DNA of 64,000 nt from positions 131,501-195,500 of the forward strand of contig NZ_LJSD01000075.1 in assembly GCF_001303895.1 (NCBI RefSeq), given 5' to 3'. Positions 1 through 64,000 of the stretch are shown piece after piece; within the stretch, counting starts at the first letter, position 1, and every line of letters begins with the position of its first letter. The position numbers were made by a program, and so were the translations under genes. Source of the DNA: Mesorhizobium sp. 1M-11. Lineage in GTDB: Bacteria > Pseudomonadota > Alphaproteobacteria > Rhizobiales > Rhizobiaceae. The notes under the pieces were generated by a model. It did not search any database, was not told the origin of the DNA, and saw nothing but the letters and a program-made list of their open reading frames with translations.

Positions 1-30
1 CCGCCTTTCCACGCTCCCCGGGAGAAAAAC

Positions 31-1041
<1,011 letters not shown>

Positions 1042-1070
1042 TAGGAAGCTTCGCTTTCACTCCTTGCGAA

Positions 1071-1096
1071 ACGCCCGGCCCTGCCGGGCGTTTTTC
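1071..1096 (+). terminator. Rho-independent terminator of gap
   Basis: An 8-bp GC stem (CGCCCGGC / GCCGGGCG, loop of three bases) is followed directly by TTTTT. It ends the gap transcript, so pgk is probably transcribed separately. Confidence 0.9.
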
Positions 1097-1152
1097 ATTG
1101 GAGCTTCTGATGTGAAAGATGCTCCACCATCTTGAAATGGCACCTGGTGCTT

Positions 1153-1168
1153 TCGAAATCGATTTCGA
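1153..1168. repeat. Perfect 16-bp palindrome in the gap-antiporter gap
   Basis: TCGAAATCGATTTCGA is its own reverse complement. It lies between the gap terminator and the first dispersed repeat. No gene is supported between 1097 and 1287. It could be a protein-binding site or part of a degenerate repeat; nothing nearby decides between these. Confidence 0.5.
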
Positions 1169-1287
1169 TTTTCGAGCAAGAGATGCCGACACTAAAAAAG
1201 CATGAAAGTCAGCGTGCTAGGTCAAAAAATCACCTTCACGCCTTGCAGTGGCCATGTCTTCGCCCCACTCTCCCGTAAAGCGGAAAT

Positions 1288-1391
1288 TAGAGCAATTCCA
1301 GGAAAAGTGTGTAACGGTTTTCCGTCCGGAATTGCGTGAAAACAAAGAGTTAGAGCGTTTCCGCGTTTCCGTGAAAGACGGAAACGCTCCA
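1288..1391. repeat. Bipartite palindromic repeat, copy 1
   Basis: About 104 bp. Module B (arms GCAATTCC / GGAATTGC) comes first, then a linker with AAACAAAGAGTT, then module A (arms GAGCGTTTCCG / CGGAAACGCTC). It begins TAGAGC and ends GCTCCA, 25 bases before the start codon of the antiporter gene. It is one of nine copies in this window. Confidence 0.92.
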
Positions 1392-1416
1392 GGAGCGAGC
1401 GAGGGGACAGGGAAGC

Positions 1417-3315
1417 ATGGAGCACGCGATCTACCTCGCGACGCTGATCGGCACCGGGTTGGTGGTGGCCGCCGCGTTTTCGAGCCTGATCGCCTTTCGT
1501 TTTGGTGCCCCCTTGCTTCTGCTCTTCCTTGGCATCGGCCTTGCGACCGGCGTCGACGGTTTGGGCATCACCTTCGACAATGCCAATGTCGCTTATTTCA
1601 TCGGTTCGCTGGCGCTCGCCGTCATCCTGTTCGATTCCGGCTTCGGCACGCCGCTCAAGGTGCTACGCCAGGCTGCGGGCCCCGCACTCTCCCTGGCCAC
1701 GATCGGCGTCGTGCTCACCACCGCCGTTTTCGGGGCTGCCGCCTTCTATTTGCTTGACCTGAACTGGCTGGAATCCTTCCTGCTCGGCGCTTCTGTCGCG
1801 TCGACCGATGCGGCCGCAGTCTTCTTTCTGCTGCGCGCGGGCGAGATCAATCTGCGCGAACGCGTGCGTTCCACGCTTGAAGTGGAATCAGGCACCAACG
1901 ACCCGATCGCCATCTTCCTCACCATAACGCTGGTCGAGGTCATCGCGGCAGGCGCCAATCCGGAAGCACCCGTGTTGCTCGCCGACCTTGCCCTCGGCTT
2001 TGTGTTGAACATGGGCCTGGGAGCCGCGGTCGGCATTGTCGGCGGCATGGCCATCGTGCGCCTCGTCGATCGGCTCAATCTCGACCACGGCCTGCTGCCG
2101 ATCTTCGTGCTCACTTTGTCACTGATGGTCTTCGCCGCAGCCGGCGCCGTCGGCGGCTCCGGCTTTCTCGCGGTCTATCTGGCGGGCCTCGTCGCCGGCA
2201 ATTCCGATATCCGCGCCGTCACCATCCTGAAGCGCTTCCAGGACGGCATGTCATGGCTCGCGCAGATCATCATGTTCCTTGTGCTTGGCCTGTTCGCAAC
2301 GCCGTCCCAGTTCCCGGTGATTTTGCTGCCAGCCATCCTGCTTGGCCTGTTCCTGATTTTCATCGCTCGCCCACTGGCGGTATGGCTCTGCCTCTTGCCT
2401 TTCCGCTTGCCGCGCCCCGAGGTCGCCTTCGTCTCGTGGGTCGGATTGCGCGGTGCCGTCTCCATCCTGCTCGCCATCACTCCGTTGCTTGGCGGACTGG
2501 AGCATGGCCGCATGATCTTCAACGCCGCTTTCATCATCGTGCTGGTGTCGCTCGTGGTACAGGGCTGGACCGTCGGGCCGCTTGCCCGGCGACTGGGCTT
2601 GATCGTTCCCGCCCGCATCGGCCCGCTCGACAAGGTCGAGCTCGAACTGCCCGGCTCCGCTCATCACGAACTGCTTGCCTATCGCGTCGTTGCCGGAAGC
2701 CCGGTGGCACGCGGCGAACGTATCCCCCGCTGGGCGCGGCCCTCACTGGTGGTGCGCGATGGTCGTTCCATGCGCTTCCAGGACATGGGCCGCCTGCAGG
2801 CCGGCGACAACGTCTACATCTTCGTGCCGGACCGCTATCCGCGCCTGATCGACAAGCTGTTCGCCAGCCGCGCGGTGGTCGATCCCGAGGATGCGGATTT
2901 CTTCGGTGCTTTCGCCGTCGATCCCGCCCGGCCGGCCGAGGAACTGGAGCTGGCCTACGGCCCCGGCCTGACCGAAGAAGAACGCAAACTCACCATCGGC
3001 GCATTGGTGACGGAGCGCCTGGACGGCCACGCGGAATATGCCGATCGCGTTTCGCTGGGACCGATCGAGTTGATCGTCCGCGACGTCGACGAGAAGGGTC
3101 GGATCACCAGCCTTGGCCTCTCCTTCGAACCAACGGCCCCGGTGGCGCGGGTTCCGGTCTTCCTCAGTGGCGGCGAGCTTTTCGACCGCATAGCCGGCTT
3201 CATCCGCAACCTGCGCAAACCGGAAAAAGCAGAGACCGTCGCCGAAAGCGGAACACCGCAAACCAGTTCAGACGAGACCGTTCACAAGAATGACGATGCC
3301 CAGCAACCGGCCTGA
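1417..3315 (+). CDS. nhaP2: Potassium/proton antiporter, NhaP2 (CvrA)-like
   Basis: Inner-membrane CPA1-family exchanger that probably swaps K+ (or Na+) for protons in osmotic and pH homeostasis. Residues 1 to about 395 are hydrophobic with roughly 12 membrane segments. [14 protein letters not shown] and ESGTNDP match the ion-binding region of the family. Residues from about 400 on are soluble, with a TrkA-C-like regulatory part and a CorC/HlyC-like C-terminal part, which fits the NhaP2 layout and the 632-aa length. The ATG is preceded by GAGGGGACAGG. Substrate preference (K+ versus Na+) cannot be read from the sequence. Confidence 0.87.
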
Positions 3316-3404
3316 CATCAGCTTGTGGAGAGATATTTTCCGCTGCGCTGTTATGCGGCCTTGCATCCCCGTTTTTGACCAGTAAGGTCCGGCATCTTTT
3401 CGCC

Positions 3405-3507
3405 AGAGCGTTTCCGTTTTCACGGAAATGCGGAAACGCTCTCACTCTTTGTTTTTTACACAATTCCGGACGGAAAACCGCTACACACTTTTCCTGGAAT
3501 TGCTCTA
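3405..3507. repeat. Bipartite palindromic repeat, copy 2
   Basis: 103 bp, module A first and module B second, so opposite in orientation to copy 1. It ends GCTCTA, immediately followed by AAGGGA, the ribosome binding site of pgk. The repeat therefore abuts the translation start region and forms the pgk 5' leader if transcription begins upstream. Confidence 0.92.
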
Positions 3508-3518
3508 AAGGGACGCAC

Positions 3519-4715
3519 ATGGCTGACTTCAAGACATTGGACGATCTCAGCGACGTGAGCGGCAAGCGCGTGCTGGTACGCGTCGACCTCAATGTGCCGA
3601 TTGCCGACGGCAAGGTCACCGACCTCACCCGCATCGAACGTGTCGTGCCAACCATCAAGGAATTGTCGGACAAGGGCGCGAAGGTCGTTTTGCTCGCCCA
3701 TTTCGGCCGCCCGAAGGATGGCCCGTCGCCGGACCTTTCGCTGCGCCCGATCGCGGCAGCCACCGCAGAGGTGCTGGGCCGTCCTGTCGCTTTCGCTGCC
3801 GATTGCGTCGGCGAGAAGGCCGAGCAGGCAGTCGCCGCGCTGAAGAATGGCGAGGTGCTGCTGCTGGAAAACACCCGCTTCTACAAGGGTGAGGAAAAGA
3901 ACGACCCCGCTCTGACCGAACAATTCGCCGCGCTCGGTGACATCTACGTCAACGACGCCTTCTCGGCTGCGCATCGCGCTCATTGCTCGACCGAAGGACT
4001 TGCCCGTGCGTTGCCGGCTTATGCGGGCCGCACCATGCAGGCGGAATTGGAAGCCCTGGAAAAGGGCCTCGGCGCGCCGGTCAAGCCGGTCATCGCCATT
4101 GTGGGCGGCGCCAAGGTCTCGACCAAGATCGATCTGCTTATGAACCTGGTCAAGAAGGTCGACGCCCTGGTCATCGGTGGCGGCATGGCCAACACTTTCC
4201 TCGCAGCCCGCGGCACCAACGTCGGCAAATCGCTGTGCGAGCACGATCTCGCCAACACGGCCAAGCAGATCATGATCGAGGCAGCGACCGCCGGCTGCGC
4301 CATCATCCTGCCGGTTGACGGTGTTGTCGCGCGCGAATTCAAGGCGGGCGCCGCCAATGAGACGGTCGCCATCGACAGCGTTCCCGCGGACGCCATGATC
4401 CTGGACGTCGGCGAAAAGACGGTCGAAGCGGTCAACCAGTGGATCGACCGCGCCGCCACGCTGGTGTGGAACGGCCCGCTCGGCGCCTTCGAGATCGAGC
4501 CCTTCGACAAGGCGACCGTCTCCGCCGCCAGGCACGCGGCCGCTCGCACCAAGGCTGGCAAGCTGATTTCGGTCGCCGGCGGCGGCGACACGGTAGCAGC
4601 CCTCAACCACGCCGGCGTCGGCGATGAGTTCACCTATGTCTCGACGGCCGGCGGTGCCTTCCTGGAATGGATGGAAGGCAAGCCGTTGCCGGGAGTCGAG
4701 GTTCTCAAAGCCTGA
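3519..4715 (+). CDS. pgk: Phosphoglycerate kinase
   Basis: Transfers phosphate from 1,3-bisphosphoglycerate to ADP in glycolysis; cytosolic. The 398 residues start MADFKTLDD and contain RVDLNVP, the LLAHFGRPK loop and the C-terminal GGGDT nucleotide-binding motif. The reading frame stays open upstream to 3375 only because it crosses a repeat; AAAGGGA five bases before the ATG at 3519 fixes the true start. The TGA stop lies at the beginning of a second-family repeat. Confidence 0.98.
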
Positions 4716-4792
4716 TCCCGAACCGAAGGTCGACGAAGCAAAAAACGTGGACTTTCCGGAGGATCACGCAACAAAACAAAGAGATAGGGTGG
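4709..4792. repeat. Second-family palindromic repeat (GATCC-GAACCGAAGGTC type), copy 1
   Basis: Begins GCCTGATCCCGAACCGAAGG and runs to a tail AACAAAGAGATAGGGTGG. The core matches the elements at 34397 and 56032. The TGA of TGATCCC is the stop codon of pgk. I see nothing else in the stretch up to the aldolase gene at 4969. Confidence 0.75.
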
Positions 4793-4968
4793 ATGCCGTT
4801 TCCCCATCATCGCATCCCGCCCCATGATCTCCCTTCATCTTGTCTCCTGCCGGATGAAACACTTCCACATCTCAATTGATATCTTTCAATCGATTCAAGG
4901 TTTTTGCTGGCATTCCATCGCAAAAACTCTTCTGATATTCGCCCGGGCAGACAATCAGGAGGCAGTAG

Positions 4969-5880
4969 ATGAGTGGTGAGATGAACAAGGACATGGCTGC
5001 GCAGGCCGCAAACAAGGACGGCTTCATTGCAGCGCTCGACCAGTCGGGCGGCTCCACGCCGAAGGCGCTCAAGCTTTATGGTGTCGATGAAAGCGCCTGG
5101 TCGAATGACGCTGAAATGTTCGACCTCGTTCATCAGATGCGCACGCGGATCATCAAGTCGCCTGCCTTCACCGGTGACAAGGTCATGGGCGCGATCCTGT
5201 TCGAGCAGACCATGGACCGCGACATCGACGGCACGCCGACGGCCCAATATCTCTGGGAAAAGCGCCACGTCGTGCCTTTCCTGAAGATCGACCAGGGCTT
5301 GGCCGAGGCACAGGACGGCGTCAAGCTGATGAAGCCGATGCCGACCCTCGATGCGCTGCTGAAGCGCGCGGTCGCCAAGGGAATTTTCGGCACGAAGGAA
5401 CGGTCGGTGATCGATGCTGCGAACCCGAAGGGCATCGCCGCCGTCGTCGACCAGCAGTTCGAAGTCGGCAAGCAGGTCCTGGCGCATGGTCTCGTCCCGA
5501 TCATCGAGCCGGAAGTCACGATTTCGATCCCCGACAAGGCCGAAGCCGAGGACATTCTGCTGGCGGAGATCCGCAAGCATCTCGACCAGGTGCCAGCAGG
5601 CAAGCAGGTCATGCTGAAGCTGACGCTGCCGACCAAGGCCAACCTCTACAAGCCGCTGGTGGATGATCCCCGCGTCATGCGCGTGGTCGCCTTGTCCGGT
5701 GGCTATTCGCGCGACGATGCCAATGCGAAGCTCAGGCAGAATGACGGCATGATCGCCAGCTTCTCTCGTGCCTTGACCGAGGGATTGTCCGCGGGCCAGA
5801 GCGACAGTGAGTTCGATGCCGCACTGGGCTCGGCGATTGACAGCATCTTCGAAGCGTCTCGCGCCAAGGCAGCGGCCTGA
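4969..5880 (+). CDS. fbaB: Fructose-bisphosphate aldolase, class I
   Basis: Cleaves fructose 1,6-bisphosphate to triose phosphates through a Schiff base, without metal. The 303 residues closely follow the short class I family known from staphylococci and rhizobia: [16 protein letters not shown] near the N-terminus, [29 protein letters not shown] in the core, and [14 protein letters not shown] near the C-terminus. A perfect AGGAGG at 4957-4962 precedes the ATG. A strong terminator follows, so it is probably monocistronic. Confidence 0.95.
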
Positions 5881-5903
5881 GACAGGAGTCAAATCCGTTT
5901 TCG

Positions 5904-5935
5904 AAACCCGGGCTCCACGCCCGGGTTTTTGTTTT
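5904..5935 (+). terminator. Rho-independent terminator of the aldolase gene
   Basis: AAACCCGGG pairs with CCCGGGTTT around a seven-base loop and is followed by TTGTTTT. Confidence 0.9.
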
Positions 5936-6032
5936 CGGCCGGTGCAATCTCGCCAGCGGAAAATATTTCGCCGCAGATGTAGAAATGGACAGCCCTCGCA
6001 CGTCCTTGGACATTGGAGAAAGGAATAGATCC

Positions 6033-6770
6033 ATGTCCAAGCGCAAGATCGTCCCGCAGGACGAGTGGTTTCGTGCCCACAAGGAACATCTGAAACGCGA
6101 GAAGGAATTGACGCGCCTGCGCGACAAGATCGCCGCGGAACGGCGCGAACTGCCCTGGCTGAAGATACGAAAGGACTATGTCTTCGAGACCGAGGCTGGG
6201 CCGAAATATCTCACCGACCTGTTCGGCGACAACAGCCAGCTCATCATCTACCATTTCATGCTGGGGCCGAGCAGCAACCGCTATTGCGAGGGCTGTTCCT
6301 TTCTGTGCGACCACATCGACGGCGCCAACCAGCATTTGCGCCACCACGATGTCTCGTTGGTGGTCGTAGCGCGGGCGCCGCTGGCCGAAACGCTGCCGTT
6401 CAAGAAACGCATGGGCTGGAAGTTCGATATGGTCTCGTCCTTCGCCAGCGACTTCAACTTCGACATGCAGGTGTCCTACACCGACAAGCAGATCGCAGCC
6501 GGCGAGACGATCTACAATTTCGAGGCACGTCCCATCACCATTCGCGATCTGCCCGGTATCAGCGTCTTCTTCAAGGACGAGGCTGGAAACATCTTCCTCA
6601 CCTTCATGTCACGGGCGCGGGGTGGCGAACCGCTGATCACAACCTATGACTATCTCGACATGACCCCGAAGGGGCGCAACGAAAACGGTCCCTATTACGG
6701 CATGATCGACTGGGTACGCCTGCACGACGAATACGAAGGCACCCCGAGCGAAGATACCTGCTGCCACTAG
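6033..6770 (+). CDS. DUF899 family thioredoxin-like protein
   Basis: 245-aa soluble protein of the DUF899 family, which has a thioredoxin-like fold and no settled function. Family features include DEWFRAHKEHLKREKELTRL at the N-terminus, LPWLKIRKDYVF, LIIYHFMLGP, a CEGCSFLCDH cysteine cluster, and YYGMIDWVRLHDEY near the end. The ATG at 6033 is chosen because GGAGAAAGGA precedes it; an in-frame ATG at 5985 has no comparable site. The C-terminus DTCCH ends in a TAG that is the first three bases of the repeat at 6768. Confidence 0.87.
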   Translation: MSKRKIVPQDEWFRAHKEHLKREKELTRLRDKIAAERRELPWLKIRKDYVFETEAGPKYLTDLFGDNSQLIIYHFMLGPSSNRYCEGCSFLCDHIDGANQHLRHHDVSLVVVARAPLAETLPFKKRMGWKFDMVSSFASDFNFDMQVSYTDKQIAAGETIYNFEARPITIRDLPGISVFFKDEAGNIFLTFMSRARGGEPLITTYDYLDMTPKGRNENGPYYGMIDWVRLHDEYEGTPSEDTCCH

Positions 6771-6868
6771 AGCAATCCCAGCAAAAGCCCGTAGCGATTT
6801 TGCTGGAATTGCGCAGAAACAAAGAATTGGAGCGTTTCCGCGATTCGGAGAAAAGCGGAAATGCTCCA
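6768..6868. repeat. Bipartite palindromic repeat, copy 3
   Basis: 101 bp, module B first, somewhat diverged. The opening TAG is the stop codon of the DUF899 gene. It faces copy 4 in inverted orientation across 95 bases in which I see no gene. Confidence 0.88.
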
Positions 6869-6963
6869 GAACCGCGTGTCGATGCGCTGACGTTGCGGCA
6901 ACCGACGATGCGCAAGCTCCCTATTCATCTGTCGCCTGTCCTGCGGTAAGGCTTGGCTCGTCC

Positions 6964-7066
6964 TGGAGCGTTTCCGTTTTCACGGAAACGCGGAAACGCT
7001 CCAACTCTTTGTTTTCACGCAATTCCGAACGGAAAACCGCTACGCATTTTTCCTGGAATTGCTCTA
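6964..7066. repeat. Bipartite palindromic repeat, copy 4
   Basis: 103 bp, module A first, ending GCTCTAG. It lies 14 bases before the start codon of the SGNH hydrolase gene. Together with copy 3 it makes a large inverted pair. Confidence 0.92.
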
Positions 7067-7080
7067 GCATCGAGCCTGCC

Positions 7081-7815
7081 ATGTCCCGCATCGCCGCCCT
7101 GCTTACCTGGTTCGCCCTGCCCGTCTATGTCTGGCAGGGCATTGGCGTGCGCCGCCGCACCACGCGCATGCTGCCAGCCTCGGGGCCGGTCATGCACGAG
7201 ATCACAGGCAGGAAGCCGCCGCTCTCGCTGCTGGTGCTGGGCGATTCCTCTGCTGCCTCAGTCGGCATCGGTCGTTCCGAGGATGGCCTGGCCGCTCAAT
7301 TGGCCACGCTGATCTCGGAACAGACCGGCCAAGCTGTGCGCTGGCGTGCCGCCGGCTTCAATTCGGCGACGTCTGGCCAGATCCGCGATCACGTCCTGCC
7401 CAATCTGTCAGCCGATGCCTGGACGCATATCGTGCTCTGCATCGGCACCAACGACACCAAGAATTTTCACTCGGTCCCACGCTTCAAGAAGGAATTCGGC
7501 GGCTTGCTCTATGCCTTGCGCGCCAAGTGGCCGGAGGCGCGCGTGGTGTGGTCGCCGGTGCTGGAGTTCACCCGCGCACCGGCGATGCCTCCGCTGCTCG
7601 GCAAGATCCTGGAAATCCGCGCGCAGGAAATGAACCGCATGGGAACGCGGCTGTGCTATGAGCGCGGCGCAGTACCCGCCTCACGGCTGCCGATCACCAA
7701 CCCGCAAGCCGGCTTCGCCAGCGACGGCTTCCATGCTTCGGCGGCGGGCTACCGCGCCTGGGCCGAACATCTGCTGCGCTTTGTACTTGGGGACGACGAG
7801 ACCCCGTCGACCTGA
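7081..7815 (+). CDS. SGNH/GDSL-type hydrolase
   Basis: 244-aa serine esterase or lipase-like protein of the SGNH superfamily. Block I is LLVLGDSSAAS with nucleophile S56, the asparagine block is CIGTNDTKNF, and the Asp-His block is SDGFHASAAGY near the C-terminus. The first 20 residues are hydrophobic and could be a membrane anchor. The frame is open upstream through the repeat, but MSRIAALLTW at 7081 is the first plausible start outside it. There is no strong ribosome binding site, so the start is moderately certain. The substrate is unknown. Confidence 0.87.
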   Translation: MSRIAALLTWFALPVYVWQGIGVRRRTTRMLPASGPVMHEITGRKPPLSLLVLGDSSAASVGIGRSEDGLAAQLATLISEQTGQAVRWRAAGFNSATSGQIRDHVLPNLSADAWTHIVLCIGTNDTKNFHSVPRFKKEFGGLLYALRAKWPEARVVWSPVLEFTRAPAMPPLLGKILEIRAQEMNRMGTRLCYERGAVPASRLPITNPQAGFASDGFHASAAGYRAWAEHLLRFVLGDDETPST

Positions 7816-7826
7816 CGACGTTGCGT

Positions 7827-7988
7827 CTACCACTGGTGACCGAGCAGTGCTGTCACCGAAATGGCCGCGAGGGCAACGACCGCAAGCTTCCAGCAATCGC
7901 GCCGCCGTCTCAGTCCTGGCAGGCCAAGCGGCTTGATGACCTGGATGGCCATCATGGCAAGGATAATGAGAGCGAGCAGCTTCGACAT
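7827..7988 (-). CDS. Small conserved-looking membrane protein
   Basis: A 53-aa reading frame, MSKLLALIILAMMAIQVIKP onward, with one hydrophobic N-terminal segment, a basic patch GLRRRRD, and a second hydrophobic segment AVVALAAISVTALLG. That two-helix hairpin layout is more protein-like than a chance frame, and similar short proteins occur in rhizobia. It converges on the SGNH hydrolase gene, 11 bases apart. There is no clear ribosome binding site. The function is unknown. Confidence 0.55.
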   Translation of the reverse strand: MSKLLALIILAMMAIQVIKPLGLPGLRRRRDCWKLAVVALAAISVTALLGHQW

Positions 7989-8097
7989 GGCCGCTTTTTG
8001 AGCAGGGTCGGAGCCAGCTGTCAAAGGCTGCATGACGGCATCACCGTCCTTAGTCAGATAGACGCTGAGGGCAGGTAGACGCTAGATTTCCTCCTGC

Positions 8098-8151
8098 AGC
8101 AATTCCGGGAAAAGTGCGTATCCGCGTTTCCGTGAAAAACGGAAACGCTCT
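8098..8151. repeat. Bipartite palindromic repeat, copy 5, internally deleted
   Basis: Only about 54 bp. It has the left half of module B joined directly to module A (TCCGCGTTTCC...GGAAACGCTCT), so the right arm of B and the linker are missing. It lies 27 bases before the prpE start codon. Confidence 0.8.
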
Positions 8152-8178
8152 GAAAAGAAAAAGCAGGGAGGAAACGGG

Positions 8179-10086
8179 ATGGCCAGCCGCTACCATGAGG
8201 TCTATGCCAACTGGAAACGCGACCCGGATGCCTTCTGGGCCGAAGCAGCCGAAGCAATCGACTGGTATCGCCGCTGGGACCGCGTCTTCGATCCGCGCGA
8301 GGATGTCTACGGCCGCTGGTTCACCGGCGCCGTCTGCAACACCTGCTATAATACGGTTGACCGTCACGTTACCGGTGGTCGCGCCGACCAGCTCGCGCTG
8401 GTCCATGACAGCGCCTATAGCGGAAAAGTCACGCGTTACACCTATGCCGAGCTGATGCGCGAGGTGGTTGCAACGGCATCGGTGCTCTGGAACCAGGGCG
8501 TACGCAAGGGCGACCGCGTCATCATCTACATGCCGATGGTGCCGGAGGCAGCGATCGCCATGCTCGCCTGCGCTCGTCTCGGCGCCATACATTCGGTGGT
8601 CTTCGGCGGCTTTGCCGCGCGCGAACTCGCGACCCGCATCGATGACGCGACACCAAAAGTCATCGTGTCCGCTTCCTGCGGCATCGAACCCGGCCGCGTC
8701 GTCCCCTACAAGCCGCTGCTCGACGGCGCCATCGAACTGGCCCGCCACAAGCCGGACGCTTGCCTTGTGCTCCAGCGCGAGGAATTACGCTGCGACCTCG
8801 TTTCCGGCCGCGACTTCGATCTTGCCGACCAGGTCGCGCGCGAACGCGCCGCTGGCGCCTGGGTCGACTGCGTGCGCGTCGCCGCGACCGACCCGCTTTA
8901 TGTGCTCTATACATCGGGCACCACGGGCCAGCCCAAGGGCGTGGTGCGCGACAATGGCGGCCATATGGTCATGCTGCGATGGACCATGGAAAATGAGTTC
9001 AGCGTCAAGCCGGGCGAAGTCTTCTGGGCAGCCTCGGACGTCGGATGGGTGGTCGGCCATTCCTATATCGTCTACGCGCCCCTGCTCGCCGGCTGCACGA
9101 CGGTGATGTTCGAAGGCAAGCCGGTGGGCACCCCTGATGCCGGCACCTTCTGGCGCGTCATTGCCGACCATGGTGTCGCCGCGCTCTTCACCGCGCCGAC
9201 CGCCTTTCGTGCCATCAAGGGTCAGGACCCGCAGGGCAGGCTCGTACCGGCTTACGATCTCAGCAAATTCCGCACCCTGTTCCTTGCCGGCGAACGCGCT
9301 GATCCCGAGACCATCAAATGGGCTGAACGGAACCTGAAAGTGCCGGTGATCGACCATTGGTGGCAGACCGAGACCGGTGCGCCGATTACCCAGAACCCGG
9401 TAGGCTTGGGTACGCTGCCGGTGAAATACGGCTCGCCCGGCGTGCCGATGCCCGGTTACGATATCCGCGTGCTCGATGATGCCGGTCACGAAGTGGCAAA
9501 AGGCGCACTCGGCAATGTCGTGTTGAAGCTGCCGCTGCCGCCCGGCTGCCTGCCGACGTTGTGGAAGGCGGACAAACGCTTCCGCCAGTCCTATCTCGAT
9601 GAGTTTCCCGGACACTACAAGACCGCCGACGCCGGCATGATCGACGAAGACGGCTATCTCTTCGTCATGGCCCGTACCGACGACATCATCAACGTCGCCG
9701 GCCACCGCCTTTCGACCGGCGCCATGGAGGAAGTATTGGCCGAGCATCCAGACGTTGCGGAATGTGCAGTCATCGGCATAGCCGACACGATGAAGGGTCA
9801 GGTGCCGCTTGGCCTGGTCGTTCTCAACGCTGGCGCAGCGCGCGAGGATGGTGCGGTCGAGAAGGAAGCCGTGGCCCTGGTGCGTGACCGCATCGGCCCC
9901 GTCGCCGCCTTCAAGACGGTGGTGACCATCAAGCGCCTGCCCAAGACCCGCTCCGGCAAGATCCTGCGCGGCACCATGCAGAAAATCGCCGACAAGGAAG
10001 CGTGGAAAATGCCCGCGACCATCGATGATCCTGCCATTTTGGACGAGATCGCCGAAGCTCTGAAGGCCCGCGGAATAGGTGCCTGA
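8179..10086 (+). CDS. prpE: Propionate--CoA ligase
   Basis: AMP-forming acyl-CoA synthetase activating propionate (possibly also acetate) to its CoA thioester; cytosolic. The 635 residues have the short ACS N-terminal domain (YHEVYANWKRDPDAFW), the P-loop-like YTSGTTGQPKGVVRDNGG, WWQTETGAPI, and the C-terminal KTRSGKILRG with the catalytic lysine that is usually regulated by acetylation. RDNGGH and the overall pattern fit PrpE better than acetyl-CoA synthetase. GGGAGGAAACGGG precedes the ATG. It stands alone without other propionate genes. Confidence 0.92.
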   Translation: MASRYHEVYANWKRDPDAFWAEAAEAIDWYRRWDRVFDPREDVYGRWFTGAVCNTCYNTVDRHVTGGRADQLALVHDSAYSGKVTRYTYAELMREVVATASVLWNQGVRKGDRVIIYMPMVPEAAIAMLACARLGAIHSVVFGGFAARELATRIDDATPKVIVSASCGIEPGRVVPYKPLLDGAIELARHKPDACLVLQREELRCDLVSGRDFDLADQVARERAAGAWVDCVRVAATDPLYVLYTSGTTGQPKGVVRDNGGHMVMLRWTMENEFSVKPGEVFWAASDVGWVVGHSYIVYAPLLAGCTTVMFEGKPVGTPDAGTFWRVIADHGVAALFTAPTAFRAIKGQDPQGRLVPAYDLSKFRTLFLAGERADPETIKWAERNLKVPVIDHWWQTETGAPITQNPVGLGTLPVKYGSPGVPMPGYDIRVLDDAGHEVAKGALGNVVLKLPLPPGCLPTLWKADKRFRQSYLDEFPGHYKTADAGMIDEDGYLFVMARTDDIINVAGHRLSTGAMEEVLAEHPDVAECAVIGIADTMKGQVPLGLVVLNAGAAREDGAVEKEAVALVRDRIGPVAAFKTVVTIKRLPKTRSGKILRGTMQKIADKEAWKMPATIDDPAILDEIAEALKARGIGA

Positions 10087-10099
10087 ACTGCCTTCCGCA

Positions 10100-10123
10100 C
10101 TCCTGACAGACTGCTGTCAGGAG
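10100..10123. promoter_or_regulatory. Inverted repeat CTCCTGACA-N6-TGTCAGGAG, site 1
   Basis: Perfect 9-bp arms, six bases apart, 40 bases before the start of the 55-aa protein gene. An identical arrangement occurs at 11187-11210 in front of the WYL regulator gene. The shared arms and spacing suggest an operator, most likely for that regulator. It does not look like a terminator, because no T-run follows. Confidence 0.7.
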
Positions 10124-10163
10124 GGGTATGCGATGATGCCTCCATCAAATGAAGGAGGCTGTC

Positions 10164-10331
10164 ATGAACCGTTTCGTCATCATCGATTCGCTGCATCGTT
10201 ATGTCGGCAAGATCCGCACGATCCGCAACGAGATCCGTACCGAGCGTCTGTTGAACAGCCTGCCATCCGAGATCCGCGCCGACATCGGCTGGCCGGATAT
10301 GTATAGCGGCATGCGCCGCCGCGAAGACTAG
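10164..10331 (+). CDS. Small DUF1127-like protein
   Basis: A 55-aa arginine-rich protein, MNRFVIIDSLHRYVGKIRTI onward, ending DMYSGMRRRED. The segment RTERLLNSLPSEIRADIGWP resembles the DUF1127 type of small rhizobial proteins (leucine-rich, then DIG), some of which bind RNA or act in nutrient regulation; for this one the role is unknown. AAGGAGG precedes the ATG at the right distance. The stop TAG is formed by the first bases of repeat copy 6. It lies just behind the site 1 inverted repeat. Confidence 0.75.
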   Translation: MNRFVIIDSLHRYVGKIRTIRNEIRTERLLNSLPSEIRADIGWPDMYSGMRRRED

Positions 10332-10431
10332 AGCGTTTCCGTTTTCACGGAAACGTGGAAACGCTCTGACTCTCTGTTTTGACGCAATTCCGGACGAAAA
10401 ACCGCTGCGCACTTTTCCTGGAATTGCTCTG
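10329..10431. repeat. Bipartite palindromic repeat, copy 6
   Basis: 103 bp, module A first. The initial TAG serves as stop codon of the 55-aa protein gene. Nothing else is supported between it and the PfpI gene at 10603 except an imperfect TGACA-N3-TGTCA at 10460-10472, which may be a weaker operator or a -35 region (TTGACA). Confidence 0.9.
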
Positions 10432-10602
10432 AGTGACTTTTTTCGGCGAACCCTTGGATTGACAGATTGTCACACCCAAGTAAGGGACCACGACTGACGC
10501 GCGCCATCCGGTTGGAGCATGTCCCAGGGAAGCGTGCCGGCCATTTGAGGTGTCGCGAAGAGCTGCGGAGGCGCGGCATCGAGACTAGGAAGGAACGGGA
10601 TC

Positions 10603-11193
10603 GTGCCGCAGAGCAAGAAGATCGGTTTCGTTTTCATCAACCGCTTTGCCGACTGGGAATACGGGCTTTTGGCGGCTTCCGCCGTCGAATGGTTCGGTGC
10701 GGAAGCCATCTCATTGACGCCTGAAGGCCAGCCCGTCACCTCGACAAGCGGTTTTCAGCTGACGCCGCAACGCTCGATCGACAGCACGGAGAATGCCGAC
10801 CTCGACGCAGTCGCGGTCATCGGTTCCGATGTCTGGGCGAGCGACGGCGCGCCGGATGTTTCCGGCCTGGTCAATGCTGTTGCAGCACGCGGCGGCGTTG
10901 TCGGCGGCATTTGCGCCGGCACCCTGGCGCTTGCACGGGCCGGCCTGTTCAAGGACAAGGCCCATACCAGCAACGGCCAGGATTGGATCCTGAAGCACCT
11001 GCCCACCTATGTGGGCGCGGAGCGCTACAACGACGTGCCGCATGCCGTAGCCGATGGGACGATCGTATCGGCGCCCGGGTCGGCACCAGGCACCTTCGCC
11101 AAGGAATTCATCGGCGCACTGTATCCTGACAAGCAATCCGAGCTGACCGAGATGCGCGCGCTGTTTGCCCGGGAGTACGGTGCAAGCTCCTGA
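10603..11193 (+). CDS. DJ-1/PfpI family glutamine amidotransferase-like protein
   Basis: 196-aa protein of the DJ-1/PfpI superfamily (class I glutamine amidotransferase fold). The nucleophile elbow is GGICAGTLALA, and PGSAPGTFAKEF near the C-terminus is the conserved helix of the YoaZ/PfpI subgroup. Members act as deglycases, chaperones or small-molecule hydratases; which applies here is not visible. Translation starts at GTG 10603 behind AGGAAGGAAC. The TGA stop lies inside the second inverted repeat, 80 bases before the WYL regulator gene. Confidence 0.9.
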   Translation: MPQSKKIGFVFINRFADWEYGLLAASAVEWFGAEAISLTPEGQPVTSTSGFQLTPQRSIDSTENADLDAVAVIGSDVWASDGAPDVSGLVNAVAARGGVVGGICAGTLALARAGLFKDKAHTSNGQDWILKHLPTYVGAERYNDVPHAVADGTIVSAPGSAPGTFAKEFIGALYPDKQSELTEMRALFAREYGASS

Positions 11194-11211
11194 CAATATG
11201 CTGTCAGGAGC
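11186..11211. promoter_or_regulatory. Inverted repeat GCTCCTGACA-N6-TGTCAGGAGC, site 2
   Basis: The same 9-bp arms and six-base spacing as site 1, with one more outer pair. It overlaps the stop codon of the PfpI gene and lies 61 bases before the WYL regulator ATG. A further half site CTGACAG follows at 11223-11229. This fits an autoregulatory operator. Confidence 0.7.
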
Positions 11212-11233
11212 ACAATGCCATACTGACAGAATG

Positions 11234-11252
11234 GAACGAATGCTCTTCGTTC
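11234..11252. promoter_or_regulatory. Second inverted repeat upstream of the WYL regulator
   Basis: GAACGAA and TTCGTTC, perfect 7-bp arms five bases apart, end 20 bases before the ATG. It is unrelated in sequence to the CTGACA-type sites. It could be a second operator or an mRNA hairpin in the leader. Confidence 0.5.
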
Positions 11253-11272
11253 GAACGGATGGGATCAAGACG

Positions 11273-11989
11273 ATGCGACGTGCCGACAGGCTTTTCCAGA
11301 TCGTCCAGCATCTGCGTGGCGGCCGTCTCGTCACCGCGCAGAAGCTAGGCATGTGGCTCGAAGTGTCCGAGCGCACCATCTACCGCGATATCGCCGATCT
11401 GCAGTCGACCGGTGTGCCGATCGATGGCGAGGCGGGCGTGGGCTACATGATGCGGGAAGGGTTCGACCTTCCGCCGCTGATGTTCACCCGCGACGAGATC
11501 GTGGCGCTGGTTGCGGGCGCCCGCATGGTGCGTGCCTTTGGCGGTGCTACCATGGCACGTGCCGCCGACGAAGCACTGGTCAAGATAGGTGCCGTGCTGC
11601 CGGACACCGAGAAGGACCGTATCGCCCGCACCGAAATCCATACACCAATGTGGGTAGTGAGCGATGCCGCCCGCGAAGCCATCGATCTGATCGAACGCTC
11701 GATCGAGAAGCGCCAGGTCTTGACCATCGACTACAATGACGAAGCCGGGCGCAGCACCGCACGCGACGTGCGCCCGCTCGGACTGTGGTTCTGGGGCAAG
11801 GTGTGGACGCTGGTGGCCTGGTGCGAGATGCGCGACGACTTCCGTGCCTTCCGCATCGACCGTATCGCTTCGCTCGATGTTGCCGGCCGTACCTTCAAGC
11901 CGGAACGCGGCAAGCAGCTCGCTGATTTCTACCGTGCGGTCGAGCGTAGCGAAGCCTACGGCATGGGACCGACCGCAAGGGGGGCGTGA
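11273..11989 (+). CDS. YafY/DeoR-type transcriptional regulator with WYL domain
   Basis: 238-aa DNA-binding regulator. Residues 1-60 form a winged helix-turn-helix (RRADRLFQIVQHLRGGRLVT, then SERTIYRDIADLQSTGVPI). A linker follows, and residues about 130-215 are a WYL ligand-sensing domain (RQVLTIDYND, VRPLGLWFWGKVWTLVAWCE). The ATG at 11273 starts the conserved part; upstream in-frame codons run into the inverted repeats. It probably controls itself, the PfpI gene and the 55-aa gene through the CTCCTGACA sites; this is inferred from position only. Confidence 0.92.
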   Translation: MRRADRLFQIVQHLRGGRLVTAQKLGMWLEVSERTIYRDIADLQSTGVPIDGEAGVGYMMREGFDLPPLMFTRDEIVALVAGARMVRAFGGATMARAADEALVKIGAVLPDTEKDRIARTEIHTPMWVVSDAAREAIDLIERSIEKRQVLTIDYNDEAGRSTARDVRPLGLWFWGKVWTLVAWCEMRDDFRAFRIDRIASLDVAGRTFKPERGKQLADFYRAVERSEAYGMGPTARGA

Positions 11990-12000
11990 GGCAGCAACGC

Positions 12001-12023
12001 CATCTCCCCTCATCGGGGAGATG
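12001..12023. terminator. Hairpin between convergent WYL regulator and trcR genes
   Basis: CATCTCCCC pairs with GGGGAGATG across a five-base loop, between two convergent genes. No T-run follows on either strand, so it may instead be a fragment of the CTCCCC-type intergenic repeat seen at 54377. Confidence 0.45.
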
Positions 12024-12046
12024 GACATGATTGCCGCGGGCTTCGC

Positions 12047-12739
12047 TTATTCTTCGTCTTCTTCCTCGTTCTTGCCCTTCAGCGCCGAGAGCTTGGCGAA
12101 GACGGCATTGGCATCGAGTTCCTCGTCTTCTGCCTTCGGCTTGTCGATCTCGGGCACGAGGCGTTCGGTAAGCGCGGCCGGCAGCAGCGTGTCGCCAACC
12201 GGTTGAACCTGCTCGCGGCCACGCGAGGCGCGCTGCACTTCAAGGTCGAGATCGATCTGCGAGCAAAGCCCCAGCGTAACGGGATCCATCGGCGCCAGAT
12301 TGGCCGAGTTCCAGTGCTTGCGCTCACGGATCTGCTCGATGGTCGACTTGGTCGTGCCGACGAGACGGGAAATCTGCGCATCCTTCAGTTCCGGATGGTT
12401 ACGCACCAGCCAGAGAATGGCATTCGGTCGGTCCTGGCGCTTGGACAACGGCGTGTAGCGCGGGCCCTTGCGCTTGGATTCCGGCACACGCACCTTCGGC
12501 TCAGACAGCTTCAGACGATGGTTGGGATCCTTCTCGGCGCGGGCGATCTCGTCGCGGGTGAGCTGGCCGGTGATGATCGGGTCCATACCCTTGATGCCTT
12601 GCGCCGATTCGCCGTCGGCGATCGCCTTCACCTCGAGCGGATGCAGCGAGCAGAACTGCGCGATCTGGTCGAAAGAAAGGGCGGTGTTGTCGACCAGCCA
12701 GACCGCGGTCGCCTTGGGCATCAGAAGTGTGTTGGCCAT
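12047..12739 (-). CDS. trcR: Cell cycle transcriptional regulator TrcR (DUF1013)
   Basis: 230-aa DUF1013 protein; the family is confined to Alphaproteobacteria and includes TrcR, tied to cell-cycle transcription in Caulobacter. The start MANTLLMPKATAVWLVDNTA and the segment FDQIAQFCSLHPLEVKAIAD are strongly conserved; residues 100-160 (ILWLVRNHPELKDAQISRLV) form a helix-turn-helix-like part, and the C-terminus is acidic. GAGAAGGA precedes the ATG at 12739; the frame is open farther upstream but nothing supports a longer protein. Confidence 0.92.
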   Translation of the reverse strand: MANTLLMPKATAVWLVDNTALSFDQIAQFCSLHPLEVKAIADGESAQGIKGMDPIITGQLTRDEIARAEKDPNHRLKLSEPKVRVPESKRKGPRYTPLSKRQDRPNAILWLVRNHPELKDAQISRLVGTTKSTIEQIRERKHWNSANLAPMDPVTLGLCSQIDLDLEVQRASRGREQVQPVGDTLLPAALTERLVPEIDKPKAEDEELDANAVFAKLSALKGKNEEEDEE

Positions 12740-12903
12740 TTTCAGAAAATCCTTCTCGTTCGCCCGCGTTCCCGCGCGGGCGGTGGTTTGAGGCCACCAG
12801 TAAGGGAAATCGCGCCGTATATAGCGGTTAACAGGCCCGATCGCAACGTTTTTACGGACCACTTGGAAATAGCCGAGCAACGGCAAAACACCGACAGCCT
12901 CGA

Positions 12904-12943
12904 TTGTCATCGAAGCTTCATGTTTCCGTCATGCCGCTGAAAT
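12904..12943 (+). promoter_or_regulatory. Candidate Pho box array (four 7-mers, 11-bp period)
   Basis: Four heptamers spaced exactly 11 bp apart start at 12904, 12915, 12926 and 12937: TTGTCAT, GCTTCAT, CCGTCAT, CTGAAAT. They match the PhoB consensus CTGTCAT at 6, 4, 6 and 5 of 7 positions. The array ends 49 bases before the ATG of a secreted phytase-like protein, a natural phosphate-starvation target. The pattern is seen; PhoB binding is inferred. Confidence 0.6.
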
Positions 12944-12992
12944 GTGGCTCGCTCATGGGAGAGCGGTTCCCACATTCTCCGAGAGATCAACG

Positions 12993-15194
12993 ATGTCACG
13001 CTCTTCCATCCTTTTGGCGCTGACCGCCGCGCTCGCCGCCTCGGCTGCCCCGCCCGCACATGCCGACCAGGCCTTCAACCGCATCGCCACTTTCGCCGTC
13101 GCCGAAAACCTGCCTGCCGACGCCGACAAGAAAGCGAAGACCTCGGCTGAAATCATCACCGCGACCGAAGATGGCAACACACTGGTCTACTCCGACAGTC
13201 CCTATGGCGCAGTCGGCTTTGTCGACATCACCGATCCCAAGGCGCCGAAGGCCGGAGGTCTCGTCAAGATCGATGGCGAGCCGACTTCCGTCACAGTCGC
13301 CGGCGGCAAGGTCCTGGCGGGCGTAAACACCTCCAAGAGCAAGGCTGAGCCTTCGGGCAACCTGACGGTCGTTGACATTGCCTCGAAGAAGATCGAGGCA
13401 AGCTGCGATCTCGGCGGTCAGCCCGATTCCGTGGCGCTGAGCAAGGACGGCAAGTTCCTGGCTGTCGCCATCGAGAATGAGCGCGACGAGGAACTCAACG
13501 AAGGCGCGCTGCCGCAACTGCCCTCCGGTAATCTCAAGATCGTGCCGGTTGCCGCTGGCGTGCCGGATTGCGCCGGCATCAAGACAGTGGAAGTCACCGG
13601 CCTCTCCGAGATCGCGCCGGACGACGCGGAGCCGGAATTCGTTGCTTTCAACGAGGCTGGCGAGATCGCACTGACGTTGCAGGAAAACAACCACATCGTC
13701 ATCGTCGACGCTGCAACCGCCAAGGTCGTCTCGCATTTCTCGGCGGGTTCGGTCACGCTGGAAAATGTCGACACCAAGAAGGACGGCGCGTTCAACTTCT
13801 CCGGCAAGGTCGAAAACCAGAAGCGTGAACCGGATGCGGTGAAGTGGCTGGACAATAACCGGCTCGTCATCGCCAACGAAGGCGACTGGAAAGGCGGCTC
13901 GCGCGGCTTCACCATCTTCTCGAAGAAAGGCGAAGTGCTCTACGAATCCGGCCCGAGCTTCGAATACGAAGCCGCCAATCTCGGCCACTATCCGGAGCAT
14001 CGCAACAAGAAGGGCATCGAGCCGGAAGGCGTCGAAGTCGGCGCCTATGGCGACAGCAAGCTGCTGTTCGTCGGCTCCGAGCGGGCTTCGCTGGTAGGCG
14101 TCTACCAGGACACCGGCGCCGAGCCGAAATTCCTGCAGGCACTGCCTTCCGGCATCGGCCCTGAAGGACTGCTCGCCATCCCCGCGCGCAACCTCTTCGT
14201 CACGGCCAATGAAACCGACCTCGGCGAAGACGGTCTCGCCCGCTCGCACGTCATGGTTTTCGAACGCGCGGAGGGCAACCCTGCCTATCCGATGATCGCC
14301 GCCGATCTGACCGACAAAGGCGTTCCGCTCGGCTGGGGCGCACTGTCCGGTCTCGCCGCCGATCCGGAAACCGCCGGCAAGCTCTATGCGGTTTCGGATT
14401 CGGTCTACGGCAACCAGCCGGCGATCTACACGATCGACGCGACCCAGACACCGGCGAAGATCACCGGCAAGATCGTCGTCACCCGCAATGGCAGCCCCGC
14501 GCAGAAGCTCGACCTCGAAGGCATCGCGCCCGACGGCAAGGGTGGTTTCTGGCTGGCGTCGGAAGGCAACAGCGAGAAGCTGGTGCCGCATGCCATCTAC
14601 CGCGTCGACGAGAAGGGCGAGATCAAGCAGGAGATCGCCTTCCCGGCGGAACTGCTGCCCAACGAGACCCGCTTCGGCCTCGAAGGCATCACCACCATCG
14701 GCGAAGGCGACGATCTTACCCTGGTCGCCGCTGTCCAGCGCGAATGGAAGGACGATCCGAAGGGCCAGGTGAAGCTGCTCGCTTACAAGCCTAAGGCCAA
14801 GGAATGGTCAGCCGTGCGCTATCCGCTGGAAAAGGCCGAAAAGGGTTGGATGGGCCTTTCGGAGGTCACGGCCCATGACGGCAGGCTCTATATCATCGAG
14901 CGTGACAATCTGATCGGCTCGGAAGCCAAGGTGAAGCGCGTCTACAGCGTCGCACTCGACGGCTTCAAGCCGGCGAAACTCGGCGGCGAGTTGCCGGTCG
15001 TGGAAAAAACGCTGGTGCGTGACCTGCTTCCCGACCTGAAGTCGGCCACCAACGGCTATGTCGTCGACAAGGTCGAAGGCTTCACCATCGACAAGCGGGG
15101 CAATGCCTATGTCGTGACCGACAATGACGGCGTCGACGACTCCTCCGGCGAAACCCTGTTCCTGAACCTCGGCAACAGCGTCAAGACCAACTGA
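12993..15194 (+). CDS. Secreted phytase-like esterase with N-terminal beta-propeller
   Basis: 733-aa exported protein. Residues 1-24 are a signal peptide (hydrophobic core, cut after PAHA). Residues about 25-420 are a repeat-rich propeller-like part (SVTVAGGKVLAG, PDSVALSKDGKFLAVAIENE), similar to choice-of-anchor I or alkaline-phosphatase-associated domains. The C-terminal 300 residues match the esterase-like phytase domain (LDLEGIAPDGKGGFWLASEG, ETRFGLEGITT, DKVEGFTIDKRGNAYVVTDN). It probably acts on phosphate esters in the periplasm or outside; the substrate is unproven. The ATG at 12993 is chosen because the signal peptide begins there. Confidence 0.87.
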   Translation: MSRSSILLALTAALAASAAPPAHADQAFNRIATFAVAENLPADADKKAKTSAEIITATEDGNTLVYSDSPYGAVGFVDITDPKAPKAGGLVKIDGEPTSVTVAGGKVLAGVNTSKSKAEPSGNLTVVDIASKKIEASCDLGGQPDSVALSKDGKFLAVAIENERDEELNEGALPQLPSGNLKIVPVAAGVPDCAGIKTVEVTGLSEIAPDDAEPEFVAFNEAGEIALTLQENNHIVIVDAATAKVVSHFSAGSVTLENVDTKKDGAFNFSGKVENQKREPDAVKWLDNNRLVIANEGDWKGGSRGFTIFSKKGEVLYESGPSFEYEAANLGHYPEHRNKKGIEPEGVEVGAYGDSKLLFVGSERASLVGVYQDTGAEPKFLQALPSGIGPEGLLAIPARNLFVTANETDLGEDGLARSHVMVFERAEGNPAYPMIAADLTDKGVPLGWGALSGLAADPETAGKLYAVSDSVYGNQPAIYTIDATQTPAKITGKIVVTRNGSPAQKLDLEGIAPDGKGGFWLASEGNSEKLVPHAIYRVDEKGEIKQEIAFPAELLPNETRFGLEGITTIGEGDDLTLVAAVQREWKDDPKGQVKLLAYKPKAKEWSAVRYPLEKAEKGWMGLSEVTAHDGRLYIIERDNLIGSEAKVKRVYSVALDGFKPAKLGGELPVVEKTLVRDLLPDLKSATNGYVVDKVEGFTIDKRGNAYVVTDNDGVDDSSGETLFLNLGNSVKTN

Positions 15195-15240
15195 ACCGCT
15201 TGAGTTCCCTGCCCCGGGTGACCTCCCGCCCGAGCAAAAA

Positions 15241-15275
15241 AATGGCCACGGCAGTGATGCCGTGGCCATTTTCGT
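15241..15275 (+). terminator. Rho-independent terminator of the phytase-like gene
   Basis: A perfect 13-bp stem AATGGCCACGGCA / TGCCGTGGCCATT with a GTGA loop, preceded by an A-run and followed by TTCG. The A-run would also serve the opposite strand. Confidence 0.85.
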
Positions 15276-15304
15276 CAAAGGGTTTGGAGGCCGAAGGGTC
15301 GGCC

Positions 15305-15338
15305 CAAAAACAAAACCCGCCGGACGGGGTCCAGCGGG
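15305..15338 (-). terminator. Rho-independent terminator of the DUF1127 gene
   Basis: Read on the minus strand, CCCGC and GGAC pair with GTCC and GCGGG (one mismatch) and are followed by TTTTGTTTTT. It lies 45 bases past the stop of the DUF1127 gene. Confidence 0.75.
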
Positions 15339-15383
15339 CTCGGAACCGGCGGCGCGATAGATTGCGCCAGGCGTCGGCTCTGC

Positions 15384-15524
15384 TTAGATGGCCGCGCGAG
15401 CGACCCGTTCGATGTCAGAGCGGCTGATGCCGAGGTCATCCAGTTCGCGGTTGTTGAGACGGCTCAGTTCGCGAACGGTCTGGTTGTAACGGCGCCAATT
15501 CTTGTAGCTGCGGATCAGGTTCAT
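15384..15524 (-). CDS. DUF1127 domain protein
   Basis: A 46-aa protein, MNLIRSYKNWRRYNQTVREL onward, with the typical DUF1127 ending LNNRELDDLGISRSDIERVA. These short arginine-rich proteins are widespread in rhizobia, often in several copies, and have been linked to RNA turnover and to phosphate and carbon metabolism. A perfect AGGAGGG precedes the ATG, and a terminator follows. It forms a complete single-gene unit. Confidence 0.9.
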   Translation of the reverse strand: MNLIRSYKNWRRYNQTVRELSRLNNRELDDLGISRSDIERVARAAI

Positions 15525-15697
15525 CTGTCCCTCCTAAGTTTCACAATCTCTGTATGCCGCTCAAATAGGCATTCCTGCTCATTTGTTGAACAGACGCTTT
15601 TGCATGGCAGCAATGCTTTGCTGCATTGCAGCATTACCAAAAAGAAAACGCCCGGGCCGTTGCCAGCCCTGGCGTTAAGCATTCGGCGATGAGTGGC

Positions 15698-17143
15698 TCA
15701 GGCTGCCTCTGGCTCCACCGCGATTGGCCTCTTCACGGGGCATGTACGCGCGACCTGCCGGACCGTGATGAAGCAGATGAGCGGTGCCAGCGCGAACAGG
15801 CTGAACAGCCATCGCGAAGCGCTCGCCGTGCCAGCCACGCCGCCGGGATCGAGCAGTCCGCCGAGATTGGCCACCATGCCTGCCAGCGCCGCACCGAAAG
15901 CCGTTGCAAACAGCGTGACAGTGGAGATGGAGGCCGATGTGATATCCTGTTCGTCCGCGGGTGCAGCCTTGAAAATCCGCGTCAGGATATGCGGCCAGGC
16001 AATTCCGACGCCGAGGCCGATGGCGGCGAAGGCAACGCAGACCGACGCCAGCATGAGCCAATCATGGCCGTTGCCGAGCGGGAAGAGCACGGCAAGTGCC
16101 GCCATCCCGGTAAAGCTGAACAAGGGTGCGGCGAAGATCGCCCGGTCAATGCCTTTGCCTTGCGCGCCCGAGCTCCACAACGAGCCGATTGTCCAGCCAG
16201 CCGACATGATGGCTGCCAGATACCCGGCGATCAGCGGCGTCTGCTCATAGAGCACCTGCAGGAACAGCGGGACGAAGATTTCCGAACCGGTCACGGTGAC
16301 GCCGAGCAATGCCATGGTGGCGAAAAGCGCGCCCAATGCCGTTGTGGGACGGAACGAGCCGCGCGGCAGAAGCCGGTTGCGCGCCCGGCTCTCGACGCCG
16401 ATCAGCAGGGCAATGAGCACGACGGCCGCGCCGAGACCGAAGAGATTGTAGATGGGATCTGGCGACACACTGCCGGCCGAAACCGCAAGCACGGCGCCAA
16501 GCAGAAGTGCCAACTGCAGGATCGGCACCGTCGAACGCTCATTCCTGTCGGGGTTTTGTCCGGGCAGCACCGCAACCGCCAGCACGGCAAACACGATGGC
16601 GATCGGCGCCAGCGACCAGAAGGCCGCCCGCCAGACACCGTACTCGGCGAAAATACCGCCAATGGCCGGGCCAACCAGCGTTGCCACGCCCCACATGCCC
16701 GACACCAGCCCCATGGCGCGTGGCCACAGTGATTCCGGGAAGACGATGCGGATCATCGCATAGGAAAGCGCGAACAGGAATCCGCCGCCGAAACCCTGTA
16801 CGGCACGACCGGCAAGCAACGCCGGCATGGACGACGCGAAGCCACAGAACAAGGTGCCGGCAGCGAAGATGAGCGCGGCCACCAGATAGGCGCCGCGTGG
16901 TCCGGCGACACCAAGCAGTTTTGCCGAAAGGGCGGAGCCCAGGATGGACGTGGCGACGAAAATCGTGGTGTTCCAAGCATAGTAGTCGATGCCGCCGATG
17001 TCCTTGACCACCGAGGGCAGAATGGTGGTGGCGACATAGACATTGATGGCGTGAAGCGCGACGCCGCCGGCAAGCGCCAGCGTACGGACGGCATTCGAGC
17101 CGGAGAGCAAGGCACCCCAGCCTGTTTCATGTTCTTGGGACAT
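15698..17143 (-). CDS. MFS transporter, drug/proton antiporter type
   Basis: 481-aa inner-membrane protein with about 14 hydrophobic segments, in the pattern of DHA-type major facilitator pumps. Family signatures include LLAGRAVQGFGGGFLFALSY and GLVSGMWGVATLVGPAIGGIFAE (motif C-like). The substrate is unknown. The gene is divergent from an Fe-S-type regulator gene, 84 bases apart, which probably controls it. GAGGATC precedes the ATG. Confidence 0.9.
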   Translation of the reverse strand: MSQEHETGWGALLSGSNAVRTLALAGGVALHAINVYVATTILPSVVKDIGGIDYYAWNTTIFVATSILGSALSAKLLGVAGPRGAYLVAALIFAAGTLFCGFASSMPALLAGRAVQGFGGGFLFALSYAMIRIVFPESLWPRAMGLVSGMWGVATLVGPAIGGIFAEYGVWRAAFWSLAPIAIVFAVLAVAVLPGQNPDRNERSTVPILQLALLLGAVLAVSAGSVSPDPIYNLFGLGAAVVLIALLIGVESRARNRLLPRGSFRPTTALGALFATMALLGVTVTGSEIFVPLFLQVLYEQTPLIAGYLAAIMSAGWTIGSLWSSGAQGKGIDRAIFAAPLFSFTGMAALAVLFPLGNGHDWLMLASVCVAFAAIGLGVGIAWPHILTRIFKAAPADEQDITSASISTVTLFATAFGAALAGMVANLGGLLDPGGVAGTASASRWLFSLFALAPLICFITVRQVARTCPVKRPIAVEPEAA

Positions 17144-17227
17144 GGAGGATCCTCTGACGAAGCGAGCTTGCGCAGGCGTTCGACGTTGACTATTTTCAAA
17201 GAGAAGACTTGGTTTAATATTGAGCCC

Positions 17228-17968
17228 ATGCCGAATATGTCAAGCAATGACTTGGAAAAAAGAAATCAGCTGCCGCGTCCGGCTGCGGATCGGCTGCTGA
17301 CGCTGTTGAAGACTCGCGGTCCGCAGACGGCCGCCGACCTTGGCAAGGCCTTGGGGACCACCGGGGAAAACGCCCGCCAGCAGCTCGGCAAACTGGCAGC
17401 GGAGGGGCTTGCTGAAGCGCATGCCGAAGCACGCGGCGTCGGCCGCCCGGTTCAGCTTTGGCAGCTTACCGAAGCCGGCGACGCCCGTTTCCCGGACACG
17501 CACGCCGAATTGACGGTGCAATTGCTGCGCGCCGTGCGGACCACGTTCGGGCCTGCAGGTCTCGACAAGCTGATCGACGCGCGCGAGATAGAAACGCTAG
17601 CGAATTACCGGCGCGAGATGGATGGCATCGACAGCCTGAGGGAGCGTGTTGCGAAGCTGGCCGAGATTCGCTCGCGCGAAGGCTACATGGCCGAATGGCG
17701 CGAGGAGGACGACGCGTTCATGCTGATCGAGAACCACTGCCCGATCTGCGCCGCCGCCCTCGCCTGCCAGAATTTCTGCCGATCGGAACTCGCCGTCTTC
17801 CAGGACGTGATCGGCCCAGATGCCGTTGTCGAACGGTTGGACCACATCCTGGCCGGCGCGCGTCGCTGCGCCTATCGGGTCATGCCGAAGGTCGAACACG
17901 CGCAAGAGCATGATCCCGAAAAGTGGGAACCGGTTTTCGGAAAAGATCATGCTCCGACAAAGAGATAG
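17228..17968 (+). CDS. SufR-like winged-helix regulator with cysteine cluster
   Basis: 246-aa regulator. Residues 15-85 are a winged helix (ADRLLTLLKTRGPQTAADLG, then GRPVQLWQLTEAG). The C-terminal domain has CPICAAALACQNFC (C171, C174, C180, C184) and C214, resembling SufR-type regulators that bind an Fe-S cluster. The ATG at 17228 has a weak ribosome binding site; a second in-frame ATG is at 17237. The last 20 residues (227-246, EHDPEKWEPVFGKDHAPTKR) are encoded by a dispersed palindromic repeat, so this tail is unlikely to be functional protein. Divergence from an MFS gene suggests it regulates that pump. Confidence 0.87.
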   Translation: MPNMSSNDLEKRNQLPRPAADRLLTLLKTRGPQTAADLGKALGTTGENARQQLGKLAAEGLAEAHAEARGVGRPVQLWQLTEAGDARFPDTHAELTVQLLRAVRTTFGPAGLDKLIDAREIETLANYRREMDGIDSLRERVAKLAEIRSREGYMAEWREEDDAFMLIENHCPICAAALACQNFCRSELAVFQDVIGPDAVVERLDHILAGARRCAYRVMPKVEHAQEHDPEKWEPVFGKDHAPTKR

Positions 17969-17972
17969 AGCG
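17906..17972. repeat. Third-family palindromic repeat (GAGCATGATCC type), inside a coding region
   Basis: The ends GAGCATGATC and GATCATGCTC pair perfectly; between them lies AAGTGGGAACCGGTTTTCGG, and a tail CAAAGAGATAGAGCGG follows. This element type is common between genes in rhizobial genomes. Here it lies in frame at the end of the SufR-like gene and supplies its last 20 codons and the TAG stop. Confidence 0.85.
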
Positions 17973-18029
17973 GAATATCCGCTCCATCAGAGTGTTCGAG
18001 ATTCGAGGAAGCCAGCCCCTGGCTGCGTC

Positions 18030-19040
18030 TCACCCGACGTCGAGCACGATCTTGCCGATATTATCCCCTTCTTCCATGCGCTCATGCGCGCGCCAGGCTT
18101 CCTTGAGGGGGAAGATCATGTCCATCACCGGCGCCACGCGACGGGTTGCGAGCAGCGGCCAGACCTGCGTTTCCAGCGCCGCTGCCACGGCGCCCTTGAA
18201 TTCCACCGTGCGCGGCCTGAGTGTCGAGCCGGTATGGACAAGCCGCTTGACCATCAGCTTGGAGAAATCAGCCGAAGCGACTGCGCCGGTCTGTGTGGCG
18301 ATCTGCACGATACGCCCTTCGACGGCCGCGGCATCGTAGTTGCGTCCGATATAGTCTCCGCCGACCATGTCCAGGATGACATTGGCGCCCCTGCCATCGG
18401 TCGCTTCCTTGACCGCCTTGACGAAATCTTCCTCCCGGTAGTTCACGGCCCGATCAGCGCCAAGCTTCAGGCACGCCTCGCATTTCTCAGCGCTGCCGGC
18501 GGTCGCGATCACATAGGAGCCTAGTGCCGAGGCGAGCTGGACTGCGGTGGTGCCGATGCCAGATGCGCCGCCATGGATGAGCACCGTCTCGCCCGCCTTC
18601 AGTGCACCGCGTTCGAATACATTGTGCCATACGGTGAAGTAGGTTTCCGGCACGGCTGCGGCTTCCGTATAGGTGAAGCCCGCCGGCAGCGGCAGCGCGT
18701 TGGAAGCGTGAACCTTGACATATTCGGCATAGCCACCGCCCGGCGTCAGCGCACAGACCTGGTCGCCGATACGCCAGCGCGTAGCCCCCTCGCCCAACGC
18801 CGCGACCTCACCCGCGACCTCCAGTCCCGGCAAGTCGGATGCTCCAGGCGGCGCCGGATAGGCGCCCTTGCGCTGCATCACATCAGGCCGGTTGACGCCG
18901 GCAGCATGGACACGGATCAGGATTTCGCCGGCCCCGGGCGTCGGCACGTCGCGCTTCTCCGGCTTCAACACCAGAGGTCCGCCGGGGGTCGATATTGCGA
19001 CCGCTGTCATCTTCTCCGGGATTTTCTGTCCGTTCACCAT
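18030..19040 (-). CDS. NAD(P)H-quinone oxidoreductase, PIG3-type
   Basis: 336-aa zinc-independent medium-chain reductase. It has AGVNRPDVMQRKG, PGLEVAGEV, VLIHGGASGIGTTAVQLA (NADPH-binding loop) and LDMVGGDYIGRN, which place it in the PIG3/TP53I3-like group acting on quinones. I chose ATG 19040 (MVNGQKIPEKMTAV), because orthologous proteins usually have a few residues before MTAV; ATG 19010 remains possible. The longer frame begins with TTG. Confidence 0.9.
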   Translation of the reverse strand: MVNGQKIPEKMTAVAISTPGGPLVLKPEKRDVPTPGAGEILIRVHAAGVNRPDVMQRKGAYPAPPGASDLPGLEVAGEVAALGEGATRWRIGDQVCALTPGGGYAEYVKVHASNALPLPAGFTYTEAAAVPETYFTVWHNVFERGALKAGETVLIHGGASGIGTTAVQLASALGSYVIATAGSAEKCEACLKLGADRAVNYREEDFVKAVKEATDGRGANVILDMVGGDYIGRNYDAAAVEGRIVQIATQTGAVASADFSKLMVKRLVHTGSTLRPRTVEFKGAVAAALETQVWPLLATRRVAPVMDMIFPLKEAWRAHERMEEGDNIGKIVLDVG

Positions 19041-19160
19041 GTTCCTTACCAATTTGCTCCGCTCGTTCGGCGGGATGATTTTGCCCCCTGCCCCATATAT
19101 GCTTTTCTATGTATGCGGATTGGCGGGTCAGGCAAACCGCAAAACAACGGAGGAGCGACG

Positions 19161-19352
19161 ATGGCGATCTTCGACGACGAACCCGTAAAGAAAGTACGCA
19201 CCCATGAGATCGGCCAGGATCTCGCGTTGCTTTCGGTGGGCGAACTCACCGAACGCATCGATCTCCTGCGCACCGAGATCGCACGGCTGGAGGCAGAGCT
19301 CGCACAGAAGGGCGCGACCAAGTCCGCCGCCGAGGCGCTGTTTCGCCGTTGA
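19161..19352 (+). CDS. DUF1192 family protein
   Basis: 63-aa soluble protein, MAIFDDEPVKKVRTHEIGQD onward, with the DUF1192 core LALLSVGELTERIDLLRTEI followed by a short coiled coil (ARLEAELAQKGATKSAAEAL). It is a conserved alphaproteobacterial family of unknown function. GGAGGAG precedes the ATG. It is divergent from the quinone oxidoreductase gene and is followed 88 bases later by an MFS gene on the same strand. Confidence 0.9.
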   Translation: MAIFDDEPVKKVRTHEIGQDLALLSVGELTERIDLLRTEIARLEAELAQKGATKSAAEALFRR

Positions 19353-19440
19353 TGGTCGCAAACGGCGGCACCATGCCGCCAAAATGCCTGAAAACATCGT
19401 CCCCACTGGCCTCGCCTGATTCGCGCACCGGACCGACCTG

Positions 19441-20685
19441 ATGTTCGCAGCCTACCGACCGATCCTGTCCCTGCTTCGTGGCACCGCGTTCTTGCTTGCC
19501 GCCTCCGGTCTGCATGGCCTGTTGCTGCCGTTGCGCGGCCAGGTCGAAGGGTTCTCCACCGCATCGCTCGGTCTGATGGGCACCGCCTGGGCGGGCGGCT
19601 TCGTCGCCGGCTGCTTCTTCGCGCCGCGTCTGGTGCGCCGCGCAGGCCATGTGCGGGCCTTCAGCACCTTTGCCTCGGTAGGCGCCATTATCGCACTGCT
19701 CACCGGCCTTCTGATCGACGAATATACCTGGATCGCACTGCGCGCCTTCACCGGTTTCACCATGGCCGGCGCCTTCATGGTCATCGAGAGCTGGCTGAAC
19801 GAGAAAGCCACCAATGAAAACCGTGGCACCGTCTTCGGTCTCTATATGATGGTCACCTATGCCTCGATCATGGGCGGTCAGATGATCGTGGCCGGTGGCG
19901 ACGTGAAATCGGCCTCGTTGTTCATGATCACCGGCATCTTCTTCTGCCTTTCGCTGATCCCGACCGCGGTCTCCAGCGCCTCGCACCCGAAACCGCTGCA
20001 GGATGTGAAGCTCGACCTGAAAGGCCTTTATTCCAACTCGCCGGTATCGGCGGTAGCCTGCGTGCTCATCGGCGTCGCCAACGGCGCATGGGGCACGCTG
20101 GGCGCGGTCTATGGCGCACGCATCGGCATTTCAACGGCGCAGATCGCGCTGATGATGAGCCTTGTCGTCGTGGCCGGCGCCGCCATGCAGATCCCGGCCG
20201 GACGCATCTCCGACCGCACCGACCGCCGCTATGTGCTGGCGGCGGCGGCCGTCGGGGCCGCCCTTTGCGCCCTCGTGATGTTCCTGTTCGAATTCCGCTC
20301 CGGCACACTGGTTATCATCTTCGCGGCCGCCTATGGCGCTTTCGCTTATACGCTCTATTCCATCGCCGTAGCCCACGCCAACGATCACGCTTCCCCCGAG
20401 GAATTCGTCAAGGTTTCCGGCGGGCTGCTGCTGCTCTACGGCTTCGGCACGATGATCGGGCCGCTGCTGGCGGCAGCCCTGATGGGTTGGATCCGACCGG
20501 AAGGGCTGTTCCTGGCAACGGCATTCGCGCATCTCGCCCTGGCCGGCTATACGGCGCTGCGCATCAGCCGCCGGGCACCGGTGCCGGTCGAGGAGCGCGA
20601 AGCCTTCAAGACCCAGCCGTCGGAGCGCGCGGTAACGCCGGAAGCGGTTCGTTTGGATCCTCGCACGAAACCTGAAACAACCTAA
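19441..20685 (+). CDS. MFS transporter, YcaD-like
   Basis: 414-aa inner-membrane protein with 12 predicted segments. The N-terminal half (LLPLRGQVEGFSTASLGLMG, AFMVIESWLNEKATNENRG) is characteristic of the YcaD-like subgroup of the major facilitator superfamily. The hydrophilic C-terminal tail is about 40 residues. The substrate is unknown. No ribosome binding site stands out, but the start fits the family. Confidence 0.88.
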   Translation: MFAAYRPILSLLRGTAFLLAASGLHGLLLPLRGQVEGFSTASLGLMGTAWAGGFVAGCFFAPRLVRRAGHVRAFSTFASVGAIIALLTGLLIDEYTWIALRAFTGFTMAGAFMVIESWLNEKATNENRGTVFGLYMMVTYASIMGGQMIVAGGDVKSASLFMITGIFFCLSLIPTAVSSASHPKPLQDVKLDLKGLYSNSPVSAVACVLIGVANGAWGTLGAVYGARIGISTAQIALMMSLVVVAGAAMQIPAGRISDRTDRRYVLAAAAVGAALCALVMFLFEFRSGTLVIIFAAAYGAFAYTLYSIAVAHANDHASPEEFVKVSGGLLLLYGFGTMIGPLLAAALMGWIRPEGLFLATAFAHLALAGYTALRISRRAPVPVEEREAFKTQPSERAVTPEAVRLDPRTKPETT

Positions 20686-20730
20686 ACGTTTCCTGTTGAG
20701 ATTTACTGCAACTTGCCTCACAAATGGGGC

Positions 20731-20994
20731 ATGATGCTTTCCGATGCTTTCGTCGCCATTGCTGATCCCAACCGGCGTTATCTTCTGGAAGAATTGAGAC
20801 GAGGTCCCAAAACAGTCAACGAGTTGGCCTCGGGCCTGCCCGTTTCCAGGCCTGCGGTTTCCCAGCATCTCAAGGTTTTGCTCGAGGCTGGCCTGGTCAG
20901 CGCCAAGGCCGATGGCACGAGGCGAATCTACGCCGTCGCCAATGGTGGCTTCTTCCGGCTCAACCTTTGGCTCGACCAGTTCTGGGAAGAGTGA
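20731..20994 (+). CDS. ArsR family winged-helix regulator
   Basis: 87-aa regulator of the ArsR type: FVAIADPNRRYLLEELRRGP, recognition helix VSRPAVSQHLKVLLEAGLVS, and wing GTRRIYAV. No metal-binding cysteines are visible, so it belongs to the non-metal group often paired with SRPBCC-type genes, though none is adjacent here. ATG 20731 (or 20734) is chosen; the longer frame begins with TTG. The target is unknown. Confidence 0.85.
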   Translation: MMLSDAFVAIADPNRRYLLEELRRGPKTVNELASGLPVSRPAVSQHLKVLLEAGLVSAKADGTRRIYAVANGGFFRLNLWLDQFWEE

Positions 20995-21073
20995 AACCAA
21001 GCCGAATACACGGGCCGCCAAGAACTTTGTAGCCGGAGGCCGTCCGGTTGCAGTTTTCACGGGCTTTTTTCTT

Positions 21074-21169
21074 TAGAGCGTTTCCGTTTTTCACGAAAAC
21101 GCTCTAACTCTTTGTTTTTACGCAATTCAGGACGGAAAACCGTTACGCATTTTTCCTGGAATTGCTCTA
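21074..21169. repeat. Bipartite palindromic repeat, copy 7
   Basis: 96 bp, module A first and shortened by about eight bases. The right end CTA, read on the minus strand, is the TAG stop codon of the alpha/beta hydrolase gene. Confidence 0.9.
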
Positions 21170-22021
21170 GGCTTCAACCGCCGTTCGGACGTGCTCCGCA
21201 ATGGCGTCGATCATGATTGGCCAGTCTTCACGGTGCAACTCATGCCCGCCACCGGACACTTCGACCAGCCGGCTACCCGGCACGGCCGACGCGAAGGCCC
21301 TGCCGTGTTCGACTGGAAAGATCGGGTCCGCGGTGCCGTGGATGACCAGAAGCGGCGCCGAGAGATCGCGAATGCTTTCGCTGGCAGTGCCATCCACCAG
21401 CATGAAATGATTGGTCGCACTCGCCAGGCCGCCTGCCCTGTCGTAGTCGCGGCTGACGAAGCCGCGCAGCCGAGCGGCATCGAACGGATGGGCCATGCTT
21501 GCCAGCATGCGGCTGTCCTCCACCATGAACTCGATCACCTGAGCCCTGTTCGACCAATCCACGTCGCCGCCGGTAGCCGAATGCGCCTGATAGGCGGCCG
21601 TCATTCCCGGAAGCTTCGACGTATCGATACCGATCGGTGACGTGCTGATCGTGGAAAGGGACGCAATGCGCGCCGGATATCGCAGCGCCAGCATCTGCGC
21701 GAGCATGCCGCCCATCGACATCCCAACGACATGCGCCTTGCCGACGTCATGGCCATCGAGCACGGCGACGGCGTCGTCAACCATATCGCCGAATGCATAG
21801 GTGGGTTTGCCTGGCGGATATTTGGTGGAAAGTCCGGTGTCGCGGTTGTCGTAGCGAACCACATGCAGCCCCTTTTCCGCCAGAGCCTGGCAGAAATCGT
21901 CCGGCCACCACAGCATCGAGGCCATGGCGCCCATGACCAGAAGCGCGGATGGGTTACGCTTCTCACCAAAGGTTTGCGTCGCAATCCGGACGTTGCCGGG
22001 ACGAGAAATCTCAAGCTGCAT
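21167..22021 (-). CDS. Alpha/beta hydrolase
   Basis: 284-aa hydrolase of the alpha/beta fold. The nucleophile elbow is VVGMSMGGMLAQ (GMSMG), the catalytic acid region is HGTADPIFPVEHG, and the histidine is in SGGGHELHRED. VVRYDNRDTGLSTKYPPG is typical of the DhaA/RdmC-like esterase group. The substrate is unknown. GGAGGG precedes the ATG at 22021. It is divergent from an HxlR regulator gene, with 91 bases between. The stop codon comes from repeat copy 7. Confidence 0.9.
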   Translation of the reverse strand: MQLEISRPGNVRIATQTFGEKRNPSALLVMGAMASMLWWPDDFCQALAEKGLHVVRYDNRDTGLSTKYPPGKPTYAFGDMVDDAVAVLDGHDVGKAHVVGMSMGGMLAQMLALRYPARIASLSTISTSPIGIDTSKLPGMTAAYQAHSATGGDVDWSNRAQVIEFMVEDSRMLASMAHPFDAARLRGFVSRDYDRAGGLASATNHFMLVDGTASESIRDLSAPLLVIHGTADPIFPVEHGRAFASAVPGSRLVEVSGGGHELHREDWPIMIDAIAEHVRTAVEA

Positions 22022-22047
22022 GCCACCCTCCAAACTGCTTGCATTTT

Positions 22048-22094
22048 GCAATTGGTTGAACCATAATAAAACCGATCCTATAATGCAACTGGTT
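22048..22094 (+). promoter_or_regulatory. Promoter with direct repeats between hydrolase and HxlR genes
   Basis: TTGAAC at 22056 and TATAAT at 22079 are 17 bases apart and point toward the HxlR gene. The direct repeats GCAATTGGTT (22048) and GCAACTGGTT (22085) bracket this promoter, 37 bases apart. They are likely operators for the HxlR protein acting on both divergent genes. Confidence 0.6.
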
Positions 22095-22112
22095 TTTTGG
22101 TGAGATGCATCC

Positions 22113-22625
22113 ATGACACTCGACCGCCGCTCCGGCTGCCCGATCAATCTTTCGCTGGAAGTCTTCGGCGATCGCTGGAGCCTCATCATCCTGCGCGATA
22201 TGATCTTCGGCGGCAGGCGGCATTTCCGGGAATTGCTGAACCATTCGATGGAAGGCATTGCCTCCAACATCCTCGCCGACCGGCTGAAGCGGCTGGTGGA
22301 ACTCGGCATGCTGACCAAGGCCGATGACCCGACCCACAAGCAGAAAGCAATCTACAGCCTGACCGAAATGTCGATCACGCTGGTGCCGATCATGGCGCAG
22401 CTCGGCGCATGGGGGCGTGTCTGGCTGCCTGTCACCGAGGACTTGTCCATCCGCGCGAAACTTCTGGAGGAAGGCGGCCCGTCCCTGTGGCAGGATTTCA
22501 TGGACGAACTGCGGTTCGAACATCTGGGTATCGGCACGCCCAAGCCCGCCGACGCCACGGTACGCGCCAAACTTCAAGCGGCCTATCAGGCTGTCGTCGA
22601 CGCACAGACGCGCAAGGCTTCCTAG
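22113..22625 (+). CDS. HxlR family transcriptional regulator
   Basis: 170-aa winged-helix regulator. RSGCPINLSLEVFGDRWSLI is the family opening, with the conserved cysteine, followed by RHFRELLNHSMEGIASNILADRL style helices. It probably represses itself and the divergent hydrolase gene. The TAG stop is the first three bases of repeat copy 8. Confidence 0.92.
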   Translation: MTLDRRSGCPINLSLEVFGDRWSLIILRDMIFGGRRHFRELLNHSMEGIASNILADRLKRLVELGMLTKADDPTHKQKAIYSLTEMSITLVPIMAQLGAWGRVWLPVTEDLSIRAKLLEEGGPSLWQDFMDELRFEHLGIGTPKPADATVRAKLQAAYQAVVDAQTRKAS

Positions 22626-22726
22626 AGCAATTCCAGGAAAAGTGCGTAGCGGTTTTCCGTCCGGAATTGCGTCAAAACAGAAGTTAGAGCGTTTCCGCGT
22701 TTCCATTGAAAAACGGAAACGCTTTA
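22623..22726. repeat. Bipartite palindromic repeat, copy 8
   Basis: 104 bp, module B first, starting at the HxlR stop codon. I see no gene between its end and the heme-binding-like gene at 22876. Confidence 0.92.
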
Positions 22727-22875
22727 GGCTCCACCAACCATTGCGGGACGTCGAAGCGGCGCGAAGCAGTTTCAAGCGGATGGCCGCTTGCCCGCAAAAT
22801 CTCCGGATTGGAAGATCGCAATGGCATCGGCAATCGTTGTGCCGAGCCATTCCGTTGACCGCAGGAGCGTCGTCT

Positions 22876-23307
22876 ATGACCAGTTTTCCGATCGACAAGG
22901 CCAATCAGATCATCGCCGGCGCTTTCGCCAAGGCAGCTGCATTGGAGCTGAAACCGCTTGGCGTGTCCGTTCTCGACGCCGGTGGCCACCTCGTTGCCTT
23001 CCAGCGCCAGGACGGCGCTTCCTTCCTGCGTCCGCAGATGTCCTCGGGCAAAGCCTATGCGGCGCTCTCGGTCGGCATGGGCGGTCGCCGCGTCGAGGCG
23101 ATCGCCAAGGAGCGGCCGCACCTGACGGCCGGCGTCTCGGATCTGTCGGGCGGCAAGGTCCTGCCAGTGGTCGGCGGCGTCCTGATCCGCGACAGCGCGG
23201 GCATGGTGATCGGCGCCGTCGGCATTTCAGGCGACACCTCCGACAATGACGAGATTGCCGCCATCGCCGGCATCGAAACGGCTGGCCTCGCCGCGGACGC
23301 CGGCTGA
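22876..23307 (+). CDS. GlcG/HbpS family heme-binding-like protein
   Basis: 143-aa protein of the GlcG/HbpS family (DUF336). It has the characteristic VSVLDAGGHLVAFQRQDGA and GGVLIRDSAGMVIGAVGISG motifs near the middle and C-terminus. Members bind heme or cobalamin-like cofactors or act as accessory proteins of glycolate-type operons. No signal peptide is visible, so it is probably cytosolic. GCAGGAG precedes the ATG. No partner gene is adjacent. Confidence 0.87.
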   Translation: MTSFPIDKANQIIAGAFAKAAALELKPLGVSVLDAGGHLVAFQRQDGASFLRPQMSSGKAYAALSVGMGGRRVEAIAKERPHLTAGVSDLSGGKVLPVVGGVLIRDSAGMVIGAVGISGDTSDNDEIAAIAGIETAGLAADAG

Positions 23308-23333
23308 ACAACCTCTCCCTCCGCACAAACACA

Positions 23334-23360
23334 AAAAGACCGGCCGGTGGCCGGTCTTTT
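23334..23360. terminator. Bidirectional terminator between heme-binding-like gene and rpmF
   Basis: A 12-bp stem AAAAGACCGGCC / GGCCGGTCTTTT with a three-base loop. It has A-runs and T-runs on both sides, so it serves both convergent genes. Confidence 0.9.
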
Positions 23361-23385
23361 CATTCGTCCCACAGAGGAGAGCTGC

Positions 23386-23568
23386 TTAGCTTTCCTTCGG
23401 CTCCAGGACCTGGCGGCCACGATACATGCCGGTCTTCAGGTCGACGTGGTGCGGGCGGCGCATTTCGCCGGAATTCTTGTCCTCGACATAGGTCGGGGCC
23501 TTCAGTGCGTCAGCAGAACGGCGCATGCCGCGCTTGGACGGGGAGGTTTTTCGTTTCGGCACAGCCAT
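23386..23568 (-). CDS. rpmF: 50S ribosomal protein L32
   Basis: 60-aa ribosomal protein bL32: [20 protein letters not shown] at the N-terminus, then [18 protein letters not shown]. It lacks the zinc-binding cysteines found in some L32 forms, as is usual in Alphaproteobacteria. It is transcribed alone, ending at a shared terminator. Confidence 0.98.
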
Positions 23569-23812
23569 GGATATGCTCCATTCGATCGGTCAATGGCCCG
23601 CAACGCCCTCGTGAAAGGGCCGCGTACAGCCGAGTTCTAGAAGAAAGTGGCGTGCCTATACACGGCTGATCGCCTTTTGGCCAGTGTTGCCGCGACTTTT
23701 TTTGACCCGGCTCAGGCGATTTCGAAGAACTATCGCGTCTACCCGCCGATGGCCAGCCATTCGTCAAGCGAGACCTTGATCCAAGTTCAGTGGATAGCTC
23801 TTCGACGTCGCC

Positions 23813-24595
23813 TCAATTCACACAGCCGACATACGCGCCCGAACGCGATGCCCGGCGTTCGATCAACGAGGCCAGCCGCCTCAAGCCTGGGCCGGGTTTG
23901 CCGGGATCGCGCGTGATCGGATTGGGCAGGGCGACGGCCAGCAGCGCGGCCTGCCGGCGCGAAAGGTTCTTGGCGGAAACGCCGAAATGATAGCGCGCTG
24001 CCGCCTCGATGCCGTAGATGCCAGGCCCCCATTCCGCGATGTTGAGGTAGATTTCCATGATGCGCCGCTTCGACATCAGCGCGTCGAAATAGACCGCGAG
24101 CGGCAGCTCGATCACCTTGCGCACGGTGCCCAGCGGCCGTGACCATAAAAACAGGTTCTTCACCGTCTGCATGGTGATGGTCGAGGCGCCGCGCGTGATC
24201 TCGCCCGACATGGCATCGTCGACGACGCCTTTGAGCTCGCCCAGATCGACGCCTCTGTGGAAACAGAACTGGCCGTCCTCCGACATGATGACGGAGTTGG
24301 CCAGCACGGGCGCCACATCGTCGATCGATACCCAGCGCCGATCGTAGCCGGAGAAGGTGACGAGATCCTTCAGCATCAGTGTCGACACCGGATGCACGAA
24401 GGAAGGCATATAAAGAAAGGTCAGCACCGCCGGAACGATGGCCAGCACGATGGCAATACGCAACGCCCGCTGCAGCCAACCTCGGTAACCACCGCGTCTG
24501 CCCCTCGGTCGCGACGCCCTGTCCAACCCTTCGGTCTCGTGATCGATGATCGGCTCTGCCACCCGCCCAATCCAGTCACAGTTCCCCCTTCGCAT
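23813..24595 (-). CDS. mtgA: Monofunctional peptidoglycan glycosyltransferase
   Basis: 260-aa GT51 enzyme polymerising lipid II into glycan strands at the inner membrane. A single N-terminal membrane segment ([20 protein letters not shown]) is followed by the GT51 blocks: [13 protein letters not shown] with the catalytic glutamate, [35 protein letters not shown] and [14 protein letters not shown]. No transpeptidase domain follows. The ATG at 24595 is chosen without a strong ribosome binding site. The gene is divergent from ispA. Confidence 0.93.
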
Positions 24596-24648
24596 AAAGG
24601 CGCTTGGCTTCTTGCGCAATGTCTGACTGTCGGCTACCGCTCGCCGCC

Positions 24649-25572
24649 ATGGCAATGGATACCGATATTCCCTTCGAGGCAGCCCTGCTTGTGCGCGCCG
24701 AACAGGTCGAGGCGCGGTTGCGCGCACTGCTCGATGGCCGGGCTCTGTCCGGGGAGATCGTTCGCCCACAGCGCCTGCTTTCGGCGATGCGCCATGGGGT
24801 CTTGAATGGCGGCAAGCGTCTGCGCCCCTTCCTCGTTCTGGAAAGTGCGGCATTGCTGGCCCCTGACCATGACGAAGCGCCGGCCCTGACCGTGGCCGCG
24901 ACGCTCGAATGCGTCCATTGCTATTCTCTTATCCACGATGATCTGCCGTGCATGGACGATGATGACCTGCGCCGCGGCCAGCCGACCGTCCACAAGGCTT
25001 TTGACGAGGCGACCGCGATTCTGGCCGGCGACGCATTGCTGACGCTTGCCTTCGATACATTGGCAGACGAAGCACTTGGCCTGCCTGCCGATCGCCGCGC
25101 CGCCCTGGTGCTGGCGCTGGCGCGCGCAGCCGGAGCCGGCGGCATGGTCGGTGGCCAGATGCTCGACATCGAGGCGGAGAAATCCGCTCCCGATGAGGCT
25201 GGCATCATCCGCCTGCAGGCGATGAAAACAGGCGCTCTGATCCGTTTCGCATGCGAGGCCGGCGCGATCCTGAGCGGTGCTTCCGCCACCGATCGCGAGA
25301 GGATGGCAGAGTTCGGCTCCGCCATCGGCCTTGCCTTTCAGCTTGCCGACGACCTCCTCGACCTGACTGCCGATGCCGGCACCATGGGCAAGGCCACGGG
25401 CAAGGACGCGGCCGCGGGCAAGGGCACGTTGGTTGCGCTGCACGGAGAAGCCTGGGCGCGAAAGCAGCTGAACGGTCTTGTTGGGCAGGCTCACGCATTG
25501 CTCGAGCCATTCGGCGAGCAGGCAGCGATGCTGAAGGCTGCAGCCAGCTTCGTGGCGGATCGAAACAGCTGA
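24649..25572 (+). CDS. ispA: Polyprenyl synthetase, probable farnesyl diphosphate synthase
   Basis: 307-aa prenyltransferase condensing isopentenyl diphosphate with allylic diphosphates. The first aspartate-rich motif is [17 protein letters not shown] and the second is [16 protein letters not shown] and MKTGALI are family signatures. Length and motifs fit FPP synthase, though GPP or GGPP products cannot be excluded. ATG 24649 is preferred over ATG 24619 on length. ispG, of the same pathway, lies 4 kb away on the other strand. Confidence 0.92.
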
Positions 25573-25663
25573 CTGGCTGCAGTCAATCAGCCGGAACGAA
25601 ATCTTAATGGTAATAGAGCGTAATCCCGGCCGTTAAAATGGCGCGTATGGGTTGGGGTTACGC

Positions 25664-27994
25664 ATGCCTGACTACACTTCCTTTATCCGGTCGATCCGGA
25701 TCCGTTACCTTTCCGGCTTGCTGATCCTGGCCATTGCGGTCACCGGCACCATCTTCGCCCTGAATCGCGCCGGCGCCTATCGCGCCGAGATCGATGTCCT
25801 GGGCGGCCATATCGTCAATTTCGCCCGCGATTTGAACAGTGCCACCGGTTTCGCCGAAACCGCAGTCAGTTCATGGCGGCCGGACACGAGCGCGGCACTC
25901 GCGGCATCCGCCAAAGATCACGCGCAGCGCCTCAAAGCCGGCATGGAGGCGCTCAGTGCCGAGATCGCCGCCATCACGCCCAAACTCTCGAAGCCAACCC
26001 AGGATGAACTCAACGCGGCTTCCGTCAACGGCTATCTGCTGTGGTCCGCGCGTGACATCCTGCGCAATTTCGACCTGATGATTGCGGCGACACGCGCCCA
26101 GGATTGGAATTACCGGGAAATCCGCAACCAGAACGACCTGTTCGCGCAGCCGATGCTGGCGCGTGCCCGCACCGCGATGGATGTCGAGCGTCGCATGGCC
26201 GAAACCCGCAGCGACAGGTTGCTGTTGTGGGCGAGCCTGTCGCTTTGCGCCGCCCTGATCGTGGTCGCCATCTGGATCTTCCGCCCGATGGAAAAGGCGA
26301 TTCGCCGAGCCTTCGCCGAGACGGCGGAATCTCTGTTCAAGGCAGAGGCTGCCGACCGTGCCAAATCGGAATTCCTGGCCAATATGAGCCATGAAATACG
26401 CACGCCGATGAACGGCGTGCTCGGCATGGCCGAACTGCTTGCCAAGACCGAGCTCAATCCACGCCAGAAAACCTTCACCGATGTCATCGTGAAGTCTGGC
26501 AATGCGCTGCTCACCATCATCAACGACATTCTCGACTTCTCCAAGATCAACGCCGGCCAGCTGACGCTCGACCCCGCCCCCTTCCGCCTCGCCGAGGCGG
26601 TCGAAGATGTCGCCACACTGGTTTCAGCCCGCGTCGCCGAGAAGAACCTGGAACTCATCGTGCGTGTCGACCCGCGCCTGCCGCATCATGTCGTCGGCGA
26701 TGTCGGCCGCTTCCGCCAGATCATCACCAACCTGCTCGGCAATGCCGTGAAATTCACCGAGAAAGGCCATGTGCTGGTCGACGTTTCCGGCGAGGTCGTG
26801 GACGATCATGTCCAGATGAAGGTCCGCGTCGAGGATACCGGCATCGGCATCCCGGCGGACAAGCTGCAGAGCGTGTTCGAGAAATTCGCTCAGGTGGATT
26901 CGTCCTCGACCCGCCGCCACGAAGGCACTGGACTGGGCTTGGCGATCGCTGCCCGCCTGGTCGATCTCATGGGTGGCCAGATCGGCGTCGAGAGCGAGAT
27001 CGGCCGCGGCTCGGTGTTCTGGTTCGCCGTCCCGCTTCCTATCCACCAGGCGACAGGCAATGAAGACATCGTGCCCGTCGACGTCACCGGCGCGCGCGTG
27101 CTCGTCATCGACGACAATCCGGTCAATCGCGAAATCCTGCTGGAACAGTTGCGCAGTTGGAGCTTCGACTGTGCGGCGGCCGAAAGCGGCGCGGTCGGCC
27201 TTGCCTTCCTCGATCGCGCTCATCAGCTCGGCGCATCGGTGGATTGCGTCATCCTCGACTACCAGATGCCCGGCATGAACGGCGCCGACGTCGCCAAGGC
27301 GATCGCCGCCGACAGTCGCCTCTCCTCGATCCCGGTCATCCTGCTCACCTCCGTCGACCAGGTCGATTTCGCCAAGTTGATCCTCGACTTCGGCATCGCC
27401 GCGCACCTCACCAAGCCGTCGCGTTCAGCCGTGCTTCTGGGGACAGTCATCTCCGTCATCCAGAAGGCCCGCAGCCAGGCCGGCAAAGCGCATTTCGTGC
27501 GCGAGCCGATCCATGTTGCCACACCGGCGCAACCGGCCTTCACGGTCATTCGCGGTACACCAGCCCCGCTGCCCAAGCCGGACGCATTGGCCAACCCCAC
27601 CCGCCCGATCGATATCCTGATCGCCGAGGACAACGAGGTGAACCAGATGGTCTTCGGGCAGATCCTGAACGGGCTGGGCTTGAGCTACCGTATCGCGGCC
27701 AACGGCCGCACAGCGGTCGAGATGTACAAGACGCTGAATCCCAAGCTGGTCCTCATGGATGTTTCGATGCCCGAATTGAACGGCTACGAGGCGACACGCG
27801 CCATCCGCACGATCGAAGCAGCCAACGGCACCCGCACGCCGATCATCGGGGTTACCGCACATGCCTTGAAGGGCGATCGCGATAAATGCATCGAGGCCGG
27901 CATGGACGACTATCTGGCCAAGCCGGTCTCGCCGGACCGGCTCGGCGCCAAGATCGGCACATGGCTCAGCGAAACGGTGGCCAAGACCGCCTGA
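25664..27994 (+). CDS. Hybrid sensor histidine kinase with two receiver domains
   Basis: 776-aa inner-membrane signalling protein. TM1 is about residues 17-38, a periplasmic helical sensor region about 39-185, and TM2 about 186-206. It has no HAMP or PAS. The HisKA phosphoacceptor is H243 in [15 protein letters not shown], and the HATPase part has [13 protein letters not shown] and GTGLGLAI. Receiver 1 has phospho-acceptor D532 ([10 protein letters not shown]) and a divergent C-terminus; receiver 2 has D699 ([10 protein letters not shown]) and a conserved KPVSPD. The ligand and output partner are unknown; no response regulator is adjacent. The ATG at 25664 follows the upstream TTG frame start. 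Confidence 0.93.
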
Positions 27995-28012
27995 GCCGAT
28001 TGCACCGGCCAG

Positions 28013-28771
28013 CTATCGAAGCCGGCCGAACGGGATGATCTCGCGCGAGGCCGGCGTCCAGGCACCGCCCTCCCAGTCGCCGAACCAGCTTTCGGCGACA
28101 AGACCTGTTGCTTCGATGCCTGCGGCAATTTCTTCCTTGGACGGAAAAGCGATCTTCGATTCTGCCGTCAGCATCTGGCCCGTTGCGGCGACCTCGTACC
28201 AGGTCCGATAGCTGACAACACCGTCCGCTTCCATGCGAGCATCGTACCAGCCCTTGACCATGCCGAAGCGTGGGTGGCTGACCATTTCTTCCGATCGCTC
28301 CGGAACCCAGTCGCGCCATGCTTCGACCACTGGATTGCGACTGTCGAAGACGAAATGTCCACCCGGCGCGAGATGCGCCGCGATGGTTCCGAGCACGGCC
28401 AGCTGGTCTTCCCGGGTCAGGAAGACCTGAAAGGCGTGACCGGTCAGGATGACGAGATCGAAGGTACGTCCGATCCTGATCGTGCGGGCATCGGCCTCGA
28501 CCCATTCCACGTGCTCGCCGCCCGGCCGCCGGCGAGCCACGTCGAGCATCGCGCCGGCTGGATCGACACCGACCACGGCACGACCGTCGGCGAATGCCGC
28601 AGCCAATTGTCCGGTGCCACAACCAAGATCGAGCACGGACTTCGCGTCGCCAGCCAATGCCAGGCAGCGCCTCAGTTCGGCATCGCCAGTGTTGACCAGG
28701 TCGTAGAAATCGACGAGGGCCGGATCGTTGTAGAGAAGATCAGCCGTCAAGTTCCGTCCGGCCCCGGTCAT
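28013..28771 (-). CDS. Class I SAM-dependent methyltransferase
   Basis: 252-aa methyltransferase. The SAM-binding motif I is VLDLGCGTGQLA, followed by VVGVDPAGAMLDVARRR (motif II) and HLAPGGHFVFDSRNPV (post III). The substrate is unknown. The start ATGA overlaps the stop codon of the transglycosylase gene, and GAGGAA precedes it, so translation is coupled. It is the last gene of the ispG operon. Confidence 0.92.
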   Translation of the reverse strand: MTGAGRNLTADLLYNDPALVDFYDLVNTGDAELRRCLALAGDAKSVLDLGCGTGQLAAAFADGRAVVGVDPAGAMLDVARRRPGGEHVEWVEADARTIRIGRTFDLVILTGHAFQVFLTREDQLAVLGTIAAHLAPGGHFVFDSRNPVVEAWRDWVPERSEEMVSHPRFGMVKGWYDARMEADGVVSYRTWYEVAATGQMLTAESKIAFPSKEEIAAGIEATGLVAESWFGDWEGGAWTPASREIIPFGRLR

Positions 28772-29631
28772 CTGTTCCTCAGCACGATACAGGAGCCGCC
28801 GACGCTGTGCAGCTTGTCGCAGATCTCGTTGGCAGCCTTGCGGTTGTCGGCGCCGATGCGCACGGCATAGACGCCGCGCCGCCCCATCGGCGTGCGCACG
28901 CGACTGACCACGGGGTCGGCATTCGCAAGCACGGCCGGAAAGCGTGCCTGTACCCTTTGCCATTGCCGCACGGCAGCGGACCGGCGGAAGTTTCCGGCCA
29001 CCTGGACACCCCAGGGCTTCACGTGCACAGCCGCCATCGGCACCGTTCTCGCCTTGCTCACCGGCAGTCGCCTGCAAGCGGCGGAAAAATTCTGCTGCTT
29101 GGGATCGAGTGGCAGCACCACCCCCGCATAGGCCTTGTCGGAGAACTTGTCGGCCGGCTCACCCATGACGTCGAGCACATACTCTTCCGTTTCCAGCGGC
29201 AGGAATCCGCCGGAACCCAGCCAGCGCGTCACCCGGTTCTCGCCGGCATTGTAGGCGGCGGCCGCGAGTCCCAGATTGCCGAAGCCGGATTTCAACTCGG
29301 ACAGATATTTGGCCGAAGCAGGTATCGCCTGTTCGATGTCGAAGGAGTTGACGAGGCCGCGCATCTTGGCGGTACCCGGCATGAACTGGGCAATGCCCTC
29401 GGCGCCGACCGGGCTGACCGCGTTCGGATCGAACCGGCTTTCCTTCCAGATCAACCGGGCGAAGAAATCCTTCGGCAGGCCCTGTTCGGCCGCGTGCGCT
29501 TCGATCAGATCGCAAACACGCCCAATCAGCCGTTTCTGTGCCGAATGCGTATGAGGAGGGTCGGCCTGCGCAGGAGAACCCCCCAGCAGTGCCGACAGAA
29601 CCAAACAAGCGAAACCGGCAGCGCGCCGCAT
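28768..29631 (-). CDS. Lytic transglycosylase (SLT domain) with SPOR-like C-terminus
   Basis: 287-aa exported murein hydrolase. Residues 1-23 form a signal peptide. The SLT domain has the catalytic glutamate E64 in RLIWKESRFDPN, then GAEGIAQFMPGTA and AAAAYNAGENRVTRWL. The last 85 residues (VHVKPWGVQVAGNFRRSAAV to SVGGSCIVLRNR) look like a SPOR peptidoglycan-binding domain. The start MRRAAGFACL lies only five bases after the ispG stop. The enzyme cleaves glycan strands in the periplasm. Confidence 0.92.
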   Translation of the reverse strand: MRRAAGFACLVLSALLGGSPAQADPPHTHSAQKRLIGRVCDLIEAHAAEQGLPKDFFARLIWKESRFDPNAVSPVGAEGIAQFMPGTAKMRGLVNSFDIEQAIPASAKYLSELKSGFGNLGLAAAAYNAGENRVTRWLGSGGFLPLETEEYVLDVMGEPADKFSDKAYAGVVLPLDPKQQNFSAACRRLPVSKARTVPMAAVHVKPWGVQVAGNFRRSAAVRQWQRVQARFPAVLANADPVVSRVRTPMGRRGVYAVRIGADNRKAANEICDKLHSVGGSCIVLRNR

Positions 29632-29636
29632 CGGTA

Positions 29637-30974
<1,338 letters not shown>

Positions 30975-31152
30975 TCAAATCACCTTGCAACGGCCGATTC
31001 CACCGCTGCCACGCACGGCGATGAACGGCAAATGCGAGGCATCTGCTTGTTTCGCCCGGCGTAAGCCCTGTGGGAATATTGAATGGCCTCTGGCCGGCGG
31101 CTATGCGCCGCCGGGAGCATTTCGGCGCTGAACGCCGATTTGGAAGGCCGAA

Positions 31153-31332
31153 TTAATGGGTCGAGGGTCTGCCTCTCAATTTTGCCATTTCGTCCTTAAT
31201 AGCCAGCTTGCGTCGCTTGAGGCACACGATTTCAAGATCGTCCACCGACGGGTGCAACAGTGCGTCATCGATCTCGCGTTCGATGTCGCTGTGTTTCCGC
31301 TGAAGCTCTTCAAGATGGGACGCTAGAGACAT
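31153..31332 (-). CDS. DUF465 (YdcH-like) protein, first of two
   Basis: A 59-aa coiled-coil protein, MSLASHLEELQRKHSDIERE onward, with the DUF465 motif HPSVDDLEIVCLKRRKLAIK. GGGAG precedes the ATG. It is divergent from a second DUF465 gene on the other strand. Function is unknown across the family. Confidence 0.85.
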   Translation of the reverse strand: MSLASHLEELQRKHSDIEREIDDALLHPSVDDLEIVCLKRRKLAIKDEMAKLRGRPSTH

Positions 31333-31566
31333 GAATGGTTCTCCCTTTCATATTCCTTGCCAGCGACCGACGCACGACGTCCACCGCGGGCGCCCGCGTG
31401 ACGGCCAAATGACAGTGTGCCACCATTGCTTCGCCTTGTCGAATGCCATGTGGTAGCATTCCACCGCGTCATGAAATGTGATAATGCGGTCGCGCCGCTG
31501 ACGAAGGTCGGCGGCCCCCGCCCATCAGAGGCGCGCATGGGCGCCGGAGTCAGCAGAACGGTGGAC

Positions 31567-31770
31567 ATGTCGGAACAGGAACAGGCCGAGATTCGTCTCG
31601 AGTTTGCACGCTTGAAGCAGGAACATGCCGATTTCGACGCGGCCATCAACGCGATGATCGCCACGGGCTGTGATCCGCTGCAGGTGCAGCGCATGAAGAA
31701 GAAGAAGCTGGCGCTCAAGGACCGGCTGAGCGCGCTCGAAGATCGCATCATTCCCGATATCATCGCCTGA
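31567..31770 (+). CDS. DUF465 (YdcH-like) protein, second of two
   Basis: 67-aa protein MSEQEQAEIRLEFARLKQEH onward, with the family core DPLQVQRMKKKKLALKDRLS. The start at 31567 follows GGTGG; an in-frame ATG at 31537 is possible. The frame extends back to 31417 without support. Its paralogue lies 234 bases away, divergently. Confidence 0.87.
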   Translation: MSEQEQAEIRLEFARLKQEHADFDAAINAMIATGCDPLQVQRMKKKKLALKDRLSALEDRIIPDIIA

Positions 31771-31837
31771 GCGATCCTGGTCATGCATCATGGCCGGAGC
31801 TCTCCGATTCTGATCCAGACATTCTTGTGAGGGCAAG

Positions 31838-32602
31838 ATGCGTGTTGGTTTCGTGGAGTGGCCGGAAGACTTGAAAGCACAGAGTGCGGAGTGGACCCTG
31901 ATTGCGAGCCGGGTCACCGAGGCGCGACCGGACATCCTGATCACCAACGAACTGCCATTTGGGCCTTGGATCGCGAACCAGCCGGAATTCAGCGCCAGTT
32001 TGGCCCAGAAAAGCATCGACGCTCACGCCATGGGGCTCGATGCGCTCGCAGCGCTCGATATCCCGGCCATCCTTTCCTCCATACCGGTGCCGACGGAAGG
32101 CCGGCTCGCCAATGAGGCGGTCGTGATCGAGAACGGCGTTGCACGCGCCGTCCACCGCAAGCATTACTTTCCGCAAGAACCCGGCTGGTATGAGGCGAGT
32201 TGGTATGTTCCCGGGAGGAATGGCTTCATCGCCGCGACCGCTTCCAGCCTGAGCGTCGGTGTGATGCTTTGCACGGATGCGATGTTCAATGAACACGCAC
32301 GCGGTTACGGGCGCCAGGGGGCAACGCTTATCGCCATGCCTCGCGCGACGGGGACTGCGACCGAGAACTGGTTGACCGCAGGCAAGATGGCCGCGATGGT
32401 CTCGGGCAGCTATGTCGTGAGTTCCAATCGAAGCGGTCGTACGCGCGATGGCGTCATGTTTGGCGGCAGCGGCTTCGCGTTTGCGCCGGGTGGCGAGCTT
32501 CTGGCCACAACCGATACCGCAAATCCGTTGCGCATCATCGAAATCGACCCTGAACGCAGCGTCCGGCAGCGCGGTGAATACCCATGTTACGTTCAGGGAT
32601 GA
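31838..32602 (+). CDS. Carbon-nitrogen hydrolase (nitrilase superfamily)
   Basis: 254-aa cytosolic amidase- or nitrilase-type enzyme. The catalytic triad is complete: E38 (ITNELPFG), K108 (AVHRKHYFPQE) and C145 (VMLCTDAMFNE). The C-terminal half keeps NRSGRTRDGVMFGGSGFAFA. The substrate cannot be deduced; ureidopropionase-, omega-amidase- and carbamoylase-like members all share these residues. It stands alone between DUF465 and purE. Confidence 0.87.
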   Translation: MRVGFVEWPEDLKAQSAEWTLIASRVTEARPDILITNELPFGPWIANQPEFSASLAQKSIDAHAMGLDALAALDIPAILSSIPVPTEGRLANEAVVIENGVARAVHRKHYFPQEPGWYEASWYVPGRNGFIAATASSLSVGVMLCTDAMFNEHARGYGRQGATLIAMPRATGTATENWLTAGKMAAMVSGSYVVSSNRSGRTRDGVMFGGSGFAFAPGGELLATTDTANPLRIIEIDPERSVRQRGEYPCYVQG

Positions 32603-32710
32603 GTTGTCGCTTATTCGGATTGCGCACTCGGCGTGCCTGGACCTCGCCGCAATCCTTGCCCGACAAGGCAAATTCCGCTACCTCGCCATTTTGTCGCCGG
32701 GGAGAGCAAC

Positions 32711-33208
32711 TTGGCCGAGCATAAAGCCGATGTCGCCATCATCATGGGCAGCCAGTCCGACTGGGCGACCATGCGCCATGCCGCGGAATTGCTGGAGGTG
32801 CTGGAGATCCCGCACAAGGCGCTGATCGTCTCGGCCCACCGCACACCCGACCGGCTCTATGAGTTCGCCAAGGGCGCCAGGGCCTCCGGTTACAAGGTGA
32901 TCATCGCCGGTGCCGGCGGCGCCGCCCACCTGCCCGGAATGACGGCTGCGATGACCTCGCTGCCAGTGTTCGGCGTGCCGGTGGAATCGAAAGCACTGTC
33001 GGGCCAGGACTCCCTGCTTTCCATCGTGCAGATGCCGGCCGGCATTCCTGTCGGCACGCTGGCCATCGGCAAGGCGGGAGCGGCTAATGCGGCACTGCTG
33101 GCTGCAGCCGTGCTTGCTTTGAACGACAAGGCTTTGGCCGAACGGCTCGATGGCTGGCGCGCCGGCCAGACCGCCCGGGTTGCCGTCGAGCCGGTGGACC
33201 AGCCGTGA
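32711..33208 (+). CDS. purE: N5-carboxyaminoimidazole ribonucleotide mutase
   Basis: 165-aa enzyme rearranging N5-CAIR to CAIR in purine synthesis. It has [25 protein letters not shown] with the catalytic histidine, and [14 protein letters not shown]. The start is the TTG at 32711 (giving [10 protein letters not shown]), five bases after GGGGAGAG; the upstream GTG at 32633 would add 26 residues with no family match. Its stop overlaps the purK start. Confidence 0.96.
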
Positions 33209-34284
33209 CCGCTGCTCTTCCCGCAGGTTCCGTCATCGGCATCATCGGCGGCGGCCAGCTTGGCCGCATGCTGGCAATGGCCGCCGCAAAACTCGGCTAT
33301 CGGACCATCATCCTCGAACCACAAGCGGATTGCCCGGCGGCCCAGGTCGCCAACCGGCAGATCGTCGCAGCCTATGACGACCCGGCCGCCCTTGCCGAAC
33401 TCGCAGCCGCCTGCGCGATCGTAACCTATGAATTCGAGAATGTTCCGGTCAGCGCCGCGGAAACGCTCTCGACGACACGGCCGGTGCGGCCTTCGGCAAG
33501 GGCACTGCAGGTGGCACAAGACCGTGTGACCGAAAAACAGTTCTTGAACGATGTTGGCGTCGCAACCGCAGCCTTCCACGCAATCGACAACGACGCCGAT
33601 CTTGCCGCTGCGCTGAACGCGTTCGACGGCAACGGCGTGCTGAAGACCCGGCGCCTCGGTTACGACGGCAAAGGCCAGCGCGTGCTGCGCGGCATCAGGG
33701 AGGCCGGAGGCACCTATGAGGCGATGGGCGGCGTGCCGCTGATCCTGGAATCACTGGTCGCCTTCGAATACGAAATCTCCATGATTGCCGCGCGCGGCGC
33801 CGATGGCGCTCTCGCCGTCTACGACCCCGCGCGCAACGTGCATCGCGACGGCATTCTTCACACATCGACCGTGCCCTCCGGCATCTCGAGCGCTACGGCG
33901 GATGCGGCCAAGCAGGCAGCCATGACGATCATCACCGCACTCGACTATGTCGGCGTGATCGGCATCGAGTTCTTCGTGCTTCCCGACGGCAGCCTGCTTG
34001 CCAACGAGATGGCGCCGCGCGTGCACAATTCCGGCCATTGGACGGAGGCCGCCTGCACTGTCTCGCAGTTCGAACAGCATATCCGCGCCGTCGCCGGTTT
34101 GCCGCTTGGCGATGCCAGCCGGCACTCGGATTGCGTCATGCAAAACCTGATCGGCCACGACATCGATCAGGTGCCGGCATTGCTCGCCGAGCCGGACCTG
34201 ATGTTGCATCTCTATGGCAAGGCCGAAGCCCGGCCGGGACGCAAGATGGGGCACTTCACGCGCATCCGCGCATTTGCCGGCTGA
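33205..34284 (+). CDS. purK: N5-carboxyaminoimidazole ribonucleotide synthase
   Basis: 359-aa ATP-grasp enzyme making N5-CAIR from AIR, bicarbonate and ATP. It has [16 protein letters not shown] at the N-terminus, VTYEFENVP, the ATP-grasp block [10 protein letters not shown], and [18 protein letters not shown] near the active site. Translation starts at GTG 33205 in GTGA, overlapping the purE stop by four bases, so the two are translationally coupled. Confidence 0.97.
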
Positions 34285-34396
34285 AAGCGTGATCAAGCCG
34301 CCTGCGAGGTTGACATGCACGGGGCGCCCCGGTATGAGCCGATCGCAACAGGGCGCGTCTTCGGGCGCGCCTTTCAAGTTCAGCCCGAAACCGGGC

Positions 34397-34462
34397 AGAG
34401 CATGATCCTGAACCGAAGGTCAGCGCAGCAAAAAGTTGCAGACTTTTCGGACAAGGTCATGC
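34397..34462. repeat. Second-family palindromic repeat, copy 2
   Basis: AGAGCATGATCCTGAACCGA through CTTTTCGGACAAGGTCATGC. It lies between purK and rpmJ, 30 bases before the rpmJ start codon, and shares its core with the repeats at 4709 and 56032. Confidence 0.85.
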
Positions 34463-34492
34463 GAAGAGATTCAAAGACCGACGGGCAAGACC

Positions 34493-34618
34493 ATGAAGAT
34501 CAAGAATTCGCTCAAGGCGCTCAAGGCGCGTCATCGTGACAACCGCCTGGTTCGCCGCAAGGGCCGTATCTACATCATCAACAAGACCGCTCCGCGCTAC
34601 AAGGCGCGTCAGGGCTGA
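34493..34618 (+). CDS. rpmJ: 50S ribosomal protein L36
   Basis: 41-aa ribosomal protein bL36, [20 protein letters not shown] onward. It is the zinc-free form: none of the usual C/C/C/H zinc ligands is present, as expected in Alphaproteobacteria. The in-frame ATG at 34436 lies in the repeat and is not the start. Confidence 0.97.
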
Positions 34619-34710
34619 TCCCTTTGTGGCGCCTATCTACAGGCGCCGCGTGATGATGCTGAACTCAGATTCAGTTTGAACGTCCGGCATCCCGGAGATA
34701 GAATCCGGGA

Positions 34711-35295
34711 ATGCGGACGTTGTTTGCCGTTTGTACGGCGCTTTCCTTCTCTATTTCGCTGATGCCGGCCATCGCGGCCGACAATGCCGTCAAGCCTGCG
34801 CTAGCGCAGACGCGCGAACAGCGTGTCGACCAGCTTTTCATCGACCTGAAACATGCCCGCAGCCCTCGGTCTGCTGAACTCGTGGCCGGTCGCATCTGGA
34901 ACGAGTGGAGCCGGTCGGGCAGCGCGTCGGTCGATCTGATGATGCAGTGGTCGCAAAAAGCGATCGAGGAAAAGAAGTTCGACGTTGCGCTCGACTTCCT
35001 CGACCAGGTGGTGACGCTGCAACCAAAATACGCCGAGGGATGGAATCGCCGCGCCACGGCGCACTTCCTGATGAAGAACTATGCCAAGTCGATGGCCGAC
35101 ATCGAGCAGACGCTGGAACTGGAGCCGCGCCATTTTGGTGCCCTGTCGGGCATCGCCCAGATCATGGCCGAGACCGGCCGCAAGCAGGCCGCGCTCGATG
35201 CCTGGCTGAAGGTACTCGACCTCTACCCGATGCTGCGCAATGCGCAGGACCAAGTGTCGAAGCTGTCAGAGGAATTGGCGGGCGAGGCGATCTAA
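34711..35295 (+). CDS. Periplasmic TPR-repeat protein
   Basis: 194-aa protein with an N-terminal signal peptide (LFAVCTALSFSISLMPAIAA, cut about residue 22) and two or three tetratricopeptide repeats between residues 85 and 175 (KKFDVALDFLDQVVTLQPKY, KNYAKSMADIEQTLELEPRH, GRKQAALDAWLKVLDLYPML). It is probably a periplasmic scaffold. The partner is unknown. The stop is followed directly by a heptamer tandem repeat. Confidence 0.87.
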   Translation: MRTLFAVCTALSFSISLMPAIAADNAVKPALAQTREQRVDQLFIDLKHARSPRSAELVAGRIWNEWSRSGSASVDLMMQWSQKAIEEKKFDVALDFLDQVVTLQPKYAEGWNRRATAHFLMKNYAKSMADIEQTLELEPRHFGALSGIAQIMAETGRKQAALDAWLKVLDLYPMLRNAQDQVSKLSEELAGEAI

Positions 35296-35340
<45 letters not shown>

Positions 35341-35429
35341 GAAGATGATCTAGCTGCTTTCGCTTGCCACCCCGCTCGCTACTGCCAATTATCCATTGCC
35401 GACTGCCTATTCCCTAATGCCTGATCTTT

Positions 35430-36860
35430 TCACTGCCTCACATCCGCGCCGAGATAGGCGATCCGCAGCATGTTGGTGGAACCGGGTGTCCTTAGCGGCA
35501 CGCCTGCAGTGATGATGATGCGGTCGCCCGGCTTGCCGAAACCCTGTTCGGAGGCGATTCGGCAGGCACGATCGACCATGTCGTCGAGATCGGTCGCATC
35601 TTCCGAAACCACGCAATGCGTGCCCCACAACAGCGAAAGGCGTCGCGCTGTAGCAAGGATCGGCGACAGTGCGATGATCGGAACCTGCGGCCGTTCGCGC
35701 GCCGCACGCAGGCCCGTCGTACCGGAAGCGGTGTAGGTGACGATCGCCGACAGCTTCAGCGTCTCGGCGATTTCGCGCGCCGCCAGCGAAATGGCGTCGG
35801 CGCCGGTCGCCTCCGGCTCGGAGCGCTGGGCATTGATGATACCGGCATAGGTCGGGTCGCGTTCGACACGTTCAGCGATGCGGTTCATGGTCGTCACCGC
35901 TTCGACCGGATAGGAACCGGCGGCGGATTCGGCCGACAGCATGATGGCATCGGCACCTTCGAACACAGCGGTGGCCACATCCGATACCTCGGCGCGGGTC
36001 GGCACCGGAGCGGAAATCATCGATTCCAGCATTTGCGTCGCCACCACGACCGGCTTGCCGGCACGGCGCGCGGCGCGGGTGATCTGCTTCTGGATGCCAG
36101 GCACTGCCTCCAGCGGAAGCTCGACCCCGAGATCGCCGCGTGCCACCATCAGCGCGTCCGACAGCTCGATGATCTCGGCCAGCCGCGCCACCGCCTGCGG
36201 CTTCTCGATCTTGGAAAGCAGCAGTGCCCGCCCGCGTGCGATCTTGCGGGCCTCGGCGAGATCTTCCGGACGCTGGATGAAGGAAAGCGCCACCCAGTCG
36301 ACGCCGGCCGCCAGCACCGCATCGAGATCGGCGCGGTCCTTTTCGGTCAGCGCGCCGACCGGCAGTTCGGTATCGGGCAGCGACACGCCCTTCTTGTCGG
36401 AAATCTTGGTGCCCACCACCACGGTGGCGACGATCGAGCGGCCGTCGACCATAACGGCCTTCAGCTCGACTTTGCCATCATCGATCAGCAACCGGTCGCC
36501 GACGGCCACAGAGCGCAGGATCTCGGGATGCGGCAGATGAACACGGTTGGAATCGCCTGGCGCCGGATTGTCATCCAGCGTAAAGGTCTGGCCAACTTTC
36601 AACTCTTCCGCGCCGTTGGCGAATTTGCCGACACGCAGCTTCGGTCCCTGCAAGTCGGCAAGGATGCCGATCGGACGACCGACAGCAGCCTCGACCGAAC
36701 GAATGCGACCGACAAGTGTACGCATCAGGTCATGATCGGCATGGCTCATATTGATGCGGAACACGTCCGCGCCTGCCTCGAAGAGCTTCTTCAGCATCGC
36801 TTCCTCGGAGGAAGCGGGACCGATGGTGGCTAGGATCTTGACCTTGCGGCTGCGTCTCAT
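35430..36860 (-). CDS. pyk: Pyruvate kinase
   Basis: 476-aa enzyme making pyruvate and ATP from phosphoenolpyruvate. It has KILATIGPASS at the N-terminus, RINMSHAD, the active-site LSKIEKPQAV and MVARGDLGVELPLE, and VVVATQMLESMI. It is the typical bacterial length. Its start ATGA overlaps the end of the DUF1036 gene, so the two are translationally coupled. Confidence 0.97.
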   Translation of the reverse strand: MRRSRKVKILATIGPASSEEAMLKKLFEAGADVFRINMSHADHDLMRTLVGRIRSVEAAVGRPIGILADLQGPKLRVGKFANGAEELKVGQTFTLDDNPAPGDSNRVHLPHPEILRSVAVGDRLLIDDGKVELKAVMVDGRSIVATVVVGTKISDKKGVSLPDTELPVGALTEKDRADLDAVLAAGVDWVALSFIQRPEDLAEARKIARGRALLLSKIEKPQAVARLAEIIELSDALMVARGDLGVELPLEAVPGIQKQITRAARRAGKPVVVATQMLESMISAPVPTRAEVSDVATAVFEGADAIMLSAESAAGSYPVEAVTTMNRIAERVERDPTYAGIINAQRSEPEATGADAISLAAREIAETLKLSAIVTYTASGTTGLRAARERPQVPIIALSPILATARRLSLLWGTHCVVSEDATDLDDMVDRACRIASEQGFGKPGDRIIITAGVPLRTPGSTNMLRIAYLGADVRQ

Positions 36861-37354
36861 TGACTATTCTGACCATTGCTTGGCGGAGCGGCCGGGGTGC
36901 CATCCGCAGTGGGCTGCTCGGTCAGCTGGACCATCCAGCTCGCCTGCTCGCCTGTGTCGTATTCCTGGAATCCGGCGCGCTGAAAGCCCCGGGCGACGCA
37001 ATCGGTTACGCCGGCAATCTTGAATTCCTTTTCGGCCACGCACATCGAGATCGGACCATCCCAACGGCCGCCGCGCTCGGCATCTTCTGCATAGAGATAA
37101 TAAAACCTCGATGACAGCGGACCCTCGATCAGCGTCTTGCAGGTCGAACCTTCGATGTGCCACCAGCCTTCGGTGATCCAGCCCGTCTTGGCGCGATAGC
37201 CGATGCCGACGCCCACCAGATTCTGGGTGGCGTTGCACACGCGGAAATCAGCCTTGGCCGGAGAAGCCATCACCAGGGGCGCCGCGAACAGGACGAGCAG
37301 CGGCAGCAACAGGGCAAAGCCCTTTCGCCTACGCTGCCGGCTGGCGGATGCCAT
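36857..37354 (-). CDS. DUF1036 domain exported protein
   Basis: 165-aa protein with an N-terminal signal or anchor (GFALLLPLLVLFAAPLVMAS) and the DUF1036 core ADFRVCNATQNLVGVGIGYR, GWITEGWWHIEGSTCKTLIE, then YLYAED. Four cysteines could form disulfides. ATG 37354 is chosen because GAGGGG precedes it; an upstream in-frame ATG at 37384 lacks a site. Coupling to pyk is a common rhizobial arrangement, but its reason is unknown. Confidence 0.88.
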   Translation of the reverse strand: MASASRQRRRKGFALLLPLLVLFAAPLVMASPAKADFRVCNATQNLVGVGIGYRAKTGWITEGWWHIEGSTCKTLIEGPLSSRFYYLYAEDAERGGRWDGPISMCVAEKEFKIAGVTDCVARGFQRAGFQEYDTGEQASWMVQLTEQPTADGTPAAPPSNGQNSQ

Positions 37355-37600
37355 TCGAGACCCCTCGCTGAGTGAAACTTGCATGATCAGGCGCCCTTTT
37401 CGAAGATGTCCGGGCGCATGTCAACGCGCGCCCCACTGTGAATCCAATCGATTTAATTGGCAAGCCGGCGCATGCTATGCCGGAGGATGAAAGTTTTTCG
37501 CAAAAACCTTGACCAAACAACGGCATTGCGCGGACTTCCGCTTCATGGGATCACGTTACCATCCCGCCCAGAGACGCCACCGCTTGATTTTCCCCGTGCC

Positions 37601-38398
37601 ATGACCCGATCCACAGTTTTTGCGCCATTCGACCTGATCGAGGGTGACCGCAGTCGCGGCATCGTGCTGGTGGCCGACCATGCCCGGCGCGAGCTGCCGG
37701 AAGAATATGGTGCCCTTGGCCTGCCGGCTGCCGAATTCGAGCGCCATATCGCCTACGATATCGGCGTCGAGGCGGTAACCCGCGAGCTTGCTGCCTTGCT
37801 CGGCGCACCGGCCGTGCTCGCCAACTTCTCGCGTCTGCTGATCGACCCAAACCGCGGCGAAGACGACCCGACGCTGATCCGCCAGCTCTATGACGGCACC
37901 GTCGTGCCGGGCAACTATCCGATGTCGCCCGAAGAGCGCGAGACGCGGCTGGAGCGTTTCTACCGTCCGTACCACGAGGCTGTGGCCGCGGTGATCGCCT
38001 CGGTTGCGAAAGAATCCGGCCGCGCGCCCTTCATCTTCTCGGTGCACTCTTTCACCCCCGTCATGCAGGGCCGCGCAAGGCCTTGGCATGTCGGCATCCT
38101 GTGGGACCGCGACGATCGCGCCCCGCACCCGATCATCGAGGCGCTGGCTGCGGACAAAGATCTCGTGGTTGGCGACAATGAACCCTATGACGGTGCATTG
38201 CGCGGCGACACCATGTTCCGCCATGCCATCGTCAACGGCTTCGCGCATGCTTTGATCGAGATCCGCCAGGACCTGATCGCCGATGCCAGGGGCGCACTTG
38301 CCTGGGCAGAGCGGCTGGCACCGATCGTTGACGCGGTCAATCGCCGTCCCGATATACAAGCGGTGAAGATGTTCGGCTCGCGTACCGGGCCGCTGTAA
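37601..38398 (+). CDS. N-formylglutamate amidohydrolase family protein
   Basis: 265-aa zinc hydrolase of the FGase/HutG family. It has VLVADHARRELPEEYG, RHIAYDIGVEAVT, NFSRLLIDPNRG and FIFSVHSFTPVM. The substrate may be N-formylglutamate, but no histidine-degradation gene is near. ATG 37601 (MTRSTVFAPFDLIEGD) matches the family start; longer frames to 37457 begin with TTG, and ATG 37487 has its GGAGG too close. Confidence 0.9.
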   Translation: MTRSTVFAPFDLIEGDRSRGIVLVADHARRELPEEYGALGLPAAEFERHIAYDIGVEAVTRELAALLGAPAVLANFSRLLIDPNRGEDDPTLIRQLYDGTVVPGNYPMSPEERETRLERFYRPYHEAVAAVIASVAKESGRAPFIFSVHSFTPVMQGRARPWHVGILWDRDDRAPHPIIEALAADKDLVVGDNEPYDGALRGDTMFRHAIVNGFAHALIEIRQDLIADARGALAWAERLAPIVDAVNRRPDIQAVKMFGSRTGPL

Positions 38399-38421
38399 AG
38401 CGCCAAGACGAGGATACCGCC

Positions 38422-38730
38422 ATGACCGATCTGAGCGACGAACAGAAACGCGACTTCGAAGCCGCCGCCTTCCGCAGGCTGGTCGCGCACCTGCGCGAGC
38501 GTACCGACGTGCAGAACATCGACCTGATGAACCTCGCCGGCTTCTGCCGCAACTGCCTGTCCAATTGGTATCGCGAGGCGGCAGAGGCGGAAGGCGTTGC
38601 CCTTTCCAAAGACCAGTCGCGCGAGATCGTCTACGGCATGCCCTATGCCGAGTGGCAGACACAGCACCAGACTGAGGCCTCCAACGCCCAGAAGGCCGCC
38701 TTCGAGATCAATCGCCCGAAGGACCATTGA
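38422..38730 (+). CDS. DUF1244 family protein
   Basis: 102-aa protein with the DUF1244 motif LAGFCRNCLSNWYREAAEAE and the C-terminal MPYAEWQTQHQTEAS. Conserved in Alpha- and Gammaproteobacteria, function unknown; it lies 23 bases after the amidohydrolase gene and is probably in its operon. Confidence 0.92.
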   Translation: MTDLSDEQKRDFEAAAFRRLVAHLRERTDVQNIDLMNLAGFCRNCLSNWYREAAEAEGVALSKDQSREIVYGMPYAEWQTQHQTEASNAQKAAFEINRPKDH

Positions 38731-38825
38731 TCTCCAAGGCAATCATCACGCCTCTGCACCCTTGCTGCAACCACTGAGTCAAGCCGGCTTCCTCCGATCC
38801 CTTGACGATACGGTTGATTCGATCT

Positions 38826-38840
38826 AACGATTGAATCGTT
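38826..38840. promoter_or_regulatory. Perfect palindrome AACGATT-G-AATCGTT before an MFS gene
   Basis: 7-bp arms around one base, 25 bases before the MFS start codon. TTGACG at 38802 is placed so that a -10 region would fall at 38825-38830, overlapping the palindrome. This is the usual position of a TetR- or MarR-type operator, though no such regulator gene is adjacent. Confidence 0.6.
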
Positions 38841-38865
38841 CCAATTCCTGTTTCGAGCTCTCGCC

Positions 38866-40041
38866 ATGACCGCAGTTTCCTCCCTGCAAAATGCCGCGCG
38901 CGGTCGCTGGGCGGTGGCGGCGATGTTCTTCATCAATGGCCTTCTGACCGGCAGCTGGGCACCGCAGATCCCGGTTTTCCTGACCCGGCTGGACATCAGC
39001 AAGGCGACGCTCGGCCTGCTTATCCTGCTGTTCGGCCTTGGCGCGCTGACGTTCATGCCGTTGTCCGGCTATCTCATGTCCAGGCACGGCTCGCGTGCCG
39101 TCGTGCGCGGTTTTGCCTCCGTCTGCGTGTTCGGCCTGTTGCTGGTGGCGCTGGCGCCAAGCGTTCCGCTGGCGGTCGTGGCGATGTTCCTGTTCGGCGG
39201 TTTGATCGGCGGCATGGACGTGGCCATGAACGCCAATGCCGTTGCGGTGGAGCGCCGGCTGTCGCGCGCCGTCATGTCATCCTCGCACGCCTTCTGGAGT
39301 CTCGGCGGCTTCGCCGGCGGCGGAGCCGGTGGTCTTATCATCCAGCATTACGGACACGTCACCCACGCGATCATCGTCACCGTGATTGCGATCATCTTTC
39401 TCGCAGTTGCCTGGCGGTACCTGATCACCGACCGGAAGCCGGTGGCACAAGAGCATCACAAGTTCACGCTGCCGAAGACCGCGACCGTCTACCTTGTCGG
39501 CCTGATGGCGCTGATGTCGATGATCCCTGAGGGTGCAGTACTCGATTGGGCGGCGCTTTATCTGAAGCAGGAGCTTGGTGCGGAACTCGCGACCGCGGGT
39601 CTTGCCTATGCCTTCTTCTCCGGCGCGATGGCTTTGATGCGCTTTGCCGGCGATGGCGTGCGCAACCACTTCGGCGCCGTGACGACCTTGCGCATTTCTT
39701 CGTTGATCGCAGCATCCGGCATGCTGGTTGCAGCACTGTCGCCCTGGCCCTGGCTGGTCATCGCAGCCTTCGCCTTTTCGGGCCTGGGCATCGCCAACAT
39801 GGTGCCGATCGCCTTCTCGGCCGGAGGCAATCAGCCCGGCATGGCATCCGGCACGGGAATGAGCGTCGTCACCACCATGGGCTATTCCGGCATACTGCTG
39901 GCGCCGTCGCTGATCGGCTTTGCCGCCGAACACGTCGGCTTCTCGACCGTGTTCGTGGTGCTGTCCGGCTTCCTCGTTATCGTTTTCCTGATGTCGAGCC
40001 TTGCCCACACGGCCGATTTCGCCGCTCAACCGGCGGAATAG
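38866..40041 (+). CDS. MFS transporter, YbjJ-like
   Basis: 391-aa inner-membrane protein with 12 segments. ATLGLLILLFGLGALTFMPL, GGMDVAMNANAVAVERRLSR and SSHAFWSLGGFAGG are typical of the YbjJ/FucP-like MFS subgroup. The substrate is unknown. A perfect 15-bp palindrome lies just upstream. The 3' end overlaps the convergent LysR gene by 16 bases. Confidence 0.88.
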   Translation: MTAVSSLQNAARGRWAVAAMFFINGLLTGSWAPQIPVFLTRLDISKATLGLLILLFGLGALTFMPLSGYLMSRHGSRAVVRGFASVCVFGLLLVALAPSVPLAVVAMFLFGGLIGGMDVAMNANAVAVERRLSRAVMSSSHAFWSLGGFAGGGAGGLIIQHYGHVTHAIIVTVIAIIFLAVAWRYLITDRKPVAQEHHKFTLPKTATVYLVGLMALMSMIPEGAVLDWAALYLKQELGAELATAGLAYAFFSGAMALMRFAGDGVRNHFGAVTTLRISSLIAASGMLVAALSPWPWLVIAAFAFSGLGIANMVPIAFSAGGNQPGMASGTGMSVVTTMGYSGILLAPSLIGFAAEHVGFSTVFVVLSGFLVIVFLMSSLAHTADFAAQPAE

Positions 40042-40913
40042 CGCTTCAGCGCTTCGTGCAGGAAATCCACGACGCGGCGGATGCGCAGCGAACCGCGCAC
40101 ATCGCGGTGCATGGCGAGCCACACCGGCAGTAACGGGAGTGCAAGGTCGGGCAGCAGTGGCTCGACCAGCGGATCCCGATCGACCAGGGGACGCTGCGTG
40201 AAGCCGATGCCATTGCCGGCGCGCACGGCCTGCCAATGCACGATCTGGTTATCGCAGCGGAAGCGGAAAGCATTGCGCTCCAATGCGATGCCTGCAGCGG
40301 CAAACCCGCGGATGATGCTGTCATCGCGGTCGAAGCCGACAATGTCGTGGTTGACGATATCGGCCGCGGTTTCAGGCCGGCCGCGCCGCTCGACATAGCT
40401 GGTCGCGGCACAGGCACATAGCGCGATGTCGGTGACTTTGCGGGCAACCAGCTCGTTCTGTACGGGCCGGACCATGCGGATGGCGATATCGGCGTCACGG
40501 CGCAGCAGGTTCTCGACCTGATTGGAAGCGACCACCTCGATCTCGATGCCGGGTTCCTCCAGACCAAGCCTGGCAAGGATCTCAGGCAGGACGTAAGCGG
40601 CCACCATCTCGCTGGCCGCGATGCGAACCGTTCCCTCGATCGCCTCCACGGAGCCCAGCGCAAGCAACGAAAAAGCCGTCGCCTGCGCGGCGACCGACTG
40701 GCCGCGTTCATAAAGCAACGCGCCCGCCTCGGTAAGTTCGTGCCCTTGCCGGCCACGCCGGAACAGCGTGACGTCGAGCGCCTGCTCCAATTCGGTGATG
40801 TGGCGCCCAAGCGTCGGCTGGCTGGCGGAAAGCTTGCGCGCCGCCGCCGACAGGCTGCCGGTCTCGGCCACCGCCACGAAGCTCTTGATCAGGTTCCAGT
40901 CGATATCCTTCAT
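40026..40913 (-). CDS. LysR family transcriptional regulator
   Basis: 295-aa regulator. The N-terminal helix-turn-helix is IDWNLIKSFVAVAETGSLSA followed by SQPTLGRHITELEQALDVTLF, and the rest is a periplasmic-binding-like effector domain. The ATG at 40913 is chosen; the longer frame begins with TTG. It is divergent from the epimerase gene, its likely target. Confidence 0.95.
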   Translation of the reverse strand: MKDIDWNLIKSFVAVAETGSLSAAARKLSASQPTLGRHITELEQALDVTLFRRGRQGHELTEAGALLYERGQSVAAQATAFSLLALGSVEAIEGTVRIAASEMVAAYVLPEILARLGLEEPGIEIEVVASNQVENLLRRDADIAIRMVRPVQNELVARKVTDIALCACAATSYVERRGRPETAADIVNHDIVGFDRDDSIIRGFAAAGIALERNAFRFRCDNQIVHWQAVRAGNGIGFTQRPLVDRDPLVEPLLPDLALPLLPVWLAMHRDVRGSLRIRRVVDFLHEALKRYSAG

Positions 40914-40927
40914 ATTCAAAAATGAAT
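40914..40927. promoter_or_regulatory. Inverted repeat ATTCA-N4-TGAAT in the LysR-epimerase gap
   Basis: It lies directly upstream of the LysR start codon in the 98-base divergent region. An autoregulatory LysR site of the T-N11-A kind is plausible, but the arms are short. Confidence 0.35.
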
Positions 40928-41011
40928 AACAGAAAGCCGAAATCAGTCAATTTCCATTCGTTCATGAAAGGAGAAAATAAGGCCATCGCAACATCGACCA
41001 GGAGACTTCAC

Positions 41012-41977
41012 ATGACCAGCATTGCAATCCTCGGCGCCAACGGACGGCTCGGCCGGGCCGTCGGCAAGGCATTCGTTCAGGCCGGCTACGACGTCCGTGG
41101 CATCACCCGCAGCGGCAAGCTGCCGGCCGATCTCGCCGGTGCAACCGGCATCGCCGCCAACGCCCTCGACCGCGAGGCGCTGGTGCGTGCCACTGCCGGT
41201 GTCGACATCGTGTTCCATGGCCTGAACCCGATCTATTCCGACTGGAGCACGGTACTGCCGATGGCCGAGAATGTCGTTGCCGCCTGCGAAGCCAATGACG
41301 CAGTCCTGCTCTTCCCTGGCAATGTCTACAATTACGGCTCGCCCATCCCCGAAATGATCACCGAGGATGCGCCCATCCACCCCACAACCGAGAAGGGCCG
41401 CATCCGCGTCGCGGTCGAAAACTTGTTGCGCGCGGAAGCGGATGCCGGACGCCTGCGCACCATCCTGCTGCGCGCCGGCGATTTCTTCGGTGGTACCGGT
41501 ACGGGCTCATGGTTCGATCTGGTCATGGTATCGAAGATCGAAAAGGGCATCTACACGGCCGCCGGCCCGACCGACATTGTGCATGAATGGGCTTATCTGC
41601 CCGACCTCGCCGATGCCTTTGTCGCGCTTGCGGATCGTCTGGATGATCTGGGCAACTATGAGAACCTGCACTTCCCCGGTCACGCCATCACCGACCTGGA
41701 GATGAAGGCTGCCCTCGAACATGCCGTCGGCCGCAAGCTCGGCATGGCCTCGATGCCCTGGTGGGTGTTCAAGGTCGCCGCTCCCTTCGTGCCGATGTGG
41801 AAGGCGATCCTTGAGATGTCCTACCTGCGCTTCCAACCACATCGGCTGGTTTCCGACCGGCTGGGAGGATTGATCGGACGGATCCCGCACACACCTATCG
41901 ATCGCGCTGTTGCCGAGGCCCTGACGGATCTTGGCATCCCGGTGGCCAGCCTCACCGCGCCGATGGAAGCCGCCTGA
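41012..41977 (+). CDS. NAD(P)-dependent epimerase/dehydratase (extended SDR)
   Basis: 321-aa extended short-chain dehydrogenase. The nucleotide-binding motif is AILGANGRLGRAVGKAF. NVYNYGSPIPEM contains the catalytic YxxxI-like region, but the lysine at the usual YxxxK position is replaced (YNYGS), as in the atypical SDR group. CAGGAGA precedes the ATG at 41012. It is divergent from the LysR gene. The substrate is unknown. Confidence 0.88.
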   Translation: MTSIAILGANGRLGRAVGKAFVQAGYDVRGITRSGKLPADLAGATGIAANALDREALVRATAGVDIVFHGLNPIYSDWSTVLPMAENVVAACEANDAVLLFPGNVYNYGSPIPEMITEDAPIHPTTEKGRIRVAVENLLRAEADAGRLRTILLRAGDFFGGTGTGSWFDLVMVSKIEKGIYTAAGPTDIVHEWAYLPDLADAFVALADRLDDLGNYENLHFPGHAITDLEMKAALEHAVGRKLGMASMPWWVFKVAAPFVPMWKAILEMSYLRFQPHRLVSDRLGGLIGRIPHTPIDRAVAEALTDLGIPVASLTAPMEAA

Positions 41978-41994
41978 CGGCACCGGGCCTCAAA

Positions 41995-42032
41995 GAAAGA
42001 AAAAGGCCGCCACGTGGCGGCCTTTTTCTTTC
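41995..42032. terminator. Bidirectional terminator, perfect 38-bp palindrome
   Basis: 19-bp arms (GAAAGAAAAAGGCCGCCAC and its exact complement) meet without a spacer. T-runs occur on both strands, between the convergent epimerase and RND genes. Confidence 0.93.
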
Positions 42033-42043
42033 ATCCATGTGTT

Positions 42044-45000
42044 TTACTCGGCAGCCTTGGGCAATGCGTCCACCGGACCGAGATCCGGCAGGTCGTCGTT
42101 CGAGGCCGCCTTGCGACCGCGGAACAGCCGGCCAAGCCAGCTGCGCTGCCCGGGCTTGCGCTTGGCGCGAGTGAACACCATCAGCATGGCGGGCGTCACC
42201 ACCAGCGTCAGCAGTGTCGCAAAGGACAGGCCGAACACGATCGCCGACGACAGCGATATCCACCACTGCGTCGACGGTGCGTTGATCGTCGTCTCGTGGT
42301 GGAATATCTCGAGGCCGAGGCCGAAGGCGATCGGCAAAACGCCGAGGATCGCCGAAACAGCCGTCAGCACAACCGGGCGCGCACGCTCGCGACAGGTCTG
42401 CAGGACCGCTTCCGTCTTGTCCCAGCCTTCCTCGCGCAGCCGGTCATAAGTGTCGATCAGCACGATGTTGTTGTTCACCACCACACCCGCCAACGCGATC
42501 ACGCCGATACCGGACATGACGATGCCGAACGGCTGGCCCGTCATCATGAGCCCGAGGAACACACCGATCGTCGCCATGACCACGCAGGACAGCACAAGCC
42601 AGACGGATGTGAACTTGTTGAACTGCGCCAGCAGCACCAGGAAGATCAGGAAGATCGCGGCGCCGAATGCTTTCGACAGAAAGGCGCTTGCCTCCGCGCT
42701 GTCTTCGTTGGAACCGGCCAGCTTCCAGCGGAAGTTGTCGGGAAGCCCCATGTCGGAGATCGCCTTGGTCACCTCCGCCTGCACGGCCGCCACCTGCGCG
42801 CCAGCCGCGACATTTGCCTGCACCACCACGGTGCGGGCGCCGTCGATACGGTTCAGCGTACCGACGCGCGGCTCCGGCTTGCGGATGACGAAGTTCGAGA
42901 TCGGCACCGAACCTTGGCTGGTCTGCACGCGCAGTTCATCCAGCGTCGACAGCGTTCGCCGGTCTTCCGGCAGGCGCAGGCGGATATCGACGGCGTCGTC
43001 AGCACCGGCCGGACGGTACTCGCTGAGCTTCAGCCCATTGGTAACCAGCTGCACCACGGTGCCGACCGAAGTCGGATTGATGCCATATTGCGCCGCCTTG
43101 CTGCGATCGACCTCGAGCGCCCAGTCGATGCCGGGCGGCGGCAGGCCGTCTGACACGTCTATGACGCTTGGCACCTTGGCGATGCCGGATGCAACCTCGC
43201 GCGCCACCTTTTCGATGCCGGCCGGGTCGACCGCGGAGATGCGCACCTGGATCGGCTTGCCTGTCGGCGGGCCTGCCTCCGGCACGCGCACCTCGACATC
43301 GACGCCCGGAATTCCGGCCGTTGCCTTGCGCAGGTCGTCGAGAATCTGGTTCGCAGCCTTGCGCTCGCGCCAGTCGACGAACTCGTACTGGATGACGCCG
43401 ACGACATCTTCCGGAATATCGGCGCCGCCGCCCTGGGTCTTGCCGACGCGGGTGTAGACCGATTTCACGCCCGGCCAGCCGAGCAGCTTTTCCTCGGCCA
43501 TGCGCGTCGCCGCATCCATCTCGGCAAGCGAAAGATTGCCGCGCGCATGCACGTAAAGCAGGCCGTAGTCCGGCTCGACATTCGGGAAGAATTCGACGCC
43601 GGCGCCGTATTTGGAATAGGCAACCTGCACGCCGACCAGCAGCGCGACCGTCAGCACCAGTACGGTCTTGGGGTACTGCACGGCCTTGCGCACCACCGCC
43701 ATGTAGGCGCCGTCCTTGCGCTCTTCCTCGCTGTGGACCTCCGCTTTGGCGAAAATCGCGCCGAGCGTCGGCGTGAACACCAAAGCATAGAGCATCGACG
43801 CGGCCAGCGTGACGATCAATGTGATCGGCAGGTATTTCATGAAGTCGCCGATGATGCCGGGCCAGAACAGAAGTGGCGAGAAGGCCGCGATGCGCGTCAT
43901 GGTGGCCGCGATGACCGGGCCGGCCATGCGCTTGGCGGCCAATGCGAAGGCTTCCTCCTTCGGCATGCCTTCCGTCATGCGCCGCTCGGCGAATTCGGTG
44001 ACGATGATGGCGTCGTCCACCAGCATGCCGACCGCCAGGATCAGCGAGAACAGCACGATCATGTTGATCGTGTAGCCCATCATGGCAAGCAGCAGGATGC
44101 CGATCAGGAACGATGACGGGATGGCCAGGCCGATGAGCAGCGAGGCGCGGCCCGACAGCGCGTAGAGGATGACGATGAAGACCAGGATGACGGCGATCAG
44201 CACGTGGTTCTGCAGATCGTTCAGCAACTGCTTCACGAAGACGGACTTGTCCTGCGTGTAGGTGACTTCCATGCCTGCCGGCGCGATCTTGACGAATTCG
44301 TCGGCGACCTTCTTCGCTCCTTCGATCGTTTCGACGATGTTGGCGCCGATGCGCTTCTTCACTTCGATGGCGATCGCCGGCTTGCCGTCGAGACGCGTGA
44401 TGGTCTCGGCGTCCTTGAAAGTGGAGCGGATGGTGGCGACGTCCTTCGCCTGCACCACCGCATTCGGACCGGCCACCACCGGCAGGTTGGCGACGTCTTC
44501 CGGCGTCTCGATCAGCGACGGCACCTTGACCGCATATTTGCCTTCCGAGCCCTCTATGTTGCCGGCAGCGACCAGGCTGTTGGACTGGCCGACGCCTTGC
44601 ATCAGCTGGTCGAGTTGCAGCCCATAGGAGGAAAGCTTCACCGGGTCGACCACGACCTCGACGAGATCGTCGCGCGAGCCCTGCAGCGTGCCTTCCAGCA
44701 CGCCCGGAACCTCCTCGATGCGGTCGCGCAGTTCACGCGCGGCCTTGGCCAGCACGCGCTCCGGCACGTGGCCGGACAGGGTGACGACCAGCACCGGGAA
44801 TTCGGAGATGTTGACCTCGTTGACGGTCGGTTCTTCAGCAGCCTGCGGCAGGTCTGCCTTGGCGTCCTGCACCTTGGAGCGGGTGTCCTGCAGCGCCTGG
44901 GCAAGGTCGGTCGACGGGTCGAACTCGACCAGCACGTAGCCGCCCCCCTGGAAGGCGGCCGAGCGCATCTCCTTCAGCCCCTTCAGACTCTTCAGTTTGG

Positions 45001-45205
45001 TCTCGACGGGCCTCAGCAGCAGCCGCTCCGAATCCTCCGGTGATATCCCCTGATAGACCAGGGAGACGTACATCATCGGGATCGGCACGTCCGGCTCGGC
45101 TTCCTTCGGCACGGACATATACGCGATGGCTCCTGCGAGCAGCAGGAACAGCAGCACCGAAATGGTCAGCCGCGCATTCTGGATGGCAAGCTTGACGATA
45201 TCCAT
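42044..45205 (-). CDS. RND efflux permease (AcrB/MexF-like)
   Basis: 1053-aa inner-membrane proton-driven pump. It has the 12-segment RND layout with two large periplasmic loops. GMLVDDAIIVTEFAERRMTE carries the proton-relay aspartate pair. GVIALAGVVVNNNIVLIDTY and LPIAFGLGLEIFHHE match the C-terminal half. It closely follows the adaptor gene by 36 bases. No outer-membrane channel gene is in the window. The substrate is unknown. Confidence 0.95.
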   Translation of the reverse strand: MDIVKLAIQNARLTISVLLFLLLAGAIAYMSVPKEAEPDVPIPMMYVSLVYQGISPEDSERLLLRPVETKLKSLKGLKEMRSAAFQGGGYVLVEFDPSTDLAQALQDTRSKVQDAKADLPQAAEEPTVNEVNISEFPVLVVTLSGHVPERVLAKAARELRDRIEEVPGVLEGTLQGSRDDLVEVVVDPVKLSSYGLQLDQLMQGVGQSNSLVAAGNIEGSEGKYAVKVPSLIETPEDVANLPVVAGPNAVVQAKDVATIRSTFKDAETITRLDGKPAIAIEVKKRIGANIVETIEGAKKVADEFVKIAPAGMEVTYTQDKSVFVKQLLNDLQNHVLIAVILVFIVILYALSGRASLLIGLAIPSSFLIGILLLAMMGYTINMIVLFSLILAVGMLVDDAIIVTEFAERRMTEGMPKEEAFALAAKRMAGPVIAATMTRIAAFSPLLFWPGIIGDFMKYLPITLIVTLAASMLYALVFTPTLGAIFAKAEVHSEEERKDGAYMAVVRKAVQYPKTVLVLTVALLVGVQVAYSKYGAGVEFFPNVEPDYGLLYVHARGNLSLAEMDAATRMAEEKLLGWPGVKSVYTRVGKTQGGGADIPEDVVGVIQYEFVDWRERKAANQILDDLRKATAGIPGVDVEVRVPEAGPPTGKPIQVRISAVDPAGIEKVAREVASGIAKVPSVIDVSDGLPPPGIDWALEVDRSKAAQYGINPTSVGTVVQLVTNGLKLSEYRPAGADDAVDIRLRLPEDRRTLSTLDELRVQTSQGSVPISNFVIRKPEPRVGTLNRIDGARTVVVQANVAAGAQVAAVQAEVTKAISDMGLPDNFRWKLAGSNEDSAEASAFLSKAFGAAIFLIFLVLLAQFNKFTSVWLVLSCVVMATIGVFLGLMMTGQPFGIVMSGIGVIALAGVVVNNNIVLIDTYDRLREEGWDKTEAVLQTCRERARPVVLTAVSAILGVLPIAFGLGLEIFHHETTINAPSTQWWISLSSAIVFGLSFATLLTLVVTPAMLMVFTRAKRKPGQRSWLGRLFRGRKAASNDDLPDLGPVDALPKAAE

Positions 45206-45241
45206 AGGGGTAGATCCCGATTTCGGATTCGATGAAAACGA

Positions 45242-46393
45242 CTACAGCGTTCCGGCGGCGGCATCGCCGCCGACCAGCTTCTTGATTTCCTGCGGGTCGG
45301 CCTCGACGGGTTGCACGACATCGCCGTCCGTCACCAGTTCCTGGCCAGCAACGATGACGCGCGCATCCGCCGGGATGCCGGCGAGCACGAGACCGCTCGG
45401 CGTGTCGTCGACCAGATCGATTGGAAAGAAGGTGACCTTGTTGTCCTTGTCGACGGCGCGGATGCCGAGATCGCCCTTGTCGCCAAGCGTCACGACAGAG
45501 CGGGGCAGCATGATCGCATCGGCCGGCTTGGCCGACAGCGTGATTTCGGCCGTCATGCCTGCGGGAATGGCGCCGTCGGCATTCGGAATGGCGATCTCGA
45601 CACGAAAGGTACGGGTGGCGGCCGAAGCATCGCGGCTGATGTAGCGCACGGTACCTTCTGCGATCTGGCCGCTGACCAGTCGTACATTGGCCTTGTCGCC
45701 GATCTTGAGATAGCCGAGGTCGCGTTCGCTGACTTCGCCGCGCGCGATCACCGGGTCAAGGCTGAGGATGGTGGCCACTTCGCCGCCCAGTGGAACGGCA
45801 CTGCCGAGTTCCACCGGCACACGGTCTATGACACCATCGAACGGTGCCTTCACTTCCTTGCGGGCAAGTTCGCTCTCAGCGGCGTCGAGCTGCGACGATG
45901 CCAATGCCAGCGCCGAACGGGCGCTGTCGAGCTGCAGCTTGGCGAGGTTGCCGGTCCTGGCCAGCCGTTCGGCCGCATCGAGCTCGGCCTGCCGCTGACC
46001 CTTCAGCTGCCGGGCGTTCTCGACCGCCGAGATCTTCTCTTCGGCGTCGAGCATCAAAACGATGTCGCCGATCTTGACGCGGTCGCCCTGCCTGACCGGC
46101 AATTCGCTGATGACGCCGGCGACGCGCGTGGCAAGCACTGCGCGCTTGTCCGCTTCGGTTACGCCCGAAATGCGGATCGCCCGCGCATGCTCACTGCGTG
46201 GCGGGGCCACCACCTTGACGATCCGCAGCGAAGCTTTCTGCTCCACCCGTTCCGGCTTGGCCTCGGCTTTGGGTTGCTCCGAGGCGGCACTGCCTACCGA
46301 TGAGAAATGACCGGTACCCATCCACGCTGCAAAGCCAACAAGCACCACAATGGCTGCGACCTTGTGAAACTTCATTTTCGGCATCGTTGTCAT
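45242..46393 (-). CDS. RND efflux periplasmic adaptor subunit
   Basis: 383-aa membrane fusion protein. An N-terminal segment (VAAIVVLVGFAAWMGTGHF) anchors it. The lipoyl half-motifs are RVAGVISELPVRQGDRVKIG and KAPFDGVIDRVPVELGSAVP, with a helical hairpin between (LKGQRQAELDAAERLARTGN). ATG 46393 is chosen; it has no clear ribosome binding site and ATG 46384 remains possible. It is the first gene of the pump operon. Confidence 0.92.
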   Translation of the reverse strand: MTTMPKMKFHKVAAIVVLVGFAAWMGTGHFSSVGSAASEQPKAEAKPERVEQKASLRIVKVVAPPRSEHARAIRISGVTEADKRAVLATRVAGVISELPVRQGDRVKIGDIVLMLDAEEKISAVENARQLKGQRQAELDAAERLARTGNLAKLQLDSARSALALASSQLDAAESELARKEVKAPFDGVIDRVPVELGSAVPLGGEVATILSLDPVIARGEVSERDLGYLKIGDKANVRLVSGQIAEGTVRYISRDASAATRTFRVEIAIPNADGAIPAGMTAEITLSAKPADAIMLPRSVVTLGDKGDLGIRAVDKDNKVTFFPIDLVDDTPSGLVLAGIPADARVIVAGQELVTDGDVVQPVEADPQEIKKLVGGDAAAGTL

Positions 46394-47146
46394 CCGGTGA
46401 AACGTGAACCCCCGCCGCATCTCCGGTCGGCGCGCGTTCGATATGGGAATGCGCGTGGCGATCTTCAAATTACCGTGATCGGCGGAGCGGCTTTCTACAT
46501 GAATCGGTCTTATTAGACAGCGGTAAAAATACGGCCGATCGAGCGTTTATGACTGTTTACCCCCAGTCGGATCATGGTTTCGCGAAAAATCGGCGGCAGT
46601 TTTACTGGAAGATGAAAAGAATTTTCGATGCGCGTTATCTCACCCGCGCACCGCGCCAATCAAAAGCGGAGAGCGCGCCAAACAAACATCCCGTGCTGGA
46701 CTCTTGCCCGACATGCAAAGCGCCCTAAGCAGACGACTCTATGGCCGACCGCTCGCGAGATCGCGGTTGCTTCACCTTCACAATTGCTTGAAACTTATGC
46801 AGAATTCCCTGCCTGCCAAGCACCCCGCAACGTCTCTGCTTCTCTGCAACACGCCGCTTCGGAAATCTATTCACCGGCGTTGTGACAAGGCTGGCCGTTG
46901 AGGCCGGGCTCCACATTGACAAGCAGTTCCGTAGCCCAATCCAATGCCTCGGGCTGCACTGAGGCGAGCCCCAAGTCCCATAACTCTGGCAGCAGGCGTC
47001 AGGATGATGAGTCGCAGCATGCATTTTTCAGGGGCAGCCATGCTGGGCGACATGCCGCAGCCGTTTCATTCGACGAAATCTTGACTTGGTCGATCATGTA
47101 TCGATAGCTGCTCCTGACATTGGATTGCTCAACCGAGGAGACCTTG
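46394..47146. other. Intergenic region without a supported gene
   Basis: About 750 bases between two divergent operons. The part near 46480-46640 is clearly more AT-rich than its neighbours. The short frames here lack ribosome binding sites and protein-like composition. Near 46507-46518, GTCTTATTAGAC is a 10-of-12 palindrome, possibly an operator for the RND genes. The iron-box-like site at 47082 is described separately. Elsewhere I see nothing. Confidence 0.6.
47082..47096. promoter_or_regulatory. Candidate iron-responsive operator TGA-N9-TCA, site 1
   Basis: TGACTTGGTCGATCA fits the RirA-type consensus TGA-N9-TCA, and its start overlaps a -35-like TTGACT. It lies 50 bases before the ATG of a ferric-iron importer. 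The consensus is short, so chance is possible, but the position is apt and a related site precedes the siderophore gene at 61571. Confidence 0.5.
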
Positions 47147-48157
47147 ATGAAGTCCATTCTTTCGATGCTGGCAGGTGCTGCGGCGCTCACGATCGGCCTC
47201 GCCGCAATGCCGGCCATGGCCGCGGACGACGACGGCATCGTTGTCTACAACGCCCAGCATGAGAGCCTGGCCAAGGAATGGGCTGAAGCCTTCACCAAGG
47301 AGACCGGCATCAAGGTGACGCTGCGCAATGGCGGCGACAGCGAATTCTCCAACCAGATCGTGGCGGAAGGCAAGGCTTCGCCGGCGGACGTCTTCCTCAC
47401 CGAGAACTCGCCGGCGATGGCGCTGGTCGACGCCGCAGGCCTGTTCGCACCGATCGACGCCGACACGCTGGCGCTGGTGCCTGAACAATATCGTCCTTCT
47501 GACGGCAAGTGGGTCGGCATCGCCGCGCGCAGCACCGTCTTCGTCTACAACAAGGACAAGCTGAAGGAAGACCAGCTGCCGAAGTCGTTGCTCGACCTTG
47601 CCGACGCAAGCTGGAAAGGCCGCTGGGGTGCTTCGCCATCCGGTGCCGACTTCCAGGCGATCGTTTCGGCTCTGCTGGAACTGAAGGGCGAGGAGGCCAC
47701 CGCTACCTGGCTCAAGGCCATGAAGGACAACTTCAAGCCGTTCAAGGGCAACAGCACAGTGATGAAGGCGGTCAATGCCGGCCAGGTCGATGGCGGCGTG
47801 ATCTATCACTACTACTATTTCGGCGACCAGAATAAGACCGGCGAGAACAGCAAGAACGTCGTGCAGTACTATTTCAAGAACCAGGACCCGGGCGCTTTCG
47901 TTTCGGTTTCCGGCGCTGGCGTGCTCGCTTCCTCCAAGCATGCGAAGGAAGCGCAGGCTTTCGTGAAATGGCTCGCCGGCAAAGGTGGCCAGGACGTCCT
48001 GAAGGCCGGAACCTCGTTCGAATATGCGGTCGGCAATGGTGCGGAATCAAACGCCAAGCTCGTGCCGCTCGCCGATTTGCAGGCTCCCAAGATCGACCCG
48101 CAGAAGCTCAACTCCAAGAAGGTCACCGATCTGATGACGGCGGCTGGCTTGCTTTAG
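47147..48157 (+). CDS. fbpA: Ferric iron ABC transporter, substrate-binding protein
   Basis: 336-aa periplasmic Fe(III)-binding protein (FbpA/AfuA family). A signal peptide spans residues 1-25 (cut after AMAA). IVVYNAQHESLAKEWAEAF is the family opening, and the iron-ligand tyrosines lie in VIYHYYYFGDQ (Y222-Y224). GAGGAG precedes the ATG at 47147; the longer frame from 47120 is rejected. A hairpin follows, then permease and ATPase genes. Confidence 0.94.
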   Translation: MKSILSMLAGAAALTIGLAAMPAMAADDDGIVVYNAQHESLAKEWAEAFTKETGIKVTLRNGGDSEFSNQIVAEGKASPADVFLTENSPAMALVDAAGLFAPIDADTLALVPEQYRPSDGKWVGIAARSTVFVYNKDKLKEDQLPKSLLDLADASWKGRWGASPSGADFQAIVSALLELKGEEATATWLKAMKDNFKPFKGNSTVMKAVNAGQVDGGVIYHYYYFGDQNKTGENSKNVVQYYFKNQDPGAFVSVSGAGVLASSKHAKEAQAFVKWLAGKGGQDVLKAGTSFEYAVGNGAESNAKLVPLADLQAPKIDPQKLNSKKVTDLMTAAGLL

Positions 48158-48192
48158 CCGGCATTCGTCCTAATAAGGACCGCATAAACAGC

Positions 48193-48222
48193 GCTCCCGC
48201 GGTCCCCGCGGGAGCATTTCGT
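48193..48222 (+). terminator. Hairpin between fbpA and fbpB
   Basis: A 10-bp stem GCTCCCGCGG / CCGCGGGAGC with a three-base loop, followed by a weak T-rich stretch (ATTTCG). It probably reduces transcription into the permease gene, giving more binding protein than permease. Confidence 0.75.
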
Positions 48223-48313
48223 TTCCGAGACCAACTCCCCCGATGGCCAAGCCACTCTTTTGTCCCTCCTCTCATCCAGGCCCGTCGCATGGCGGGACAG
48301 CACGGGTGATTTG

Positions 48314-49897
48314 ATGGCGGCCTCGGGCGAATTCGCGCAGACCGACGCGCCGGCCCGCATGTCCGGGCGGCGAGCCCCTGCCCGCTCCTTTCCATTGATC
48401 ACGCTGACCGCGATCATTATTTCCATTCTGGCATTGCTGCCGCTTGCTTTCGTGATTTTCATCGCCATCCAGACCGGCTGGGCCACGGTCGCGCAACTGG
48501 TGTTCAGGCCACGCGTCGGCGAACTGCTCGTCAACACCGTCCTTCTCGTCATATTGGCCGTACCGATTTGCGCGGTGCTTTCGGTGACGCTTGCCTGGTT
48601 GACGGAGCGCAGCGACCTGCCCGGTGCGCGGCTGTGGTCCTGGCTCGCCGTAGCGCCATTGGCGGTGCCGGCCTTCGTACACTCCTACGCCTGGATCACG
48701 TTCTGGCCGGATCTCAACGGCCTCTTCGCCGGCGTCTGGGTTTCGGTGATCGCCTATTTTCCCTTTCTCTACCTGCCGGTTTCGGCCGCCTTTCGCCGGC
48801 TCGATCCCGCCTTGGAGGATGCCGCCGCTTCGCTGGGTCTCAGTCCCTGGCGTGTTTTCTTCCGGGTGGTGCTGCCGCAACTGCGGCTGGCGCTGTGTGG
48901 CGGCGCCCTGCTGGTCGGCCTGCATCTGCTTGCCGAATACGGCCTCTATGTCTTTGTGCGCTTCGACACCTTCACCACTGCGATCGTCGACCAGTTCCAG
49001 TCGACCTTCAATGGCCCCGCTGCAAACATGCTGGCCGGCGTCCTGGTCGCCTGCTGCCTGGTGCTGCTGACGATTGAGGTGCTGGTGCGCGGCGAGGAGC
49101 GGTATGCCCGCGTCGGCTCCGGCGCCGCCCGTCTGAAGCCGCGTACGGCGCTCGGCCGCGTTACTCTGCCTTGCCTGTTGTTGCCGGTCGCCGTCACGCT
49201 GCTGGCGATCGGCGTGCCGTTTCTCACCATCGGCCGCTGGCTGATTGCCGGTGGCAGCGAAGTGTGGCGCATGGATGAGATCGGCCTGGCGCTCGGCCAG
49301 ACCCTGTTCCTCGCCATTGCCGGTGGCATACTTGCGACCATTGCGGCGACGCCCATGGCCTGGCTGTCGATCCGCGCGCCAGGCCGTCTGCAACGCATCC
49401 TGGAAGGCTGCAACTATGTGGTCGGGGCGCTGCCTGGCGTTGTGGTGGCGCTGGCGCTGGTCACCATCGCAGTGCGCGTCGTCCAGCCGCTCTACCAGAC
49501 GCTTGCCACCATCCTGTTTGCCTATGTGCTGATGTTCCTGCCGCGCGCGCTTGTCTCGCTGCGTGCTTCGATAGCACAGGCGCCGGTGGAGCTGGAACGT
49601 GCCGCCGGCAGTCTCGGCCGCTCGCCGTTGAAGGCGCTCTGGGCCACCACGATCCGCCTGTCGGCACCGGGCGCCGCAGCCGGCATGGCGCTGGTCGCGC
49701 TCGGCATCATGAACGAGTTGACCGCGACCCAGATGCTGGCACCCAACGGCACGCGCACGCTGGCGATGGCCTTCTGGAATTACAGCGGCGAGATCGACTA
49801 CGCGGCAGCCGCTCCCTATGCAGCGATCATGGTGTTGATGTCGCTGCCCCTTACCTGGCTGCTTTATGTGCAGTCGAAGCGAATGGCCGGCCAATGA
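48314..49897 (+). CDS. fbpB: Ferric iron ABC transporter, permease
   Basis: 527-aa inner-membrane protein that fuses two permease halves, as usual in the FbpB/SfuB family. EAA loops appear as [20 protein letters not shown] in the first half and [20 protein letters not shown] in the second. ATG 48314 is chosen over the upstream TTG. The stop overlaps the start of the ATPase gene. Confidence 0.93.
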
Positions 49898-50979
49898 GTT
49901 TTCTGGAAATCGCCTCACTGTCGAAGAACTACGGTCCGGTTGCTGCCGTCGCCGGCATCGACCTTGCTGTCGCGGCGGGCAGCCGGACCGCGATCGTCGG
50001 TCCTTCCGGCTGCGGCAAGACCACGTTGCTGCGCCTCATCGCCGGCTTCGAGGCACCGGATGGCGGCCGCATCACGCTCGACGGCAAGCTGCTTGCCAAT
50101 GGCGGCACCAGCGTGCCGGCGCATCTGCGCGGGATCGGCCTGGTGGCGCAAGATGGCGCGCTGTTTCCGCACCTCACCATTGCCGGCAATATCGGCTTCG
50201 GCCTCGACCGCAAGGAGCCCCGGCGCGATGAGCGCATCGCCGAGCTGGCTTACATCGTCGGCCTCGACAAAAGCGTTCTGACCCGCCGCCCGCACCAGCT
50301 TTCAGGCGGCCAGCAGCAGCGCGTGGCATTGGCTCGTGCCATGGCGATGAAGCCGCGCCTGATGCTGCTCGACGAACCTTTTTCCGCACTGGACACCGGC
50401 CTGCGCGCTTCCATGCGCAAGGCAGTGGCCGAGATGCTGGAAAGCGCCGGCATCACCACCATCCTGGTCACGCATGACCAGGCGGAGGCGCTCTCCTTCG
50501 CCGACCAGGTTGCAGTGATGCGCGAAGGCCGTTTCTCGCAGACCGGCACGCCGCGCGACCTCTATCTCAGGCCCAAGGACCGCATGATCGCCGAATTCCT
50601 CGGTGACGCCATCGTGCTGTCGGCAAAGATCGCCAACGGCTATGCCGAATCCACGCTCGGTCGCATCGCCGTGGATGGCAGGGAGCGGCGTGAGGTTGCC
50701 CGCATCATGCTGAGACCCGAGCAGGTGCTGCTCGCTGCGGCCTCGCGCACCGATGTGGCTGCAGCCAAGCCGGGCGTCCTCTTCGGCGAAGTGACGGAAT
50801 CCGAATTCGGCGGCGCCGCCTGCGCGATCGCCGTCAAACTGCTCAACACCCCCGATCCACCCGAAGCGGCCGCCATCGGCTCGACACCGCTGGTCCTGAA
50901 AAAGCCGGGCGTCGACGCGCCATCGGTGGGCGACATCGTCCGCATCAGCGTCGTCGGCAAGGCGCACGTGTTCAGCTGA
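49894..50979 (+). CDS. fbpC: Ferric iron ABC transporter, ATP-binding protein
   Basis: 361-aa ATPase. Walker A is GPSGCGKTT, the signature is [10 protein letters not shown], Walker B is [12 protein letters not shown] and the H-loop is VTHDQAEAL. The C-terminal part is a TOBE-like regulatory domain, with RPEQVLL. The start ATGA overlaps the permease stop. Confidence 0.94.
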
Positions 50980-51016
50980 AATGAGGGATCGCCAGCCCAT
51001 CCCTCGGCCTTCTGAC

Positions 51017-51120
51017 TAGAGCGTTTCCGTTTTTCACGGAAACGCAGAAACGCTCTAATCCTTTGTCTTTACGCAATTCCGGACGGAAAACCGCTACGCA
51101 CTTTTCCGGGAATTGCTCTA
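51017..51120. repeat. Bipartite palindromic repeat, copy 9
   Basis: 104 bp, module A first, flanked by TAGAGC and GCTCTA on both sides. The right end read on the minus strand is the TAG stop of the GFA-family gene. Confidence 0.93.
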
Positions 51121-51507
51121 GCCTGTATCGAAACGATAGCTGCGCAGCACTTTCCAGCTGCCAGATGCGCCGTCGCGCAGCTTCACCGTGATCCCCATAA
51201 GAAGGCCGGGATCGACAAGACGCAGATTGATCCCAGTCCTGCGACCGAGATCGTCCTCGGCGTGAGCGGCAATATGATGCGTGAAGCAGCCGCAATTCCG
51301 GCAGCGCAGCCATGTCAGCACACCTCTACCCCAGACATAGCGCTCGAAACCATTGTCCGGTGCAATCACCTCGACCGACCGACGGGTATAGTAGGCGAAG
51401 AGCGGCCCCTGCCGCCGACAGAACGAACAGTTGCACGCGGTGATCACGCGCGGCTTTCGTGGAAGCCGCAGCCTTACCTGTCCGCAATGGCAGACCGCCT
51501 CGATCAC
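51118..51507 (-). CDS. GFA family (CENP-V/Mss4-like) zinc protein
   Basis: 129-aa protein with the zinc cysteines of the glutathione-dependent formaldehyde-activating family: VCHCGQV, CNCSFCRRQG and CRNCGCFT. The first two residues fit a GTG start at 51507 behind AGGCAA; the longer frame crosses into ugpC in another reading frame. It lies 13 bases after the ugpC stop, so it probably belongs to the ugp transcript. The catalytic role is uncertain. Confidence 0.85.
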   Translation of the reverse strand: MIEAVCHCGQVRLRLPRKPRVITACNCSFCRRQGPLFAYYTRRSVEVIAPDNGFERYVWGRGVLTWLRCRNCGCFTHHIAAHAEDDLGRRTGINLRLVDPGLLMGITVKLRDGASGSWKVLRSYRFDTG

Positions 51508-51520
51508 TTGCCTATCGGGT

Positions 51521-52600
51521 CTAGGCCCGCTTCCCTGTGCTGTCGAACCAGTGCAGCTTCCCGGCCGGCACCATGACCTCAAGTCTGTCACCCGGCTTGG
51601 CCGCCGCACGGCCCGATACCCTGACCACGATACGGCCACCGGCCGCCGCGCAATAGAGGAAGCTTTCGGCACCCACCGGCTCGACCGCCTCGACGGTGGC
51701 TGACAGTTTGAGAGCGCCGGACGGCTTCGTCCCTTCGCCGATGACATCGGCATCTTCCGGACGGAAACCCAGCGTCGCGGCATGCACCGGCGCGGCGATC
51801 CCCAACGATGCGCCGTTGGCAAAGAGCTTCTCCGGCGTGTTGGCCGGGCTGTCCGGCTTGGCCGTGACGGCAAGCAGGTTCATGGGCGGCGCGCCGATGA
51901 AGGAAGCAACGAAGGTCGAGGCCGGTTTCTCGTAGATGTCGAGCGGCGCACCCATCTGCTCGACCAGCCCGGCATTCATGACCACCAGGATGTCGGCCAG
52001 CGTCATCGCTTCCAGCTGGTCATGCGTGACGTAGACCGAGGTGACACCCAGCGAGCGCTGCAGGTTCTTGATTTCCACGCGCATCTGCCCGCGCAGCTTG
52101 GCGTCGAGATTGGAAAGCGGTTCGTCGAACAGAAATACTTTCGGATTGCGCACGATGGCGCGGCCCATGGCGACGCGCTGGCGCTGGCCGCCGGAAAGCT
52201 CGCGCGGGCGCCGATCGAGCAGATGCGACAGCTCCAGCACCTTGGCGGTCGAGCGCACGCGCGAATCGATTTCGTCCTTCGGCGTGCCGCGGTTACGCAG
52301 GCCGTAGGCCATGTTGTCGTAGACCTTCATATGTGGGTAGAGCGCGTAGTTCTGGAACACCATGGCGATGTCCCGTTCGGTCGGTCCAACCGCGTTGACC
52401 ACCTTGCCGTCGATGGCGCAGGTACCTGACGAGATCGTCTCCAGGCCGGCAATCATGCGCAGCAGCGTGGACTTGCCGCAGCCGGACGGGCCGACCAACA
52501 CGCAAAGCTCCTTGTCGGGGATGGCGATCGACACGCCTTTCACCGCCTCCACCCCGCCGGGATAGACTTTGCGCACATCTTTCAGATCGACTGTCGCCAT
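51521..52600 (-). CDS. ugpC: Glycerol-3-phosphate ABC transporter, ATP-binding protein
   Basis: 359-aa ATPase. Walker A is GPSGCGKST, the signature is [10 protein letters not shown], Walker B is [12 protein letters not shown], and the C-terminal regulatory TOBE-like domain includes [10 protein letters not shown]. It energises uptake of sn-glycerol 3-phosphate through UgpAE. It lies seven bases after ugpE. Confidence 0.93.
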
Positions 52601-52607
52601 CTATTTC

Positions 52608-53498
52608 CTATTTCTCCGTATCGACGAGACCGCGCACGAACCAACGCTGCATCAGCACCACGACCAGGATAGGCGGAACGATGGCGAGGATCGCCGTGAC
52701 CATCACCAGATGCCATTGCGTGTCGGCGTCGGCGAAGGACACCATCTTCTTCAGCGCAATGACGATGGTGGTCATGTCATTGCGGTTTGTGACCAGCAGC
52801 GGCCACAGATATTGCGTCCAGCCATAGATGAAGAGAATGACGAACAGCGCCGCTATGTTGGTGCGTGACAGCGGCAAAAGGATATCGAAGAAGAACCGCC
52901 ACGGGCCGGCGCCATCGACCCGCGCGGCTTCGACCAGTTCGCCCGGAATGGTCATGAAGAACTGCCGGAACAGCAGTGTCGCCGTCGCCGACGCAATCAA
53001 CGGAATGATCAGGCCGGCATAGGTGTCTATCAGCCCGAGGTCGACCATCACCTTGTAGGTCGGCAGGATGCGCACCTCGACCGGCAGCATCAACGTGATG
53101 AAGATCAGCCAGAAGATGGCCATCCGGAACGGAAACCGGAAGAAGACGATGGCATAGGCCGACAGGATCGAGATCATGATCTTGCCGACGGCGATGCCCA
53201 GCGCCATCACCGTCGTATTCAGCAGCAGCGTGCCGGCACCGACGCCCCCAAGGCGGCCGGCACCGCCGAACAGGGCCTCCGCATAGTTGTTCCAGAACTC
53301 GCCGCCGGGCACGAGCGGCAGCGGTGGCCGGAGGATCGTCTGCAGCGTCTGCGTGGACGCAACGAAGGTGTAGTAGATCGGGAAGGCAACGATCACCAGG
53401 CCAAGGATCAGGATGGCATGGGCGACATAGATGCTCGCTGCCGACTGGCCGATCATCAGCTTGTCATGCCCGCTGCCGGGTGCCTTCGGCTCAGCCAT
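52608..53498 (-). CDS. ugpE: Glycerol-3-phosphate ABC transporter, permease UgpE
   Basis: 296-aa inner-membrane permease with six segments. The EAA loop is [23 protein letters not shown] 53498 follows AAGGAAGG and overlaps the end of ugpA by eight bases. Confidence 0.94.
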
Positions 53499-54375
53499 AA
53501 TGCACCTTCCTTTCCACATAGCGGAACTGGATGGCGGTGAGCGCGATCACGATGATCATCAGGATGACAGACTGTGCGGCGGAAGACCCCAGGATCAGAT
53601 TGACGAAGCCGTCATTGTAGACCTTGTAGACCAGTGTCTCCGTGGCCTTGCCGGGTCCGCCGCCGGTGACGGCATGCACGATGCCGAACGTATCGAAGAA
53701 GGCATAGGTCGTGTTGATGACCAGCAGGAAGAAGGTGGTCGGGGCGAGCAGCGGGAAGACGATCGTCCAGAAGCGTTTCACCTCCTTGGCGCCATCGATC
53801 GCAGCGGCCTCGATCAGCGTTTTGGGGATCGCCTGCAGCCCGGCGACGAAGAACAGGAAGTTGTAGCTGATCTGCTTCCACGAGGCGGCAGCCACCAGCA
53901 GGATCATCGCATCGGTGCCGTTGAGCACCGGATCCCAGGCGATGCCCATCTTCCGCAACAGGATCGCCAGCGAACCGATCGACGGGTTGAACAGGAAAAG
54001 AAACAGCATGCCCGCGATGGCGGGAGCCACGGCGTAAGGCCAAATCAGAAGCGTGCGATAGAGGCCTTTGCTGCGCACCACCTTTTCGGCCATGACCGCA
54101 AGCAGAAGGGCGGCGATCATGGCGACCGCGGCCGTCGCCACCGAAAAGACCACCGTGACCTTGATCGAATGCAGATAGTTGGGATCGGCCAGCACCTTCT
54201 TGAAATTGTCGAACCAGACGAATTTCGATTTCAGGCCGAACGGATCCTCCTTGAGCATCGACTGGTAGAGCGCCTGTGCCGCTGGCCAATAGAAGAACAC
54301 CAGCGTAATGGCGAGCTGCGGTGCCACCAGAAGATAAGGCAGCACCCTGTTCGGGAAGACGACGCGAGGGGTCAT
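53491..54375 (-). CDS. ugpA: Glycerol-3-phosphate ABC transporter, permease UgpA
   Basis: 294-aa inner-membrane permease with six segments. The EAA loop is [20 protein letters not shown]. It partners UgpE. It is separated from ugpB by a 178-base repeat-rich gap. Confidence 0.94.
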
Positions 54376-54376
54376 C

Positions 54377-54545
54377 GCAGCCTTGCCTCCCCCCTTGAGG
54401 GGGAGGTGCCGCCAAAGACGGCGGTGGGGGTCCTATCAAAAGGAACCGCCCGTTCGCCCACGTTGAAACAGAGTCCGCACGCGCCCGCTTGGACCCCCTT
54501 TGACCGCTGCGCGGCCATCTCCCCCTCGAAGGGGGAGAACACGCC
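54377..54545. repeat. Intergenic repeat with GC-rich hairpins inside the ugp operon
   Basis: It carries at least two strong hairpins, CTCCCCC / GGGGGAG near 54388-54410 and TCTCCCCCT / AGGGGGAGA near 54521-54541, plus a GTGCCGCC...GGCGGTG stretch. Similar CTCCCCC elements are common between rhizobial genes. It probably lowers expression of ugpAEC relative to ugpB. Confidence 0.7.
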
Positions 54546-54553
54546 GGCGCTCA

Positions 54554-55864
54554 TCAATTCCCCAGCGCTTCCTTGATGGCGGCATTGCCGCGCGAGACCG
54601 CGTTGTCGAGTGCCTGCTGCGCTGTCTGCTGACCGGCCAGCATCTTCTCATATTCCTCGTTCTGGATATCGCGCACCTGTGGCAGGTTGGGCAGGCGCAC
54701 GCCCTTGGAATTGTCGGTCGGCGCCTTGCCCATCATCTGCAGGATCGGCGTCTCACGGCCCGGATTCTTTTCGTAGAAACCAGACTTCTTGGTTGCTTCA
54801 TAGGCGGCCAGCGTGACCGGCAGGTAGCCGGATTTCTGGTGCAGGTATTCCTGCACTTCGGTCTTCGACAGATAGGTGAAGAAGGCCGCTACGCCCTTGT
54901 ATTGTTCTTCGGATTTGCCACCAAAGACCCACAGGCTGGCGCCTCCCGGCGTGGTGTTTTGCGGTGCGCCAGGCGCGTCGCTGTCATAGGGCAGTTGGCC
55001 GATGCCATAGTTCATGCCCGACTTGACGATATCGCCGAGACCGCCCGAAGATTCGGTGAGAATGCCGCACTCGCCGGCGAGGAAGAGCTGCTTGGCTTCC
55101 GAGGTGCGGCCGCCATATTTGAAGGTGCCATCCTTGGCGAGATCGGCCAGTGCCTGGAAGTGATTGACGTAGAGCGGCGCGTTGATCTTCAGCTCGACAT
55201 CGCCGCCGGCAAGACCGTTCTGCTGTGTCGCCCACGACACATTGTTCCAGGCCGCGAAGTTCTCGGTATGGATCCAGGTCAGCCAGGTCGAGGTGTAACC
55301 GCAGGCGGCTGCACCGCTCGACTTGATCTTCTTGGCCGCTTCCCAGACTTCGTTCCAGGTCTTGGGTGGCGTGTTCACATCCAGTCCGGCCTTCTGGAAG
55401 ATGTCCTTGTTGTAATAGAGGATCGGCGAGGAGGAATTGTAGGGGAAGGACAGCATGGTGCCGTCAGGTTTCGAATAGTAGGCCACGATGCCCGGCAGAT
55501 ACTGGCCCTTGTCGAATTGCGCGCCCGATTCGGTCAGCACATCGGCCACCGGCTTCACGGCGCCCTCGGCGGCCATCATCACACCGGTGCCGACATCGAA
55601 TACCTGCAGGATGTCCGGCGCCTGTTTGGCGCGGAAGGCGGCGATGCCGGCATTCAATGCTTCCGGATAGGTACCCTTGAATACCGGAACCAGCTCATAG
55701 TCTTTCTGGCTGGCGTTGAAGTCCTTGGCGATCTTGTCGACGACTTCGGCGTTGGCGCCGGTCATGGCATGCCACCAGCTGATCTGCGTGACGGCAAAAG
55801 CCGAAGTGGTGGTGCAAAGAACGACTGTAGCGGCGACCCCGGCCGCAAGACCGCGAAACGACAT
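54554..55864 (-). CDS. ugpB: Glycerol-3-phosphate ABC transporter, substrate-binding protein
   Basis: 436-aa periplasmic binding protein with a signal peptide (cut about residue 24, after SAFA). Conserved ISWWHAMTGANAEVVDKIAK and FPYNSSSPILYYNKDIFQKA match UgpB. It heads the ugp operon. Unlike many rhizobial ugp promoters, the upstream 170 bases show no clear Pho box. GGGAGAG precedes the ATG. Confidence 0.95.
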   Translation of the reverse strand: MSFRGLAAGVAATVVLCTTTSAFAVTQISWWHAMTGANAEVVDKIAKDFNASQKDYELVPVFKGTYPEALNAGIAAFRAKQAPDILQVFDVGTGVMMAAEGAVKPVADVLTESGAQFDKGQYLPGIVAYYSKPDGTMLSFPYNSSSPILYYNKDIFQKAGLDVNTPPKTWNEVWEAAKKIKSSGAAACGYTSTWLTWIHTENFAAWNNVSWATQQNGLAGGDVELKINAPLYVNHFQALADLAKDGTFKYGGRTSEAKQLFLAGECGILTESSGGLGDIVKSGMNYGIGQLPYDSDAPGAPQNTTPGGASLWVFGGKSEEQYKGVAAFFTYLSKTEVQEYLHQKSGYLPVTLAAYEATKKSGFYEKNPGRETPILQMMGKAPTDNSKGVRLPNLPQVRDIQNEEYEKMLAGQQTAQQALDNAVSRGNAAIKEALGN

Positions 55865-56031
55865 GTTTCTCTCCCGTTATCCGTTGGCGTACGAAAACGT
55901 CCGCGACGGGAGTATGGGTCGAATACGATGAGCCGACAACGTTTTTGTTTCGAGTGCGACTATCGTAGCATCGTTTGGCTTGCGACTGGCTTTCGAATTG
56001 CTCGAAATTCGTTAGCCGACATTTCTTATGA

Positions 56032-56091
56032 AGCATGGCCTTGCCCGAAAAGCCTGCAGCTTTTGCTGCGCTGACCTTCGGTTCGGGACTT
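56032..56091. repeat. Second-family palindromic repeat, copy 3
   Basis: Same family as 4709 and 34397, on the opposite strand. Its end directly adjoins the tlpA stop codon. Confidence 0.8.
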
Positions 56092-56773
56092 AGTTAGCCA
56101 GCGCTGCATCCATCAGGCGCTTCGCATCATCGCCTGCCCATTCGGCCGGACCGTTCATGTGGCCGATCAGGCAGCCCTCGCCGTCGACCAGAAGCGTCAC
56201 GGGCAGGCCCAGCGCCAGGCCGCGTTTCTTCAAATCGTTGAATACGCCCATCGAAGCATCGCGATAGTGCGCCAGCGACTTCACGCCGATCTCGTCGAGG
56301 AAGGCCTTCGGCTTGGCATCGTCGCCGGTGTCGACATTGACCGTCATCACCTCGAACTTGTCCGAGCCCTTTTCCTTCTGCAACGCATCGAGCGCCGGCA
56401 TTTCGGCGCGGCACGGCGCACACCAGGTTGCCCAGAGATTGACCAGGACGGTCTTGCCGGCGCGATCTGCCAATGTCATCGGCTTGCCGTCCGGCCCGTT
56501 GAAGGCAAGCGCCTTCAACGATTGCGGCGGATCGGCCGGCAGAAGGGCCGCAACCTGGCCTGTCGCAGCGGCGGCGACCTTCTTGGCGCGCTCGGCCTTT
56601 GCGGCGCAGACCGTGTCGTCCTTGCCGGCCGAAGCCGTTGCCACCGGTTCGGGCGCATTGTTGCCAGACCCGCTCTCCCTGACATATACCGCGACCGCGC
56701 CGGCCAGCACGCCGGCGACAACCGCGGCCATGATCAGCCGTGGGGCGGGAAAGAATTTCTTGCCGTCTGCCAT
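56090..56773 (-). CDS. tlpA: TlpA-family thiol:disulfide protein
   Basis: 227-aa membrane-anchored periplasmic thioredoxin-like protein. One segment ([19 protein letters not shown]) anchors it, followed by a TlpA insert and the active site WCAPC (C118, C121) in [14 protein letters not shown]. It probably reduces cytochrome or Cu sites during oxidase maturation. ATG 56773 is preferred over the upstream TTG. It is divergent from argH. Confidence 0.92.
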
Positions 56774-56805
56774 GTCCAAATGTCTCCGGGGAACGGGTTA
56801 TAGCG

Positions 56806-58206
56806 ATGAGCGACAAGAAGGCCAGCAACCAGATGTGGGGCGGACGATTTGCCTCGGGCCCGGCCGCGATCATGGAAGCGATCAACGCGTCCATTTCGTT
56901 CGATCGCAAACTCTATGCGCAGGACATCCGCGGCTCGCTCGCCCACAGTGAGATGCTGGCCGAAACAGGCATTATTTCGACGGACGATCAACACAAGATC
57001 GCTCACGGCCTGAACACGATTTTGAAAGAGATCGAGACTGGACAGTTCGAGTTTTCGACCCGGCTGGAAGACATCCATATGAATGTCGAAGCTCGCCTTG
57101 CCGAACTGATCGGGTCTGCGGCCGGCCGCCTGCACACCGCACGCTCGCGCAACGACCAGGTCGCGGTCGACTTCCGGCTTTGGGTGAAGGACGAGTTCCA
57201 TCGCGTGGCCGAAGCCCTGAAGGGACTGATCGCCGTTTTCCTGGTACGCGCCGAGGAACATGCCGCCACCGTCATGCCGGGCTTCACCCATCTGCAGACC
57301 GCGCAGCCGGTGACCTTCGGCCACCACTGCCTGGCCTATGTCGAAATGTTCGCCCGCGACCTGTCGCGCGTGCGCGACGCGATCCAACGCATGGACGAGA
57401 GCCCGCTGGGTGCGGCGGCCCTTGCCGGCACAGGGTTCCCGATCGATCGTCGCCAAACGGCCAAGGCGCTCGGCTTCCGCGAACCGACCCGCAATTCGCT
57501 CGACAGCGTTTCGGACCGCGACTACGCGCTGGAATTCCTGTCGGTGGCTGCGATCTCGGCCACCCATCTGTCGCGGCTGGCGGAGGAGATCGTCATCTGG
57601 TCGACGCCGCAATTCGGCTTCGTGCGTCTGTCGGATTCCTTCTCCACGGGCTCCTCGATCATGCCGCAGAAGAAGAACCCGGATGCCGCCGAGCTGGTGC
57701 GCGCCAAGACAGGCCGCGTCAACGGCCATCTCATCGGCCTGCTCACCGTCATGAAGGGCCTGCCGCTGACCTATTCCAAGGACATGCAGGAGGACAAGGA
57801 AGCCGTATTCGACGCCGCCGAAACGCTCGACCTGATGCTCGCAGCCATGACCGGCATGGTGGGCGACATGACGATCAACGTGGCCGCGATGAAAAAGGCT
57901 GCCGGATCCGGCTATTCGACCGCGACCGACCTTGCCGATTGGCTGGTGCGTACGCTGGGCATGCCGTTCCGCGAAGCACACCACGTCACCGGCCGTGCGG
58001 TGGCGCTTGCCGAGACCAAGAAGGTCGGCCTCGAAAAACTGATGCTGGAAGACCTGCAGTCGATCCACGACGGCATCACTCAGGACATCTTCTCGGTGCT
58101 GTCGGTTCAGAATTCGGTCAAGAGCCGCACATCGTTCGGCGGCACCGCGCCTTCGGAAGTCCGCAAACAGATCCGTTACTGGAAAAAGCGCCTCGCTAAG
58201 GCTTGA
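56806..58206 (+). CDS. argH: Argininosuccinate lyase
   Basis: 466-aa lyase making arginine and fumarate. Contains [33 protein letters not shown] and the fumarase-family signature [12 protein letters not shown] with its catalytic serine loop. ATG 56806 (MSDKK) is the family start. A lipoprotein gene and lysA follow on the same strand. Confidence 0.97.
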
Positions 58207-58273
58207 TGCCGGATGCAATGCCTAAGAAACTCCGCTACAAGCGACAGCTCGAAACGCACGGACGGAAACAACG

Positions 58274-58483
58274 ATGACGGCAGGCAGGATACTGGTGACG
58301 CTGACGGTTCTGGCGGCGGTGACGGCAGTGACGGCCTGCGGACGTCGCGCTGGTCTCGATACGCCTTACGAGGCCGCCGTGCAGGCGCGCAAGGATGCCG
58401 CCAAGGCCAAGCAGCCATTGCCTCCGGAACCGACGAAACCGGAAACGGACAAGCCGTTCATTCTCGACAAGCTGATCCAGTAG
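58274..58483 (+). CDS. lptM: Small lipoprotein, LptM (YifL)-like
   Basis: 69-aa lipoprotein. The signal peptide ends in a lipobox with C22 (VTACGRR), and the rest is a short proline- and lysine-rich chain. Its place between argH and lysA is that of the LptM/YifL proteins in proteobacteria, which support assembly of the LPS exporter LptD. Confidence 0.82.
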   Translation: MTAGRILVTLTVLAAVTAVTACGRRAGLDTPYEAAVQARKDAAKAKQPLPPEPTKPETDKPFILDKLIQ

Positions 58484-58502
58484 CCTTCCGGACGAGTTAC
58501 CC

Positions 58503-59771
58503 GTGAACCATTTCGATTATCGCGACGGCATCCTGCATGCCGAGGACGTGGCAATACCCGCAATCGCGGCGAGCGTCGGCACGCCGTTCTATTGCTATTC
58601 CACCGCGACATTGACACGCCATTTCCGTGTTTTTTCGGAAGCCTTCGCCGAACTCGACGCGCTGGTCTGCTATTCGCCAAAGGCGAATTCCAATCAGGCG
58701 GTGCTGCGCACGCTGGCGAAGCTGGGTGCCGGCGCCGACGTGGTTTCGGAGGGCGAGCTGCGCCGCGCGCTCGCAGCCGACATTCCGGCCGGCAAGATCG
58801 TTTTTTCCGGCGTCGGCAAGACCGCACGCGAAATGGATTTTGCGCTCGCAGCCGGCATCCATTGCTTCAACATCGAATCCGAGCCGGAGCTGGAGCTGCT
58901 GTCGGCACGTGCCGTGGCGACGGGAAAGACCGCGCCGGTGTCACTGCGCGTCAACCCGGACGTCGACGCCAAGACGCACAAGAAGATCTCCACAGGCAAG
59001 GCCGAGAACAAGTTCGGCGTGCCATGGCAGCGGGCTCGTGAAGTCTATAGGCGCATGGCCGAATTGCCGGGCATCAGGGCTATCGGCATCGACACCCATA
59101 TCGGCAGCCAGATCACCGAGCTGCAGCCTTTCGACGATGCCTATCGGCTGCTCGCCGAACTCGCAGTGACGCTGCGCGACGATGGTCACGCCATCGAACA
59201 TATCGATCTCGGCGGCGGCCTGGGCATCCCCTACAAGACCGACAACAACCCGCCGCCATTGCCCGACGCCTATGCAGGCATTGTGAAGAAGCATGTCGGC
59301 GGACTGGGGCTCAAGGTGATCTTCGAGCCAGGCCGCCTGATCGTCGGCAATGCCGGCATCCTGGTTGCCGAGGTGATCTACCTCAAGGAAGGCGAGGCCA
59401 AGAATTTCGTCATCATCGATGCGGCGATGAACGATCTGATCCGCCCGACGCTTTATGATGCCTACCATGACATTCGCCCTGTACGGCTGGGTCCGGCCAA
59501 CGGGCCGCGCATCCGTGCCGATGTGGTGGGTCCGGTCTGTGAAACCGGCGACTATCTTGGCCATGACCGCGATCTGCCGAAGCCGAAGAGCGGCGACCTG
59601 ATCGCCATCGGCACTGCCGGCGCTTATGGTGCGTCCCAGTCCAGCACCTACAACACCCGCCTGCTTGTGCCGGAAGTGCTGGTCGATGGTGACCGTTTCG
59701 CCGTCGTGCGGCCGCGCCGGACCTATGAAGAGCTGATCGGCCTGGACACGATCCCGGACTGGCTGGCTTAG
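58503..59771 (+). CDS. lysA: Diaminopimelate decarboxylase
   Basis: 422-aa PLP enzyme for the last step of lysine synthesis. PLP lysine is K60 in VCYSPKANSNQ, with the HIGSQI and GGGLGIPY motifs and CETGD at the second active site. It starts with GTG at 58503 behind GGACGAG. Its 3' end overlaps the convergent monooxygenase gene by four bases. Confidence 0.97.
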   Translation: MNHFDYRDGILHAEDVAIPAIAASVGTPFYCYSTATLTRHFRVFSEAFAELDALVCYSPKANSNQAVLRTLAKLGAGADVVSEGELRRALAADIPAGKIVFSGVGKTAREMDFALAAGIHCFNIESEPELELLSARAVATGKTAPVSLRVNPDVDAKTHKKISTGKAENKFGVPWQRAREVYRRMAELPGIRAIGIDTHIGSQITELQPFDDAYRLLAELAVTLRDDGHAIEHIDLGGGLGIPYKTDNNPPPLPDAYAGIVKKHVGGLGLKVIFEPGRLIVGNAGILVAEVIYLKEGEAKNFVIIDAAMNDLIRPTLYDAYHDIRPVRLGPANGPRIRADVVGPVCETGDYLGHDRDLPKPKSGDLIAIGTAGAYGASQSSTYNTRLLVPEVLVDGDRFAVVRPRRTYEELIGLDTIPDWLA

Positions 59772-60076
59772 TCCTGATCCTCGACGACCACGTAATGCCG
59801 CGCCCGCTTGTCGTAGTGGGTTAACGCACGGACAGCTTCCGGCTCGACGACGGCGCGCTCGATGTCATCGCCGGCAAAAGCGCGGATCGCATCCATCGAA
59901 CGCCAGCGCGTGTGGACCAGGAACTCGAAGCCCTCCAACGTCTGTGATCGCATCAGGCGAGCGCCGAGAAAACCGTCTATACCCTTCAGCTCAGGGACGA
60001 CATTGCGCCTGAAATGATCCGGATAATCTTCCGGTTTTTCAAGCGTGGCGTAACCACGCCATGCCCTGATGATCAT
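59768..60076 (-). CDS. Antibiotic biosynthesis monooxygenase (ABM) family protein
   Basis: 102-aa ABM-fold protein, MIIRAWRGYATLEKPEDYPD onward, with FEFLVHTRWRSMDAIRAFAG typical of the family. ATG 60076 follows GGAGAGGA. It is downstream of an ArsR-type gene, probably in its operon. The substrate is unknown. Confidence 0.87.
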   Translation of the reverse strand: MIIRAWRGYATLEKPEDYPDHFRRNVVPELKGIDGFLGARLMRSQTLEGFEFLVHTRWRSMDAIRAFAGDDIERAVVEPEAVRALTHYDKRARHYVVVEDQD

Positions 60077-60102
60077 TTTCCTCTCCTTGGACCGGGGGGT
60101 TA

Positions 60103-60405
60103 TCACAGGCTTTCCAGCACCATTGCCTTGACCGCGCCGATCCTGCCTTCGTCGCGCTGATAGAATATCCATTGCTTGATGCGCTTGGAGCGCACCAGCC
60201 CGGCCTGCGAGAGCACCCGCATATGCTCGCTGAGCGTGGCCGGCGTGATGCCCAGCTTGTCGGCGATCAGCAGCGCGCAGACACCATCCTTGACCAGATC
60301 GCCGTCCACCTGCGGCGGGAAATGCGCCGCAGGATCCTTCAACCAGTCGAGGATCTGCAGCCGGCGCGGATTGGCGATCGCCTTGAAGATTTCAGCCTCT
60401 TGCAT
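60103..60405 (-). CDS. ArsR family winged-helix regulator
   Basis: 100-aa regulator: FKAIANPRRLQILDWLKDPA, then the recognition helix TPATLSEHMRVLSQAGLVRS. It has only one cysteine, so metal sensing is unlikely. It likely controls itself and the monooxygenase gene. A short GGCA-N3-TGCC inverted repeat at 60410-60420 lies just upstream. Confidence 0.9.
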   Translation of the reverse strand: MQEAEIFKAIANPRRLQILDWLKDPAAHFPPQVDGDLVKDGVCALLIADKLGITPATLSEHMRVLSQAGLVRSKRIKQWIFYQRDEGRIGAVKAMVLESL

Positions 60406-60461
60406 TTAGGCATTTTGCCAAGTTACTAATTGATGTCAACAGTGGAATGCCGGAGCCCTCG

Positions 60462-61403
60462 ATGTCAGCCGAAACACCGATCACGCCCGAACGCATCAGC
60501 CGGACGGAAGCGCTGATCAGGCCGCATATAAGACGTACGCCGGTCTTGCCCGTCGACATGGTCGATTTCGGCCGCGCCGCATTTCCGGTGCGGCTGAAGC
60601 TCGAGTGCCTGCAGCACTCCGGTTCGTTCAAGGCGCGCGGCGCCTTTTCCAATCTTCTGCAGCGGGATATCCCGAAAGCCGGCGTGGTCGCGGCTTCGGG
60701 TGGCAACCACGGCGCCGCTGTTGCTTATGCCGCCATGCGCCTCGGCGTTCCCGCAACGATCTTCGTGCCGAGCGTGTCGCCGAAGGCGAAGACCGACCGT
60801 ATTCGCGGCTATGGCGCCGAGCTGGTGATCGCCGGTGACCGTTATGCCGACGCGCTTGCCGCCAGCGAAGCGCATGTCGCCAGGACCGGTGCGCTTTCCG
60901 TCCATGCGTTCGAGCAGGTCGAGACGCTGCTCGGCCAGGGTACGCTCGGCCTGGAGATCGAACAGGATTTGCCCGACATCGACACGCTGCTGGTCGCCGT
61001 CGGCGGCGGTGGACTGATCGGCGGCGTCGCCGCCTGGCTCGCCGGACGCATCCGTATCGTCGCGGTCGAGCCGGAAGGCTCACCCACCCTGCACAATGCC
61101 TTTGCGGCGGGTGAACCGGTCGATGCGCCGACCGAAGGCGTGGCAGCGGACTCGCTGGCGCCGAAGCGTGTCGGTTCGCTGATGTTCCCGATCGCGCAGA
61201 GCTACATCGAGCGCTCGATCCTGGTCAGCGACGACGACATCGTCGCCTCGCAGAAGGCCCTGTGGGACGCGGTGCGTGTTGTCGCTGAGCCCGGCGGAGC
61301 CGCCGCCTTCGGCGCCATGCTCTCCGGCAAGTATCAGCCGGCGCCTGGCGAGCGGGTGGCGGTGCTGGTCTGCGGCGCCAACACGACGGCGGTGCAGTTT
61401 TAG
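60462..61403 (+). CDS. Threonine/serine dehydratase-like PLP enzyme
   Basis: 313-aa fold-type II PLP enzyme. PLP lysine is K57 in LQHSGSFKARGA, with ASGGNHGAAVAYAA and GGGGLIGG (phosphate loop). It lacks an ACT domain, so it resembles catabolic threonine dehydratase or serine racemase. ATG 60462 has GGAG six bases before it. Confidence 0.9.
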   Translation: MSAETPITPERISRTEALIRPHIRRTPVLPVDMVDFGRAAFPVRLKLECLQHSGSFKARGAFSNLLQRDIPKAGVVAASGGNHGAAVAYAAMRLGVPATIFVPSVSPKAKTDRIRGYGAELVIAGDRYADALAASEAHVARTGALSVHAFEQVETLLGQGTLGLEIEQDLPDIDTLLVAVGGGGLIGGVAAWLAGRIRIVAVEPEGSPTLHNAFAAGEPVDAPTEGVAADSLAPKRVGSLMFPIAQSYIERSILVSDDDIVASQKALWDAVRVVAEPGGAAAFGAMLSGKYQPAPGERVAVLVCGANTTAVQF

Positions 61404-61451
61404 CTGGACAAGGCTGGCCGCATACTACCGACTGACCGATCGCCATAAACA

Positions 61452-61466
61452 TGAATTAGATAATCA
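61452..61466. promoter_or_regulatory. Candidate iron-responsive operator TGA-N9-TCA, site 2
   Basis: TGAATTAGATAATCA fits TGA-N9-TCA and shares ten of 15 positions with site 1 at 47082. It lies 104 bases before the siderophore-interacting protein gene. Confidence 0.5.
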
Positions 61467-61570
61467 AGTTTACTGGAAACCTGTCCGAGACTGTGGCATG
61501 GGAGACCTCGTTGGGTTGATGCACTCTGTAGCAACCCAACGGATGCTGCATTCGAATGGACAGGTCGACC

Positions 61571-62653
61571 ATGAGCCAACTCACCGCCGAAACCCTCGTC
61601 GAGGACGACAACATCCGCATGGCCATGGAAAAATTCCATGCCGAGCATGAGGAATATGCGGTCGAGACCGGTGTCGAGCATCAATGGGAATACAACACAT
61701 ACTATGGCTCGCTGAGTGCGATGCTGGAAGGTCGCACTGTATCCATCCGCGTCTCCGCTGAGGATGAGACCTGCCTGTCCTATATGAAGATGGCAGTCGC
61801 CGGTCATATCGCCGAATTTCTCGGCACCACGCGCGGTCTTCGCTGGAATGGTGATGGAGCCGAAACCGGAACGCCGGTCTTCTTCCGCGAAATCATGGTG
61901 CAATCGTCTACCCGCATCTCGCCGCATATGCAGCGGATACGCTTCACCGGCGACAATCTTGCCCGCTTCGCCAGCGGTGGGCTGCATGTGCGGCTGTTGC
62001 TGCCGCCCAAGGGTCGCAAGCCGGTGTGGCCGACAGTAGGGAGCGACGGCTTGATCGTTTGGCCATCAGGCGACGATGCATTGACGGTGCGGGTCTACAC
62101 CATCCGCGCAATCGACACCGTCGCCGGCTGGTTCGATATCGACTTCGTTCTGCACGAAGGCGACCACATGCCGGCTGCCACCTTTGCCGCCAACGCCAAG
62201 GCGGGAGAGGTCATCGGCCTGTTCGGCCCCGGCGGCGGCGATGCCTCCGGCCAGCGCAATCTTCTCCTCTTCGGCGACGATACGGCGCTGCCGGCAATCG
62301 GGCGGACGCTGGACAATCTCGCGCCCGGAAGCCGAGCCGACGTCTTCATCGAGGTCGACAGCCCCGCCGACACCCTGCCATTGGCCGAGGGCGACAATAT
62401 CAACATCACCTGGCTCTATCGGCATGGCCGCGAACCCGGAACCGCCAATCTGCTCTCGCAGGCGTTGCAAAGCCTAGACCAGGCTTCCCTGGCCGATGAC
62501 GTCTTCATCTGGGCCGGCTGCGAATTCGGCGATTTCCGCGAGCTTCGCCGCATCGCGCGCAAGGAATGGGGCCTGAAAAAGGATCGTCAGTTGATCGTCG
62601 CCTACTGGCGCCGTGGAATATCTGGCGAGGAAGGCGTGAGAAGCGAGGAATAA
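61571..62653 (+). CDS. Siderophore-interacting protein with N-terminal DUF2218 domain
   Basis: 360-aa flavin reductase-like protein. Residues about 5-90 form a DUF2218 domain (AMEKFHAEHEEYAVETGVEH, SYMKMAVAGHIAEFL). The rest is the SIP family FAD-binding domain (TVRVYTIRAID, then LLFGDDTALPAIGR and FIWAGCEFGD). It probably reduces ferric siderophores in the cytosol. ATG 61571 is chosen over 61556. Confidence 0.9.
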   Translation: MSQLTAETLVEDDNIRMAMEKFHAEHEEYAVETGVEHQWEYNTYYGSLSAMLEGRTVSIRVSAEDETCLSYMKMAVAGHIAEFLGTTRGLRWNGDGAETGTPVFFREIMVQSSTRISPHMQRIRFTGDNLARFASGGLHVRLLLPPKGRKPVWPTVGSDGLIVWPSGDDALTVRVYTIRAIDTVAGWFDIDFVLHEGDHMPAATFAANAKAGEVIGLFGPGGGDASGQRNLLLFGDDTALPAIGRTLDNLAPGSRADVFIEVDSPADTLPLAEGDNINITWLYRHGREPGTANLLSQALQSLDQASLADDVFIWAGCEFGDFRELRRIARKEWGLKKDRQLIVAYWRRGISGEEGVRSEE

Positions 62654-62660
62654 CCTCGCC

Positions 62661-63875
62661 TCAGTTGCGGTCGGAAACCAGCGAGATTGCCGGAACAGCC
62701 AGAAGCGCAAGCACCCCGGCAGCGGCGAAGAAGATGCCGTAACCGAAATGTTGCGCGGCATAGCCGGCGACCACGCCGCCCGCCATGCCGACCAAGGCAT
62801 CCATGCATTGGAACAGCGTGAAATCCACACCGGCCTGTTTTGGGTCCGACCAGCGCATGAACTGCGCATAAAGCGCCACGAAGCCGAGCGCCATGACGCC
62901 CGACGAGGCGAGGATCGCCACCACAATCAGCGCGGGCTGCGGGATGCCGCCCATCAGATTGTAGCAGGCGAAGAAGAACAGCCCCGCCGCCTGTAAGACC
63001 AGTGCCAGCACAAGCACGTTGCGCATGCCCCAGGATCTCACCAGGGCGCCGCCAAGCAGGGCCGCCGCCACGCCGACGAACATCGAGCCGATACCGTTGA
63101 TGAGGCCAACGGCGGTCAGGTCGAGCCCGGCGTCGATGAGGAATGGGCCCAGCATGCCGAGCGCCACCTTCTGCGCGACGACATAGATCGCCGCCGCGGC
63201 GAGACCACGCCGGATCTCCGGCCGCTTCAACGCAGTGACCAATGAGGGTACATGCCCGCGCGCCTCTTCCGGCATGATCGGCGTGGGCGCGAACAGGAAC
63301 GGCAGGCCAAGCAGAAGCAACAGGGCAGCCATCGTCCAGATGCCGATCTGCCAGCCGGAAACGTCGACCAGCATCAGGAACAGGCCACCGCCGAGCGCCG
63401 AACCCAGATAGGCGCCGCCAACCTGCGCGGCATTTCCCCAGCCGTGATATTCCTTGGCAAGGCTCTGCACCGCATAGCCGTCGCAGGCGATGTCGACGGT
63501 CGAGGCTGCAAAGGCAACGATGGTGAGCAAGGCAAGCACCGGCAGCACGGCGGCGGGGCCGATCGCGCCGACCGCGAACAGGCCGATCGCCGAAATGAGG
63601 CCGCCGGCAAACACGATTGCCGCGGTGCGGTTACGGCCGTTCGCCGGCAGACGGTAACGCTCCACCGCCGGCGACCACAGGAATTTCAGCGCCCAGGGCA
63701 GCACGATCAGCGACACCAACCCGATGCGGTCGAGCGGCACGCCTTCGCTGCGCATGATAGCCGGCAGGCCGATCCAGGTGATGCCGCCGATCACGCTCTG
63801 GGCGATGTAGAGCCCGCCGACCGCCGTCAGGACGGCGAGCGGCGATCCGGCCTTCCTTGAAACGATACCGTGCAT
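62661..63875 (-). CDS. rhtX: Siderophore transporter, RhtX/FptX family
   Basis: 404-aa inner-membrane MFS permease. GGITWIGLPAIMRSEGVPLD, STVDIACDGYAVQSLAKEYHGWGNAAQ and QCMDALVGMAGGVVAGYAAQ match the RhtX/FptX single-protein siderophore importers. It starts at the stop codon of the TonB receptor gene (TGATG) and is convergent with the siderophore-interacting protein gene. The symbol is by family; the siderophore is unknown. Confidence 0.85.
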   Translation of the reverse strand: MHGIVSRKAGSPLAVLTAVGGLYIAQSVIGGITWIGLPAIMRSEGVPLDRIGLVSLIVLPWALKFLWSPAVERYRLPANGRNRTAAIVFAGGLISAIGLFAVGAIGPAAVLPVLALLTIVAFAASTVDIACDGYAVQSLAKEYHGWGNAAQVGGAYLGSALGGGLFLMLVDVSGWQIGIWTMAALLLLLGLPFLFAPTPIMPEEARGHVPSLVTALKRPEIRRGLAAAAIYVVAQKVALGMLGPFLIDAGLDLTAVGLINGIGSMFVGVAAALLGGALVRSWGMRNVLVLALVLQAAGLFFFACYNLMGGIPQPALIVVAILASSGVMALGFVALYAQFMRWSDPKQAGVDFTLFQCMDALVGMAGGVVAGYAAQHFGYGIFFAAAGVLALLAVPAISLVSDRN

Positions 63876-64000
63876 CAGAACCGGTACCTCAGGCTGCCGA
63901 ACACCGAACGGCCCTCGTCGCGGTAGCAGTTGCCGGCCTGGCAGATCGTGCCCTGCTTGTTGAACAGGTTCTTGGCGTTCACCTGCAGCGTCAGGCCCTG
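63875..64000 (-). CDS. TonB-dependent siderophore receptor, C-terminal fragment
   Basis: Only the last 41 codons lie in the window: LTLQVNAKNLFNKQG, the cysteine pair in ICQAGNCYRDEGRSV, and the terminal beta-strand FGSLRYRF with the aromatic last residue of outer-membrane barrels. It is cut by the window edge. It would supply the outer-membrane step for the RhtX transporter. Confidence 0.87.
   Translation of the reverse strand, partial: QGLTLQVNAKNLFNKQGTICQAGNCYRDEGRSVFGSLRYRF

Follow-up and report, generated by a model that had tools for sequence, protein, structure and literature searches.

The 24-bp palindrome CTCCTGACA-N6-TGTCAGGAG, which occurs twice in the 64,000-nt stretch of Mesorhizobium sp. 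1M-11 DNA analysed here (the window), is probably the site of the protein encoded by the adjoining WYL regulator gene, and would serve this protein as an activator site in place of a -35 element, a reading to which we give a probability of about two in three. Control sites of this kind, of which the two copies are one variant in spelling, adjoin the genes of one regulator family in many alphaproteobacteria. The fixed position of the site suggests that the stress genes behind it are switched on, not off, and activation is the likelier mode of this regulator, repression the less likely one. Among the numerous WYL regulators, few, to our knowledge, have a known site. For the family described here, sequence reveals, across a bacterial class, the site, the promoter geometry, which is fixed, and the family boundary. 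Consequently, direct targets of the family can be predicted in each genome, and a single reporter would suffice to test the activator model.

Palindromes, promoters and genes of the cluster

Both copies of the palindrome are exact 24-mers on the forward strand, with the same arms and the same spacing, as the sequence-only reading of this DNA had claimed. Palindrome 1 (CTCCTGACA-GACTGC-TGTCAGGAG, 10100-10123) is the proposed WYL site of a first promoter, on which it would occupy positions -44 to -21, with its N6 in the place of the -35 hexamer. Palindrome 2 (CTCCTGACA-ATATGC-TGTCAGGAG, 11187-11210), which overlaps the stop codon of the DJ-1/PfpI gene, is the proposed autoregulatory site. Each is followed on the same strand, 8 nt past the palindrome, by a candidate extended -10 box at an offset conserved in relatives (TGC-GATGAT at 10129-10137 for promoter 1, with a predicted transcription start, and TGC-CATACT at 11216-11224 for promoter 2). 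By chance, the exact palindrome is expected 0.01 times in the window, and two copies were seen in 0 of 100 shuffles; no further copy with up to three mismatches was found elsewhere in the 64,000 nt, and incomplete arms occur at 11125 and 11223. Moreover, a scan of 41 genus-sample genomes recovered the exact 24-mer in all 41, at 1 to 5 copies per genome, and 0 copies of the reversed control. This low expectation, the small number of copies per genus genome and the proximity to WYL genes described below lead us to reject chance or a plain repeat as the origin of the palindromes, and the original observation is right and stronger than first claimed. The weaker TGACA-N3-TGTCA that had been noticed with them is also real, at 10460-10472.

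The gene order is acyl-CoA synthetase, palindrome 1, a 55-aa gene, DJ-1/PfpI, palindrome 2, the WYL regulator and a convergent TrcR gene (assembly of 6.69 Mb in 77 contigs). The WYL regulator (238 aa, 11273-11989, forward strand) and the DJ-1/PfpI family protein (196 aa, 10603-11193, forward strand) had been named from their letters, and both identities were upheld by Pfam matches above the cut-offs: PF13280 (65.4 bits against 21.8) and the N-terminal helix-turn-helix (HTH) family PF08279 (57.1 bits against 25) for the former, and PF01965 (61.8 bits against 26.6) for the latter. Conservation of the WYL frame starts at about 11273, the matches of relatives beginning there or a few codons earlier; several relatives have no start codon in this frame ahead of the one at the 11273 position.

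Directly behind palindrome 1, on the forward strand, lies the gene of a small basic protein of 55 aa (10164-10331; RTER-LNSLP-DIGWPD-Y), for which the earlier label, DUF1127-like, is fair but weak. As in DUF1127 (PF06568), the protein is short and arginine-rich, and its LP-DIGW core resembles the DUF1127 end; furthermore, its Phyllobacterium counterpart, the only tested copy near the cut-off, falls just under it (E 1.8e-4, 21.6 against 23.3 bits). The window protein, in contrast, is below detection, having no Pfam match at E up to 10 and staying under the PF06568 cut-off. Nor did it appear when its own genome was searched for DUF1127 proteins at E up to 10, with 150 of 201 candidates scored. 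A profile comparison of the small proteins with DUF1127 (probability 2.8) carries little weight, as only two sequences stood on the DUF1127 side.

The interval between the small gene and PfpI holds a dispersed intergenic repeat whose head is an inverted repeat (GAGCGTTTCC..., 10332-10432, no strand assigned), which has at least 40 full-length matches in the genome, this copy included, 88-100% identical and several of them on the same contig (40 of 264 candidates scored). It also holds, upstream of PfpI, a conserved forward-strand element, TTGACAGATTGTCACACCCAAG (10459-10480), that differs from the palindrome. The stretch CTTGG-ATTGACAGATTGTCACAC-CCAAG, which spans 10453-10480, is identical in a sister genome (G005) though the surroundings differ, was not found at up to one mismatch in 19 other relatives, and looks like a putative site of another regulator. 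Since the dispersed repeat and this element both stand between the small gene and PfpI, read-through into PfpI is uncertain in this genome.

Conservation among relatives

The loci compared within the genus were the window and 32 of 36 relatives (n = 33; G002, G014, G019 and G032 were left out, and L079, which belongs to another family, was excluded). Both palindromes are present in 33/33 of these loci, with at most two changes in the 14 fixed bases, and a small gene stands behind the first palindrome in all of them; in 32/33, site 1 carries GACTGC as its N6. PfpI is found in 17/33 loci. In 26/33, broken copies counted, site 2 and the WYL gene are separated by the gene of an approximately 136-aa protein (SWN-RLNTPG...CPVTIGYHLR...FWRVLD; e.g., L139 1965-2372); because these two are variable in the genus, the constant parts are both sites plus the genes of the small protein and of the WYL regulator. 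A VOC gene is present in one genus locus (1/33). The protein of about 136 aa was also matched in Phyllobacterium; it has no Pfam family, and a PDB profile search gave nothing better than E 0.1. An alkyltransferase-like fold, suggested by the letters of this protein, was dropped, given these results and an AlphaFold pLDDT of 46.

Beyond the genus, conservation was read in the named loci, which are the best 80 of at least 584 confirmed relatives of the WYL gene (58-95% identity) and come from Mesorhizobium, Aminobacter, Nitratireductor, Phyllobacterium, Brucella, Roseibium, Rhodobacteraceae, Sphingomonadales and others; the closest relatives among the matches listed in this collection mostly carry the name Mesorhizobium. 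Within 2.5 kb upstream of the WYL gene, the palindrome occurs in 78 of these best 80 at up to two mismatches of the 14 fixed bases, in 73 at up to one and in 61 exactly, the count of 78 taking any site in that range, which in some loci is the small-gene site. In 49 of the same best 80 of at least 584, the WYL gene has a VOC (glyoxalase-like) gene ahead of it, within 1.2 kb and in the same orientation, with the site often about 450 bp ahead of the WYL start, and this VOC-then-WYL layout looks like the older arrangement. The small DUF1127-like gene is directly behind a site in 33/80, and PfpI is present in 20/80. The WYL regulon that had been proposed is real in outline, with the regulator's own gene and the small gene behind conserved sites.

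In Phyllobacterium (3/3 loci) the site is followed by the small gene, PfpI, a relative of the protein of about 136 aa and finally WYL, and a second site upstream of the WYL gene was not found in the three loci, so that one promoter may read all four genes. Because PfpI there follows the small gene and precedes the WYL gene, with one site ahead of all three, it is probably on the promoter 1 transcript in the window as well. The proposal that DJ-1/PfpI is a regulon member thus stands in part: the operon-like order of Phyllobacterium speaks for it, but the gene is optional both in the genus and in the named loci, and no palindrome directly precedes it. Two Brucella loci carry the site and the small gene directly ahead of the WYL gene. 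In other families, two tandem palindromes, 33-34 bp apart, were observed before WYL genes (L082, L083, L084).

Distance between the palindrome and the -10 box

For the geometry counts, loci at least 75% alike were removed, which kept 71 of 78 sites in one count, 70 in a second and 34 of 37 wider-clade sites, and counts on named loci required TGTC in the right arm. Within the genus, 66/66 sites carry A at -11 together with G at -14. Among the 71 non-redundant sites, A occurs at -11 in all, G at -14 in 93% and T at -15 in 82%. In the 70 non-redundant loci, which represent several orders, A was found at -11 in 70/70 and TG-N2-A at one offset in 56/70, against at most 5/70 at any of 23 other offsets and at most 6/70 on the opposite side of the palindrome (1/70 at the matching offset). 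An A at the -11 distance on the opposite side was seen in 23/70 of these closer loci, slightly above chance (p 0.009).

The bases in the -35 position are poor ones. With the usual 17-bp spacer, N6 matches TTGACA at 0 to 2 of 6 bases across the 70 non-redundant loci, and the best of spacers 16-18 gives a mean of 1.6 matches and a highest value of 4; moreover, no sigma-70 promoter with a normal -35 was found in 9900-12100. N6 is conserved and asymmetric (A in 92% and G in 99% of the 71 non-redundant sites), as expected if polymerase reads it; binding by a symmetric dimer would favour neither strand.

A site over the -35, a fixed distance to the -10 and a poor -35 are found together in the close family and more loosely in the wider clade, where A at -11 lies toward the WYL gene in 28/34 sites and away from it in 22/34. 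The presence of this A on both sides fits two-way promoters as in DriD, yet weakens the simple picture of self-control. Among the class-sample loci L255-L314, many palindromes near WYL homologues are flanked on either side by an A at the -11 distance, which would suit a site that serves two opposite promoters.

Coupling of the palindrome to WYL genes

The class sample comprised 240 alphaproteobacterial genomes, in which a WYL match was accepted at E <=1e-30. The exact palindrome was present in 22 genomes, a WYL match in 52 and both in 21 (Fisher 5e-15). Genome size might inflate this co-occurrence, yet larger genomes do not explain the proximity, 22 of the 29 exact palindromes of the sample lying within 1.2 kb upstream of a WYL gene. 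In view of the same proximity, the palindrome for the most part does not behave as a plain repeat between unrelated genes, and its link to a WYL regulator, first drawn from the window, extends to 78/80 of the named loci (best 80 of at least 584) and 21/22 of the class genomes.

Among the WYL homologues of the class, 60 of the 72 found were read (38-69% identity), the window's own gene and 11 low-scoring ones being omitted. A site with up to two mismatches lies within about 1.3 kb in 37/60, and the reversed pattern in 0/60, with a minimum of 4 mismatches. Residues were compared between these 37 homologues and the 16 with at least 4 mismatches, the seven with 3 mismatches being placed in neither group. 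Position 30 is E in 36/37 and position 48 is V in 36/37 of the homologues with a site; in those without, the HTH and wing differ, with E30 replaced by G in 10/16 and V48 by A in 12/16. Site and HTH vary in step, which would be expected if the protein reads this site. Positions outside the HTH also differ between the groups, and the HTH differences may be partly due to ancestry.

The WYL protein and its proposed action

The regulator is predicted to consist of a winged HTH, three helices and a WYL Sm-like domain. Its AlphaFold model, made from 48 sequences, is of middling confidence (pLDDT 70) and places helices 73-89, 92-108 and 111-118 between the HTH and the WYL domain, in a part with pLDDT 54-63. 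No WCX domain is present in the model, where only about 30 residues follow the WYL fold; this domain is reported in most but not all WYL factors (PMC10693628). A Foldseek search of the PDB returned, as first matches, PafBC on RNA polymerase and DriD on DNA (TM 0.3-0.4, rmsd >10 over the whole chain), with BrxR and CapW at ranks 12-23 and 27-29. Furthermore, the arginines of the WYL groove (F-R-x-D-R), R191, R194 and R197, are invariant in the 48 aligned sequences, and R194 and R197 align with FRL-S/D-R of PafBC; such invariance makes it likely that this WYL protein binds a nucleic-acid ligand.

In the model that we favour, a WYL dimer would hold the two TGTCAGGAG arms at -44 to -36 and -29 to -21, flanking the -35 position that N6 occupies, and so would bring RNA polymerase to extended -10 promoters without a usable -35. 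Polymerase would lie between the arms, the WYL protein replacing the missing -35, and the switch would be a nucleic-acid ligand on the WYL domain, a role held by single-stranded DNA in DriD and PafBC. The conserved targets would be the WYL operon itself, often VOC then WYL, and the small DUF1127-like gene; DJ-1/PfpI would be an optional passenger, probably read from promoter 1.

Activation against other readings

The sequence-only reading had taken the regulator for a repressor. A WYL protein that binds the palindrome and represses, covering -44 to -21 of the extended -10 promoter until a ligand frees it, is in our judgement unlikely, yet it is the strongest of the alternatives. The site does overlap the promoter and precede the regulator's own gene, as is common in autorepressors, and the structural model also matches BrxR and CapW, which are repressors. 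Moreover, 7 of the 22 class-sample sites near a WYL gene are only 16 to 40 bp from its start, which leaves little room for a leader and runs counter to activation. On the other side, one offset to the -10 dominates in 70 non-redundant loci of several orders, and because a repressor would not need a fixed spacing to the -10, the repressor label is not supported; the site has, relative to the -10 box, the position of the sites of WYL activators, no usable -35 is seen, and the first structural matches are activators.

It is still less probable that another global factor reads the palindrome and has the WYL gene as just one target among others. Such a factor would account for the 7/29 class-sample exact palindromes that are not near a WYL gene, for the single palindrome genome of 22 without a WYL match at E <=1e-30 and for the extra copies near other genes in genus genomes, but it is at odds with the co-occurrence (21/22) and proximity (22/29) of palindrome and WYL gene, and with sites at 37/60 WYL homologues against 0/60 for the control, those without a site having a different HTH. 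As for RNA hairpins, terminators or a dispersed repeat, the repeats are perfect inverted ones and one overlaps a stop codon; however, terminator-like sites are absent from 9900-12100, the arm letters are fixed, whereas hairpin arms could covary, and TG-N2-A, outside the stem, is conserved on one side (56/70 loci, against 1/70 at that offset on the other). A dispersed repeat, in turn, fits poorly with 1 to 5 copies per genus genome. We rejected the hairpin or terminator reading, and this whole group of explanations is very improbable.

Candidate targets outside the cluster

Under the preferred reading, in which the WYL protein activates from a site that stands in for the -35, further targets can be sought by scanning for the palindrome and the -10 as a single pattern. 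At one mismatch, this pattern was found in 38/41 genus genomes, and its reversed control in 0/41. In the genome studied here it occurs at six places, the window's two included, and the other four precede an EamA transporter, a LysE transporter, an unclassified protein and a 90-aa frame. In other members of the genus such places precede an MFS transporter and a GFA-family protein (PF04828), and in some members an exact palindrome stands before a second VOC gene. By their family names, these kinds of candidate target (GFA-type, second VOC, transporters) may point to defence against reactive or genotoxic compounds, which is the weakest part of our account.

Several palindromes do not follow the pattern. 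On neither side does the third exact palindrome of this genome (L005) show an A at -11. Among 15 extra exact palindromes of the genus, 4 lead into a second VOC gene with A at -11, 4 have an A on one side and 7 have none; those lacking it include the copies beside an XRE regulator and a desaturase. In L118, L120, L122, L123, L125, L131 and L132, an exact palindrome was observed just past the gene of a large protein, followed by a conserved cgctctttccatttt stretch and without a clear extended -10. In L225, L231, L232 and L252, the palindrome and a TATTTT box are conserved before an MFS transporter, together with a second motif of their own (TTGACATcat...); the opposite-strand gene beside the MFS site in L225, L231 and L232 is ArsR-like by its letters.

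More broadly, and as a tentative proposal that we hold to be rather doubtful, Alphaproteobacteria might share an unrecognised SOS-independent stress circuit, in which many short WYL activators would read the TGTCAGGAG palindrome as a -35 substitute, often in both directions, switching on VOC/glyoxalase, DJ-1/PfpI, GFA-type, small basic and export proteins upon damage to nucleic acids by reactive carbonyls or genotoxins.

Comparison with known WYL systems

A search of the literature, which covered titles and abstracts of mainly non-subscription papers, returned nothing on this palindrome or on the function of this WYL family. Judged by sequence, the layout here is that published for DriD and, in related form, for SiwR and PafBC; the PafBC site is not known to be palindromic.

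DriD, a WYL activator of Caulobacter crescentus, has an arrangement of HTH, three-helix bundle and WYL domain (PMC12340889) like the one predicted for the window protein, whose three helices lie in a low-confidence part of the model. Its site is reported to be centred on a poor -35, with two half sites around it, a fixed distance to the -10 and a conserved G at -14, and the published account includes several targets and a bidirectional case (PMC12340889). The two differ in the half site, which in DriD is ATACGAC-N7-GTCGTAT (PMC12340889), and in size, DriD having about 330 aa and the window protein 238 aa without WCX, with an identity of 22-24% over the Foldseek alignments. In addition, DriD reportedly leaves its own gene unregulated, whereas self-control is proposed here.

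SiwR of Mycobacterium smegmatis is similarly described as a homodimeric WYL activator with an imperfect palindrome just upstream of the -10 and a conserved GGA in the -26 region, this region being required, and in some Actinobacteria a glyoxalase-like gene (PF18029) adjoins it (PMC10693628). It differs from the family studied here in its targets, which are DinB/YfiT-like genes, in its 19-bp site, in the presence of WCX and in belonging to another phylum (PMC10693628). Finally, mycobacterial PafBC offers a likeness in sigma adaptation, in which the WYL activator is placed between sigma domain 4 and the promoter, and has a -26 motif and a single-stranded DNA ligand; it is set apart by being a heterodimer and by its DNA-damage regulon (PMC11804915).
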